Source of the DNA: Stagnimonas sp.
GTDB taxonomy: Bacteria > Pseudomonadota > Gammaproteobacteria > Nevskiales > Nevskiaceae
Direction: 5' to 3'
Assembly (NCBI GenBank): GCA_030652575.1
Contig: JAUSQI010000055.1
Location: forward strand, 1 to 45,828
Length of the DNA: 45,828 nucleotides
Of this stretch, positions 1 through 45,828 are shown piece by piece. Each line of letters starts with the position of its first letter. Position 1 is the first letter of the stretch. The notes beneath the pieces are model-generated. The model saw only the letters and a list, made by a program, of their open reading frames with translations. It did no database searches and was not told where the DNA came from. Position numbers and translations under genes: made by a program.

Positions 1-291
1 GACGGCCGCGAACTCAGGCTCGCCAAGGACCACCCCGGCTTTCACCTGATCCAGCAGGTGCGCGACGAAGCGCACCGCTTCGCCATCACCGGCCACCGTG
101 CGGCGCGCGACAAGGCACGGGTCACCTCATCACTCGAAGACATCGAAGGCCTCGGCCCGGCACGCCGGCGTGCACTGCTCAATGCCTTCGGCGGCTTGAG
201 CGAAGTGAAGCGCGCCAGCATCGACGCCCTTGCCAAGGTCGAGGGCATCAACACCGCATTGGCCGAGCGTATTTACGCGCGCTTTCACTGA
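1..291 (+). CDS. uvrC: UvrABC system protein C, C-terminal end (partial)
   Basis: This is the last 96 codons of the nucleotide-excision-repair endonuclease subunit UvrC; the 5' part lies outside the window. The visible part starts in the end of the RNase-H-like 3' endonuclease domain ([15 protein letters not shown]) and continues into the C-terminal double helix-hairpin-helix domain that binds DNA ([17 protein letters not shown] and [16 protein letters not shown]). UvrC with UvrB cuts on both sides of a lesion. It is followed 29 bases later by pgsA, the usual gammaproteobacterial neighbour. The reading frame is open from base 1. Identification rests on the conserved C-terminal sequence and the neighbour. 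Confidence 0.95.
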
Positions 292-320
292 AGGCAATCG
301 GCATTGAGTATGCTCAGCAC

Positions 321-899
321 ATGCGCCTGAACATCCCTTTGTCACTCACGCTTGGCCGCGTCGCTGCCATCCCCGTCGTGCTTGCGCTGTTCTATGTGGA
401 ATTGCCGCACGCCCGGCAGTGGGCCTGCGTGCTGTTCGTGCTCGCCGCCATCACCGACTGGCTGGATGGCTATCTGGCACGCCGCTGGGATCAAACCAGC
501 AAGTTCGGCGCGTTTCTCGACCCGGTGGCCGACAAGCTGCTGGTCGCGGTGAGCCTGGTCATGCTGCTGCGCGACCGTGAGCAGCAGGGGCAGGGGGATG
601 TGATGGCGGTGCTGGTTGCCATCATCATCGGCCGCGAGATCGCGATCTCGGCCCTGCGCGAATGGCTGGCCGAACTGGGCCAGCGCATGACGGTGGCGGT
701 GAGCTCCATCGGCAAGATCAAGACCGGTTTCCAGATGACCGCCATCGGCATGCTGATCTGGCAGCAGCCGTTTTTTGGCCTGCCGATCTATGAGCTTGGG
801 TTTGTTTGTCTCTTCGTGGCGGCAGCGCTCACCATGTGGTCGATGGCGATTTACTTGCGTGCTGCATGGCCGTTTCTCAAGGAATCGATGCCGCAATAG
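321..899 (+). CDS. pgsA: CDP-diacylglycerol--glycerol-3-phosphate 3-phosphatidyltransferase
   Basis: Inner-membrane enzyme that transfers phosphatidyl from CDP-diacylglycerol to glycerol-3-phosphate, the committed step to phosphatidylglycerol and cardiolipin. The 192-residue protein carries the complete CDP-alcohol phosphatidyltransferase signature D(x)2DG(x)2AR(x)8G(x)3D(x)3D: D46, D49-G50, A53-R54, G63, D67 and D71. Several hydrophobic segments surround it, as expected for a six-helix membrane enzyme. Length is normal for PgsA. It follows uvrC and precedes a tRNA-Gly/tRNA-Cys pair, the same order as in E. coli. The start ATG at 321 has only a weak ribosome binding site, so translation coupled to uvrC is possible. 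Confidence 0.96.
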   Translation: MRLNIPLSLTLGRVAAIPVVLALFYVELPHARQWACVLFVLAAITDWLDGYLARRWDQTSKFGAFLDPVADKLLVAVSLVMLLRDREQQGQGDVMAVLVAIIIGREIAISALREWLAELGQRMTVAVSSIGKIKTGFQMTAIGMLIWQQPFFGLPIYELGFVCLFVAAALTMWSMAIYLRAAWPFLKESMPQ

Positions 900-939
900 A
901 TTTGTTCGCGCATTGTGTTGGTAAAAGCGCCAATTCGCC

Positions 940-967
940 TTGACACAAAAGGCTTCGCATCTATAAT
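940..967 (+). promoter_or_regulatory. Strong sigma-70 type promoter for the tRNA-Gly/tRNA-Cys unit
   Basis: TTGACA at 940-945 and TATAAT at 962-967 are separated by 16 bases. Both hexamers are perfect consensus. Initiation near 974 would begin a few bases upstream of the tRNA-Gly gene at 979. Nothing here was tested; the call is from sequence alone. Confidence 0.8.
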
Positions 968-978
968 TCGCCCTCGTT

Positions 979-1054
979 GCGGGAATAGCTCAGTTGGTAG
1001 AGCGATACCTTGCCAAGGTATAGGTCGCGAGTTCGAATCTCGTTTCCCGCTCCA
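979..1054 (+). tRNA. tRNA-Gly (anticodon GCC)
   Basis: A 76-base cloverleaf with a 7-bp acceptor stem (GCGGGAA with TTCCCGC), anticodon stem ATACC/GGTAT and loop TTGCCAA giving anticodon GCC. The T loop is GTTCGAATC and CCA is encoded. It sits just after pgsA as does glyW in E. coli. Confidence 0.97.
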
Positions 1055-1064
1055 ATCTTCAAAG

Positions 1065-1087
1065 AGCCCCGCATTGCGGGGCTTTTA
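1065..1087 (+). terminator. Rho-independent terminator-like hairpin between tRNA-Gly and tRNA-Cys
   Basis: Stem AGCCCCGC (1065-1072), 3-base loop, stem GCGGGGCT (1076-1083), followed by TTTT. It lies between the two tRNA genes, so it may attenuate read-through into tRNA-Cys or act in processing rather than end the unit completely. Confidence 0.7.
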
Positions 1088-1112
1088 GTTTCTCAAGACT
1101 GTTTCGATCAAA

Positions 1113-1186
1113 GGCTGCGTGGCAGATCGGTCATGCAGGGGACTGCAAATCCCCCTAAGTCGGTTCAACTCCGGCCGCAGCCTCCA
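1113..1186 (+). tRNA. tRNA-Cys (anticodon GCA)
   Basis: A 74-base tRNA with acceptor stem GGCTGCG/CGCAGCC, anticodon stem GGGGA/TCCCC and loop CTGCAAA giving anticodon GCA, T loop GTTCAACTC and encoded CCA. It occupies the cysT position of the E. coli glyW-cysT-leuZ order. Confidence 0.96.
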
Positions 1187-1238
1187 TATCGAAGCCCTCT
1201 GCGTTGCAGGCAGATGCTCGGTGAGACGCGGTGCAGAC

Positions 1239-3335
1239 TCAAGCCTTCAGCAGCACCTGTACTCCAACCAGTACCGCGCGGCCGCGCGCGGGCTCGTAGT
1301 AGCGGCCGTTCGCATCGTTGACGATCACCGAGCCGGCATAACTCTGGTCCAGCAGGTTTTCCAGTTTCAGCGTCCACTGCACGCGTTGCTTGGCGCTGGG
1401 CACCATCTGGTAAGTGGTTTCCACATCGACCACCCCATAAGACGGCGCAGATTCGGAGTTGATGTCGTTGACCGGTACCGCATCGAGGTAGCGGTACTCA
1501 GCCGCCAGCTGCCACTCAGGCTGTGGCGCATAGCGCAGACGGCTGAACCACTGACCCTGTGCCACGCCGGGCAGGCGGTTGCCGCGCGCCACCTCAACCT
1601 GGGCGGTGGTGCAGGGCACGCTGGCGCACGTTCGGTAAGCCTCGGTCACTTCGGCATGGAGATGGGTGTAGGCCACGGCAAGATCAATCTGGCTGCCGAG
1701 CGCGGTATCGAGCGACAACTCCGCACCTTGGCGACGGGTGCGCGCGGCATTGGCGAAACTGGCACGACCGCCGGCATTGCTGACGGTGACCAACTCATCG
1801 CGCGCTTCGATGTTGAAGATTGCCAGAGTGAGTTTTGTATTGGCTGCGGGACGCAGCTTGAGTCCAGCCTCGGCATTGCGCGTGCGCGAGGGGTCGAGTG
1901 CGAAGTTGAGTCCTGCCTGTCCATCCGGGCGATAGGCCAGCTCCGCAAAAGTCGGCGTTTCAAAACCGGTGCCGTAAGAGGCATAGGCATGGAGTCGCGG
2001 GCTTTGCTTGAACAGCACGGCTGCTGCCGGGGTCCATGCCGAGTAATCGACCGCGCCGCTGTCGTCCGGGTTGCTGGCCTGCACATAACGGTCGCGCGAC
2101 TGAAAACGCACCTGGCTGTGTCGCAAGCCCGCGAGCGTCGACCAGCGCGCGGACCAGCGCCAATCCAGTTGCAGGTATTGGTCGAATGAGGTGACGGTGT
2201 TGCTCTCATCGCGACGCAACTCGCCGCGCACACCGGTTTGCGTGCCGATGAAGTTTTCGAAGCCACGACGGTGCTGGCGCAAGCTGTCGAGGCTCAGCCC
2301 GCCGCTGACGACGAGTGCTTCGTGCTGATAGGTCCAGCGCGCGTCGCCGCCGCCGTAGTCGGTGGCGAGATCGACCACGCCGCCCGCACTCGTTGGGTTG
2401 GCCTGGGTGCCGATGGGGATGGCAAGAAACTGTTCGATACCGCGCCGCCCCCCATAGCCCATCAGACGCAATGCGCCCCAAGGGGTGGCGGCTTGCTGAT
2501 ACACGGCCCCGATCTGCGTTTGTCGTGCACTTTTGCGCGTATCGAATGGACTGGCCGCGCTTGCCGTTTGCGTGGGGTCGGCTTCAAATTGCGCACGCAT
2601 CAGTCCCAATGGGTCCTGTGCGTTCGGTGCCTCGAAATGATTCAGCAGCAGAGTGAGTTTGTCGCCGCCGCGCATGTCCTGATCGAGCTTGGCGTTGAAG
2701 GAGCGCCGTTGTGCCGCGCTGTGGTCGCGAAAGCCTTCCGTACGCAAATCGGTGTAGCCGACAGTGAGTCCGCCACCACGGCCAAGCAGTGACAAGCGTC
2801 GGTCGCCGTAGTCACCCGAAAATGCCGCGAGTGCCAGCTCTGGTGCAGGCGTGCTGTCGGCGGTGAAGACCTGGATCACACCGCCCGACGAGTTGCCATA
2901 CAGCGCCGAGAAGGGGCCCCGAAGCACCTCCACCCGCTCGGCAGTGGCCAGATTGAAGTGCGAGATTTGCCCTTGCCCATCAGGCTGCGTTGCGGGCACG
3001 CCGTCTACATAAAGGCGCACGCCGCGAATGCCGAAAGGCGAGCGCGCACCGAACCCGCGCACAGAGATTTGGGTGTCTTGCGCATAATTCTGCCGCTCGC
3101 GCGCGAGCAGGCCCGGCACGTCTTGCAAAGACTCTGCAAGACTCGCCCCCAAGCCCTGCTGTTCGATCGGTAAGAGATCGATGGATGCAGGCACATCGAA
3201 GGCAGGCATCGCCACCTTGGTGGCGGTGACCGTCACGGGCTCAAGCGTGATGACTTCAGAAGGCCATGCGGGTGATGCCGTGACCGCCAGGCACAGACCG
3301 CAAACCAGTGCCTTCGACGAACTGGCTGACCTCAA
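1239..3335 (-). CDS. pqqU: TonB-dependent outer-membrane receptor, PqqU/YncD type (PQQ uptake)
   Basis: A 698-residue outer-membrane receptor with a signal peptide (first ~25 residues), a plug domain and a 22-strand barrel. The plug contains stretches I recognise from E. coli YncD, recently renamed PqqU as the pyrroloquinoline quinone importer: [36 protein letters not shown] and [19 protein letters not shown]. The barrel keeps [18 protein letters not shown] and the C-terminus keeps [18 protein letters not shown], all closely parallel to YncD. The start is a TTG at 3335 overlapping the TGA of the upstream PQQ-dependent dehydrogenase (TTGA), so translation is probably coupled. PQQ as substrate is inferred from family likeness plus the PQQ-enzyme neighbour; TonB/ExbBD are not in the window. 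Confidence 0.88.
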
Positions 3336-4678
3336 AGAGCAGCCTTTGCCGTCACGCTGGGCGTTATCGCAGACACGTGCCAGATCACATTACCCACGTC
3401 ATCGGCCACCAGCAAAGCGCCCTGTTTGTCGATCGCAACGCCGACAGGCCGACCCAAGGCTTCACCATCGTCGTTGACGAAGCCTGTGAGCACATCCACC
3501 GCATTACCTGAAGGCATGCCGTTCTGGAACGGTACGAAAATCACCTTATAGCCACTGCGTGGTTTGCGGTTCCACGAGCCATGCTGGCCAATGAACATGC
3601 CGGATGCGAATGCGGGCGGCAGCTTGTTGCCCTGCGCGTTGGAGAGCCCCAGCGATGCGGTGTGCGAGCCCAGCGCGTAGTCCGGGCTAATGGCCTTGGC
3701 TACCAGATCGGGACGCGGCGGCGATACGCGGGTGTCCACGTTCTGACCGTAGTAGCTGTAGGGCCAGCCGTAGAAGCCGCCATCCTGCACCGAGGTCATG
3801 TAGTCCGGCACCAGGTCGCTGCCCAGTTCGTCACGCTCGTTGACCGACGTCCAGAGCTTGCCGCTCACCGGCTCCCACGCCATGCCGACGGGATTGCGCA
3901 GGCCCGAGGCGAATATGCGGTGCGTTTCGCTGGCGATGTCGATTTGCCAGATCGCGGCGCGGCCTTCTTCGGCCTGCATGCCGTTCTCGGCAACGTTGCT
4001 GTTGGAGCCAATCGCCGCATACAGCTTCTGGCCGTCGGCGCTGGCGATGAGATTCTTCGTCCAGTGGTGATTGAGCGGGCCGCCCGGCAAACTGACGACC
4101 TGCGTAGCGGGTGCCGTGATGCGGGTTTGTCCGGCGGTGTAGGGGAACTTCACGACAGCATCGGCATTGGCCACGTAGAGCGTGTCACCGACCAGGGCCA
4201 TACCGAAGGGCGAATACAAACCTTCGAGAAACACCGTGTTCAACTCGGCAACACCATCGCCATCGGCATCCCGCAAAAGACTGATGCGGTTGGCACTGGG
4301 CACACCGGCGCCAGCGCGCTTCATGACTTTCGCAGACACCCACGCGCGGAAGCCCTGACTACCCTCCGGCTTGGGGGGCGCGTTGGACTCGGCCACCAGC
4401 ACATCCCCGTTCGGCAGCACATAGATCCAGCGTGGGTGGTCCAGATTGCTGGCGAATGCGACGACTTTGGTGCCATCCACCGTGGTCGGTGCACCGCCAG
4501 CAGGCCAACCCTTTGCGGGTGCAATGTGTACAACGGGCAGCAATGTTTTGTTCGGCGGCGGCAGCTCGGGCCGCGGGCCCATACCGGCGGCCGCTGGTAG
4601 CTGTGTACTACCTCCGCAGGCCGAGAGAGTGAGTGCAAAAAAGGGCAGGGCGGCGAGATTTTTGATTGGGCTATACAT
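3332..4678 (-). CDS. PQQ-dependent sugar dehydrogenase-like lipoprotein (sorbosone dehydrogenase family)
   Basis: A 448-residue beta-propeller protein predicted to oxidise a sugar or related alcohol in the periplasm with PQQ and to pass electrons to the respiratory chain. The start at 4678 is chosen because it gives a clean lipoprotein signal ([21 protein letters not shown]) preceded by AAGGGAG; the frame is open further upstream but lacks a signal there. Propeller motifs include [52 protein letters not shown] and [20 protein letters not shown], typical of the glucose/sorbosone dehydrogenase family. It is the first gene of a two-gene unit; the second is the PqqU-like receptor. The real substrate cannot be told from sequence. 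Confidence 0.85.
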
Positions 4679-4893
4679 GCAAACTCCCTTGCAGAACAGG
4701 CGAAACTGAGTATGGCGCAGCAGCTGCGCCGGGCACCGATTCTGGGTATCGAAAACAGATGTGTGATGAACAGCGAATGGAGAGGTGTAGATCTCCCACA
4801 ATGAGGCCGAACAGAGACGTCCCCACTGGTTTTCGCAGCACGCGAAGACGTTGTGCACCCTCAAACAGCGTTATTCTGTGAGACGGCTGATGC

Positions 4894-4980
4894 GCCCGAA
4901 TGGCGAAATCGGTAGACGCAAGGGACTTAAAATCCCTCACTCGCAAGAGTATCCCGGTTCAAGTCCGGGTTCGGGCACCA
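4894..4980 (+). tRNA. tRNA-Leu (anticodon TAA)
   Basis: An 87-base class II tRNA with long variable arm, acceptor stem GCCCGAA/TTCGGGC, anticodon stem AGGGA/TCCCT and loop CTTAAAA giving anticodon TAA, with CCA encoded. It corresponds to leuZ of the E. coli pgsA-glyW-cysT-leuZ group but is separated from the other two tRNAs by the opposing pqqU/dehydrogenase pair. Confidence 0.96.
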
Positions 4981-5091
4981 GCCGTGCGGCATCAGCATCA
5001 ACGGGCTTGACGGATCGCCTCAAAACTTTCCGCTTTCCCGTGAATGCGCGGCACTCCACTATTGCGTCAGCACTTGCTGCGGAGTAGTCGA

Positions 5092-5649
5092 ATGGCCCGG
5101 ACGCGTTACACCAACACTGCAATTTCACTGCATTGGCTGATCGCCCTGCTGATCCTTGCCGCTTTCGCGCTCGGTTGGTACATGGTCGACCTGAAAATAT
5201 CGCCTGCCAAGTTGCAGTACTACTCCTGGCACAAATGGCTGGGCATCACGGTGCTGGGGTTTGCCGTGCTGAGATTGCTATGGCGCTTGACGCACACACC
5301 ACCGCCACTGCCCGCCACGACACCGCGCTGGCAGCTGCTTGCAGCAGCTGGCGGTCATTGGGCGCTCTACTTGTTGTTGTTCGCCATACCGCTGTCAGGT
5401 TGGGCGTTCAGTTCGGCGTCCGGCTATCCAGTGGTCTATCTCGGGCAGTTCCAGATGCCGGACTGGGTGCCCAAGGACAAAGCTCTGGCTGCACAGATGA
5501 AGGAACTTCACGAGCTGCTCACCACACTGTTGATGGTGGTGGTCGCCGTACATGTAGCGGCTGCATTGAAGCACCAATTTTTTGATCGCGACGGTCTGCT
5601 GAATCGCATGTGGTTCGGTCGCAACCATCCAGTGGAGGAGAACACATGA
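5092..5649 (+). CDS. Cytochrome b561 family protein
   Basis: A 185-residue four-helix membrane cytochrome of the prokaryotic CybB/b561 type, expected to carry two b-type hemes and move electrons between the quinone pool and a periplasmic partner. It begins MARTRYTNTAISLHWLIALL; H14-type histidine in ISLHW, the histidine in SWHKWLG, the HW of the third helix (GGHWALYLLLFAIPLSGW) and VAVHVAAALKHQF in the last helix fit the heme-ligand pattern. The ATG at 5092 has GGAG seven bases upstream. Its stop overlaps the start of the first YceI gene (ATGA). b561 plus YceI pairs are common and suggest quinone or isoprenoid handling in the periplasm, but the role is not known. Confidence 0.92.
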   Translation: MARTRYTNTAISLHWLIALLILAAFALGWYMVDLKISPAKLQYYSWHKWLGITVLGFAVLRLLWRLTHTPPPLPATTPRWQLLAAAGGHWALYLLLFAIPLSGWAFSSASGYPVVYLGQFQMPDWVPKDKALAAQMKELHELLTTLLMVVVAVHVAAALKHQFFDRDGLLNRMWFGRNHPVEENT

Positions 5650-6212
5650 GTCATCAAGCCATTACGCGTTTCGACGTTCGCGGCGGCATGCTCGCAGCGC
5701 TTTTGCTGACGAGCATTGCGGTGCCGGCCGCTTTGGGTATCGATTCTGCCAAGAGCAAAGTCACTGCCACGTTCAAGCAGATGAATGTGCCGGTTGAAGG
5801 CGTATTCACGAAGGCCGGTGGCAGCATCCAATTCGATGCAGCCAAGCCGGAGGCGGCCAGTGCCAGCATCCAGATCGATACCGCTGGCTTCGATCTGGGC
5901 ATGGAGGATTACAACGCCGAAGTGCGCAAGAAGGAGTGGTTTGACTCCAAAGCGCATCCACAAGCGACCTTCGTTTCAACCGGCTTCAAGGCTTTGGGTG
6001 CCGAGCGCTATCAGGCGAGCGGCAAGCTGAGCATCAAGGGAAAAAGCATCGATATCAGTGTGCCAGTGACCGTCAAACGCGAAGCTGCGGCGACGGTGTT
6101 CACAGGTGCACTGCCCGTGTCACGCAAGATTTTCGGCATTGGCGATGCGGGATGGAACGAGGTGGTGGATGACGCCGTCACGGTCAATTTCCGCATCGTT
6201 CAACCGCAGTAG
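5646..6212 (+). CDS. YceI family periplasmic protein (first copy)
   Basis: A 188-residue secreted lipocalin-like protein. YceI proteins form an extended beta-barrel that binds polyisoprenoid or long-chain amphiphiles in the periplasm. Visible motifs are a hydrophobic signal region, FKQMNVPVEGVFTKAGGSI and the typical VRKKEWFDSKAHPQATFVS. The N-terminus before the hydrophobic core is long (MSHQAITRFDVRGG). The start at 5646 overlaps the b561 stop and has GGAGGAG upstream. It is only distantly similar to the next gene, so the two copies are likely specialised rather than a recent duplication. Confidence 0.9.
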   Translation: MSHQAITRFDVRGGMLAALLLTSIAVPAALGIDSAKSKVTATFKQMNVPVEGVFTKAGGSIQFDAAKPEAASASIQIDTAGFDLGMEDYNAEVRKKEWFDSKAHPQATFVSTGFKALGAERYQASGKLSIKGKSIDISVPVTVKREAAATVFTGALPVSRKIFGIGDAGWNEVVDDAVTVNFRIVQPQ

Positions 6213-6254
6213 CTTCACGCAAACCATCACCCTCGCAAAAAAAATGGAGTCCTC

Positions 6255-6818
6255 ATGAAACGCACTGTATTCGCCGCTGTACTGGCCGCCGCATCCTTCA
6301 GCAGTCTTGCTGCCGTAGACAGCTACACGATCGAGCCTGGCCACACTTATCCGAGCTTCGAAGCCTCGCACATGGGTATCTCGTTCTGGCGCGGCAAGTT
6401 CAATACCAGCGCGGGCAAGGTAACGCTCGACCGCACTGCAAAGACTGGAACCGTCGATATCAATATCGACGCCAAGTCAGTCGACTTCGGTCATGAAAAA
6501 ATGAATGAGCATGCACGTGGCGAAGATTTTTTCAATGTTGAAAAGTTTCCTGCCATTACCTACAAGGGCAAGCTCACCTTCACGGGCGATACGCCAACCG
6601 GTGTGGATGGTGAACTGACCCTGCTCGGCGTGACCAAGCCGGTAAAGCTCACCATCGGCAGCTTCAAGTGCATTCAGCACCCCATGCTGAAAAAAGAAGT
6701 CTGCGGAGCGGACGCCAGCGGTGCATTCGATCGTGTCGATTTCGGCATGGTCTACGGTGCCAAGTACGGCCCCACCGTTGCCAAGCTCGCAATCCAGGTC
6801 GAGGCCGTCAAAGACTGA
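6255..6818 (+). CDS. YceI family periplasmic protein (second copy)
   Basis: A 187-residue YceI protein with a clear signal peptide (MKRTVFAAVLAAASFSSLAA). The mature part begins VDSYTIEPGHTYPSFEASHM and contains GISFWRGKFN, DFFNVEKFPAITYKGKL and GVTKPVKLTI, all standard for the family and close to E. coli YceI. Two cysteines (FKCIQHP and KEVCGAD) are well placed for a disulfide. It follows the first copy by 42 bases with GGAG before the ATG and is followed by a strong terminator, so b561-yceI-yceI is one operon. Confidence 0.94.
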   Translation: MKRTVFAAVLAAASFSSLAAVDSYTIEPGHTYPSFEASHMGISFWRGKFNTSAGKVTLDRTAKTGTVDINIDAKSVDFGHEKMNEHARGEDFFNVEKFPAITYKGKLTFTGDTPTGVDGELTLLGVTKPVKLTIGSFKCIQHPMLKKEVCGADASGAFDRVDFGMVYGAKYGPTVAKLAIQVEAVKD

Positions 6819-6842
6819 TCCTGCATACGCCGTACAAACAAA

Positions 6843-6868
6843 AGCCCTGCAAGTTGCAGGGCTTTTTT
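6843..6868 (+). terminator. Rho-independent terminator after the b561-yceI operon
   Basis: Stem AGCCCTGC (6843-6850), loop AAGTT, stem GCAGGGCT (6856-6863) followed by six T. It also lies just past the end of dksA on the other strand and could serve both directions (AAAA precedes the stem less cleanly). Confidence 0.88.
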
Positions 6869-6888
6869 GTGAATGCCGCCGTGGTGAA

Positions 6889-7296
6889 CTAGCGGTCTCT
6901 GAAATGCGTCTCGACTTTTTCGTGCAAGCCCTTCACATCGACAATCACGGTGGCAGTCGGCCGTGCAAGCAGACGGGGAATGCCGATCGGCTCACCCGTT
7001 TTCTCGCAATAGCCATATTCCTTGTCCTTGATACGCCGCAGTGCGTCGTCAACCTTGCGAAGGAACATCGCCTCGCGCTCACGCAGGCGCAAGTCGAGCC
7101 AGTGTTCTTCTTCAGCAGTGGCACGATCGGCAGGGTCAGCAAAAGTCTCACGCTCGTGCAAGCGCTCTTTGGCATCCACTTCGCGTTCAAGAACTTCCTG
7201 CTTTGAGCGAATGAGCAACTGGCGAAAGAAATCCAGTTGCGCATCGTTCATGTACTCGCTCTCCGGCATCCGCCGGACATCTTCTTCGGTCAGCAC
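6889..7296 (-). CDS. dksA: RNA polymerase-binding transcription factor DksA (or DksA half of a longer protein)
   Basis: DksA enters the RNA polymerase secondary channel and works with ppGpp. The 135-residue frame from GTG 7296 contains the start of the conserved domain (LTEEDVRRMPESEYMNDAQ), the coiled coil with the acidic tip (ETFADPADRATAEEEHWLDL) and the C-terminal globular part ending GEPIGIPRLLARPTATVIVD. Only the first of the four usual zinc cysteines remains (YGYCEKTGEP); the others are T, V and V, so zinc binding is unlikely. No good ribosome binding site precedes the GTG. The frame stays open upstream through PTRITPVQRPRGAV back to an A10 tract, where a -1 shift would join it to the Lys/Ala-rich frame. 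The true start is therefore uncertain. Confidence 0.88.
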   Translation of the reverse strand: MLTEEDVRRMPESEYMNDAQLDFFRQLLIRSKQEVLEREVDAKERLHERETFADPADRATAEEEHWLDLRLREREAMFLRKVDDALRRIKDKEYGYCEKTGEPIGIPRLLARPTATVIVDVKGLHEKVETHFRDR

Positions 7297-7370
7297 TGCG
7301 CCTCGCGGACGTTGAACCGGTGTGATCCGGGTGGGTGGGCTAGGCGCTGTGCGGGCCGGCTTGGGAATAA

Positions 7371-7880
7371 TTAAAGCGGGACGTTTAAGTTTTTTTTTTG
7401 CTCTTCTTCGTCTTTCGGCGCGGCAGCAACTGCAGCCTCTGGTGCAGGCGCTGCAACCGGAGCAGGAACAGGTTTCACCACGGCCACCTTTTTCGGGGCT
7501 GGCTTCGGAGTTGCTTTCTTCACAACGGCCTTCTTCACGACGGCTTTCTTGACCGGCGCTTTAACGGCGGCTTTTTTAACCGCAGCCTTGGCAACTGGCT
7601 TTTTAACGACCGCTTTTTTGGCAACCGCTTTCTTCGCTGCCGCTTTTTTAGCGACGGGCTTTTTGGCGACCGCTTTTTTGGCAACGGCCTTCTTGGCAAC
7701 TGGCTTTTTAACGGCCTTTTTCACAACAGCTTTCTTGGCGGCTTTTTTAGCCACCGCTTTTTTAGGAGCGGCTTTCTTGGGTGCAGCCTTTACAGCAACT
7801 TTCTTAGCCACGGCCTTCTTAGCAACCGGCTTCTTGGCGGCCGTCTTCTTTGCGGCGGGTTTTGCTTTCTTTGCTTTCAC
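7371..7880 (-). CDS. Histone H1-like / AlgP-like Lys-Ala-rich protein, probably the N-terminal part of DksA
   Basis: A 169-residue low-complexity basic protein made of many (A/V)KKAVAKKP-type repeats, ending in a Pro/Ala stretch and an acidic DEEEQKK tail before LNVPL-stop. Such tails bind DNA or RNA nonspecifically in histone-H1-like proteins and AlgP. The preferred start is GTG 7880, with GGGAG six bases upstream; an ATG at 7895 in the same frame lacks a ribosome binding site. Just before the stop the coding strand has ten A residues, and a -1 slip there leads directly into the open frame of dksA. Long Lys/Ala-rich N-terminal extensions are known on DksA in Xanthomonas-like bacteria, so this may be half of one gene. 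Confidence 0.8.
7390..7399 (-). promoter_or_regulatory. A10 slippery tract joining the histone-like frame to dksA
   Basis: On the coding strand the zero frame reads CAA AAA AAA AAC, which contains the heptamer A AAA AAC in the phase used for -1 ribosomal frameshifting. After a -1 slip the reading continues CTT AAA CGT CCC and stays open through the whole of dksA. Ten A residues also favour polymerase slippage, and an indel or sequencing error here would give the same picture. Confidence 0.6.
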
Positions 7881-7988
7881 CTGCGTCTCCCTCATCAATG
7901 CAAAATGGCTTGAATGCTTTATGTGCAGCGTGCTGTTAGTACTGCTGCAACTGCGTCGCGTTATAGCACTCGATTTTGCGCACCGTCA

Positions 7989-8951
7989 ATGAAATCCACT
8001 CACGATTTATCCCGCCACGTATGGGCGCCTTCGGCAACGCTCGCCACCTTGCACGCGCGGGCGAAATTGTTGCGCTCGATCCGTCAATTCTTCGATGCGC
8101 ATCAAGTGCTGGAAGTGGATACGCCGGTGCTGTCGCAGCACGCGACAGTGGACAAACACATCGATAGTTTTCGCACTCAGCAAGGGGCGTGGTTGCAGAC
8201 CTCGCCTGAGTTCGCGATGAAGCGTCTGCTCTGCGCAAACGCAGGTGCCATCTGGCAACTGTGCAAGGTGTTCCGTCTGGAAGAGGCGGGACGCCATCAC
8301 AATCCCGAGTTCACGATGCTGGAGTGGTATCGGCCGGGATTCGACCATCACGCGCTGATGGATGAAATGGAGTTGCTGCTGCGACACTGTGGTGTGGAAG
8401 CGACCCAGGCTTTCGACCGGATGAGCTATCGCGAAGCCTTTTTGCAGAACGTGGGGTTCGATCCGCTGCGAGCCAGCTGTGAAACCATGCGGACATTCGC
8501 ACAGCAACATTCACCGCCCCCCGCAGAGGGCTTGGGTGAAGTGCGTGACGCCTGGCTGGATCACTTCTACGGCAGCATCGTCTCTCCATTGCTTGGTTTG
8601 AAACGCCCCTGTTTCATCTATGACTTCCCGGCCTCGCAAGCCGCGCTGTCGCGCGTTCGTGGTGAGGTCGCCGAGCGATTCGAGCTGGTCTGGCGCGGCG
8701 TGGAACTGGCCAATGGCTTTCATGAATTAGCCGATGCCGACGAGCAGGCGCGTCGCTTCGATGCAGAGCTTGCATGGCGACGCGAGCAAGGCAAAATCCT
8801 GCCGCCTGCAGATGCGCACCTCATCGCCGCGCTGCAATCGGGCTTGCCTGATTGTGCTGGCGTCGCACTTGGCGTCGATCGTCTGTTGATGCTGTTGCTG
8901 AATGCGCCCGATCTGGCAGCCACGTTGACTTTCGACTGGCCGCGGGCCTGA
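7989..8951 (+). CDS. epmA: EF-P--(R)-beta-lysine ligase (lysyl-tRNA synthetase paralogue)
   Basis: EpmA attaches (R)-beta-lysine to a conserved lysine of elongation factor P, which helps ribosomes through polyproline stretches. The 320-residue protein is a class II lysyl-tRNA synthetase catalytic core without the N-terminal anticodon-binding domain. Visible motifs: [20 protein letters not shown] (motif 1 region), [33 protein letters not shown] (motif 2) and [12 protein letters not shown] (motif 3). Length matches E. coli EpmA (325). The ATG at 7989 is chosen because it begins the conserved domain; upstream in-frame residues do not look coding. The partner genes epmB and efp are not in the window. 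Confidence 0.94.
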
Positions 8952-8956
8952 GGCAA

Positions 8957-9721
8957 TCAGCCTCGCAGCGTGTCCCAGATCATCTTTGCAAGAAGCAGCG
9001 CCACAACGCCGATAAACAGTAGGCGCACGAAGCCACTGCCGCGCTTGATCGCCAGATGTGCCCCGCACCAGGAGCCGGCGAGATTGCTCAAGGCCATCGG
9101 CAACGCAGCCTTATAGAGCACATGGCCGGTAGGGATGAACCAGACCAGCGCTGCCGCGTTGGTGGCCACGTTGACGACCTTGGCGGAAGCCGATGCGAGC
9201 AGGAACGAAAAGCCGAACACGCCCACGAAAGCGAACACCAGAAAGCTGCCGGTACCAGGGCCGAAAAAGCCGTCGTAGAAGCCCAGCACCGCACCCATCG
9301 CAATGCCGCAGTAACGTTGCTGCAAGGCGCTCAATTTTGGCGCGTGCAGCTGGCCGAAGTCCTTCTTGATGAGGGTGTAGATGAACACCGCCACCAGCAG
9401 CACGATGATGAGCGGACGCAGGGCATTGGGATTGAGATAGCTCACTGCGCGCGCTCCAAGGAACGAGAACACGAATGCGGTGCCTGCAGTGAGAAACAGA
9501 ATGCGCCAAGGCAGCTGCACGCGACGCGCGTATTGCCAGGTGGCGTTGCCGGTGCCGACGATGCTGGCCAGCTTGTTGGTGCCGAACAAGGTGGCGGGTG
9601 GCAGTTCCGGCTTCAGCACAAACAGCGCCGGCACCTGGATCAACCCGCCACCACCTACGACCGCATCAACAAAGCCCGCGACAAAGGCGAAGCCGATCAG
9701 TGCCGCGAGCGTCCAATCCAC
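8957..9721 (-). CDS. TauE/SafE family membrane transporter (sulfite exporter-type)
   Basis: A 254-residue polytopic membrane protein with about eight hydrophobic segments. It begins MDWTLAALIGFAFVAGFVDAVVGGGGL, where the glycine-rich AGFVDAVVGGGGL is the hallmark of the TauE/SafE family, and repeats the motif in the second half (GFYDGFFGPGTGSFLVF). Family members are linked to export of sulfite, sulfoacetate and other small organic anions; the substrate here is unknown. It is the last of a minus-strand run with phoH-like and the 110-residue gene (7-base gap). It ends 5 bases from the convergent end of epmA. Confidence 0.9.
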   Translation of the reverse strand: MDWTLAALIGFAFVAGFVDAVVGGGGLIQVPALFVLKPELPPATLFGTNKLASIVGTGNATWQYARRVQLPWRILFLTAGTAFVFSFLGARAVSYLNPNALRPLIIVLLVAVFIYTLIKKDFGQLHAPKLSALQQRYCGIAMGAVLGFYDGFFGPGTGSFLVFAFVGVFGFSFLLASASAKVVNVATNAAALVWFIPTGHVLYKAALPMALSNLAGSWCGAHLAIKRGSGFVRLLFIGVVALLLAKMIWDTLRG

Positions 9722-9728
9722 AACGCTA

Positions 9729-10061
9729 CTAGAGCAGGCGATTGACGGCGGAAGGCAGTTTGTAGCGTTTGCCCATCAGAAACTTGTTGAGCAACAGCGT
9801 CACCCATTCACGCGAGCTGGAGAAACGCTTGAGCACGATGTAGGTCATCTCGCCTTCGCGCTCGATCTCGTATTTTTCGAGGTTGATGGTGACGCGCTCG
9901 CGCTCGCCCTTGAGCAGGGCCTGCACGACCACCTTGTTGGCTTTGGTGTCGATGCTGCAATCGGTGATGTCACCGTACTCGCCGAACTTGTCGTTGACCA
10001 GCGCCTTCAGGGACATCGCGATCACGCCATCTTTTGCACCACGGGCTAGGGCTCCCAGCAT
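9729..10061 (-). CDS. Conserved protein of unknown function (110 aa)
   Basis: A 110-residue soluble protein with no signal peptide or membrane segment. Its sequence (MSLKALVNDKFGEYGDITDC, then VVVQALLKGERERVTINLEKYEI and YIVLKRFSSSREWVTLLLNKFL) looks like an alpha-beta fold with regular strands. I do not recognise a named family. It lies 20 bases downstream of the phoH-like gene and 7 bases before the TauE-type gene, so it is probably cotranscribed with both. The start codon ATG 10061 has AAGGAGAACCCC upstream, a convincing ribosome binding site. Confidence 0.8.
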   Translation of the reverse strand: MLGALARGAKDGVIAMSLKALVNDKFGEYGDITDCSIDTKANKVVVQALLKGERERVTINLEKYEIEREGEMTYIVLKRFSSSREWVTLLLNKFLMGKRYKLPSAVNRLL

Positions 10062-10081
10062 GGGGTTCTCCTTGAGTATTT

Positions 10082-11506
10082 TTAGAGCACGTCGGAGGCG
10101 TGTGCCGCCAAGCGTGAACGTTCACCGCGTGCCAGCGTGACGTGACCACCGTGTGGCCAGCCCTGGAAGCGATCCACCACATAAGTAAGGCCGCTGGTGG
10201 TCTCGCTCAGGTAGGGCGTGTCGATCTGCGTGAGGTTGCCGAGGCAGATCATCTTGCTGCCCGGCCCGCAGCGGGTGATGAGTGTTTTCATCTGCTTGGC
10301 AGTGAGGTTCTGCGCCTCGTCGATGATGATGTAGCGGTTGAGGAATGTACGGCCGCGCATGAAGTTGAGCGAACGGATCTTGATGCGCTTGCTCAGGATG
10401 TCGTTGGTGGCCGCACGTTCCCAATCACCCGCGTTGCTAGTCTGGGTCAGCACTTCGAGGTTGTCCATCAAGGCGCCCATCCAGGGCGTCATCTTCTCTT
10501 CTTCGGTGCCGGGCAGAAAACCGATGTCTTCACCGAGCGGTACCGTGACACGGGTCATGATGATCTCGCGGTAGCGCGGTTCGTCGAGTACCTGCGCCAA
10601 GCCGGCGGCCAGCGTCAGCAAGGTCTTGCCGGAACCGGCGGTACCTAAGATGGTGACGAAGTCGATGTCGGGGTCGAGCAGCAGATTGAGGGCAAAGTTC
10701 TGCTCGCGGTTTTTGGCATGAATGCCCCAGACGGGTGTCTTGCCCGTCTGATAGTTACGAATGACGCGCAGCTTGGCGGTCTGGTCGTCGACGGAATCGA
10801 CCACCATGTCCAGACCTTCGTCGGCGGCATCGTCGGCCATGTGCAGAAACTGGTTGACATGCCACTCCTTCACCTGCGGGCCGCGGATGCGATAGCAGGC
10901 TCGCGCACGCTCGTCCTGCCAGCTTTCCATCTTGTCGCCGTGCTTGTCCCAGAAGTTGGCGGGCAGGGTGGTGTAGCCGGTGTAGAGCAGGTCCGAGTCT
11001 TCCAGCACCTGGTCGTTGTGATAGTCCTCGGTGTGCACGCCGACAATCGCGGCCTTGAGGCGCAGGTTGATGTCTTTCGACACCAGCGTGATCTGCCGCG
11101 AGGGATGCAACTGCTGTAATTGCAGCGCCGTCAGCAAGATCGAGTTATCGGGCTTGTTGCCGGGCAGGATGCCGGGCAGGGCCGCTTCGGTCGGCTGGGT
11201 CTGAAAGAACAGGCGGCCACTCGCGCCGATACTGCCCTTGCCGCTGACGCTGCGCTTGGATTGGGTGGCAGGCAGGGCGATGCCTTTTTCGATCTGCGCG
11301 TGGTCCTTGTGCGCAACCAGGCCATCCAGCGTGCGGCTTACCTGGCGCGCGGTGCGGGCAGGTTCGCTGGTGCCTTTCTTCAGGCCATCGAGTTCTTCGA
11401 GCACCACCATCGGGATGAACAGGTCGTGCTCCTCGAAACGGAACAGGCTGCTCGGGTCGTGCATCAGCACGTTGGTATCGAGAACGAAGAACTTTTTCTT
11501 GGACAT
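10082..11506 (-). CDS. PIN-domain and PhoH-family ATPase (PhoH2/YlaK type)
   Basis: A 474-residue two-domain protein: an N-terminal PIN ribonuclease domain (VLDTNVLMHDP with D10, VLEELDGLKKG with E37-E38, D120 and the VSKDINLR aspartate ~145) followed by a PhoH ATPase domain. Walker A is GTAGSGKT at 288-295 and Walker B is YIIIDEAQN near 392. PhoH2 proteins studied in mycobacteria unwind and cut RNA, so a similar RNA helicase/nuclease role is likely, but the cellular target is unknown. All PIN acidic positions I can align are present, so nuclease activity is plausible. It starts a minus-strand unit after a terminator that separates it from bcp. Confidence 0.92.
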   Translation of the reverse strand: MSKKKFFVLDTNVLMHDPSSLFRFEEHDLFIPMVVLEELDGLKKGTSEPARTARQVSRTLDGLVAHKDHAQIEKGIALPATQSKRSVSGKGSIGASGRLFFQTQPTEAALPGILPGNKPDNSILLTALQLQQLHPSRQITLVSKDINLRLKAAIVGVHTEDYHNDQVLEDSDLLYTGYTTLPANFWDKHGDKMESWQDERARACYRIRGPQVKEWHVNQFLHMADDAADEGLDMVVDSVDDQTAKLRVIRNYQTGKTPVWGIHAKNREQNFALNLLLDPDIDFVTILGTAGSGKTLLTLAAGLAQVLDEPRYREIIMTRVTVPLGEDIGFLPGTEEEKMTPWMGALMDNLEVLTQTSNAGDWERAATNDILSKRIKIRSLNFMRGRTFLNRYIIIDEAQNLTAKQMKTLITRCGPGSKMICLGNLTQIDTPYLSETTSGLTYVVDRFQGWPHGGHVTLARGERSRLAAHASDVL

Positions 11507-11533
11507 GCTCTTTAAGGTCGAGTGAGGTCTAGA

Positions 11534-11568
11534 AACAAAAACGCCGGAGGCAAGTCATCGCCCCCGGC
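11534..11568 (-). terminator. Rho-independent terminator downstream of bcp
   Basis: Reading the minus strand, GCCGGGGGC (11568-11560) pairs with GCCTCCGGC (11551-11543) with one mismatch and is followed by GTTTTTGTTTCT. It separates gcvR-bcp from the phoH-like unit. Confidence 0.82.
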
Positions 11569-11599
11569 ATGGAGAACAGCAAATCGATTCGATGATGCG

Positions 11600-12067
11600 T
11601 CAAAGGGCCTGCACGGCAGCGAGCACTTCTTCGGCATGACCCTTGGCTTTGACGCTGCGCCAAGCCTGCACCAGTTTTCCCTTCTCATTGAAGAAAAAAG
11701 TGCAGCGGTCGATGCCCATGTATTTTTTGCCGTACATGGATTTTTCGACGATGGCACCAAAGGCGGTGCAGGCCGCTTCTTCGGCATCCGACAGCAGCAG
11801 GAAGGGGAAACCAAACTTCGCACAGAAGTTGTCGTGCGCCTTCACACTGTCTTTCGACACACCGACGATGTCGGCATTGGCTTTTGTGAACTGTGGATAC
11901 AAGCGAGTGAAGTCCTGCCCCTCCAAAGTGCAGCCTGGCGTGTTGTCCTTGGGGTAGAAATAAACCACCAGTTTCTTGCCCGCGTAGTCCTTGTGCAGCG
12001 CTACCGTTTTGGCTCCGCTGGCGGGCAGGGTGAGCGTGGGTAGTTTGTCGCCAATTTCGATCGTCAT
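11600..12067 (-). CDS. bcp: Thioredoxin-dependent thiol peroxidase (bacterioferritin comigratory protein)
   Basis: A 155-residue peroxiredoxin of the BCP/PrxQ group that reduces hydroperoxides. The peroxidatic cysteine is C46 in NTPGCTLEG, with T43 and the later arginine (DRCTFFF) completing the active site. The resolving cysteine found five residues on in E. coli Bcp is absent (TPGCTLEGQDF); C82 in DNFCAKF is the likeliest replacement, as in some other members. It follows gcvR by 17 bases on the same strand, the E. coli gcvR-bcp arrangement, and ends in a terminator. Confidence 0.95.
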   Translation of the reverse strand: MTIEIGDKLPTLTLPASGAKTVALHKDYAGKKLVVYFYPKDNTPGCTLEGQDFTRLYPQFTKANADIVGVSKDSVKAHDNFCAKFGFPFLLLSDAEEAACTAFGAIVEKSMYGKKYMGIDRCTFFFNEKGKLVQAWRSVKAKGHAEEVLAAVQAL

Positions 12068-12084
12068 GCTTTCCTTAAGTGAGC

Positions 12085-12621
12085 TCAGGTTTTGATGGGA
12101 TCGAGCATTCCATCTGCATTCAAATCATCGCAGAGGTCCATGAAGGATTCACGCAGCGCCTGCGGGTGCTGGTTGACCGGCACATGCAGCACCATCTGCA
12201 CGCTGCACATGAAAGCACCTGTGTGGCCAGACTGATATTTCTGCGAGTTCATCTCCGGCACAAGCACATCCTGTGCCTGAAAAAACTCCAGCAGATGCAC
12301 CAGCAACTCGGGCTGCTGCGGTGCAATCACATCCGCAGCATAAGGACGAAACTCTGGGTTTTGCGCGCGCGCGCCGCAGCGCTCGAAGCGCACTTGCAGC
12401 TCCAGTTTTTCAGCGATGCCGGGCAGGGCGGTTTCCAGCCGACCCAAGGTGCTCCAGTTGCCGGACACCACCAGGCTGACAGTCAGGCGATCCCCCAGCG
12501 GCGCGATGCGGCAGTCTTCCACTTCACCTCCCCGCTCGCGGATGGCGCGAAACAGTTCCAGCGAGATTTGGGGCTTGGGGGGCGCGAGCACCGAGATGCT
12601 CAGATATTCAGGATTAGCCAT
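12085..12621 (-). CDS. gcvR: Glycine cleavage system transcriptional repressor-like ACT protein
   Basis: A 178-residue protein related to GcvR, which in E. coli binds GcvA and represses the glycine cleavage operon when glycine is low. It has two ACT-type halves (MANPEYLSISVLAPPKPQIS and EFRPYAADVIAPQQPELLVH) but no DNA-binding domain. Position also supports the call: divergent from dapA and directly upstream of bcp, exactly the E. coli order. The family is divergent in sequence, so the regulated target need not be the glycine cleavage genes. Confidence 0.85.
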   Translation of the reverse strand: MANPEYLSISVLAPPKPQISLELFRAIRERGGEVEDCRIAPLGDRLTVSLVVSGNWSTLGRLETALPGIAEKLELQVRFERCGARAQNPEFRPYAADVIAPQQPELLVHLLEFFQAQDVLVPEMNSQKYQSGHTGAFMCSVQMVLHVPVNQHPQALRESFMDLCDDLNADGMLDPIKT

Positions 12622-12733
12622 GTGTCGTGATCGTGCTGCGAATGCGCAGCGAACTTCAGTGTAGTGGGGATTGATCGGCTTGTAATCGCTATACTGCGGC
12701 GCTTCGCCCCAATCTCAAGCACAAGCGCAAAAC

Positions 12734-13630
12734 ATGACCATCAATGCCCGGCTCGGCGGCAGCATCGTCGCCATCGTCACGCCCATGCAGGCCGACGGTG
12801 CCGTGGACTACAAATGCCTCGAAGCGCTTGTGGAATGGCACATCAGCGAAGGGACCGATGGCATCGTCGCCGTCGGCACCACGGGTGAGTCCGCGACACT
12901 CGATGTGGACGAGCACATGGAAGTCATCCGCCGCGTGATTGCTCAAGTGAAGGGCCGCGTGCCGGTCATCGCTGGCACCGGTGCCAACTCGACGCGCGAA
13001 GCGATTGAGCTGACGCGTGCGGCGGCAGAAGCCAAGGCCGATGCCTGCTTGATCGTCACGCCCTATTACAACAAGCCGCCGCAGGAAGGCCTTTACCAGC
13101 ATTACAAGGCAATTGCAGAAGCCGTCGATGTGCCGATCATTCTCTACAACGTGCCGGGCCGCACGGGTTGCGACATGCAGCCCATCACCGTCATGCGATT
13201 GGCGCGGATCCCCAACATCATCGGCCTGAAAGAAGCCAGAGGCGATCTTGAACGGCGCAGCGCCTTGCTGGCGCTCAGACTGCCCGCAGATTTCATATTG
13301 CTCTCTGGCGATGACGAGACGGCGCGTGAAGCGATTCTTGCCGGTTTCAAGGGCGATATTTCTGTCACCGCCAATGTCGCACCGCGCCTGATGCACGAGT
13401 TGTGCGCTGCCGCCCTCGCAGGTGATGCTGAACAAGCCGCCAAAGTCGACGCGCAATTGCTGCCTCTGCACCAGAACCTTTTCGTTGAACCCAACCCCAT
13501 CCCGGTAAAGTGGGCACTGCATGCGATGGGTCGCATTCCTTCGGGGTTGCGGCTGCCATTGGTGCCCATGTCCGCTGCTGCTGAACCCACCGTACGCGTT
13601 GCCCTTAAAGCCGCGGGAATCCAAGCATGA
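12734..13630 (+). CDS. dapA: 4-hydroxy-tetrahydrodipicolinate synthase
   Basis: Condenses pyruvate with aspartate semialdehyde, the first step of the diaminopimelate/lysine branch; cytoplasmic. The 298-residue TIM-barrel protein has the pyruvate-binding GTTGESATL motif, ILYNVPGRTG (catalytic tyrosine) and the Schiff-base lysine K166 in IIGLKEARGD. Length is standard (292 in E. coli). The start ATG 12734 begins MTINARLGGSIVAIVTPM. Its stop overlaps the start of the small lipoprotein gene (ATGA), which suggests coupling. Confidence 0.97.
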   Translation: MTINARLGGSIVAIVTPMQADGAVDYKCLEALVEWHISEGTDGIVAVGTTGESATLDVDEHMEVIRRVIAQVKGRVPVIAGTGANSTREAIELTRAAAEAKADACLIVTPYYNKPPQEGLYQHYKAIAEAVDVPIILYNVPGRTGCDMQPITVMRLARIPNIIGLKEARGDLERRSALLALRLPADFILLSGDDETAREAILAGFKGDISVTANVAPRLMHELCAAALAGDAEQAAKVDAQLLPLHQNLFVEPNPIPVKWALHAMGRIPSGLRLPLVPMSAAAEPTVRVALKAAGIQA

Positions 13631-13926
13631 AAATCTCTTTTGTCCTGATCGTCTCAGCTGCCGCGCTGCTCGGCGCCTGTGCTGGCAACCAAACCTGCAA
13701 AGAAGACGCCAGCTATCGCAAAGCAGCCGCCATCCCGCCGATCAAGCCGGCCGAAGGGCTCAATCTGCCGAGCTCGCCCTCGGCACTTGTGGTGCCGGAA
13801 ATCACTCCAGCAGCCGCACAGGCTGCGCAGCAGCCCATGCCAAAAAAAGGCAAAGGCACGGCCTGTCTCGACTACCCACCAGAAATCGAGTCTGAAAGCG
13901 CTGCAGGCGGCGCTGCGAAAAGCTAA
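13627..13926 (+). CDS. Small lipoprotein in the bamC position
   Basis: A 99-residue predicted lipoprotein: signal [18 protein letters not shown] with lipobox LLGAC, then a mostly disordered Pro/Ala-rich mature part of about 80 residues containing three further cysteines or near ([15 protein letters not shown]). In E. coli the gene coupled after dapA is bamC, a subunit of the outer-membrane assembly machine. The stretch [20 protein letters not shown] is reminiscent of the unstructured BamC N-terminus that lies along BamD, but the two BamC helix-grip domains are missing. It may be a minimal BamC-like protein or an unrelated lipoprotein. Start overlaps the dapA stop. Confidence 0.7.
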
Positions 13927-13944
13927 AATCCATTCACTGTTTCT

Positions 13945-14034
13945 GGACGGGTGTCCGAGTGGTTTAAGGAGCAAGCCTGGAAAGTTTGTAAACGAGCAAT
14001 CGTTTCGCGGGTTCGAATCCCGCCCTGTCCGCCA
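13945..14034 (+). tRNA. tRNA-Ser (anticodon GGA)
   Basis: A 90-base class II tRNA: acceptor GGACGGG/CCTGTCC, anticodon stem CAAGC/GTTTG with loop CTGGAAA (anticodon GGA), long variable arm AAACG...CGTTT, T loop GTTCGAATC and encoded CCA. The 3' end of serine tRNA genes is a common integrase target; unfamiliar genes begin just downstream. Confidence 0.96.
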
Positions 14035-14048
14035 AATATGTAGCAATC

Positions 14049-14072
14049 ACGGCCCTTTCAGGGCCGTTTTTG
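14049..14072 (+). terminator. Rho-independent terminator after tRNA-Ser
   Basis: Stem ACGGCCCT (14049-14056), loop TTC, stem AGGGCCGT (14060-14067) followed by a T run. It ends the dapA/tRNA-Ser side of the core region. Confidence 0.9.
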
Positions 14073-14351
14073 TTTCTACCCGCCATCCTACCCGCCTACC
14101 AATTTGCGCTTGGGCTAATGGGCTTGATAGGGAAGAGCCGCCCGCTCTTCAGTTCTCGCCGCATCGCGGGATGAGTGGCAATGGGGACACCCGACTGCGT
14201 TCGCTTGTTTATCCAGCTACAACGACACTTGGTGAGCAGATGTGTCCGACAGCCGGGAATGGGTTCTGGATGTGTATGTAAATCAGCTGTAACTCCCTAC
14301 ATACGCTACGACTGGGCACTGAAGTGACAGGTGCTGTCAGTGGGAGACCTT
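14073..14351. other. Non-coding stretch at the presumed island edge, with TACCCGCC repeats
   Basis: No convincing gene is visible. Between 14077 and 14100 the octamer TACCCGCC occurs twice in tandem-like spacing. Similar TACCCGCC/GGGTAAC words cluster at 26665-26745 next to the decayed integrase. Such short repeats are common near integrase arm sites, but no exact att duplication was found. Confidence 0.4.
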
Positions 14352-15350
14352 TCATTCACCGCCACGACCGCGCCAAGCGCGTGGCGACATACCCTTCCAC
14401 GATTTGAAAGTCCGGCTGAATACTGCGAGATCACAGAATCCGAGATTCATCGCCAAAGTAGTCAGGCCGATGTCGCTGCCGTCCAGATGCTCGCACGCCA
14501 GACGTTCACGGACCTGACGCAGAAGCAGGCCGAAGCCGAGCTGCTCACGGTGCAGCTGCGCCTGCAGCGTGCGAGGCTTCAGCTCCACCAGATACGCCAC
14601 GCGTTCTAGGTTGCAGTCGCCGGTCGGCAGCAGCGCGACGATCGCGCGCTCGACCTGACGCTCCAGACTTAGTGGCGCCTGCCGCCAGCCACCACGCCAT
14701 TGTGTACTGAGCCGTTCGCGCACGACCGTGTCGATATGAACCGGCAGCTCGAACAGGGAGGCCGGGTAGAAAAGGTAGTTGGACGCGGCCCCGAATGTCG
14801 GCGTGACGGCGAAGGCATGACTCCAGGGATGGGTGTCGTTCGGTGCCGGCAGGTCGAGCTCTACGCGATCCGGCTTGAGTCCGGTGCCATGCAGTTGCGA
14901 GATCGTGTGGGCGAGCAGCGCCATGCTTAGGGCCAGCAATTGTTCGCAGTCGGTCTGCTGTGCAAAGGCCAAGCGCATCTCAACAGAAATCCGCTGGTGA
15001 TCGGTCTCGACGTTGACCTCGACGCCGCGTGCGTGGAATCCGAGGTTTTTTTGAATCAGCGTCAGCGCGTCTCCGACGTGCGCCTGAAGACAGAGCCAGT
15101 TTCCCAGCGCGCCCACGACTTCCAGTCCCTGCCGACTCCCCAACCGAACCCCGAAGTCGGGCGCACGGCATCGCAGCGCCGCCAGCGTGAGCAGGTCCGC
15201 CAGCGTCTGGTAGGGGATGTACAGATCCGGATCGCGCAGCACGCCGGGAGCCAGGCCTACTTCTTCCAGCAGATCGAGCGGGCGCTGACCGAACTCTTCG
15301 ACGAACTCGGGGAAGCCCTGGAGGCTACCGCTGCGAACCAGATACTTCAT
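14352..15350 (-). CDS. AraC family transcriptional regulator (OruR/ArgR-like N-terminal domain)
   Basis: A 332-residue regulator with the 'arabinose-binding domain of AraC' type N-terminus found in OruR and related proteins (VGLAPGVLRDPDLYIPYQTL, then VRLGSRQGLEVVGALGNWLC) and a C-terminal double helix-turn-helix (VAYLVELKPRTLQAQLHRE and LTTLAMNLGFCDLAVFSRTF, then WKGMSPRAWR). It is divergent from the cupin/dehydrogenase operon with 148 bases between starts and most likely controls it. Relatives often respond to fatty acid, steroid or hydrocarbon intermediates. The inducer cannot be read from sequence. Confidence 0.9.
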   Translation of the reverse strand: MKYLVRSGSLQGFPEFVEEFGQRPLDLLEEVGLAPGVLRDPDLYIPYQTLADLLTLAALRCRAPDFGVRLGSRQGLEVVGALGNWLCLQAHVGDALTLIQKNLGFHARGVEVNVETDHQRISVEMRLAFAQQTDCEQLLALSMALLAHTISQLHGTGLKPDRVELDLPAPNDTHPWSHAFAVTPTFGAASNYLFYPASLFELPVHIDTVVRERLSTQWRGGWRQAPLSLERQVERAIVALLPTGDCNLERVAYLVELKPRTLQAQLHREQLGFGLLLRQVRERLACEHLDGSDIGLTTLAMNLGFCDLAVFSRTFKSWKGMSPRAWRGRGGE

Positions 15351-15498
15351 GGGGCATGACCTTCGTGTATGCGCGAAATATCAAATTTATCTGCGCGATT
15401 TGTCAAATAAGGAAGGTGTCTGCGAACTAAAGTGGCAGCCCTCGGAGCCCGACAGAGAAGCGGCCGCCGAATCCCCAAGTGCCGCAAGGAGAGATGTC

Positions 15499-16008
15499 AT
15501 GGCGTTACCGCCACTGGTTACGAATCACAAAGAATTGCTGACCCTCAACACCCGGGAGCTGCCGCTGTATGAGAACGCGCTGCCCGGCGTACATGTGCAA
15601 CCCCTGATGCTCGACACACACCGCGGCATCTGGGTGCTGCGGGTGTTGTTCGAGGCCGGCGTGGTGCTGCCGCTGCACTACCACACGGGCTCGGTGCACT
15701 TGTGGACGTTGTCTGGCAAGTGGAGCTACCTGGAGTATCCGGACCAGCCGCAGACTGCCGGCAGCTACCTCTTCGAGCCAGGCAGCTCGATGCATACCTT
15801 CACGACGCCGAAGGACAACAGCGAAGTCACCGAAACCTTGATGTATGTCGAGGGCAGCAACGTCAACTTCGATGCCGATGGCAACTTTGTCGGTTTCCTC
15901 GACGCGAACTCGCTGACCTTGCTGCTTGAGCACCTCACCCGGGAGCGCGGCCTTCAGCCCGCGCGCTACATCCGCCCCCAGCAGCCGGAATACACCACCG
16001 CCCGCTGA
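15499..16008 (+). CDS. Cupin-domain protein of the 2,4'-dihydroxyacetophenone dioxygenase family
   Basis: A 169-residue single cupin. The metal-binding set is visible: H60 and H62 in LPLHYHTGSVH, E79 in SYLEYPDQ, and H99 in SSMHTFT. This spacing and the surrounding sequence (VHLWTLSGKWSYLEY, GSYLFEPGSSMHTF) fit the family of 2,4'-dihydroxyacetophenone dioxygenase, an Fe-dependent C-C bond-cleaving enzyme. The start at 15499 has AAGGAGAG six bases upstream; an open frame reaching back to 15349 has no support. It is the first gene of a four-gene run. Acetophenone as a substrate is not implied; the family is used widely in annotation. Confidence 0.82.
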   Translation: MALPPLVTNHKELLTLNTRELPLYENALPGVHVQPLMLDTHRGIWVLRVLFEAGVVLPLHYHTGSVHLWTLSGKWSYLEYPDQPQTAGSYLFEPGSSMHTFTTPKDNSEVTETLMYVEGSNVNFDADGNFVGFLDANSLTLLLEHLTRERGLQPARYIRPQQPEYTTAR

Positions 16009-16066
16009 GCGGACACTGCCGGGACAGTCCGCAGAAGGATGCCCGGCACCAACCAGAGGAGTCGTC

Positions 16067-17104
16067 ATGAAGACAGCAAAAATGCCACTCGGCGCGGGTG
16101 GACAGCGCCCGCGCGTACCGAAGTCGGTGTTCATCACCGGTGCCAACGGGTTCATCGGCCGTGCGCTGATGAGCCGCTATCGCGCGCTCGGTTGCGAGGT
16201 GCGCGGTGTGGACCTGAAAGCTGACGCCGACTGGAATGTCGTAGCTGGCAATCTCACGAATCCCAGCAGCTGGTCGGCACATGCGGCGGGCTGCGAGTTG
16301 TTCATCAACACCGCCGCCGTGGTGTCGCTGGCGGCGCAGTGGCAGCTCTACCGCGACGTGTCGGTTCAGGGTGTGCGCCATGCGCTGGACGTGGCGGTTG
16401 CCGGTGGCGCGAAGCGCTTTCTGCATTACTCCTCGATCGCTGCGCTGGGCTGGGACTACCCGGATGGAGCCGACGAGAAGACGCCGGTGGTCATCGGGGA
16501 GCAGTATCGCTACGGCGTCGCCAAGGGGGCCAGCGAGCATGTTGTGCTGGCCGCGCATGCCGCAGGCGAAATCGAATGCACCATCGTGCGGCCGGGCGAC
16601 GTGTACGGGCCTGGTTCCCGAGCCTGGCTGATCGAGCCCTTGAACATGGCTAAAGCCGGCATGCTGATCCTCCCAAATGGCGGCAGAGGTGTGTTCACCC
16701 CGGTCTATATCGACGACGTGCTGGACGGCACGATGTTGGCTGCCGGCCTGCCCCAGGGCAGTGGCAATATCTTCATCCTTACCGCTGGCACGGCCACTAG
16801 CTGCCGTGAGTTCTTCTCGACGCACTGGCGCTGGGCCGGTCGCAAGGGCGCGCCGCGCAGCTTGCCGCTGTCTGCCGCGGTCGCGCTGACCACCGGCATC
16901 TGGAAACTCAATCAGGCGATCAGCCGCCATGATGAGGTGACGCCAGACACGATGTACATGTTTGCGCGCAAGGGAAACATCTCGATAGCCAAGGCGCGGG
17001 CACACCTTGGCTATCAGCCGAAGGTGGATCTTGCAGAAGGGCTCCGCCGTTCCGAGGCCTGGCTGCGCGAGGTCGGCGAAATTCATGCCTTCCTTTCCAA
17101 ATAG
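16067..17104 (+). CDS. NAD-dependent epimerase/3-beta-hydroxysteroid dehydrogenase-type reductase
   Basis: A 345-residue extended short-chain dehydrogenase. The nucleotide-binding motif is TGANGFIG at 24-31, the catalytic pair is Y149 and K153 in YRYGVAKGASE with the serine at 122-123 (HYSSIAALG). The remainder (RPGDVYGPGSRAWLIEPLNM, TPVYIDDVLDGTMLA, YQPKVDLAEGLRRSEAWLRE) resembles NAD(P)-dependent oxidoreductases of the 3-beta-HSD/sterol-dehydrogenase group. ATG 16067 has AGAGGAG upstream. It probably oxidises or reduces a ring or side-chain hydroxyl of a lipid or terpenoid; the substrate is unknown. Confidence 0.85.
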   Translation: MKTAKMPLGAGGQRPRVPKSVFITGANGFIGRALMSRYRALGCEVRGVDLKADADWNVVAGNLTNPSSWSAHAAGCELFINTAAVVSLAAQWQLYRDVSVQGVRHALDVAVAGGAKRFLHYSSIAALGWDYPDGADEKTPVVIGEQYRYGVAKGASEHVVLAAHAAGEIECTIVRPGDVYGPGSRAWLIEPLNMAKAGMLILPNGGRGVFTPVYIDDVLDGTMLAAGLPQGSGNIFILTAGTATSCREFFSTHWRWAGRKGAPRSLPLSAAVALTTGIWKLNQAISRHDEVTPDTMYMFARKGNISIAKARAHLGYQPKVDLAEGLRRSEAWLREVGEIHAFLSK

Positions 17105-17164
17105 CAGCGTCGAGGGATCAAGCCTCGGCCTGCGCTGGCGTGATGAGCTGACAGAGAACTCTCC

Positions 17165-18037
17165 ATGACGACTTCCAACATCGTGCGCCAGCAGTTCGTC
17201 CATCGTGGCCTGCGGCTGTCGTATCTCGACTCCGCGCCCGGGGACGCCCGTCGTCCGGTGATTCTTCTGCTGCACGGCTTTCCCGACGAAGCCGCAATGT
17301 GGATTCCGATCATTCCCGGGCTGCACGCGGCGGGTTTTCGCGTGCTCGCGGCGGACACAGTGGGGTGCGGTCAGTCAGAGATGGCGACGCGACGCGACGG
17401 CTACGACATCTTTCGCATCGTTGGGGATGTCGTTGCGCTGCTGGATCAGCTCGGGGTCCAGCAGGCCCAGATCGCCGGCCATGACTGGGGGGCGGTGCTG
17501 GCCTGGTTCCTGGCGATGCACCAGCCGCAGCGCGTGCAGCGGCTCTGCGTGATGTCGGTGGGGCACCCAGCAGCCTATGTGGGTGCCGGTTTGCGACAGA
17601 AGCTGATGGGCTGGTACATCGTCTACTTCCACATGGCGGGCCTCTCGGAACGCCTGCTGATGGGACGCGGCTGGTTCAGCCTGCGCCGGGTATTCGGCTC
17701 GCATCCGGAGATGGAGTCCGTCATGGACCGGCTCCGCAACCCCGGGCGGCTCACTGCGGCTCTGCGCATCTACCGCGCCAACATCTTCCAGCACGTGTTG
17801 TTTGGACGACACCCGCGAGTTCGCTGCCCGGTACTGGGCCTATATAGCGTCGGCGACGCCTTCCTCGACGCCGGGCAGATGCGTGACTCGCAACACTGGG
17901 TGGACAGCGACTTCAGCTATGTCGCGCTGGCTGGCGGGCACTGGCTGCCGCTTGAACAACTGCAACGAGTCCAGACCCTGATGCTGGAGCACTTCGCCGC
18001 TGGTGACGCCGCCGCAGATACCAACAAGCCGGACTAA
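17165..18037 (+). CDS. Alpha/beta hydrolase, epoxide hydrolase-like
   Basis: A 290-residue alpha/beta hydrolase with the features of soluble epoxide hydrolases rather than esterases: oxyanion HGFPD at 37-41, nucleophile D107 in AGHDWGAVLAW (aspartate, not serine), a cap region with tyrosines (GWYIVYFHMAG and RIYRANIF), an acid in YSVGDAFLD and the general-base histidine in AGGHWLPLEQ. Such enzymes add water to an epoxide to give a vicinal diol; haloalkane dehalogenases share the fold but usually show a different oxyanion Trp next to the nucleophile. It lies 60 bases after the dehydrogenase and 11 before the SDR gene. Confidence 0.87.
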   Translation: MTTSNIVRQQFVHRGLRLSYLDSAPGDARRPVILLLHGFPDEAAMWIPIIPGLHAAGFRVLAADTVGCGQSEMATRRDGYDIFRIVGDVVALLDQLGVQQAQIAGHDWGAVLAWFLAMHQPQRVQRLCVMSVGHPAAYVGAGLRQKLMGWYIVYFHMAGLSERLLMGRGWFSLRRVFGSHPEMESVMDRLRNPGRLTAALRIYRANIFQHVLFGRHPRVRCPVLGLYSVGDAFLDAGQMRDSQHWVDSDFSYVALAGGHWLPLEQLQRVQTLMLEHFAAGDAAADTNKPD

Positions 18038-18048
18038 GGAGAGCAGAA

Positions 18049-18870
18049 ATGAAAAATTGGAAACATGCACTGATCAGCGGCGGCGGTAGCGGTCTTGGTC
18101 ATGGGCTAGCTGTGCGCCTGCTGCGGCGTGGCACCTCGGTGAGCGTGCTGGACCTCACCGTCAGCGATGAGCGTCGTTCCGCGCTGGAGGCGGCAGCGGA
18201 GCAGGGCCGCGCGCGCTGGCAGTTCGTCGAGGCCAACATCACGGATGAAGCGCGGGTGCATGCGGCGGTGGCCGATGCGGTCTTGGCGTTCGGTGCCCCA
18301 GACTTGGCGATCAACAGCGCCGGCATTGGCCTGTCACGCGCATTCTCCAACCTCCGCACTGAAGACTTCCGCAGAGTGATCGAAGTCAATCTAATCGGCA
18401 GCTACCACTTTGCGGCGGCGGTGATCCCGCAGCTCAAGCCCGGCGCACGCCTGGCACTGATCGCCTCTCTCGCGGGCCTTGTCAGCAACTACTCCTATGC
18501 CGCCTACGGCACGTCGAAGTTCGGTGTGGTCGGTCTGGCGACGACACTACGCTACGAGTACGAGCCGCGCGGCATCCACATCAGCTGCATCTGTCCGCCG
18601 GAAGTGAAGACGCCGCTGGTGACGCAGGAACGCGCCGACGGCGACCCGGTGGCAATGGACGTCAAGCTGATTGCCGGCTCGATGGAACTCGATCCCGCCT
18701 GCGACCAGATGCTCGCTGGCCTCGACGCTGGCCGCTGGATGATCATCCCCAGCTTCGCTGGCAAGGCCACCGCTTTCGCTGCCCAGCACATGCCGGGGCT
18801 GTTCTACCGATTCATGGACAAGACAATCCGCAAATACATGCGCAAGCACGGTGTGGCGGTGATTCACTGA
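18049..18870 (+). CDS. SDR family NAD(P)-dependent oxidoreductase
   Basis: A 273-residue classical short-chain dehydrogenase. Cofactor motif SGGGSGLG at 10-17, structural NSAG (LAINSAGIG), catalytic serine in IASLAGLVS and the YAAYGTSK tyrosine/lysine pair. The C-terminus is long and hydrophobic (QHMPGLFYRFMDKTIRKYMRKHG), recalling membrane-associated SDRs such as 3-ketosphinganine reductase types and fatty-alcohol/steroid dehydrogenases. A GGAG lies 7 bases upstream of ATG 18049 and the gene follows the epoxide hydrolase by 11 bases, so it is in the same operon. Substrate unknown. Confidence 0.88.
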   Translation: MKNWKHALISGGGSGLGHGLAVRLLRRGTSVSVLDLTVSDERRSALEAAAEQGRARWQFVEANITDEARVHAAVADAVLAFGAPDLAINSAGIGLSRAFSNLRTEDFRRVIEVNLIGSYHFAAAVIPQLKPGARLALIASLAGLVSNYSYAAYGTSKFGVVGLATTLRYEYEPRGIHISCICPPEVKTPLVTQERADGDPVAMDVKLIAGSMELDPACDQMLAGLDAGRWMIIPSFAGKATAFAAQHMPGLFYRFMDKTIRKYMRKHGVAVIH

Positions 18871-19279
18871 TCTGTTTGCAGCAAACGAAGTCCGCACGGC
18901 GACGCTGGCACCGCCATCAAGGCGATCTCATCGGCGCCTCAGAACTTCGGCACGACCGCCTAGTCGCTGACAATTCCGAGCTTACAAGCCGAGCGCTAGC
19001 CCTCTGGCCAATTCTTCCGCGATACCGAGCTTGTGCGCAGTGGCGTCTCCGTCTGCTTCAGAATAGCCTTCCACCGCTGGTTTGACCAAGCTCCGGGGGA
19101 GTTTCGGAAAGCCGCCACCGTTATGATCAGATCCGCTCAATCTGCGCCTCCCGCTTGAGACCATGGTTCCACGTGTTTCCACAAATGGTTGGCCCTGCCT
19201 CCGCACTTGAAGGGAGCTGCGCGAGCTGCCTGACCTCGGCAATGGTCTGCGCTTCTCGGCATTTTCAAGAGGATATTGA
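18871..19279. other. 409-base stretch without a convincing gene
   Basis: No supported gene. A minus-strand open frame within 18982-19242 ends in a protein-like stretch (GFPKLPRSLVKPAVEGYSE) that could be the tail of a lost gene, but no start, ribosome binding site or family could be assigned. The end of the stretch should hold the promoter for the methyltransferase; GAGGATATTGA before its ATG provides a ribosome binding site. Confidence 0.4.
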
Positions 19280-19894
19280 ATGAGCAGCTTCTACGACGAC
19301 CACATCCTGCCTCAGGCCATCGACTTCATCTGTGGCCTTCCTTCGTTCGAGCGCGGGAGAAAAAAACTGATGCCCGAAGCTTCAGGGCGAGTGCTCGAAA
19401 TCGGAATGGGGACGGGCCGCAATTTTCCGTACTACAAGCCAGCTCAGGTCACCTGCATTTGTGGGGTTGATCCTGGCCTACATCCGAAAGCCGAGCGGCG
19501 CGCAAAGGCTGCGGGCATCGAGGTGGAACTCATGCCATTGTCAGCAGAACGTATTCCCGCAGACGACCACAGCTTCGATTGCGTTGTGTCCACATTTACC
19601 CTCTGCACGATCCCTGATGCCGGCATGGCACTTAAAGAGGTGCGCCGTGTTCTGGCGCCGAGAGGCCGCCTGTTGTTTCTAGAGCATGGCGCCGCACCCG
19701 ATCAGAATGTGCGTCGCTGGCAACAGCGGCTTGAGCCTGCGTGGAAATCTCTAGCGGGTGGTTGCCACCTCAATCGCGAGGTGCCCCTACTCGTTGAGGC
19801 GGCAGGTTTCAAGATCAATCGCCTGGAGCAGGGCTACCAACGGGGCCCGCGCTTTCTGACCTATCTTTCGTCTGGCATCGCCTCACGAGATTGA
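19280..19894 (+). CDS. Class I SAM-dependent methyltransferase, METTL7-like
   Basis: A 204-residue methyltransferase. Motif I is VLEIGMGTGRN at about 38-48, followed by GVDPGLHPKAERRA and the post-motif region FDCVVSTFTLCTIPDAGMALKEVRRVL, typical of the UbiE-like class. The C-terminal half (RWQQRLEPAWKSLAGGCHLN, then REVPLLVEAAGF) parallels eukaryotic METTL7 proteins, which methylate thiols or associate with lipid droplets. Bacterial relatives are usually uncharacterised. It is convergent with the styrene-oxide-isomerase-like gene and stands alone. Target (thiol, phenol or lipid) is not known. Confidence 0.85.
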   Translation: MSSFYDDHILPQAIDFICGLPSFERGRKKLMPEASGRVLEIGMGTGRNFPYYKPAQVTCICGVDPGLHPKAERRAKAAGIEVELMPLSAERIPADDHSFDCVVSTFTLCTIPDAGMALKEVRRVLAPRGRLLFLEHGAAPDQNVRRWQQRLEPAWKSLAGGCHLNREVPLLVEAAGFKINRLEQGYQRGPRFLTYLSSGIASRD

Positions 19895-20018
19895 GCAGTA
19901 GCCACATCAAGGGGTGTCTTGAACGATGGGGGGCAGTCTGTAGCTCGTCCGAGGCTAAGGTTATGGGCCTGCCAACAGATCGATACGGTCACTTGAGTGC
20001 CGCGTCTGAGCAGGCAGG

Positions 20019-20519
20019 TCAGCCCCGTGCTGCCCGCAGTGCGTTGGTTAGGCAAATACCGGTTGCAATCGTGGCCCCGAAAACCGCCACATAAAACGAG
20101 CCGTAGCTCAGTAGATTGGGCCAGCTGCCAATGGGCTGCAGTCCTCGCTCGGGCGCGTATACAGCGGCGGAATAGCCGATGGCGTTGCCCCACAGCATCA
20201 CAATCGCTGCGTAGTAGAACCACTGTGCCTGCCGCACGCTGAAGTGCAGCCGCGGACTCAAGAGCACCATCGCCATGACAAACATCGAATTCATCAAGGG
20301 GCCGACATGGGCATTGCGTAGCAACTCCTTCTGGTCGGGCACCACGACCTCGAAGCGTGGCAGGGGCAGGATGTGCAGCACGTTGTCGGCGAGTGCAATC
20401 AGCCATGCGAAGCCACCGCAGAAGCCCACAAACATCATGATGAAGCAGTGAACGAGCAGTTTGCCGCCGATACGGTTCGACAGCCCTTGGCCTGCCACTA
20501 CCCAAGTTTCGTTTCTCAC
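20019..20519 (-). CDS. Styrene oxide isomerase-like integral membrane protein
   Basis: A 166-residue protein with four hydrophobic helices. The start is GTG 20519, which has GGAGAG seven bases upstream and lies 34 bases after the preceding gene; longer in-frame starts overlap that gene. The sequence follows Pseudomonas StyC closely in pattern: LPRFEVVVPD, then AHVGPLMNSMFVMAM (StyC has H58 as heme ligand and N64 at the same +6 spacing), GNAIGYSAAVYAPERGL (StyC has a catalytic tyrosine before a PNRGL) and a final helix. StyC is a heme-b enzyme that isomerises aryl epoxides to aldehydes (Meinwald rearrangement). Here H, N and Y are all kept, so epoxide isomerisation is plausible; the substrate is unknown and no styrene monooxygenase is nearby. 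Confidence 0.72.
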   Translation of the reverse strand: MRNETWVVAGQGLSNRIGGKLLVHCFIMMFVGFCGGFAWLIALADNVLHILPLPRFEVVVPDQKELLRNAHVGPLMNSMFVMAMVLLSPRLHFSVRQAQWFYYAAIVMLWGNAIGYSAAVYAPERGLQPIGSWPNLLSYGSFYVAVFGATIATGICLTNALRAARG

Positions 20520-20553
20520 TGTGCTCTCCAGTTTGTGTGTGTTGTTTGTGGTT

Positions 20554-21483
20554 TCAGCCGATGGCCTTTGCCAATGACTGGGCATAGGGCACGGGCATCT
20601 GCGGTGCGTGGGTGTCGAGTAGGGGAATCTGATCCAGTGGCGCGGCACCGTGGCCAGCGATCCAGTCCAGCACCCATTGCGGGTCTTTCTCGCGGCGCGG
20701 CGAATGCCCAGGCAGTGCTGCGCGCAGCAAGTAGGGGCCAACGTGGCGAATAAATGCTGTGATGTGCCTCGCGAGCCGTAGTCGCGAGCGCAGCTGCCCC
20801 CACAGACCCTCGTGCTGGAGCATCGCCTTGTAGGCGCGCATCGAAAACCACATCACCTGCAGAGAGCCATGAAAGACACCGTAAGCTCGTGCCAGGTAGC
20901 CACCCACGCCGCCGCCGTAGGCAGCCTGGTAGATGTCGTAGGCCACGCACTTGTGCTCGGTTTCTTCCACCATGTGCCAGAGCAGGAAGGACACCACGCG
21001 CGTGTCCGCCCCCTTGAACAGGCTTACGCGTTGCTCGATAAGCCATTTGGTCACGCCCAGGGTCATCGACTCAAAGCCTGCCGTGTAGGCCATACGTGTG
21101 CGCAATGGACGCTGGGCGAGGCGCGCATAGGCCGCCTGCATGTCGCGTTCGATGGCTTCGAGCTGCGGATAGCGCTTGGCCTTGAGCATCTCGTTGAAGC
21201 GCCGGTGGGCTTGGTAGTGGTGCTGCTCCTGGGTGTTGAACGCGCGGCCCTGCGCGCTCAAATGCTCGTTATCGTGCTGCTGAATGGTTTCACGCACGGT
21301 GCGAATCAGAAACGGTTCGAGATACGGCATGGTCAGCGAACCCCCGTTCATCATCGCTGCGAGCTCGGGCTCACCCGGGATCCACTGCGGATCGATATCG
21401 TCGGGAAACTCGAAGGCGATGCGACGTGGTATCGGTGTGGGCTCGGCTGCCAGCAGGGCCGGGCCGTGTTGGACTTCAACCAT
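20554..21483 (-). CDS. Predicted metal-dependent hydrolase (COG3687, PF10118 type)
   Basis: A 309-residue mostly helical protein of the family annotated as predicted metal-dependent hydrolase. Candidate metal ligands form a ferritin-like pattern: E and H residues in TQEQHHYQAHRRFNEM, a glutamate in FESMTLG, and the highly conserved WHMVEETEHKCVAYD. The EExxH-type motif suggests a diiron centre, so it could equally be an oxygenase; no activity is established that I know of. Its ATG overlaps the end of the tetR gene by 8 bases, and the styrene-oxide-isomerase-like gene follows, so regulator, diiron protein and isomerase form one operon. Confidence 0.82.
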   Translation of the reverse strand: MVEVQHGPALLAAEPTPIPRRIAFEFPDDIDPQWIPGEPELAAMMNGGSLTMPYLEPFLIRTVRETIQQHDNEHLSAQGRAFNTQEQHHYQAHRRFNEMLKAKRYPQLEAIERDMQAAYARLAQRPLRTRMAYTAGFESMTLGVTKWLIEQRVSLFKGADTRVVSFLLWHMVEETEHKCVAYDIYQAAYGGGVGGYLARAYGVFHGSLQVMWFSMRAYKAMLQHEGLWGQLRSRLRLARHITAFIRHVGPYLLRAALPGHSPRREKDPQWVLDWIAGHGAAPLDQIPLLDTHAPQMPVPYAQSLAKAIG

Positions 21484-22135
21484 GACGTTTCTCCTTGGAA
21501 GGGACTTTTGCTGAGGTATCGGCGTGCTCCAGGCCTGTGCGTAGCGCGTGGATCAAGGTGGGCACCAGCATCTTCACATCGCAACCCATCACGAACTGCC
21601 CGGCCACTTGCAGCGACACCAGGCCGTGTGCACCAATCCAGAACAGATGACTGGCGGTAAGTGGGTCGATGTCCAGTGGAAAGTTGCCACGCGCCTGGCC
21701 GGCGGCAATCACCTGAGTGCACACATCCAGCGCATCGCGCTTGGCGGCTTTGAGCTCTATCGAGCGCCGCGCCACTTCCAGCTGGTCGAGGGCGAAGAAC
21801 ATCAGCGCGTAGCGGTGCGGGTGCGCCATGCCGCTGCGGATGTAAGCTGCTGCCAGTGACTCCAGCTGCTTCTCAGGCTCGCTCAAGCCCACGATTGCCC
21901 CGCGCATCTCGGCCTCGATCCAGCGGAAGGCGCGGGCACGTAAAGCGTTCACGAGCTCCTGTTTGTCGACGAAGTAGCGGTAGGGCGCGGAATAACTCAA
22001 GCCCAGTTCCGTGGCGAGGCGGCGGAAGCTGAGTGCCTCTTCGCCACCCTCCTTCTCGAAGACCGCCATTGCGGCATCCAGAATTTGCTCGCGCTTCTGC
22101 GCACGCAGGTCATCAGAGAACTTTGGGCGGGGCAT
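21476..22135 (-). CDS. TetR family transcriptional regulator
   Basis: A 219-residue TetR/AcrR-type repressor. The N-terminal HTH is clear: REQILDAAMAVFEKEGGEEA, then LSFRRLATELGLSYSAPYRYF and VDKQELVNALRARAF. The C-terminal ligand domain resembles TetR proteins with the WHG-like domain (PLTASHLFWIGAHGLVSLQV). It is first in an operon with the diiron-type hydrolase and the isomerase-like gene, so it probably represses itself and them. The upstream AT-rich stretch at 22140-22165 (AGTAAACATCATTAACA) is the likely promoter/operator zone, although its symmetry is poor. Confidence 0.9.
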   Translation of the reverse strand: MPRPKFSDDLRAQKREQILDAAMAVFEKEGGEEALSFRRLATELGLSYSAPYRYFVDKQELVNALRARAFRWIEAEMRGAIVGLSEPEKQLESLAAAYIRSGMAHPHRYALMFFALDQLEVARRSIELKAAKRDALDVCTQVIAAGQARGNFPLDIDPLTASHLFWIGAHGLVSLQVAGQFVMGCDVKMLVPTLIHALRTGLEHADTSAKVPSKEKRHG

Positions 22136-22372
22136 GCGAAATAGTAAACATCATTAACATAACAGCGTCAACAAAAGTCCCGACGCGTTGTCCTCAAGCA
22201 AAGCCGCTCTGGCAGGCGACCGGCGCGCGCTAGCCGTAGATGACGTCAGAAGTGACCTGGCTCCAGTTTCAAACACTACGGAAACGGGAAGGACGTCACT
22301 CAGAATTGGACTCCAAACATCAGTGCTACTCAAAACCGGGGGAACGTCGGCCAACTTACTGGCGTTCTGAAG

Positions 22373-22687
22373 TTGCCAATGGCGCAGACGCCTCGTCATC
22401 ACTATCAAATCCTAACCAAGCGCCCAGAGCGGATGCGCCAGATGATCATCGACCGTCAGATCGCGGTGCTGCCGAATGTCTGGCTGGGCACAAGTGTAGA
22501 AAACGCCGAGACTGTCGACCGGATCGACGAACTTCGCCGCACGCCGGCTGCAATCCGGTTCGTGTCCTTTGAGCCGCTGATCGGGCCGGTTGGAGCGGTG
22601 GATCTCACGAGTATCCACTGGGCGATTGTTGGCGGCGAAATCCGGCCTGTCGGTTGCGGGCATGATGGCGGCTTTCAATCAGGGTGA
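22373..22687 (+). pseudogene. Fragment of a phage Gp37/Gp68 (DUF5131) family gene
   Basis: The frame encodes HYQILTKRPERMRQMI, LPNVWLGTSVENAETVDRID, ELRRTPAAIRFVSFEPLIGP and HWAIVGGE, a very recognisable central part of the DUF5131 'phage protein Gp37/Gp68' family. Both ends are missing: the family's N-terminal cysteine-rich part is absent, and after GGE the frame runs into unrelated sequence (IRPVGCGHDGGFQSG). The remnant is about 100 residues of an expected ~240 or more. It overlaps the start of the next gene and is evidence of past phage or mobile-element insertion. Confidence 0.8.
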
Positions 22688-24117
22688 TCCATTTGCGCCA
22701 CTGCCTGTGGTTCTGCGGCCTCCTCTCTACGCTTCTGCCAGGGGCAGTCCACGCACATTCCTTCGGCCGACTCTACAACCTGCCGGTGCCGTTCTGGATG
22801 TATATCTACGGCGCGGCGGCGGCGCTGCTGCTGTCGTTCCTGCTCGTCGCCTGGTTCGCCACCGCCAGCGCGCAGGCCCCTGAGTCTGCTCCGCGCAGCG
22901 CATTCACCCTGCGCGCGCCGCGCCTGCTGATGGCTTTGAAATGGCTTGCCGTCTTCGGTTTGCTGCTGACGATGGCGACCGGCTTCTTGGGCAACCGCGA
23001 TCCCTACCGCAACTTCAGCATGACGTTCTTCTGGGTCGTGTTCGTGCTGGCGTTCGCCTACCTCACCGCGCTGATCGGCGACCTGTACGCCGAAATCAAT
23101 CCCTGGGCGACGATCGCGCAGTGGCTTGATCGTGCAATTCCCGGCTTCACGCAGGGACGTTTCCGGTATCCCGGCTGGCTCGGCTACTGGCCGGCACTGG
23201 CGTTCTACATGGCGTTCATCTGGATCGAGCTGTTCGGCCACTCGCGGCCGTTGTCGCTGGCAACGCTACTGGCCGCGTACAGCCTGCTGAGCATGGCCGG
23301 TGTCTGGCTGGTGGGTGCCGTTGCGTGGTTCCGTTACTGCGAGTTTTTCGCGGTGTTCCTGCGTCTGCTTGCCAGGATGGCCCCCGTCGAATACGGGCAG
23401 CGAGGCCTGCGCTTGCGCATGCCGTTCACAGGTTTGCTCGAACAGCCTGTGGAACGCTGGAGCCTGCTGGTCTTCGTGCTGTTCATGCTCTCGTCCACCG
23501 CCTTCGACGGCCTGGCCGCAACCAAGGTCTGGATCCAGCTCTTTTGGGGAGATCCCCTGGGTATCCTCGAACCCTGGATCGGCACCAAGCCGATCTTCGA
23601 GTTCCCGGCGCTCAGGCCGGTCTATTTCGCCTGGCAGACCTTTTGTCTGCTGCTGTCGCCGTTCCTGTATCTCGGCGTCTACCTGATGGCCACGGCTCTG
23701 ATGAAGTGCATCACGCAAAGCCCCTTGCCGCTGCGTGAGTTGGCGCTGCGCTTCGCGTTATCGCTGCTGCCGATTGTTCTCGTCTACAACATCACGCACT
23801 ACTACACGCTGATTCTCACCCAGGGGGTGAAGATCGTCAGCCTGCTGTCGGATCCCTTCGGCTGGCGCTGGAACCTGTTCGGTACGGCAGAGCTGTTCCG
23901 CGCCCCGTTCCTGCCGGGGATGAACCTGGTCTGGCACACGCAGGTGGGCCTGATCCTGTTCGGCCATATCGTCAGCGTGTACCTGGCGCACATGGAGGCG
24001 CTGCGTATCTTTCCGACGCGCCGCCTCGCCGCGATCAGCCAGATCCCGATGCTGCTGCTGATGGTGCTGTTCACCAGCGTCGGCCTGTGGATCCTGGCGC
24101 AGCCGATCACGAGCTGA
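22684..24117 (+). CDS. Polytopic membrane protein of unknown function
   Basis: A 477-residue membrane protein with a signal-like N-terminus ending AVHAHSFGRLYNLPVPFWMYIYGAAAA and about ten to twelve hydrophobic segments. The AHxxGxxxxLPVPxWxYxxGAAAAxxLSF opening is a pattern I recall from a family of actinobacterial and proteobacterial membrane proteins, some of which carry the database name fenitrothion hydrolase; that name should not be taken as function. Other conserved-looking stretches are GNRDPYRNFSMTFFWVVFVL, DLYAEINPWATI and ITHYYTLILTQG. The start GTG 22684 is preceded by a weak ribosome binding site. It stands between a phage-gene fragment and a convergent lipoprotein gene. Confidence 0.75.
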   Translation: MIHLRHCLWFCGLLSTLLPGAVHAHSFGRLYNLPVPFWMYIYGAAAALLLSFLLVAWFATASAQAPESAPRSAFTLRAPRLLMALKWLAVFGLLLTMATGFLGNRDPYRNFSMTFFWVVFVLAFAYLTALIGDLYAEINPWATIAQWLDRAIPGFTQGRFRYPGWLGYWPALAFYMAFIWIELFGHSRPLSLATLLAAYSLLSMAGVWLVGAVAWFRYCEFFAVFLRLLARMAPVEYGQRGLRLRMPFTGLLEQPVERWSLLVFVLFMLSSTAFDGLAATKVWIQLFWGDPLGILEPWIGTKPIFEFPALRPVYFAWQTFCLLLSPFLYLGVYLMATALMKCITQSPLPLRELALRFALSLLPIVLVYNITHYYTLILTQGVKIVSLLSDPFGWRWNLFGTAELFRAPFLPGMNLVWHTQVGLILFGHIVSVYLAHMEALRIFPTRRLAAISQIPMLLLMVLFTSVGLWILAQPITS

Positions 24118-24178
24118 AGCCGGAACAGCCCGAGAGTCGATTGCTTGCTGGCGCACCGGCCCAGATACGCAAACAAAA

Positions 24179-24205
24179 GGGGCGACGTCGTTTAGACGTC
24201 GCCCC
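24179..24205 (-). terminator. Rho-independent terminator downstream of the M19-like lipoprotein gene
   Basis: A perfect 11-bp stem, GGGGCGACGTC (24179-24189) and GACGTCGCCCC (24195-24205), with a 5-base loop. On the minus strand it is followed by TTTTGTTTG. It lies between two convergent genes and probably serves both. Confidence 0.88.
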
Positions 24206-24235
24206 CCCGCTCATACAGACCCGCCGTCTTGCGGC

Positions 24236-26452
24236 TCAGCGGCCGTAGGCCTTCTCCCACATCTGGATGTAGGCCTCCGCCGAGTTGTAGAACGCGGACA
24301 CGGCTTCTTCGCCGCCTTCGAGGCGGAGTTCTTCAACGATGTCGGGCATCAGGCCGTAATGCGCGGTGCCATCGACGTCTGCGTTCCAGGACTTGCCGCT
24401 CTCGGGGATGGTCAGCATCCCGACCGTGATCGGCTTGATGCCCGCCTGCGTGAACTGCGCTCCCCAGCCCGGGCCCTCGAACATCTTGAACGGGTACTGA
24501 ATCTGCGGACGGTCAGCGCCACGCGGCTCCGGGTAGCCGCCAAAACCATTGCCGTCGAAGCCATAGCCCATCGCCAGCGCGCGGCCTTCCGGCCACAGGG
24601 TCTTGAGTTCGTCGAGCACGCTCTTGGCCATCACGCCGTTCGGGTTGTAGGGAAAGATCACACCGCCGAGATCAAGGATATCCTTGGCCATCTGCTTCGA
24701 CAGGCCGCCGTGGCCGCCGTGCACGGATATGAGCGGGTAGACGGGGGTCTGGTGCTGGGCGATCTCGATCATTTCGTTCTTGACCAGCATCGAGGCGTGA
24801 TCGGTGTCGAGCACCATGCCTCTCTTCATTGCCTCCTGCAGCGCGTAGCGGCCGAGGTCGGTCAGGCCGCGCTTGTTGCATTGGCGGCCGGGCGGATAGA
24901 CCGGCAGCACGCCGTTGGTGAGTTGCAGCACATAGTTGGTTAGCGGATTGTCGAGCGGCAGTGACGCCTCCTGCACGGCACCGGCCGTGTAGAAGTCGGC
25001 AAAGTGCGGCAAGCCCTTGTCCTGCATGAACCACTGATTCTGGTCGGCCGGGCAGGTGTAGGTATCGCGGAACGAACCGGTTTGCAGCAGGCTGAGCAGA
25101 TCCATCACAACCCCGCTGAAGATGCCGGTGCCGGCGAGCGCGTTGTTGATGTCGTGGTACAGATACAGCTGGCGCACGCCGAGTTTGTAAACCTCTTCGA
25201 GTCCAGCGTCGATGTCTGCCTTCGTGCACTGGGCGACCTCGCCGATGCCGAGCAGCGACTTGGTGCCGCAGCCGAAGATGTTGGAGAACTCCAGGCCCAG
25301 CACGACCGCCATCTTGCCCTCGTTGATGACGGCGCGCGCCTCGGCCGGTGACTGGACGATGCGGTACCAGCCCTTGCCAGGGCCGCCCTCCTGCGCGTCC
25401 ACGTAGTCCTGCATCGCATAGGCATATTTGAGCTGCTTGATGCCGATGCTCATGTCGTTGCAGTCGGCGAACTTGGTGCCGAGCGTGAGCGAACCGAACT
25501 GGCACAGCGCCTCGATGTTGGTGCCAAGGTTGACCATCAGGCGCTGGCCCGCGACATAAGAACGCTCGACCCATTTGTAGTACATCGCCTGGTGGGTGAA
25601 ATTTGGAATCCTCGGCCAGTCCACGAAGGTCGGCCAGCCCGCGGTTTCATGCGTGCCGGGCGCGGTGCCACCAATGATCCACTCCCCGTCCAGAATGCCG
25701 TTCGGGCCGTGGAAGGCTTGGCAGTTCTTGAGTGCTTCCGGCACGCCGAAACGGTTGAACATCTGGCCATAGACGATGCCCGCCGCCGAGGGGCCGACGT
25801 TGCCGCTGCCGTCTGACAGCTCGCTGCCCATCGCCATGTGGGTATGCGCGTCCGCGTAGCCGATCACCGGCTTGTCGACGCCCCGGCCTTTGTAGGTCTG
25901 GCCGATGATGCTGACGGGCATTTCGGGATAGTTTGTGCAGCCGCTCGCAGCCTCGAACGTGAAAGCCGAACGGCTACCCGCAGCGGCCAGCACCAGCGTA
26001 CCGTCGTCATCGACGGCGAGCGACTCGCCGGTGGTGTCGGACACGATGCTGAAATTGCCGGTGGTGTCCTGATCGACCGTCCAGACCACCGAATCCTCGG
26101 GCTCGGACACGCTGGTGACCGGGTCTGCATCGTCGGCGGCGATGAAGCTGGCGTCCTTCGCGTAGAAGAAGTACTTGCCGAGCGCCGCCGGCTTTACGAA
26201 CAGCGGTTCGGCACCCGCGGCGGTAGTGGCCGAGGCCACATAGCCGCCGTCGTCATCCTTTACGGCATAGGCCTTATTGGCCGCCGACTTGAGCACGAAG
26301 CAGCCGTTGGCCAGCGAGTAGCGATTCTTCGCTGAAGGCACGTGCGGCTCTGCCGTGCCGCTCCCTGCACCCACAGCGTCAGGGGCAGAACCCGTTCCAC
26401 AAGCCGCACACAACAACACCACGCCGATATAAGAAATCTTTCTTGCGTCCAT
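24236..26452 (-). CDS. Secreted lipoprotein with beta-trefoil-like domain and M19/amidohydrolase-type TIM barrel
   Basis: A 738-residue exported protein. The N-terminal signal ends at a lipobox-like LLCAAC (C18). Residues ~45-170 contain three similar segments (YAVKDDDGGYVAS, FIAADDADPVTS, LAVDDDGTLVLA) that look like a fascin/ricin-type beta-trefoil. The catalytic domain begins at D201-A-H203-T-H205 and continues with VVLGLEFSN, MVLDTDHAS, LISVHGGHGG and AMGYGFDGNGFGG, which parallel the HxD, E, H, H and SDFDG positions of M19 membrane dipeptidase (renal dipeptidase) and related amidohydrolases. A binuclear metal hydrolase outside the inner membrane is inferred. It is far longer than ordinary M19 enzymes (~330-400 residues). 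Substrate unknown. Confidence 0.75.
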   Translation of the reverse strand: MDARKISYIGVVLLCAACGTGSAPDAVGAGSGTAEPHVPSAKNRYSLANGCFVLKSAANKAYAVKDDDGGYVASATTAAGAEPLFVKPAALGKYFFYAKDASFIAADDADPVTSVSEPEDSVVWTVDQDTTGNFSIVSDTTGESLAVDDDGTLVLAAAGSRSAFTFEAASGCTNYPEMPVSIIGQTYKGRGVDKPVIGYADAHTHMAMGSELSDGSGNVGPSAAGIVYGQMFNRFGVPEALKNCQAFHGPNGILDGEWIIGGTAPGTHETAGWPTFVDWPRIPNFTHQAMYYKWVERSYVAGQRLMVNLGTNIEALCQFGSLTLGTKFADCNDMSIGIKQLKYAYAMQDYVDAQEGGPGKGWYRIVQSPAEARAVINEGKMAVVLGLEFSNIFGCGTKSLLGIGEVAQCTKADIDAGLEEVYKLGVRQLYLYHDINNALAGTGIFSGVVMDLLSLLQTGSFRDTYTCPADQNQWFMQDKGLPHFADFYTAGAVQEASLPLDNPLTNYVLQLTNGVLPVYPPGRQCNKRGLTDLGRYALQEAMKRGMVLDTDHASMLVKNEMIEIAQHQTPVYPLISVHGGHGGLSKQMAKDILDLGGVIFPYNPNGVMAKSVLDELKTLWPEGRALAMGYGFDGNGFGGYPEPRGADRPQIQYPFKMFEGPGWGAQFTQAGIKPITVGMLTIPESGKSWNADVDGTAHYGLMPDIVEELRLEGGEEAVSAFYNSAEAYIQMWEKAYGR

Positions 26453-26519
26453 GCCGCCCCACTCCTTGTGATGTTGTGCTGCAAACCTGCTTCACGATAA
26501 ACCCCATTCTTCACCGACC

Positions 26520-26665
26520 GTTTTGATGGTCAGAGTCGCATCCGCAAGCCAGCACCACTTCGATCCGTTGGTGTTGACCAGCAGCACCAGACCGCCGCAG
26601 TCCGGCGGCTTGTAGGGTTTTGCCTTGACTTAGCAGGCTCTGCATTTGGCATCGCTCAGGGGCAT
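26520..26665 (-). pseudogene. Remnant of a P4-type phage integrase N-terminus
   Basis: Reading from ATG 26665, the minus strand gives MPLSDAKCRAC-stop-VKAKPYKPPDCGG, then LVLLVNTNGSKWCWLADATL. This matches the N-terminal arm-binding domain of P4-type integrases (MPLxDxxCRxAKPxxKPYKLxDGGGLYLLVxPNGSKLWR). An AAG-to-TAA type change breaks codon 12, and homology fades after about 48 codons. It lies just downstream of the 3' end of ssrA, a classical integration site, and points in the same direction, so it is the last trace of an integrated element. Confidence 0.82.
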
Positions 26666-26783
26666 GGCTGGGTAACTCCGGGCGGGCAACTGTTTTTCAG
26701 GGTTGCTTGTTACCCGTGAAGTTACCCGCCAGGACGGGTAGATGCAAAGAGATTCCCTGAGATGCTAAGAGACGGTAGAAACG

Positions 26784-26810
26784 AAAAAACCCCACGTTTC
26801 CGTGGGGTTT
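26784..26810 (-). terminator. ssrA: Rho-independent terminator of ssrA
   Basis: On the minus strand AAACCCCACG (26810-26801) pairs with CGTGGGGTTT (26796-26787) around a 4-base loop and runs into TTTTTT. It lies 34 bases past the mature tmRNA 3' end. Confidence 0.9.
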
Positions 26811-26843
26811 CAAGACTTCCTTGGCCCCTCTTGGAGCCTAAAT

Positions 26844-27198
26844 TGGTGGAGGTGGCGGGAATTGAACCCGCGTCCAACGATTCTCCGCCTTCCGATCTAC
26901 ATGCTTATCCCAACTTTGGTTTTCGATGCAGGTTGCCGGTTGAGCACGGAACGCCTGCACTTATCTCCTTGGGTTTTGATCTTCACGTTAAGAGCGAACG
27001 TGAAGACGGTCTGGTGAGAGTCGACGGATGCACCCCCCATCACCAGCACTAGAGGGGCATCCGCTCGCCGGGATTAAGCGGCGAGGGCGTAGTTAGCGTC
27101 GTTCGCAACTAGCTTGTTTGTAGACCGTTTAACGAGCAGATCTACAGCTCGGCATGCACGTCGGGTTTCAATACCGCTGTCGAAACCATGTCACCCCC
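26844..27198 (-). ncRNA. ssrA: Transfer-messenger RNA (tmRNA)
   Basis: A 355-base tmRNA that rescues stalled ribosomes with SmpB. The 5' end GGGGGTGACATGG pairs with CACCTCC before the encoded CCA (26844-26846), and the T arm is GGGTTCAATTCCC. The tag reading frame at 27106-27074 encodes ANDANYALAA followed by TAA, so the full tag is alanine plus ANDANYALAA. It is divergent in the usual way from nothing but adjacent to smpB on the same strand, and its downstream side carries an integrase remnant. Confidence 0.97.
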
Positions 27199-27269
27199 GT
27201 GTGAGGCAAGAGTATAGGCGCTTTGGCCCGCTTCAACTGCCCGGCGGCTGATTTCGTTGCGCCGCGCGC

Positions 27270-27758
27270 TCAATTCTTGGCGATGCTGCGCATCACACGA
27301 CCTTGCTCGCGCTGCCAGTCACGCTCTTTGATGGTGTCGCGCTTGTCGTGGGTCTTCTTGCCTTTGGCGAGGCCGACTTGCAGCTTGGCGCGGCCATCAG
27401 TCCAGTGCAGGTCTAGCGGGATCAGCGTGTAGCCGGCGCGCTCGACCTTGCCGACGAGCACCGAAAGTTCCTTGCGATTCATCAGCAGCTTGCGGGTGCG
27501 GGTGGCATCGGCAAAAACGTGCGTGCAGGTTTGCTTCAGGGGGATAAAGTGCGCGCCGATCAGCCAGGCTTCTTCCTTCTTGATGATGACGTAGGCTTCG
27601 GTGATCTGGGCACGACCGTCGCGCAGGCTTTTCACCTCCCAGCCTTCGAGCATCAGGCCAGCCTCATAGCTGTCCTCGATGAAGTATTCATAGCGCGCAC
27701 GCTTGTTGGCGGCGATGAGCCGATCAGGATCTTTGTCTTTTTTGTTGTGGTTACTCAT
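27270..27758 (-). CDS. smpB: SsrA-binding protein
   Basis: SmpB binds tmRNA and brings it to stalled ribosomes. The 162-residue protein shows IAANKRARYEYFIEDSYEAG, LEGWEVKSLRDGRAQITEAY and the basic C-terminal tail ending KKTHDKRDTIKERDWQREQG, where the tail reaches the mRNA channel. The start at ATG 27758 (MSNHNKKDKDPD) gives the family's usual length; an open frame continues upstream without support. It is next to ssrA and divergent from ratA, the standard gammaproteobacterial arrangement. Confidence 0.96.
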   Translation of the reverse strand: MSNHNKKDKDPDRLIAANKRARYEYFIEDSYEAGLMLEGWEVKSLRDGRAQITEAYVIIKKEEAWLIGAHFIPLKQTCTHVFADATRTRKLLMNRKELSVLVGKVERAGYTLIPLDLHWTDGRAKLQVGLAKGKKTHDKRDTIKERDWQREQGRVMRSIAKN

Positions 27759-27818
27759 CGCAAAATTATAGGCTTGGCAGCGCAGTGGAGATGCAGTGAA
27801 ACAGTACAGGGTGAGTGG

Positions 27819-28277
27819 ATGGTGAAGGTTGAGCGGTCGGCGCTGATGGCTTTTGCGCCTCAGCAGCTGTTGGCACTGGTGGAAGATGTGGCGCGTTACC
27901 CGGAGTTCATGCCTGGTTGTGTCGGGGCGAGTGTGGAGAACGCGGACGGCGGGTGTGTGCAGGCCGGTCTGCGCTTCAAGTTTGCGGGCATCACCGAGAG
28001 TTTTCTCACCGAGAACGTGATGGGCCAATCCAGCAACGGTGACGCTACCTTACAGATGCGGCTGTTGAGAGGGCCATTCAAGAGCTTGACTGGAGAGTGG
28101 CGCTTTCGGGCTTTGGGTGAATCATCGCTGGCACCCCAGGCGTGCAAAGTGAGTCTCGTCATCACACTGGATTGGGGCGCTTGGTCCCCAGGCCGCTTGC
28201 TGTCGCCACAACTGGATCGTGCCGTGGGTAACGTGATGCAGGCCTTCACCCTGAGGGCGGCGCAGATTTATGGCTGA
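27819..28277 (+). CDS. ratA: Ribosome association toxin/ubiquinone-binding protein, START-like
   Basis: A 152-residue SRPBCC/START-domain protein orthologous to E. coli RatA (YfjG) and related to Coq10. It begins MVKVERSALMAFAPQQLLAL, followed by VEDVARYPEFMPGCVGASV, the recognisable RatA/COQ10 pattern. Reported roles are blocking 70S assembly in E. coli and, for homologues, binding ubiquinone. It overlaps rnfH by 8 bases and is divergent from smpB, the conserved order. Start ATG 27819 follows GTGAGTG, a weak ribosome binding site. Confidence 0.92.
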   Translation: MVKVERSALMAFAPQQLLALVEDVARYPEFMPGCVGASVENADGGCVQAGLRFKFAGITESFLTENVMGQSSNGDATLQMRLLRGPFKSLTGEWRFRALGESSLAPQACKVSLVITLDWGAWSPGRLLSPQLDRAVGNVMQAFTLRAAQIYG

Positions 28278-28590
28278 CCCGATGCGGCTTCATTTTGAAG
28301 TGGAGGTGGTATTCGGCTCACCGGAGATCCAGGCCCTGCGGCGTGTCACTGTCGCGCCAGGTTGCACGGCGGCTGAGGCGATACAGGCATCTGGCCTGGC
28401 TGGGCACTGGCTCAACCCAGCGGGTGCGCCGTTGCCTCTATCCCGGTTTGGCCGCCTTATCCCCCCCGAACAGAGATTGATCGAAGGCGACCGTGTCGAG
28501 ATCCTGCGCCCCTTGTGCGCAGACCCCAAAGACCAGCGCCACGAGCGGGTGAGAGCAGTGCGCCGTGCCCGCAGTCGCGCGGCGTCTTAG
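28270..28590 (+). CDS. rnfH: RnfH family ubiquitin-like protein
   Basis: A 106-residue protein of the RnfH (YfjF/RatB) family with a beta-grasp fold. Conserved stretches are FEVEVVFGSPEIQALRRVTV, AGAPLPLSRFGRLIPPEQ and LIEGDRVEILRPLCADPKDQ. It overlaps ratA and ends by sharing 4 bases with the convergent bamE stop. Function is unsettled despite its link to Rnf complexes in the name. Confidence 0.93.
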   Translation: MADPMRLHFEVEVVFGSPEIQALRRVTVAPGCTAAEAIQASGLAGHWLNPAGAPLPLSRFGRLIPPEQRLIEGDRVEILRPLCADPKDQRHERVRAVRRARSRAAS

Positions 28591-29042
28591 GGAGTATTCG
28601 AAGGCTGGGTGAGAATCACGCCCGGCTCTTGAGGATCATTCGCGCGGTCGTCTTCGTTTTTCTCTTTCTTCTGCTGCTTGAAGATTGCGGCAGCCTCTGG
28701 TGCTTTGGGCAAATTGTCCGCAGTGGTCAGCGGTGCGGCGCCTTCCATGCGGGCCAGAACATCCTTCTCGAAAAACAAGGTCACGGTGCGGTTGCTCTCT
28801 TTGCCACGCGGCGATTTGTAGTAGCCGAGATAGTCCCAGCGATCCGTGCGGAAGGGGCTCGCCGCAACCGGCGTGCCCAGCAGATAAGTCACTTGCTCGC
28901 GTGTCATGCCGATCTTGAGTTGGTCAAGCTGCTTCTGCTCAATCACGTTGCCTTGTCGTGTAGGCAATTTGAAGACGAGACTGCAAGCAGAGAGCGAAAG
29001 CCCAAACGCAGCAATTGAGGCTGCGATAAACAAAAGACGCAT
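28587..29042 (-). CDS. bamE: Outer membrane protein assembly factor BamE
   Basis: A 151-residue lipoprotein of the SmpA/OmlA family that stabilises the BAM complex. Signal MRLLFIAASIAAFGLSLSAC has the lipobox LSAC; the conserved core is QLKIGMTREQVTYLLGTPV and FRTDRWDYLGYYKSPRG, followed by VTLFFEKDVLARMEG. The C-terminal 40 residues are charged and disordered (FKQQKKEKNEDDRANDPQEP), longer than in E. coli (113 residues). ATG 29042 is chosen for the signal peptide. Divergent from fur, a very conserved pairing. Confidence 0.95.
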   Translation of the reverse strand: MRLLFIAASIAAFGLSLSACSLVFKLPTRQGNVIEQKQLDQLKIGMTREQVTYLLGTPVAASPFRTDRWDYLGYYKSPRGKESNRTVTLFFEKDVLARMEGAAPLTTADNLPKAPEAAAIFKQQKKEKNEDDRANDPQEPGVILTQPSNTP

Positions 29043-29130
29043 GTCATTGGCCGGATCAAAATCGAGGGGCGATAATAGCGGAAAGCGGGCGCTCTCAATC
29101 CGCACACACGTCGCCAGGACAAGAACCATC

Positions 29131-29556
29131 ATGGAATCACAAGACCTTCGCAACGTTGGCCTCAAGGTGACTTTGCCGCGCCTGAAGATTCTCGAAATCC
29201 TCGAGAACAATGCGATGCGACACATGTCTGCTGAAGATGTCTACAAATTGCTCATAAAAGAAGACGCCGATATCGGTCTTGCCACCATTTACCGTGTGCT
29301 GACTCAGTTTGAGCAGGCTGGGCTGGTCAAGCGCCATCACTTTGAAGGCGGCCACGCAGTGTTCGAGCTGGAACGTGGCGAGCACCACGACCACATGGTC
29401 GATATCGAATCCGGCAAGGTGGTGGAGTTCGTCAGCCCCGAAATTGAAAAATTGCAACACGACATTGCAGAAGCACACGGCTACGAAATTGTCGGCCACA
29501 GCTTGGTGATCTACGTAAAAGCCAGCAATACGGGCAAGCCCGGCAAATCCCGCTGA
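29131..29556 (+). CDS. fur: Ferric uptake regulator
   Basis: A 141-residue Fur repressor that uses Fe(II) as corepressor. The winged-helix domain is VGLKVTLPRLKILEILEN, then ATIYRVLTQFEQAGLVKRH, and the metal-binding part is HFEGGHAVFELERGEHHDHM. The structural CxxC zinc motif of E. coli Fur is absent: the corresponding stretch reads VDIESGKVVEF without cysteines, as in Pseudomonas aeruginosa Fur. Length is normal. It probably controls siderophore and iron genes elsewhere and itself; the fur/bamE intergenic region (29043-29130) holds both promoters. Confidence 0.97.
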   Translation: MESQDLRNVGLKVTLPRLKILEILENNAMRHMSAEDVYKLLIKEDADIGLATIYRVLTQFEQAGLVKRHHFEGGHAVFELERGEHHDHMVDIESGKVVEFVSPEIEKLQHDIAEAHGYEIVGHSLVIYVKASNTGKPGKSR

Positions 29557-29578
29557 CGAGTCTCGGTCGTCGTCGTCG

Positions 29579-30322
29579 CTAGCGAGGGCGACCTTTAGGA
29601 ACAACGCCGCCCTCGGACTGCTTGGCCCAGGCGTAGAGGCCGAGGGCGGCAAACACCAGGGTGACGACCGTGGTCACATCGCTGGTCAGGCTGCGGCCAC
29701 CCTGCTTGATGCGGCCAATGACTACACCGGTCAGCGCCTCGCGCAATGCACGCAGCGTAAGCGCCGAGCATTCCGGCACGCCGAGGTGGGCAGCGCGCAC
29801 GCGCTGGTGCCATTCGTAAATCAGGTTTTCGATACGGTCGCCAGCCTTCAGAAAGGCCGTGCGAATGGCAGGTGAGGCGGCCTCGGCTTCCACCACGAAG
29901 GCTCTGGCCATGTGGGCATCGACATCGAGCAATTGCATGTAGGCGGTCATGCCGGCGAGCATCTGGTCGGGCAGGGAACCTGCAGCTGCATTCGCTTCTT
30001 CCACCAGGCGCAGGTGGTAGCGCGAGAGGGCGTGAAAGCCCTGCAGAAAGCAATCTTCCTTGTCCTTGAACAGTTCGTAGAACGCCGCGCGCGATACGCC
30101 TGCATGGCTCAACACATGGCTGACGGCCGTATCGGCATAACCGCGCTCCGCCACTGCATGACCAATGCCCTCGATGAGACGCGCGCGCTGGAGCTTGAGC
30201 ACTTCGCGCCGAGGCAGTTTGTTCACACCACGCGGCAGTCGCAGGGTCTTCACCGCTTCAGCAGCCACTTGTGTGGAAGCCCTGGCTGCAATCGGCGCGG
30301 GCAGGGCGGCTTTTTTAGGCAT
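29579..30322 (-). CDS. TetR family transcriptional regulator
   Basis: A 247-residue TetR protein with an extra ~45-residue basic N-terminal segment before the HTH (LQRARLIEGIGHAVAERGYA, then VSHVLSHAGVSRAAFYELF and KDKEDCFLQGFHALSRYHL). The C-terminal domain (FVVEAEAASPAIRTAFLKAG) resembles TetR_C domains in regulators of lipid genes. It is divergent from the SDR gene at 30430 with 107 bases between, containing a symmetric AATACT/AGTATT repeat that probably is its operator. Confidence 0.9.
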   Translation of the reverse strand: MPKKAALPAPIAARASTQVAAEAVKTLRLPRGVNKLPRREVLKLQRARLIEGIGHAVAERGYADTAVSHVLSHAGVSRAAFYELFKDKEDCFLQGFHALSRYHLRLVEEANAAAGSLPDQMLAGMTAYMQLLDVDAHMARAFVVEAEAASPAIRTAFLKAGDRIENLIYEWHQRVRAAHLGVPECSALTLRALREALTGVVIGRIKQGGRSLTSDVTTVVTLVFAALGLYAWAKQSEGGVVPKGRPR

Positions 30323-30330
30323 GGCCCAAG

Positions 30331-30359
30331 AATACTAATTTTTCTATAAAGACAGTATT
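30331..30359. promoter_or_regulatory. Putative TetR operator between divergent tetR and SDR genes
   Basis: The inverted repeat AATACT (30331-30336) and AGTATT (30354-30359) spans an AT-rich 17-base centre containing TATAAA. It lies immediately upstream of the tetR start and inside the SDR leader. Assignment to this regulator is inference from position. Confidence 0.5.
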
Positions 30360-30429
30360 GTTTTTTTAGAATGCAGATCTTAGAGTGCGCGCGTCGTCAT
30401 AAACCGCGCAATCCAAGAGAGACTTCCCG

Positions 30430-31278
30430 ATGAGAGATTTCAAGAACAAGGTCGCTGCCATCACTGGTGCTGCATCCGGCATGGGTCGCTCACTGGCATT
30501 GCAGCTCGCAGAGCGCGGTTGTCATCTGTCACTCTCCGACGTCAACGAGGTGGAGCTGGCTCGCACCGCGGAGCTGGCGCGCGTAAAGGGTGTGAAGGTC
30601 ACCACCATGCGCCTTGATGTCGCCGATCGTGAAGCTGTGCAAACCTGGGCTGCGCAGAGCCAGGCCGATCACGGCAAGGTCAATCTCATCTTCAACAATG
30701 CCGGCGTCTCGCTGGCGGTGCCGGTGGAAAGTGCTCGCATCGAGGATTTCCACTGGTTGATGAATATCAACTTCTGGGGCGTGGTGCATGGCACGCAGGC
30801 ATTTCTGCCGCTGCTGCGCGCCTCGGGCGAAGGGCATGTCATCAATACGTCGTCGCTGTTCGGACTGCTCTCAATGCCCACGCAAGGCACATACAACGCC
30901 AGCAAGTTCGCTGTGCGCGGCTACACCGAAGCACTGCGCATGGAGCTTGAGATCGAAGGCGCGCCGGTGAGTGCGACGTGTATTCATCCTGGCGGCATTG
31001 CGACCAACATCGCCCTTGCCGGACGCGTGGATGACAGCGTGCAGCGCATCACGGGTTCGGGTGTCGAGCGCTTCAAGAAGAGTGCGAACAAGGCAATACA
31101 GACAACCACCGCCGACTCGGCCGCCGCGCAGATCATCAAGGGTGTGGAGCAGAACGCCCGCCGCGTACTGGTGGGACCAGACGCAAAAATCCTCGATAAG
31201 CTGGTGCGCGTCACCGGCGCCGGCTACCAGAGCATCTTCGTAGGCCGTGCTCGTAAGATGAAAAAGAAAGGCTTTTGA
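30430..31278 (+). CDS. SDR family NAD(P)-dependent oxidoreductase
   Basis: A 282-residue classical short-chain dehydrogenase. Cofactor motif TGAASGMG, structural NNAG (LIFNNAGVS), catalytic serine in VINTSSLFGLL and the YNASK tyrosine/lysine pair, followed by HPGGIATNIA. The basic C-terminus (GRARKMKKKGF) suggests membrane contact. Similar SDRs often sit beside TetR regulators and acyl-CoA or monooxygenase genes. A GAGAGACTTCCCG ribosome binding site precedes ATG 30430. The next gene in the unit is cut by the Tn3-type element. Confidence 0.9.
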   Translation: MRDFKNKVAAITGAASGMGRSLALQLAERGCHLSLSDVNEVELARTAELARVKGVKVTTMRLDVADREAVQTWAAQSQADHGKVNLIFNNAGVSLAVPVESARIEDFHWLMNINFWGVVHGTQAFLPLLRASGEGHVINTSSLFGLLSMPTQGTYNASKFAVRGYTEALRMELEIEGAPVSATCIHPGGIATNIALAGRVDDSVQRITGSGVERFKKSANKAIQTTTADSAAAQIIKGVEQNARRVLVGPDAKILDKLVRVTGAGYQSIFVGRARKMKKKGF

Positions 31279-31305
31279 GCACGCCCCCAAGCCGGAGGAC
31301 TTCCG

Positions 31306-31359
31306 ATGCCCTTTGACTCCATCCCCAGCGAAATCGCCGCGACCGAAGCTGGGGTCTGA
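31306..31359 (+). pseudogene. 5' stub of a gene cut by the Tn3-family element
   Basis: GGAGG followed eight bases later by ATG begins MPFDSIPSEIAATEA, 28 bases after the SDR stop. After codon 15 the sequence enters the transposon end at 31351, adding two codons and a TGA. The good ribosome binding site and operon spacing indicate a real gene whose remainder lies beyond the other end of the element, outside the window. Confidence 0.65.
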
Positions 31360-31388
31360 GCGAGATAAAGCCAAAAACTCCCCATATC
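31351..31388 (+). repeat. Left terminal inverted repeat of a Tn3-family transposon
   Basis: The sequence starts GGGGTCTGAGCG and has AAAACTC at positions 24-30. The Tn3 38-bp repeat starts GGGGTCTGACGC and has AAAACTC at the same positions, so both recognition blocks agree. A Tn3-type transposase gene lies inside. The matching right repeat was not found up to the window end. Confidence 0.75.
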
Positions 31389-31462
31389 CCCTTTAACTTA
31401 TTGTTCCCACGAAGGAATACGTGCAACTAAGTCTGATTGCCAGTTAGCAAGCTAAGCCGCTC

Positions 31463-32524
31463 TCAACCTCGCACAGGCCTGAAGCTGACTAACGCAGAGT
31501 CCGCAGATCGCGCATTTTTGCTCATCCGGTCACCACCCCAAGCATCATTCATCATCTTGTCTGTTTCCAGCCATGCTTCTGCGTGGTTGAGCATCTCCAA
31601 GATGTATCTCTGGTCACGGATCATTGCTTTATGCACAAGAGATTGTTCGTATCGCCCTGCTTCAACAAGCGGGTCCAAGTACGACAGGACCGTAGCGGCA
31701 TCTTTGAGTTTCCACATGAGGCCTTTCGCTTTAAGCCTGAGGAAGCGTCTTGCATGAGGAAGCCGCTCCAAAGAGAAACGCATATCAACAATGTGCTCTT
31801 CAAATTCTTCTAGGGCTTCTGCCTGCCCAAGGCGCAATTTGAGTATGGGCTTCTCACCCTCGAAATATCCGAGACCACAGTTTGCAGTCCTAGCCAGACG
31901 TCTCAGGACCAAGATTTCATAGGACTCTGGCCATTCCTGAGACGGATGTCGCCAAACATCCAACCGCAGCGCTCTTCGATAAGCAGCCGTACCTGGTTTA
32001 TGTAAAGCACAGAGATACCCACCCTTGTAGGTTCGATCCCCTGTTCTCCAGCATCGGTCACAGAGGAATATCGCAGGCGGCTTTTGCTGCGGCGCCTGAT
32101 GGATCAGCGTGATCCCCATTTCGATCGCGACTTCACGAATCGCCCAACACGATTGCGACCATTCGTTAACAACCTCGTCGATGCGCATGCGGCGTTTTTT
32201 CGCGTAGCGAATCAGCAACCCTGTGGCTAATTCCCAATGGGTTTCATCGCCCAACGATTTGCTGGCCACCCACTCAACTTCTCGTTCCATCCGTTGAACC
32301 AACAGCAGGATGTGGCTCGAATTTTTCAAATGATCCAGTGGAAATTCGCGCTCGATATGCCGCATGACCAGCCGTGCGGAAACCGGAAGCGTGTTTCTTG
32401 CGGCATGCCATAGGCGATCTGGCGCTGAGGTCTCGCGATTTGTGGCACGTAAAAGCAGCGCGGAAATCAGCTCCTCAACTCTGATGGGCCTCATCCTGGA
32501 GAAACCAGGAAAATCGTTTTCCAT
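31463..32524 (-). CDS. Unknown protein with a zinc-finger-like Cys/His cluster (transposon accessory)
   Basis: A 353-residue soluble protein I cannot assign to a family. The centre contains FLCDRCWRTGDRTYKGGYLC, followed by ALHKPG, a CxxC...CxxH arrangement that probably holds zinc. The rest is helical, Arg- and Leu-rich, with no membrane segment or signal. Recombinase catalytic motifs (serine- or tyrosine-type) are not visible. It lies between the left terminal repeat and a divergent HTH gene, the place where Tn3-family elements keep resolution or accessory genes. It could be a DNA- or RNA-binding accessory factor; this is inference. Confidence 0.65.
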   Translation of the reverse strand: MENDFPGFSRMRPIRVEELISALLLRATNRETSAPDRLWHAARNTLPVSARLVMRHIEREFPLDHLKNSSHILLLVQRMEREVEWVASKSLGDETHWELATGLLIRYAKKRRMRIDEVVNEWSQSCWAIREVAIEMGITLIHQAPQQKPPAIFLCDRCWRTGDRTYKGGYLCALHKPGTAAYRRALRLDVWRHPSQEWPESYEILVLRRLARTANCGLGYFEGEKPILKLRLGQAEALEEFEEHIVDMRFSLERLPHARRFLRLKAKGLMWKLKDAATVLSYLDPLVEAGRYEQSLVHKAMIRDQRYILEMLNHAEAWLETDKMMNDAWGGDRMSKNARSADSALVSFRPVRG

Positions 32525-32588
32525 CAGATGCTTGACTCATCAAGTGTCACGATTCGGAATCTCTTTTGAGGTTTCCCAGAGCTTGGCA

Positions 32589-32861
32589 ATGTTCGTGGAC
32601 CGTCACAACCGTCTCGGCCGTCACATGAACTCAGAGGAAACCCTGTCCGTCAGGGATGTCAGCTCGCTCTATGGACTCAGCCTGGGCGCTATTCGTACCG
32701 CTTTGTGGCGACATAGGCGTGACGGCGTTGACCCGGGGTTCGCTTTACCGACGAAGGTCCGCGGTCGCTACCGATGGTCACGTCAGATAGTGGAAGCCCA
32801 TTTGAAACAGCTTCGCGACTCGCACACCGATGAGGCAAAGCCTCAAGTCGGCAAAACATAA
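32589..32861 (+). CDS. Small helix-turn-helix DNA-binding protein
   Basis: A 90-residue protein if started at ATG 32589, or 78 residues from ATG 32625. The segment LSVRDVSSLYGLSLGAIRTA has the layout of an excisionase/MerR-like HTH, followed by LWRHRRDGVDPGFALPTKVRGRYRW, a wing-like part. It is divergent from the zinc-finger gene with 64 bases between starts, so it may regulate both itself and that gene or act as a directionality factor for the element. Ribosome binding sites at both starts are weak. Confidence 0.6.
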   Translation: MFVDRHNRLGRHMNSEETLSVRDVSSLYGLSLGAIRTALWRHRRDGVDPGFALPTKVRGRYRWSRQIVEAHLKQLRDSHTDEAKPQVGKT

Positions 32862-33161
32862 GCACCCACTCTACATGGAGCAGTCAAATGTTCTAGCCCA
32901 CCGAGCGACCCACCTTTTTCATGGGGCCAGAAACGCAAATGGGCCCGGGGCGCCAACCCCGAGCCACATCGACCGCATACAGCTTAGAAAGCAGCTGCAT
33001 CGTGCGCATCTGAACACCGCCTGTCAAGACGGCGCCTCCTCCCTATCAGCATTTCAAAAGTCGCCGAGGCGACGGGGCCGCTTGCGGCCCGGAGGAAACA
33101 CGTATGCAGCATCAAGGAAGTCAGCCGCCGCTGGCCCACGCACTGTGCGGGAGACCATTCC
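32862..33161 (+). promoter_or_regulatory. Structured leader of the transposase gene with a short overlapping ORF
   Basis: No long gene is convincing here. The leader has two GC-rich hairpins: CGGGG/CCCCG at 32946-32961 and GGGCCGC/GCGGCCC at 33075-33090. Directly after the second lies GGAGGAAACACGT and ATG 33104, which opens a 23-codon frame (MQHQGSQPPLAHALCGRPFH...) ending TGA at 33173-33175, inside the transposase start region. The transposase ATG at 33162 has its own weaker GGGAG. Reinitiation from the short frame could limit transposase production. Confidence 0.5.
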
Positions 33162-36100
33162 ATGGCCTCGATTGACCGCACCGCCTACCCGACATTAGCT
33201 GCCGACTACGGCAAGAAAGCGTTACAGCGCGACTTCACAGTTACCGAGGATGAGAACGACTGGGTGAAGTCTCTAGGTCGATCGGCATCTTCCAGGTTGG
33301 GTCTCTGCATGCTGCTGAAATCGTTTCAGGTGCTTCACTACTTCGTTGACATCGAAGACATTCCTGAATCGGTTACGGGACATCTCCGAGGGGAGCTTGG
33401 TCTGGGCCCTTTGATCGTTCCCGACTACTCCGGGAAGCACATGTTGTTTCGGCATAAGACGGCTGTTCTTGATTTTATGAAGATCACCGCTTGCCACGGT
33501 GAAACAGCCCAGCAACTTCTCAAGACGTTGGCTGACGAAGCTGCCGAGGTCGTCGATGGCCGCGTCGACATCATCAATTCGATGATCGACGGGTTGGTGC
33601 TGAAAAGCTACGAGTTGCCGGCATTTTCTACGCTTGATGCCTACGCGGAGCGTGCGCACGCCAGCGTTCAACGGCGGATCGTCAATGAGGTTGCCGCGCG
33701 TGTATCGAAAGAGTTGGAAGAGAAATTGTTGGGTCTCCTGAACTCGGGTTACTCGGGGCGACTGACACAGTTCAATGACCTGAAGAGATCAGCCGGGAAG
33801 CTCAGCAGAAAGCACATCGATCTGATGGCCGACCAGCTGGAATGGCTGGACTCTTTTGGTTCTTTTGAGGCGATATTAGAGGGCATTGTCGACTCGAAAA
33901 TCCGATTCTTTGCAGAGCTGGCAAAACAGTACGACGCCGGTGCATTGAAGGACTACGCACAGCCCAAACGGCTAACGTGTGTTCTGGCACTGATTCATCG
34001 GATGCGAGTGCGTACTCGAGACCAGCTCACCGAGATGCTGTTACGAAAGATGGGGAAGATTCACAAGCTCTCGAAAAACGAGCACCAGCAAATCCAGGTT
34101 CGGCAGATGGGCCAGGTGAACAAGCTCGTGGCGACATTGGGTGGTGTCGTCAAAATCCTGAGCGATGAAACCGACAATTCGGTGGCCGGGGAAAAGATTC
34201 GTGACTACGTGGGATCTAGCGCGAAGGTGAAGGAGTTGATCGAAGAGTGCGATCTCGTGCAATCCCGAACCGCTTCCAGTCATCTCCCGTTGCTATGGGA
34301 TCACTTCATCGGCTCCAGAGCGGTGCTGTTTCGTCTAGTGCGGTTACTGTCGTTTTCGGCAACCAGTGACGACCGAACCGTCCTCGATGCGCTCGAAATC
34401 GTCAAGGTCAACCAAGACAAGTACCGTGCATGGTTGCCCGAGACAATCGACCTGACATTTGCGAGCGAGCGTTGGCGTCAGCTCGTACGTCATGAAACCG
34501 GCACTGGCATCGGTATCCATCGGCAGTCCTTTGAGGTGTGCGTGTTCTCCCACCTTGCTGATCTGATTCGCTCAGGCGATATCGCCGTTGATGGCTCCGA
34601 GGATTTCGCCGACTACCGTCGTCAGTTGCTGCCGTGGTCTGAATGCGAGCAAATGCTGGAGGCGTATTGCACCAAGATCGGCATCCCGTCCACCAAGGAA
34701 GGTTTTGTCGAAAGCCTGCAAACGGAGTTAACCAAGGTGGCAGCGGAGCTGGATGCAAGGATGCCCTCCGCCAGTGATGATGTGGTGATTAGCGAGAGCG
34801 GCCATCCCAAAGTCAAAAAGGTCGTTGCAGTAGAGATTCCAGAATCCGCTAAGGCTCTTGAACTCGAGATCGCCAAGCGCATGCCTGCAAGGCATGTTCT
34901 CGATACCTTGACCAACATTGAGCACTGGACACATTTCAGTCGGCACTTTGGCCCGATCTCAGGTAACGAAGCCAAGCTGGAAGACGCTGAAACCCGGTAT
35001 CTGCTGACGATATTTACCTACGGCTGCAATCTGGGACCCACGCAGGCAGCTCGGCATCTGACAAAGCAGAAGATTTCTGCCCAGATGCTCAGCTTCGCTA
35101 ACAAGCGGCACATCTCACTCGAAATGCTCCAGACCGCTCAGCGCGAGCTTTCAGAGGTGTATCTCCAGCTCGAGCTACCCAAAGTTTGGGGTGATGGCAC
35201 AACGGTGGCCAGCGACGGCACGCAATACGACTTCTATGAGGACAACCTCTTGGCCGGCTATCACTTCAGGTACCGCAAGATGGGGGCTGTGGCGTACCGG
35301 CATGTGGCCAATAACTACATCGCCACCTTTCAACACTTCCTTCCGCCTGGCGTTTGGGAGGCCATTTACGTCATTGAGGCTTTGATGAAGGCTGGTCTGA
35401 GTGTTGAAGCGGATACGGTTCACTCGGATACCCAAGGTCAGTCGGCAGCAGTTTTCTGCTTCACCTACCTCTTCGGGATCGACCTCAAGCCGCGTATTCG
35501 GAACTGGAAGGATCTGATCCTCTGCCGCCCGACGCCTAAAACAAAGTATCAACACATCGACTCGCTTTTCCGCGGTCAGGTCGATTGGCAATTGATCGCG
35601 CAAAACTTTCGCGAGGTTATGCAGGTGACGTTGTCCATGGTCGCCGGCAAGGTCTCATCCCCGATGGTATTACGAAAACTCGGCTCCTTTAGCCGCCGGA
35701 ACAAGCTTTACTTTGCCGCACAGGAGATCGGAAACGTGATCAGGACTATTTACCTTTTGAAGTGGCTTGGCAGTCGAGAACTGCGCCAGGAGATCACCAG
35801 CAACACGAACAAAATCGAGGCATACAACGGATTTGCCAAATGGGTGGGGTTCGGTGGCGACGCCATTCCGGTCAATGAGCCTGACGAACAGCAAAAGCGA
35901 CTTCGCTATAACGACCTTGTTGCTCTCGCCATTATTTTGCAGAACGCCGTGGATATGACACGAGTGATCGATCAGTTGCGTGCAGAGGGCTACAAGATCA
36001 ATGACGCTGACCTTGAATTCCTCAGCCCCTACATTACCGCGCACATCAAGCGTTTCGGCGACTACAACATAAAACTCAGCCGAGCAATCGAGCGATGGAT

Positions 36101-36188
36101 CGCCGAGTCCTCCTTCCAAGCTGCCGCAATTGAGGGTGCGAAGCGGCACCGGAGCGTCAGTGGCACTGGCAAGCTACAGCCAGCATGA
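33162..36188 (+). CDS. tnpA: Tn3 family transposase
   Basis: A 1008-residue replicative transposase, normal length for Tn3 TnpA (~1000). The DDE catalytic residues are D685 in VASDGTQYDF, D756 in HSDTQGQSAAVF and E886 in NKIEAYNGFAKW, close in number and spacing to D689, D765 and E895 of Tn3. The N-terminal half contains the DUF4158-like DNA-binding part (MASIDRTAYPTLAADYGKKA). The frame is intact, so the protein could be active. No resolvase gene is recognised beside it. The downstream side normally carries the right terminal repeat, but instead a broken gene and an IS follow. Confidence 0.95.
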   Translation: MASIDRTAYPTLAADYGKKALQRDFTVTEDENDWVKSLGRSASSRLGLCMLLKSFQVLHYFVDIEDIPESVTGHLRGELGLGPLIVPDYSGKHMLFRHKTAVLDFMKITACHGETAQQLLKTLADEAAEVVDGRVDIINSMIDGLVLKSYELPAFSTLDAYAERAHASVQRRIVNEVAARVSKELEEKLLGLLNSGYSGRLTQFNDLKRSAGKLSRKHIDLMADQLEWLDSFGSFEAILEGIVDSKIRFFAELAKQYDAGALKDYAQPKRLTCVLALIHRMRVRTRDQLTEMLLRKMGKIHKLSKNEHQQIQVRQMGQVNKLVATLGGVVKILSDETDNSVAGEKIRDYVGSSAKVKELIEECDLVQSRTASSHLPLLWDHFIGSRAVLFRLVRLLSFSATSDDRTVLDALEIVKVNQDKYRAWLPETIDLTFASERWRQLVRHETGTGIGIHRQSFEVCVFSHLADLIRSGDIAVDGSEDFADYRRQLLPWSECEQMLEAYCTKIGIPSTKEGFVESLQTELTKVAAELDARMPSASDDVVISESGHPKVKKVVAVEIPESAKALELEIAKRMPARHVLDTLTNIEHWTHFSRHFGPISGNEAKLEDAETRYLLTIFTYGCNLGPTQAARHLTKQKISAQMLSFANKRHISLEMLQTAQRELSEVYLQLELPKVWGDGTTVASDGTQYDFYEDNLLAGYHFRYRKMGAVAYRHVANNYIATFQHFLPPGVWEAIYVIEALMKAGLSVEADTVHSDTQGQSAAVFCFTYLFGIDLKPRIRNWKDLILCRPTPKTKYQHIDSLFRGQVDWQLIAQNFREVMQVTLSMVAGKVSSPMVLRKLGSFSRRNKLYFAAQEIGNVIRTIYLLKWLGSRELRQEITSNTNKIEAYNGFAKWVGFGGDAIPVNEPDEQQKRLRYNDLVALAIILQNAVDMTRVIDQLRAEGYKINDADLEFLSPYITAHIKRFGDYNIKLSRAIERWIAESSFQAAAIEGAKRHRSVSGTGKLQPA

Positions 36189-36214
36189 TGATGCTCAGAG
36201 CGCAGAAGCGGTGA

Positions 36215-36312
36215 GCCACTCGATCCACCGTTCGTGAGATCTGCGTTTGGGCCTCTGTCGATACCGAGCCGGACGGGTATCTCACGATCTGCAAGGCCAC
36301 CACTGCCGAGCA
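36215..36312 (+). pseudogene. Small gene interrupted by the IS3-family element, upstream part
   Basis: Removing the IS (36313-37498) and one copy of the AGCA duplication restores a single frame: VREICVWASVDTEPDGYLTI, CKATTAEQHQAWIDVLMASR, KGERIIIDGVPRLKVVRSN-stop (37599). The upstream part has no ATG/GTG/TTG start after the in-frame stop at 36212, so the 5' end is also lost or was altered when neighbouring DNA joined. The tail has a strand-turn look similar to small antitoxin or DNA-binding proteins, but no family is claimed. Confidence 0.55.
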
Positions 36313-36326
36313 TGAAGCGACCTCGT

Positions 36327-37157
36327 TTATTGAAGACAGTCTGAGGTAGAGGTTGTGGGTGATTTTGCCTGTGCATAGGCGACGGGTGGAAGGCCGCCGA
36401 GACTGCGATGCGGGCGGTGATGGTTGTATCGGTGCTGCCAGTTGGTGGTCATGCGGCGGACCTCGTTGAGGCTAGTGAAGACATAGCGGTCGAGCACCTC
36501 GGTTCTCAGCGTGCGGTTGAATCGCTCGATATAGGCGTTCTGGGTGGGCTTGCCGGGTTGGATGTGGACGAGCTCGACGCCGTGCTGCTTCGCCCACTGC
36601 TGCAGGAGCTGGCTGATCAGCTCTGGCCCGTTATCGAGGCGCAGACGCTGCGGTGACCCACGAATTTCGACCAGTTCATCCAGTGCCCGGATGACCCGCA
36701 GTGCTGGCAGGCTGGTGTCGATCTCGATGCGCAGGGCTTCACGGTTGTAGTCGTCGATCACGTTGAAGGTGCGGAAACGACGACCTGACCACAGTGCGTC
36801 CGCCATGAAGTCGGCCGACCAAGTCTGGTTCGGCGCTGCGGGCACTGCCAGCGGGTCACGTACGCGCTCTGGCAGCCGGCGCTTCCCGCGTCGCGGCAGA
36901 TTGAGCTTTAGCTCGCGATAGACCCGCCAGAGCCGGGACTTTCCCCAGGGTCTGCCCTCGCGTCGAAACGTCCGGTGCAGCAGGAAGAAGCCCTGTCCGG
37001 GGTTGTCGGTGATGTAGGCCGAGATCGCCTCGATCACCGGTGCATCATCTGGCCGACGAGATTGGTAATAGGGTGCAGCACGCGACAGACCCAGGGCCGC
37101 ACAGGCCCTTCGCAGACTCACCCCATGGCTCTCTTTCATCGCCAGACACAGCTCCAT
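36327..37157 (-). CDS. IS3-family transposase OrfB (integrase core)
   Basis: A 276-residue rve-type DDE domain: D in [13 protein letters not shown] in [11 protein letters not shown] and E in [12 protein letters not shown], followed by [16 protein letters not shown]. The independent ATG at 37157 gives OrfB alone; the frame is open upstream to the A7 tract at 37178-37184, so a -1 shift from orfA would make the OrfAB transposase, the usual active form. Confidence 0.93.
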
Positions 37158-37171
37158 GCGCTGCGCCTGGC

Positions 37172-37438
37172 TCAGAGTTTTTTTGAGACGACGTCCTGCA
37201 AGGCGTGATGCACCAGCGCCAGCTCGGCATACATCTTCTTGAGCTTGGCGTTCTCGCCTTCGAGCGTCTTCAGACGCTGCAGCTGCGAAACGTCCATGCC
37301 AGCGTACTTGGCCTTCCAGGCGTAATACGTCGGCTCCGAGATCCCGTGCTTGCGGCAGGTCTCAGCGACCTTCGCCCCAGCTTCAATCTCTTTGAGAATC
37401 CGAACAATCTGTTCTTCCGAAAACTTCGACTTCTTCAC
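37172..37438 (-). CDS. IS3-family transposase OrfA
   Basis: An 88-residue HTH protein ([20 protein letters not shown], then [20 protein letters not shown]) with a leucine-zipper-like tail ([20 protein letters not shown]). It ends VSKKL-stop within TCAAAAAAACTCTGA, where the seven A residues (37184-37178) allow a -1 frameshift into orfB. The start ATG 37438 has AGGAGCTCTACG upstream. Confidence 0.92.
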
Positions 37439-37498
37439 GTAGAGCTCCTTTGCAGAAAACTCTACCTCCCACCGTCTTCATTTATCGAGGTCGCTTCA

Positions 37499-37599
37499 AG
37501 CAGCATCAGGCTTGGATCGATGTTTTGATGGCATCCCGAAAGGGCGAGCGCATCATTATTGATGGCGTGCCGCGCCTCAAAGTAGTGCGGTCAAACTGA
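37499..37599 (+). pseudogene. Small gene interrupted by the IS3-family element, downstream part
   Basis: Continuation of the broken small frame described at 36215: after the AGCA duplication it reads HQAWIDVLMASRKGERIIID, GVPRLKVVRSN, then TGA at 37597-37599. The end overlaps the stop of the convergent XRE gene by 9 bases. Confidence 0.55.
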
Positions 37600-37938
37600 G
37601 GGCTTGTTAGCAACACGGCTGGCAAGCAGCTCGATTTCTATGACGGCTTCCTTGCGCGTACGAACAGACAGCGCTTGGTAACTGGCAAGCATTCGGGCCA
37701 AATCGTTGTCCGGCGTATAGAAATATGAAACCGGAACCTTCAGAACCGCAGCAGCTTTCAACAGCAGCGTGAAGTTGGGCACATGTCGTCCCGTGCAGTA
37801 ATGGTTGATACGGCTGCTGGCGACCGATGGGTCGATACCGCATCGAATGCCAAGAGTCTTCTGAGAGACGCCCGCGCGCGCCATCGCCTCGTTCAGACGT
37901 TTAGGGATCGGATTCCGGGTTTTATCGAGGGTTGCCAC
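37591..37938 (-). CDS. XRE family helix-turn-helix regulator
   Basis: A 115-residue protein with an N-terminal lambda-Cro/CI-type HTH (RLNEAMARAGVSQKTLGIRC, then GIDPSVASSRINHYCTGRHV) and a short C-terminal helical part. It is divergent from the run of four small genes starting at 38069. A perfect palindrome lies between them and overlaps their promoter, so it is probably a repressor of that run and of itself. Relatives are common in prophages and mobile elements. Confidence 0.85.
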   Translation of the reverse strand: MATLDKTRNPIPKRLNEAMARAGVSQKTLGIRCGIDPSVASSRINHYCTGRHVPNFTLLLKAAAVLKVPVSYFYTPDNDLARMLASYQALSVRTRKEAVIEIELLASRVANKPSV

Positions 37939-37994
37939 ACCTTGCCGCCGAGCTGGATCAGCTGACAGCTTCGATTTTCGGTATCGCCCCAGAT

Positions 37995-38011
37995 ACTTAG
38001 AGTTCCTAAGT
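37995..38011. promoter_or_regulatory. Perfect palindromic operator for the XRE regulator
   Basis: ACTTAG-AGTTC-CTAAGT, a 6-5-6 perfect inverted repeat of the kind bound by XRE dimers. It lies 57 bases upstream of the XRE start and 15 bases upstream of a TATAAT that faces the small genes, so binding there would cover the -35 region. Confidence 0.65.
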
Positions 38012-38025
38012 GGGCTCCTGATCCA

Positions 38026-38031
38026 TATAAT
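38026..38031 (+). promoter_or_regulatory. -10 element of the promoter for the small-gene run
   Basis: TATAAT at 38026-38031, with the region where a -35 would lie (about 38003-38008, TTCCTA) inside the palindrome. Transcription would begin near 38038, about 30 bases before the first start codon. Confidence 0.55.
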
Positions 38032-38068
38032 CCCCTCGCCGGCGCTACCTGGGTGCTACGGCTCCTTG

Positions 38069-38491
38069 ATGCGCGCTAGCGGACAGTCCGAGGTGCCGAG
38101 GAGCTACAGGAATGCGGACGTTCATAGAACTCATGAAGATGATGAACGCGGGGTGTACGTGTCCTTCCAACTGATTTACGGCGATCACGATCTGGTGTTA
38201 CCGCTGGCATTGGATGCCGTGGCTGAGGAGCGTCTGGTCGATTTGATGTCGGTTGCGATCGCGCCGGGATCGGAAAGAGCTGATCTGGCCAGACGGATCA
38301 CCGATGCGCTTTGCACACTGATGGACCATCAGATCATTCCGCCCACCGAAAAACAGCTGAAGTACGCGGTCGCCATCGCGCGTGAGTTGTCGCTCACGAT
38401 TCCGCCGGAAGTCCTCCAGTACCGCGATGCCATGACCGCTTTTTTAGGCACCCATGCGCAAACCTATCGGCAACGAAAAGGAAGGGCTTAA
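38069..38491 (+). CDS. Unknown protein (first of four small genes)
   Basis: A 140-residue protein from ATG 38069; a TTG precedes it at 38066 and a GTG inside (start of VSFQLIYGDHDLVLPLALDA) is also possible. The C-terminal part TEKQLKYAVAIARELSLTIP, followed by PEVLQYRDAMTAFL, looks like a helical DNA- or nucleoprotein-associated module found in small mobile-element proteins, but I cannot name it. No signal peptide or membrane segment. It ends 2 bases before the next gene. Confidence 0.6.
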   Translation: MRASGQSEVPRSYRNADVHRTHEDDERGVYVSFQLIYGDHDLVLPLALDAVAEERLVDLMSVAIAPGSERADLARRITDALCTLMDHQIIPPTEKQLKYAVAIARELSLTIPPEVLQYRDAMTAFLGTHAQTYRQRKGRA

Positions 38492-38493
38492 AC

Positions 38494-38907
38494 ATGAAAA
38501 AATTACTTGATAAGACAGCGACAGTCGAGTTCTACCCACTGTCTGACATCATCGAATCCACGGAGCGTCAGCGGCGGGAAGAGTTTGGATTCGTTTCACT
38601 CATCGAGGCCGGTGGGTTCGACTACCCCACATTTTTCACCGCCTCATTCGACTACTTTGCGACTGGGGAGGGACTAACGATTGGGATCGTCATGGGCCAT
38701 GCACACAGTGCCGCTCGGCTGACGGAACTGGTCACTGAACACTTCGGCACCTACTACTCCAGTGGCGCTGAGATATGGCCACGACTACAGCTACCACCCA
38801 ACGCCACATCTCTGGTTCCGGATGCCATTCGATCAGTGATTGCTGATCCGACACAGGTCATCGGCAGCTTCTTCTACGCCAGCACCTACCACCTCAATCA
38901 ATCTTGA
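38494..38907 (+). CDS. Unknown protein (second of four small genes)
   Basis: A 137-residue soluble protein (MKKLLDKTATVEFYPLSDII, ERQRREEFGFVSLIEAGGFD, YPTFFTASFDYFATGEGLTI) with an alpha-beta look. Not recognised. It follows the previous gene by 2 bases and overlaps or abuts the next, so the run is one transcription unit. The start ATG 38494 has GGAAGGG upstream. Confidence 0.62.
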   Translation: MKKLLDKTATVEFYPLSDIIESTERQRREEFGFVSLIEAGGFDYPTFFTASFDYFATGEGLTIGIVMGHAHSAARLTELVTEHFGTYYSSGAEIWPRLQLPPNATSLVPDAIRSVIADPTQVIGSFFYASTYHLNQS

Positions 38908-38915
38908 GTCTCCCA

Positions 38916-39149
38916 ATGCCTGAAACCGATGAGACCCAGATGCCGGGCCCCGCAGCTACCGCTGTAGAAGATCAAGCAGCGCTCGGGCGCAGGCTAGGCT
39001 TGCTGATATCGCGCTTTGCTGCGGCGAACTATCAAGACATGGTTGATTTCGACCATTTGGCCAACGATGGACTCAGCGACGACAAAGGCAATCTGCTGTC
39101 CCAGATGGGTACTTTCACGCTATTAGACCGAGGCGCAAGCTCAAGCTGA
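38916..39149 (+). CDS. Unknown small protein (third of four small genes)
   Basis: A 77-residue acidic protein from ATG 38916 (MPETDETQMPGPAATAVEDQ). A TTG at 38904 overlapping the previous stop (TTGA) would add four residues. It contains a helical middle (LGRRLGLLISRFAAANYQDM). No family recognised. Confidence 0.5.
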   Translation: MPETDETQMPGPAATAVEDQAALGRRLGLLISRFAAANYQDMVDFDHLANDGLSDDKGNLLSQMGTFTLLDRGASSS

Positions 39150-39157
39150 ATACACGC

Positions 39158-39529
39158 GTGCCAAAGTCAAAGCCCTCATCACCTTCACGCGGCGGTAAAG
39201 ACCCGGTGCGGGAACTCATCCGGCACGTCAAAACATCGGGTGTCGCACTCGGGCAGGCGCTGAGAGCAGCTGGCCGCTGTGGCGAGTATGAAGGTGGAAG
39301 TGGCCAGGGAGCTGCAATCAGCCTGACGGTTTCACGCCGCAAGATCTCCGGACTAATCCTGGAGTTCTCGACCAGCAGCCCCGGCCGTCGGCAAACCATC
39401 CAACTGCTACTGACTGGCAAAGATTCATTCATTGAAGTGCCAGGGTCCGAACGGCTTGCGAAACAGCTTCGTCAGCTTGCGGAGTGCGGGCAAAAGCACA
39501 GCGCATCGCTCAAGAGGCGCATGACATAA
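39158..39529 (+). CDS. Unknown basic protein (fourth of four small genes)
   Basis: A 123-residue basic protein (MPKSKPSSPSRGGKDPVREL, then SLTVSRRKISGLILEFSTSS, GRRQTIQLLLTGKDSFIEVP). The start is a GTG and the gene follows the third one by about 8 bases. No family recognised; the basic N-terminus suggests nucleic-acid contact, which is only a guess. After it 80 bases without a gene separate it from the convergent cation transporter gene. Confidence 0.5.
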   Translation: MPKSKPSSPSRGGKDPVRELIRHVKTSGVALGQALRAAGRCGEYEGGSGQGAAISLTVSRRKISGLILEFSTSSPGRRQTIQLLLTGKDSFIEVPGSERLAKQLRQLAECGQKHSASLKRRMT

Positions 39530-39609
39530 AGGGTTCTTACCGCATCGTTCTAGCAATGACGATGCCGCCCCCACCGCAATCGTGGCCACGCCCAGCGTCG
39601 CGATCAAAC

Positions 39610-40209
39610 TCAAGATTGAGCCGTCGATGCTTGCTGTTCCGCGCGCGCTGCCTCCCAGACTTCTTTCGCGGCGTCGGCGTTCATCGCGGCAATGCCTAGA
39701 CCTACGACCAGGTCGGGCCACCCGGAGAAGGTATAGGCAGTCACCAGGCCCGCACCAATGATGGCGACATTCGCCAGAGAATCGTTGCGCGCCGATAGGA
39801 ACGCAGCCTTGGTCAGGCTGCCGCCATCACTGCGAAATCGGGCGAGCAGGAAGGCGCAAGTCAGATTCACGAGCAGTGCGCCGATGCCTGTCACAGTGAG
39901 AGCCAGAGGCGCTGGCGGCAACGGCATATTGAACTTCGCCCAGGCTGTCCAGAGCGTCGCCAGCCCCGGCACCAGCAACAGCGCCGCAAGTGCCATACCG
40001 ACCTGGGCGCGCCGAGCCACGCTCCAACCCAAGGCGATGGCGATAAGCAGGTTGACGGCGGTGTCTTCCAGAAAATCAACACTGTCAGCGAACAGCGAGA
40101 CCGAGCCAATCGCCTGCGCCACCGTGAACTCAATCCCGAAGTAGGCCAGATTGAGTGCGGCCACCACGATGACGACATTTCGCACGGGATGGGTCATGGG
40201 TTCTCTCAT
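39610..40209 (-). CDS. Cation transporter, CDF-like
   Basis: A 199-residue membrane protein with five to six hydrophobic helices, resembling the transmembrane half of cation diffusion facilitators: AALNLAYFGIEFTVAQAIGS, VSLFADSVDFLEDTAVNLLI (the D..D pair of the metal site, here D-S-V-D and E-D) and FLSARNDSLANVAIIGAGLV (second D site, N-D). The cytosolic C-terminal domain of CDF proteins is missing, as in a subgroup found beside czc/dme genes. Two ATG codons (40209 and 40197) are possible starts. It lies 5 bases from the RcnR-type gene on the same strand and may be cotranscribed with it. Confidence 0.82.
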   Translation of the reverse strand: MREPMTHPVRNVVIVVAALNLAYFGIEFTVAQAIGSVSLFADSVDFLEDTAVNLLIAIALGWSVARRAQVGMALAALLLVPGLATLWTAWAKFNMPLPPAPLALTVTGIGALLVNLTCAFLLARFRSDGGSLTKAAFLSARNDSLANVAIIGAGLVTAYTFSGWPDLVVGLGIAAMNADAAKEVWEAARAEQQASTAQS

Positions 40210-40214
40210 TCTGG

Positions 40215-40490
40215 TTAGCGCAGGTAAGACCGCAAGACCGTCACTACCTCATCCACGTCTGCACTGCGTTGTGCTGCTGAGACATCCTCGGCTCCCAAGT
40301 GCTCGCGGATGTGTCCCTCCAGCACCTGCGCCATCAGGCCGTTCGCTGCGCCACGAATGGCGGCGATCTGCTGAAGAATCGCGACGCATTCCTCGCCTTT
40401 GTCGAGCGCCTTCTCCAATGCCGCCGCCTGACCTTGAAGGCGGCGGACGCGGGTCAGAAGCTGCTTTTTATCCTTGATCGTGTGGGGCAT
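40215..40490 (-). CDS. RcnR/DmeR-type metal-sensing repressor (CsoR/DUF156 family)
   Basis: A 91-residue all-helical repressor. The nickel/cobalt ligands known for E. coli RcnR are all present at the same numbers: H3 (MPHTIKDKK), C35 (KGEECVAIL), H60 and H64 (LEGHIREH). This set distinguishes RcnR-type Ni/Co sensors from FrmR (formaldehyde) and CsoR (copper). ATG 40490 is chosen to place H3 correctly; a longer frame exists without support. It is divergent from dmeF with the expected operator between them, so it should derepress dmeF when Co or Ni binds. Confidence 0.92.
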   Translation of the reverse strand: MPHTIKDKKQLLTRVRRLQGQAAALEKALDKGEECVAILQQIAAIRGAANGLMAQVLEGHIREHLGAEDVSAAQRSADVDEVVTVLRSYLR

Positions 40491-40515
40491 TGCCTCGACT
40501 CTCGTTGCTCGATGT

Positions 40516-40532
40516 ATACTGGGGGTGAGTAT
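40516..40532. promoter_or_regulatory. RcnR-type operator between the repressor gene and dmeF
   Basis: TACTGGGGGTGAGTA at 40517-40531 with flanking A/T completing the symmetric ends. The published E. coli RcnR site is TACT-G6-N-AGTA; here the G run is five and then TG. It lies 26 bases upstream of repressor start and 19 bases upstream of dmeF start. Confidence 0.85.
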
Positions 40533-40550
40533 AAGAAACCGCAGCGTGTT

Positions 40551-41531
40551 ATGACTTTGTCCATCGCCAACACTGAAAACACGCATTCGCACGTCTTCAA
40601 CGAAGGCAATCCGCTGGCGGAGAGGAATACTGCCCGCGCCGTGGTGCTCACCGCAGTAATGATGATCGTCGAGATCGCGGGCGGCTGGTATTACAACTCG
40701 ATGGCGCTACTGGCTGATGGCTGGCATATGAGCTCGCACACGCTCGCGTTGGGCCTGTCGGTGCTCGCCTACATCTTCTCCAGGCGCTTGGCGCAGGACG
40801 CACGCTTCGCCTTCGGCACCTGGAAGATCGAAATCTTGGCCAGCTACACCAGCGCCTTGCTGCTGTTAGGCATTGCCGCACTCATGGTGGTGCAATCCGT
40901 GCAGCGTCTGCTGGCGCCAACTCCGATCCACTATCAGGAGGCGATCACGATCGCTGTGGTGGGCTTGCTGGTGAACCTGGCTTGTGCGTGGCTGCTACGC
41001 GGTGGGCACAAGCATGACGACGATCACGGCCACCACCACGATGCCCACGGGCACATTCACGGCGGCGATCACCAAGACCTCAACCTGCGCGCGGCATACC
41101 TGCATGTGATCGCCGATGCGGCGACTTCGGTTCTGGCGATTGTGGCGCTCATCGGCGGCATGATCTGGGGCGCTGCCTGGCTCGACCCGGTGATGGGGAT
41201 CGTCGGCGCTGGGCTGGTCGCGGTCTGGGCGAAAGGATTGCTGCGTGACAGTGGCCGCGTCTTGCTCGATGCCGAAATGCAGGCGCCGGTCGTGGCTGAA
41301 ATCCGTGAGGTGATTGCCGCCAGTCCGATTGCAGCTCGCATCGACGATCTGCATGTCTGGCGGGTCGGAAAGAACAAATACGCCTGCATCGTCGGTCTCT
41401 CCACCGCAGCAGCAGTGGAACCCGATTACTTCCGTCAGCAGCTGGCGACCCACGAAGAACTCGTCCACATCACGGTCGAGGTCAATATCCATCGTCATTT
41501 AGGTGTCGTCACCGTGGACAGTGGCCGCTGA
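40551..41531 (+). CDS. dmeF: CDF family Co(II)/Ni(II) efflux transporter DmeF
   Basis: A 326-residue cation diffusion facilitator of the DmeF type, a proton-driven exporter in the inner membrane. Six helices, the HxxxD metal site in LLADGWHMSSHTL (D-x-x-H) and HVIADAATSVLAI (H-x-x-x-D), and a long His-rich loop (HKHDDDHGHHHDAHGHIHGG) between helices 4 and 5 are visible. The N-terminal SHVFNEGNPLAERNT is typical for DmeF. It is divergent from the RcnR-type repressor, matching the dmeR-dmeF pair known in rhizobia. The start ATG 40551 follows the operator directly. Confidence 0.93.
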   Translation: MTLSIANTENTHSHVFNEGNPLAERNTARAVVLTAVMMIVEIAGGWYYNSMALLADGWHMSSHTLALGLSVLAYIFSRRLAQDARFAFGTWKIEILASYTSALLLLGIAALMVVQSVQRLLAPTPIHYQEAITIAVVGLLVNLACAWLLRGGHKHDDDHGHHHDAHGHIHGGDHQDLNLRAAYLHVIADAATSVLAIVALIGGMIWGAAWLDPVMGIVGAGLVAVWAKGLLRDSGRVLLDAEMQAPVVAEIREVIAASPIAARIDDLHVWRVGKNKYACIVGLSTAAAVEPDYFRQQLATHEELVHITVEVNIHRHLGVVTVDSGR

Positions 41532-41589
41532 TGAACACCAGCATCCCAAGACTTCGGCCGCGATCATCGCGTCTGCTACTCTGCTGCCC

Positions 41590-42093
41590 ATGCTGAATCG
41601 CCTGCGCCAAACAGCTTCGGCTGTTTCCATGTTTGTCTGCGTCGCCTTGCTGGCGACATGGATGACGGGTGCGCACGCGCATCGGCATGTGGGTGGACAG
41701 CAGCACGAACACGCTCAGCCTGGCGTGGCAGTGGCGGACCATGCCCACGAGCTTGAGCACGGTCACAGCCATGAGACCGCGTTTCTTCACACAGATGCAG
41801 CGGAGCCCGTCACCACCAGCCTTGCTGGCGACAGCGATCATTTCGATTCCCATTCCGTCTCGCTAGTCCACGAGGACGGGCACGAGAATGTCGAGGTGCA
41901 GGTGCTGCAACCGCCCGCCTTCAAATCACTGTTGGATTTGCCCCTGCTCGCACTGCTGTGCGTCGCCGTCCTGGTGCTGACGCGAACCCGAACACCTGTT
42001 GTTGCCGTCCTCACCGATCCGCCAGACCCCAAACGGGCGGACTGGTCGCTACGCCCGCCACTGCGCGGGCCGCCGTCGTTCTCCGTCGTTTGA
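41590..42093 (+). CDS. His-rich exported protein of unknown function
   Basis: A 167-residue protein with a signal peptide (MLNRLRQTASAVSMFVCVAL), then a mature part holding about 17 histidines in a 90-residue stretch (AHRHVGGQQHEH, DHAHELEHGHSHE), and one hydrophobic helix near the C-terminus (LLDLPLLALLCVAVLVL). It probably binds metal ions on the outer face of the membrane and hands them to the RND pump or buffers them. Similar short His-rich proteins precede czcC-type genes in other metal clusters. ATG 41590 is chosen for the signal peptide. Confidence 0.78.
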   Translation: MLNRLRQTASAVSMFVCVALLATWMTGAHAHRHVGGQQHEHAQPGVAVADHAHELEHGHSHETAFLHTDAAEPVTTSLAGDSDHFDSHSVSLVHEDGHENVEVQVLQPPAFKSLLDLPLLALLCVAVLVLTRTRTPVVAVLTDPPDPKRADWSLRPPLRGPPSFSVV

Positions 42094-42167
42094 TCTGACC
42101 CACCCGGCCTAGCCGGGCCTCGCCCCCACGCGCTTTGTGCCATCGGGGCTGTCTGACGGAGATTCAA

Positions 42168-43442
42168 ATGTCTTTCTTTACTGCGCGCAGGCTTGTGGCC
42201 TGTGCGTTTCTGCTGACCCCAGTGCTGGGCACGGCTGCCGAAACCCTTTCTGGAAATGGTGCGCCACTCACGCTGCAAGAAGCGGTCGCGCGCACGCTGC
42301 AATCCAGCCCCGATCTCAAGGCCTTTGGCTATGAGCTGACCGCGCAGGACGGGCGCACCCGTCAGGCGGGCGCATTGCCCAATCCCGAACTCGTCATCGA
42401 CGTGGAGGATGCCTTCGGCACCGGCTCCCGGAGTGGCCTGTCGGCGGTGCAGACCACCATCAGCCTGCGCCAGGTGCTGGAACGCGGTGCGCTCTTGCAG
42501 CGGGTGACGGTCGCCAGCGAGGGCCGCAAGCTGCTCGATGCCGAACTGGTCGAGAAGCGCCTCGATGCCGCCAGCGAGGCCGCGCGCCGTTTCATCCAGG
42601 TGCTCTCCGATCAGGCCCGCTTGCAGCTCACGCACGAAGCCACCGCGCTGGCCGAAAAGACCGTGGAAGCCGCGCGGCTGCGCGTGCGAGCAGCCAAGGT
42701 GCCGGAAGCCGAGCTGGGCCGCGCCGAAGCAGCCCTCGCACGCACCCGGCTGGAGCACGAGGACGTGGAGCACGAGCTGCTCACCAGCCGCCGCCAGCTC
42801 GCAGCCCTCTGGGGCGATACCGAAGCCGCGTTCGGCGAAGCGCAGGGGCAGCTGTCGCAACTACCTGCGCTCGCGCCCTACGAGAGCTTGAGTGCTCGCA
42901 TCCGCAGCAATCCCAGCCTGCTCAAGTTCAGCTCGGAAGCGCGTCTGCGCGAGGCCGAGCTGAAGCTGGCGGAGCAGCGCCGCAAACCAGCGTGGACAGT
43001 CACCACCGGCCTGCGCCGTTTTGAGGCCGGGGATGACTTTGCCGCCGTGGTCGGTCTCTCCATCCCGCTGCCCTTCCGCGACCGCAGCGAGGGCAGCATC
43101 GCCACCGCACAAGCCAAGCTCGAACAAGTGGATGCCAGCCGCAGCGCCACTGAGGTGCGCGTGCTCACGCAGCTGTTCGAGCTGTTCCAGGAGTTGCAGC
43201 ACGCCCGCCACGCCGCCGACACACTCGACACGGAAGTGCTGCCGCGCGTGCAGGCCGCGCTCAAGCAGACCGAATACGCCTACGAGCGGGGCCGCTACAG
43301 CTATCTGGAACTGGTCGCGGCGCAGCGCGAGCTGCTGGAAGTGAAGCGCGCACGCATCCAGTCCGCCGTCGATGCCTACGGCTATGCCACCGAAATTGAT
43401 CGTCTGACCGGCGCAGTGCCCGGCACGACTCCCACCAAATGA
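42168..43442 (+). CDS. TolC family outer-membrane protein, CzcC-like
   Basis: A 424-residue outer-membrane efflux channel subunit of the CzcC/CusC class. Signal peptide (MSFFTARRLVACAFLLTPVL), then LTLQEAVARTLQSSPDLKAF and ALPNPELVIDVEDAFG, and a second repeat with RRFEAGDDFAAVVGLSIPLPF and YERGRYSYLELVAAQRELLE, the standard TolC repeat motifs with alternating helices. A GACGGAG ribosome binding site precedes ATG 42168. It forms an operon with the adaptor (ATGA contact at 43439) and the RND pump. Confidence 0.92.
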   Translation: MSFFTARRLVACAFLLTPVLGTAAETLSGNGAPLTLQEAVARTLQSSPDLKAFGYELTAQDGRTRQAGALPNPELVIDVEDAFGTGSRSGLSAVQTTISLRQVLERGALLQRVTVASEGRKLLDAELVEKRLDAASEAARRFIQVLSDQARLQLTHEATALAEKTVEAARLRVRAAKVPEAELGRAEAALARTRLEHEDVEHELLTSRRQLAALWGDTEAAFGEAQGQLSQLPALAPYESLSARIRSNPSLLKFSSEARLREAELKLAEQRRKPAWTVTTGLRRFEAGDDFAAVVGLSIPLPFRDRSEGSIATAQAKLEQVDASRSATEVRVLTQLFELFQELQHARHAADTLDTEVLPRVQAALKQTEYAYERGRYSYLELVAAQRELLEVKRARIQSAVDAYGYATEIDRLTGAVPGTTPTK

Positions 43443-43450
43443 GATCCGCC

Positions 43451-44683
43451 ATGAACAAACTGCTTCCGCTGTGCCTGCTGCTGAGCCTCGCCGCCTGTGG
43501 CGGCTCTGAATCACCCGCCCCCAAAGCCGCTGGTGGGCACGAAGCCCCTGCTGCCGAACCCGTCAAAGGCCCGCATCGCGGCGTGATGCTGATGGACGGC
43601 CCCTTCGCCATCGAGCTGGCCGTCTTCGAGACCAATGTGCCACCCGAATACCGCGCCTGGCCCACACTCGATGGCAAGCCGCTGCCGCTCAACGAGGTGA
43701 CACTGACCGTCGAGGTCACGCGCCTGGGCAACAAGGTCAACACCTTCCAGTTCAGGCCAGAGGGCGACTTCCTGCGCGGCGACGGCGTGCTGATCGAGCC
43801 ACATTCGTTCGCGCTGAAGGTCACCGCAATCCATGCTGGCAAGACTCACAGCTGGGCGTACGACAGCTTCGAGGGTCGCACCACCATCGCCGCCAAGATT
43901 GCCGAAGAAGCCGGGATCAAGACCGAGCTGGCCGGCCCGGCAGTGCTCACCGAAACCCTCACGCTTTACGGCCAGATAGCGGCCAATCCGGAGCGCCAGC
44001 GTGAAGTCAGTGCGCGGTTTCCTGGACTGATTCGCACGGTGGCCAAGAAGCTCGGCGACACTGTGAAGGCAGGCGAGTCGCTCGCCGCCATCGAGAGTAA
44101 CGACAGCCTGCAAACCTACTCCCTGAAAGCCCCGCTCGCGGGTGTGGTGACGCAGCGCGACGCCAATCCGGGGGAGGACTCCGGCACTCGCGTGCTGTTC
44201 ACCGTTACCGATACCAGCGCGGTGATTGCTGAGCTTTCAGTATTTCCCAAAGACCGTGCGCGGGTGCAGCCGGGTGCGGCCGTGACGCTGCGGCTCGCCG
44301 ATGGCGATGCCACGGTCATCGGCAAGGTCGCTCGCGTCGATGTGAAGGCATCCAGCAATCAATCCGTGCAAGCGCGCGTGGTGATCGAGCAGCACGATGG
44401 CAGCTTTCTGCCGGGCAGTTTCGTCACTGGCGAGGTGGCGGTGGCAGAACGTCAGGTGCCTCTGGCCGTGAAGACCACCGGTCTGCAAGCCTTCCGCGAT
44501 TTCACCGTGGTGTATGCCCAGGTGGGCGAGACCTACGAGGTGCGGATGCTCGAACTCGGCACGCCGCAGGGGGACATGGTGGAGGTCTTGGGCGGGCTGG
44601 AGCCGGGCACGCGCTACGTGAGCGAGAACAGCTACCTCATCAAGGCCGACATTGAAAAGTCTGGCGCGTCACACGACCACTAA
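43451..44683 (+). CDS. RND efflux periplasmic adaptor (membrane fusion lipoprotein), CzcB-like
   Basis: A 410-residue adaptor with lipoprotein signal MNKLLPLCLLLSLAAC. After a ~120-residue extra N-terminal domain (GPHRGVMLMDGPFAIELAVF, typical of CzcB-type metal adaptors) come the barrel-sandwich halves RFPGLIRTVAKKLGDTVKAG and APLAGVVTQRDANPG, then beta-barrel and membrane-proximal parts. A histidine-ending C-terminus (GASHDH) is also seen in this class. An alternative start at ATG 43439 overlaps the czcC-like stop. It links the RND pump to the outer-membrane channel. Confidence 0.92.
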   Translation: MNKLLPLCLLLSLAACGGSESPAPKAAGGHEAPAAEPVKGPHRGVMLMDGPFAIELAVFETNVPPEYRAWPTLDGKPLPLNEVTLTVEVTRLGNKVNTFQFRPEGDFLRGDGVLIEPHSFALKVTAIHAGKTHSWAYDSFEGRTTIAAKIAEEAGIKTELAGPAVLTETLTLYGQIAANPERQREVSARFPGLIRTVAKKLGDTVKAGESLAAIESNDSLQTYSLKAPLAGVVTQRDANPGEDSGTRVLFTVTDTSAVIAELSVFPKDRARVQPGAAVTLRLADGDATVIGKVARVDVKASSNQSVQARVVIEQHDGSFLPGSFVTGEVAVAERQVPLAVKTTGLQAFRDFTVVYAQVGETYEVRMLELGTPQGDMVEVLGGLEPGTRYVSENSYLIKADIEKSGASHDH

Positions 44684-44694
44684 GGCCACACCCC

Positions 44695-45828
44695 ATGATC
44701 GAGAAACTATTGCAACTCGCCATCGCCCGCCGAGGGCTGGTGATGGTCTTCGCCCTGGCACTGGCTGCCCTGGGAGCCTACAGCTACACCCGCCTGCCGA
44801 TTGATGCGGTGCCCGACATCACCAATGTGCAGGTGATCGTCAACGTGCCCGCACCCGGCTACACACCGCTGGAAGCCGAACAGCGCGTGAGCTTTCCGAT
44901 GGAAACCGCCATGTCGGGTCTGCCGCGCTTGAGCTACACGCGCTCGCTGGCGCGCTACGGCCTGGCGCAGGTGACGGTGGTGTTCGAGGACGGCACCGAC
45001 ATCTACTTCGCCCGCCAGCAGGTCGCCGAACGGCTCGCTGCCGCGTCGGAGGGCCTGCCCGAAGGCGTGGAGCCCGGCCTGTCGCCGATCACCACGGGCC
45101 TGGGCGAGGTGCTGATGTGGACGGTCGATTATGTGCCGTTCACGACCGAAACCTTGGCCCGACCGGGCCAGCCGGGGTGGCAGGCGGGCGGGGTCTATCT
45201 GACGCCCGAGGGCGAGCGACTGACCACGCCCGAACAGCGCGCGACCTATCTGCGCACGGTCCAGGACTGGATCATCGCGCCGCAGATGCGAACCACATCC
45301 GGCTTGGCCGGGGTGGATACGGTCGGCGGCTACGTCAAGGAATACGCCGTCCGACCCAATGCCTCGCAGCTTGCCGCCTATGGCCTCGGCCTCGCCGATC
45401 TGGTCGAGGCGGTCGAGCGCGCCAATACCCAGGCCGGCGCTGGCTATATCCAGCGCGCGGGCGAGGCCCTGGTCGTCCGCACTGATGCCCTGGCGCTGAC
45501 CATCGACGATCTGGCTCAGGCCCCGGTCGTCAATCGTGGCGGTCTGGTCGTCCGGGTCGCCGACGTCGCCACGGTCGAGATCGGTCAGGCCCCGCGCCTG
45601 GGCGGCGCCAGCCGAGACGGGCACGAAGCGGTTCTCGGCACGGCCCTGATGATCGCGGGCGGCAACAGCCGGACCGTGGCCCAGGCCGCCGCCGAACGGC
45701 TGGCGGAGGTGGACGACAGCCTGCCGCCGGGCATCGTCGCCCTGCCGGTGCTGAACCGCAGCGAACTGGTCAACTCGACCATCTCGACCGTGGCCCGGAA
45801 CCTGACCGAGGGGGCGCTTCTGGTCGTG
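44695..45828 (+). CDS. Heavy-metal efflux RND pump, CzcA/CusA family (partial)
   Basis: The first 378 codons of a CzcA-type proton-driven inner-membrane pump, open to the window end. The beginning (MIEKLLQLAIARRGLVMVFA, PIDAVPDITNVQVIVNVPAP, EAEQRVSFPMETAMSGLPRL) is standard for the heavy-metal RND family, as are GLGEVLMWTVDYV and SGLAGVDTVGGYVKEYAVRP. An internal stretch TTETLARPGQPGWQAGG with STPEGERLTTPEQR-like sequence is longer than in CusA. Codon choice shifts near 45118: valine codons are mostly GTG before it and mostly GTC after it. The metal (Co/Zn/Cd or Ni) cannot be decided from this part. Confidence 0.93.
   Translation, partial: MIEKLLQLAIARRGLVMVFALALAALGAYSYTRLPIDAVPDITNVQVIVNVPAPGYTPLEAEQRVSFPMETAMSGLPRLSYTRSLARYGLAQVTVVFEDGTDIYFARQQVAERLAAASEGLPEGVEPGLSPITTGLGEVLMWTVDYVPFTTETLARPGQPGWQAGGVYLTPEGERLTTPEQRATYLRTVQDWIIAPQMRTTSGLAGVDTVGGYVKEYAVRPNASQLAAYGLGLADLVEAVERANTQAGAGYIQRAGEALVVRTDALALTIDDLAQAPVVNRGGLVVRVADVATVEIGQAPRLGGASRDGHEAVLGTALMIAGGNSRTVAQAAAERLAEVDDSLPPGIVALPVLNRSELVNSTISTVARNLTEGALLVV

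What the first reader, a model, noticed from the sequence alone, without database searches (positions are those of the whole stretch)
20019..22135. Styrene-oxide-isomerase-like protein in an operon with a diiron-type protein and TetR
The 166-residue four-helix protein keeps the heme ligand histidine, the catalytic asparagine at +6 and the tyrosine before a P-x-RGL motif seen in StyC, but styrene monooxygenase genes are absent. Instead it is cotranscribed with a protein carrying an EExxH-type metal site. This pair could form a new route: oxygenation to an epoxide by the diiron protein followed by Meinwald rearrangement to an aldehyde.
Basis: partly seen in the sequence, partly recalled or inferred. 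Interest (0 to 1): 0.68.

Follow-up and report, generated by a model that had tools for sequence, protein, structure and literature searches.

The report
Diiron enzyme paired with epoxide isomerase
A small regulated gene set pairs a probably mis-named 'hydrolase' that looks like an iron-based oxygenase with a membrane heme protein related to styrene oxide isomerase, and the pairing recurs in many bacteria where the usual partner oxygenase is not next to it, so it may be an undescribed two-step oxidation route.

Summary
Window 20019-22135 (minus strand) encodes TetR, a PF10118 'Metal_hydrol' protein and a 166-aa homologue of styrene oxide isomerase (SOI, StyC). The homologue keeps StyC's heme histidine, both active-site asparagines, the tyrosine and the arginine; D95 is lost. 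PF10118 is probably not a hydrolase: it has a conserved E...ExxH...E...EExEH pattern, and its predicted fold best matches dimetal-carboxylate proteins (R2, AurF, R2lox). The pairing is not chance: 52 of 110 SOI-like genes in relatives lie within 1 kb of PF10118, as do 24 of 43 in two other lineages, whereas no SOI gene near StyA/StyB had one within reach. A 19-bp motif upstream of TetR occurs 16 times (13 of 16 genomes chosen for carrying the genes), always before this TetR or an SOI gene, including three SOI genes with no close relative of this PF10118 beside them. So the two form one regulated system in which PF10118 takes the place of styrene monooxygenase. Most likely it oxygenates an unknown alkene to an epoxide, which SOI turns into a carbonyl; that chemistry is inferred. 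Main caution: some SOI paralogues of the same regulon lack the catalytic tyrosine, so a heme electron-transfer or scaffold role remains open.

The parts
20019..20519 (-). SOI(StyC)-like four-helix membrane heme protein, 166 aa (GTG start); His71, Asn77, Asn112, Tyr116, Arg125 match StyC H58, N64, N99, Y103, R112
20524..20529 (-). Putative ribosome-binding site GGAGAG ahead of the GTG start
   Evidence: read directly
20554..21483 (-). PF10118 'Metal_hydrol' protein, 309 aa; probable ferritin-like diiron protein with candidate ligands E56, E86, H89, E138, E174 (or E173), H177
21476..22135 (-). TetR-family regulator (TetR_N, TetR_C_33), 219 aa, first gene of the operon
22154..22172 (-). Operator-like motif GTTGACGCTGTTATGTTAA, ending 18 bp upstream of the TetR start; only match in the window at up to 3 mismatches

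Best explanation
The operon is a TetR-controlled two-enzyme cassette. TetR, probably released by the substrate, opens a dedicated promoter (operator suggested by conservation; inducer inferred). PF10118 is a soluble ferritin-like diiron oxygenase (fold and ligand pattern by computation; metal and O2 chemistry inferred) that puts oxygen on a hydrophobic alkene to give an epoxide (inferred). The SOI-like protein, a membrane heme-b oligomer with the StyC active site (by homology), binds the epoxide oxygen on Fe(III), with Tyr116 positioning it, and rearranges it to an aldehyde or ketone (inferred from StyC). PF10118 thus does the job that StyA/StyB does for classical StyC. Sub-claims: SOI-like protein binds heme at His71, about 0.85; PF10118 is a ferritin-like dimetal protein, about 0.85; the two work in one pathway, about 0.9; this SOI isomerises an epoxide, about 0.6; PF10118 makes that epoxide, about 0.5.
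For: SOI: homology; best solved match of the model is StyC 8pnu, Z 15.3 over 148 residues, next entry (LTC4 synthase) Z 10.9; heme His in 114 of 114 rows, and H/N/N/Y/R in 11 of 11 of the window clade. PF10118: model with mean pLDDT 88; the 50 VIA entries listed (of 716 chains with Z 2 or more) are by title all dimetal-carboxylate proteins, Z 12.9-11.8; ten ligand-region residues are the same in 56 of 57 rows, the other row being gapped; the Pfam AurF profile weakly matches PF10118 proteins, 9 of its 10 sub-cut-off hits. Pairing: 46, 52 and 60 of 110 SOI genes have PF10118 within 200 bp, 1 kb and 4 kb; 24 of 43 in other lineages within 1 kb; of the 52 close pairs 36 have PF10118 co-oriented upstream, 1 downstream, 15 on the opposite strand. 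Replacement: 10 SOI genes with a StyA/StyB-type neighbour have 0 PF10118 within 4 kb; 7 of 43 near StyA/StyB again have none in the locus. Regulon: 16 of 16 motif sites lie before this TetR (12) or an SOI gene (4); reversed control 0.
Against: D95, whose mutation substantially impairs StyC (PMC11374702 section 8), is M, T or L in the window clade. In the largest clade of SOIs co-oriented with PF10118, Y103 is Ser in 22 of 23 and N99 hydrophobic in 22 of 23, although Y103A and N99A inactivate StyC; these SOIs share the same PF10118 branch. No electron-transfer or aldehyde dehydrogenase gene is in the operon. The StyC equivalog cut-off is not reached (50.9 of 150 bits). A PF10118 profile reached no solved diiron protein, comparison with one AurF-type protein gave Prob 0.1, Foldseek's best E was 0.06 with none at 0.001, and the VIA Z values lie under the tool's caution line of about 13 for helical bundles. 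Four of the 11 window-type SOI genes (L035, L036, L037, L039) have no close relative of this PF10118 beside them, and in 3 of the 16 genomes searched (G005, G015, G026) the motif was not found at up to one mismatch.
Confidence: 0.47

Rival explanations
1. The SOI-like protein is not an isomerase here but a membrane heme-b partner (electron donor, anchor or channel) for the soluble PF10118 diiron oxygenase; the oxygenase product is then an alcohol or epoxide, not a carbonyl.
For: The heme histidine is the same in 114 of 114 SOI-like rows while the catalytic Tyr and Asn vary by clade (Y103 kept in 65 of 114, N99 in 87 of 114). Tyr/Asn-less SOI paralogues pair with the same PF10118 branch and can be under the same motif as intact ones in one genome (G033, G039, G052). 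No other redox partner gene is in the cassette.
Against: The window clade itself keeps H, N, N, Y and R in 11 of 11, which an electron carrier would not obviously need. SOI genes elsewhere sit beside StyA/StyB in a known epoxide pathway, and beside aldehyde dehydrogenase in others.
Confidence: 0.22
2. Order reversed: the SOI makes a carbonyl from an epoxide of other origin, and PF10118 then oxidises or deformylates that aldehyde, as ferritin-like aldehyde-deformylating oxygenase does (recalled).
For: No activity is known for PF10118 and gene order alone does not fix reaction order (inference; no call tests it).
Against: No locus examined had PF10118 together with StyA/StyB next to an SOI, and PF10118 holds the same upstream position, which suggests replacement of the epoxidase rather than an added later step.
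Confidence: 0.13
3. A stress or detoxification cassette: PF10118 is a ferritin-like metal or peroxide-handling protein and the SOI-like protein clears stray epoxides or lipid oxidation products; no joint pathway.
For: TetR control and a tiny set of motif sites with no catabolic genes among them.
Against: PF10118 lies co-oriented upstream of SOI in 36 of the 52 close pairs and appears in place of StyA/StyB, which fits a pathway better than a general stress response.
Confidence: 0.1
4. The pairing is a phylogenetic accident: a cassette inherited together in one bacterial family with no functional tie.
For: Most of the first sample is one family (f1), and paralogues are not independent.
Against: The pair recurs in other lineages (24 of 43), in Hyphomonas, Hellea and an Acidimicrobiales MAG, and some unlinked SOI genes carry the same motif.
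Confidence: 0.03

Closest known systems
Styrene oxide isomerase StyC (Pseudomonas sp. VLB120, PDB 8pnu; NCBIfam NF045734)
   Same: Four-helix membrane fold, heme-ligand His, Asn64, Asn99, Tyr103 and Arg112 equivalents
   Different: About 25% identical; D95 replaced; 50.9 bits against the 150-bit StyC cut-off; neighbour is PF10118, not StyA/StyB; TetR instead of the StyS/StyR, AraC or LysR genes seen beside StyC
Styrene side-chain pathway StyA/StyB/StyC(/StyD)
   Same: Oxygenase-type gene upstream of the isomerase gene
   Different: The flavin monooxygenase StyA and reductase StyB are replaced by a single diiron-type protein; no StyA match in the genome
PF10118 Metal_hydrol (predicted metal-dependent hydrolase)
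   Same: Full-length family member, 173.8 bits against cut-off 33.2
   Different: Family name predicts a hydrolase; motif, fold and context point to a dimetal-carboxylate oxidase or oxygenase
Dimetal-carboxylate oxidases: AurF, CmlI, R2lox, RNR R2, methane monooxygenase hydroxylase
   Same: Predicted fold and E...ExxH...E...ExxH pattern
   Different: No direct sequence match of this protein to any of them; metal and activity unknown

Membership tests
Styrene oxide isomerase (StyC) | Homology and fold | tested here: met
   hhalign Prob 98.1, E 7.7e-14; model vs 8pnu Z 15.3, 148 aligned; best model pLDDT 79.1, the other four 51.6-76.8
Styrene oxide isomerase (StyC) | Heme-ligand H58 with N64, N99 and Y103 | tested here: met
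   Aligned H71, N77, N112, Y116; 11 of 11 in the window clade
Styrene oxide isomerase (StyC) | D95 of hydrogen-bond network 1 | tested here: not met
   M in the window protein; T, M or L in its clade
Styrene oxide isomerase (StyC) | Curated StyC equivalog score (150 bits) | tested here: not met
   50.9 bits
Styrene oxide isomerase (StyC) | Linked StyA/StyB styrene monooxygenase | tested here: not met
   No PF17885 match in the genome; neighbour is PF10118
Styrene oxide isomerase (StyC) | Heme b binding and epoxide isomerisation | not testable with these tools
   Needs protein
PF10118 Metal_hydrol | Score above Pfam gathering cut-off | tested here: met
   173.8 vs 33.2 bits
Ferritin-like dimetal-carboxylate superfamily | Four-helix ligand pattern E, ExxH, E, ExxH (recalled as defining) | tested here: met
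   E56 (helix 52-68), E86/H89 (73-103), E138 (127-150), E174/H177 (161-189)
Ferritin-like dimetal-carboxylate superfamily | Fold match to solved members | tested here: inconclusive
   The 50 VIA rows shown are of this superfamily but Z 12.9-11.8 is under the caution line for helical bundles; Foldseek best E 0.06, prob 1.00
Ferritin-like dimetal-carboxylate superfamily | Two bound metals and O2 activation | not testable with these tools
   Needs protein
AurF N-oxygenase family (PF11583) | Score above Pfam cut-off | tested here: not met
   No match for the window protein at E up to 1; other PF10118 proteins match at E about 1e-4, below the cut-off

The most novel reading that the evidence does not exclude
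PF10118 is an unrecognised family of diiron oxygenases whose SOI-linked branches form, with heme-b membrane proteins of the SOI family, a dedicated oxygenase-isomerase system parallel to StyA/StyB-StyC. Several SOI variants (Tyr-intact, Tyr to Ser, Tyr to Phe) serve one diiron partner, perhaps as mixed trimers, so that heme subunits set the reaction outcome, including heme chemistry other than the Meinwald rearrangement.
Probability: 0.35. Interest if true: 0.82.

Novelty: new variant of a known kind. Interest (0 to 1): 0.63.

Why it matters
The SOI structure paper reports no substantial structural neighbours for this heme enzyme (PMC11374702 section 7), and PF10118 carries a name that probably misdescribes it. 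If the pair is an oxygenase plus isomerase, it gives a route from alkenes to carbonyls with a diiron in place of a flavin oxygenase, suggests a new function for a common protein family, and offers a way to find substrates through the TetR inducer. The natural variation at the catalytic tyrosine inside one regulon also tests what the SOI heme does.

Tried and rejected
The repeat finder saw no inverted repeats upstream of TetR in the window or in L034, though in some relatives (for example G011:C30, G007:C1, G026:C19) the pattern matches both strands 10 bp apart at 2-3 mismatches, which makes a 29-bp imperfect palindrome. The operator search at 3 mismatches is swamped by chance: the reversed control is about as frequent, so only the search at 1 mismatch is used. 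Of seven regions with looser hits away from known cassettes, six (L282-L286, L288) have a TetR-family gene beside the hit and one (L289) does not, so the motif may belong to a wider TetR subfamily at lower stringency.

Sequence-level proof that PF10118 is diiron: the profile against solved structures gave six irrelevant matches, and hhalign with one AurF-type protein gave Prob 0.1. PF00268 (R2) genes were fetched but not compared further.

Context of solo SOI genes (L035, L037, L039): I saw no recurrent neighbour by eye in the gene lists. Recurrent neighbours of SOI loci at large include Mfd and RadA-type genes (labels partly recalled), judged to be inherited synteny. Literature: searches (30 of 54 papers listed; 10 of 282) showed no paper on the pair in what was listed; that covers only the open-licence library. 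The one paper found naming PF10118 (PMC8960859) mentions it as a protease group correlated with a lanthipeptide precursor (one passage). Papers seen: PMC11374702 passages and sections 7, 8, 9; PMC12502698 abstract and passages; PMC8960859 one passage; the others as search listings only.

Limits: the SOI counts come from related genomes and tandem paralogues, not independent events, and many loci are cut by contig ends. The Mantel correlation (r 0.69, 46 pairs, largest of 2000 permutations 0.16) is inflated by shared ancestry. ORFs were called by my own simple script, with starts often too early, so distances are approximate. Of the SOI matches listed, one 36-residue piece (G060) gave no SOI ORF and dropped out. 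Two of the 43 loci (L218, L219) look like mirror copies on one contig.

Full report
What is there. On the minus strand of the window, TetR (21476-22135), a 309-aa PF10118 protein (20554-21483) and a 166-aa SOI-like protein (20019-20519, GTG start) form a tight operon: 8-bp overlap, then a 34-bp gap. Genes to the left (17165-19894) point the other way and are ordinary by Pfam: alpha/beta hydrolase, short-chain dehydrogenase, methyltransferase.

SOI-like protein. NCBIfam StyC matches at E 1.6e-13 but 50.9 bits against a 150-bit cut-off; solved StyC chains match at E 1.4e-6 and 3.5e-6. An alignment of 11 window-type proteins against 12 StyC-type proteins gives Prob 98.1, E 7.7e-14. The model has four long helices (mean pLDDT 79.1, the other four models 51.6-76.8) and its best solved match is StyC 8pnu, Z 15.3 over 148 residues, with the next entry at 10.9. 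In StyC, H58 binds heme, Y103A and N99A are inactive, N64A and D95A impaired (PMC11374702 section 8); in Rhodococcus SOI the equivalent His proved to be the heme ligand by mutation and the Arg to matter for activity and heme stability (PMC12502698 passages). The window protein has H, N, N, Y and R in register and Met for D95. Across 114 SOI-like rows H58 is His in 114, N64 Asn in 108, N99 Asn in 87, Y103 Tyr in 65, R112 Arg in 89.

PF10118 protein. Pfam calls it a predicted metal-dependent hydrolase (E 6.6e-51). Ten residues (E56, Q85, E86, H89, E138, H170, E173, E174, E176, H177) are the same in 56 of 57 rows, the remaining row being gapped. They sit on four helices of a confident model (pLDDT 88.1) in the order E, ExxH, E, ExxH, which from established knowledge is the ligand order of dimetal-carboxylate proteins. 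The 50 VIA matches shown are all such proteins by title: RNR R2, AurF, R2lox, CmlI, methane monooxygenase (Z 12.9 to 11.8). Foldseek agrees in kind but weakly (best E 0.06). The Pfam AurF profile had 11 hits in 61 genomes; one passes the cut-off and 9 of the other 10 are PF10118 proteins (two rechecked, E 8e-5 and 1.1e-4). The window protein itself has no AurF match, and two other sequence tests were negative.

The pair is real. With the window protein as query, SOI-like genes occur in 45 of 146 genomes of the kinship sample, up to five per genome (E up to 1e-3). With a family profile at E up to 1e-5 they occur in only 3 of 397 genomes drawn across the phylum, one of them the window's own. In the fetched loci, 46 of 110 SOI genes have a PF10118 gene within 200 bp, 52 within 1 kb, 60 within 4 kb. 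PF10118 has about 3.6 copies per genome (219 in 61 at E up to 1e-10), so by my arithmetic under 1% would be expected within 1 kb by chance. The 52 close pairs involve 44 PF10118 genes, 32 genomes and 14 genera; PF10118 is co-oriented upstream in 36, downstream in 1, on the opposite strand in 15, and this kind of TetR lies directly upstream in 13. Seen from the other side, of the 22 PF10118 genes closest to the window's (E up to 2.1e-55), 20 adjoin an SOI within 1 kb; one (G059) does not, and one (G016) lies at a contig end and was not fetched. Of the many more distant PF10118 paralogues only a minority adjoin an SOI, so the link belongs to particular branches. In a second set from two other lineages, 24 of 43 SOI genes have PF10118 within 1 kb (loci), all 24 on the same strand.

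PF10118 stands where StyA/StyB stands. SOI genes with StyA- or StyB-type neighbours (10 in the first set) have no PF10118 within 4 kb, as far as the contigs reach. In the second set the 43 SOI genes split into 24 with PF10118, 7 with StyA/StyB in the locus, 6 with an aldehyde dehydrogenase only and 6 with none of these; no locus has both PF10118 and StyA/StyB. The window genome has no StyA match. The SOI tree separates a StyC clade, a window clade and several PF10118-linked clades. The PF10118 tree has one large branch mostly beside co-oriented SOIs, one mostly beside divergent SOIs, with exceptions in each (L130; L118 and members 3-4 kb from their SOI), and a small third branch. Within the first branch, window-type SOI (Tyr kept) and another SOI type (Tyr to Ser) alternate as partner, the latter sometimes with a second tandem SOI (Tyr to Phe).

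Shared operator. Upstream of TetR the motif GTTKACRNTGTTANGTTWA is conserved in several relatives and is unique in the window; exact copies are in 27 of 251 loci then held, several of them overlapping copies of one place. I searched 16 genomes that carry window-type or co-oriented SOI genes: 16 sites at up to one mismatch in 13 of them, none in the reversed control; G005, G015 and G026 had none. Twelve sites lie at or just upstream of this TetR and four within about 160 bp upstream of SOI genes. Three of those four are window-type SOI genes with no close relative of this PF10118 beside them (G033, G039, G052), and the same genomes carry the TetR-PF10118 cassette elsewhere under the same motif. 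So the SOI appears tied to PF10118 by regulation even when not adjacent. The pattern was built from cassettes of this group, so finding it there is partly expected; the absence of other sites and the solo SOI sites are the informative part. A fourth solo window-type SOI (G007, L035) has no such site at one mismatch.

Spread. The same pair lies in Oceanococcus, Hyphomonas, a Hellea MAG and an Acidimicrobiales MAG, 67-71% identical in the SOI: 7 of the 10 named loci have PF10118 beside the SOI (L171-L177; in Hyphomonas, L176, on the opposite strand) and 4 also TetR (L173, L174, L176, L177). An eighth (L168) has only a distant PF10118 paralogue 1.8 kb away. Seven of the ten are contigs of genomes already counted above.

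Reading. The evidence supports one regulated system of PF10118 plus SOI-like protein and a StyC-type heme site in this copy. Diiron oxygenation and epoxide rearrangement are inferred. The Tyr-less SOI partners are the strongest reason for doubt and the most interesting loose end.

Noticed in passing
L100, L101, L111, L122, L125, L132, L135, L053: Tandem SOI-like genes follow one PF10118 gene: by clade the first has Tyr103 to Ser (one member of that clade Ala), the second Tyr103 to Phe. StyC heme sits between subunits, so a mixed oligomer is conceivable.
   Followed up: partly
L050:8118-9539 (-), L143:6587-7909 (+): Another SOI-like clade adjoins a protein with only weak FAD/NAD-binding Pfam matches (L050 only), possibly a third kind of oxidoreductase partner.
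   Followed up: partly
L180, L183, L184, L186, L189, L191: SOI-like genes with an aldehyde dehydrogenase gene nearby but no StyA/StyB and no PF10118 in the locus, in the order of G174.
   Followed up: no
L114:307-2024: A PF10118/SOI cassette that looks decayed: the PF10118 gene is in pieces in G036.
   Followed up: no
L282, L283, L284, L285, L286, L288: Other TetR-family genes carry related motif hits at 2-3 mismatches beside them, so this TetR may belong to a wider autoregulated subfamily.
   Followed up: partly
window 22684-24117 (+): 477-aa protein, hydrophobic by eye, with no Pfam or NCBIfam match.
   Followed up: no
window 24236-26452 (-): 738-aa protein with no Pfam match at 1e-5.
   Followed up: no
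window 33162-37157: Tn3-type transposase and an integrase-core protein, a mobile stretch about 11 kb from the cassette.
   Followed up: no
G000:C91 (L044:9922-10428): A second, distant SOI-like gene in the same genome, without PF10118 nearby, close to genes that cluster with acyl-CoA dehydrogenase and DUF1302 proteins.
   Followed up: partly
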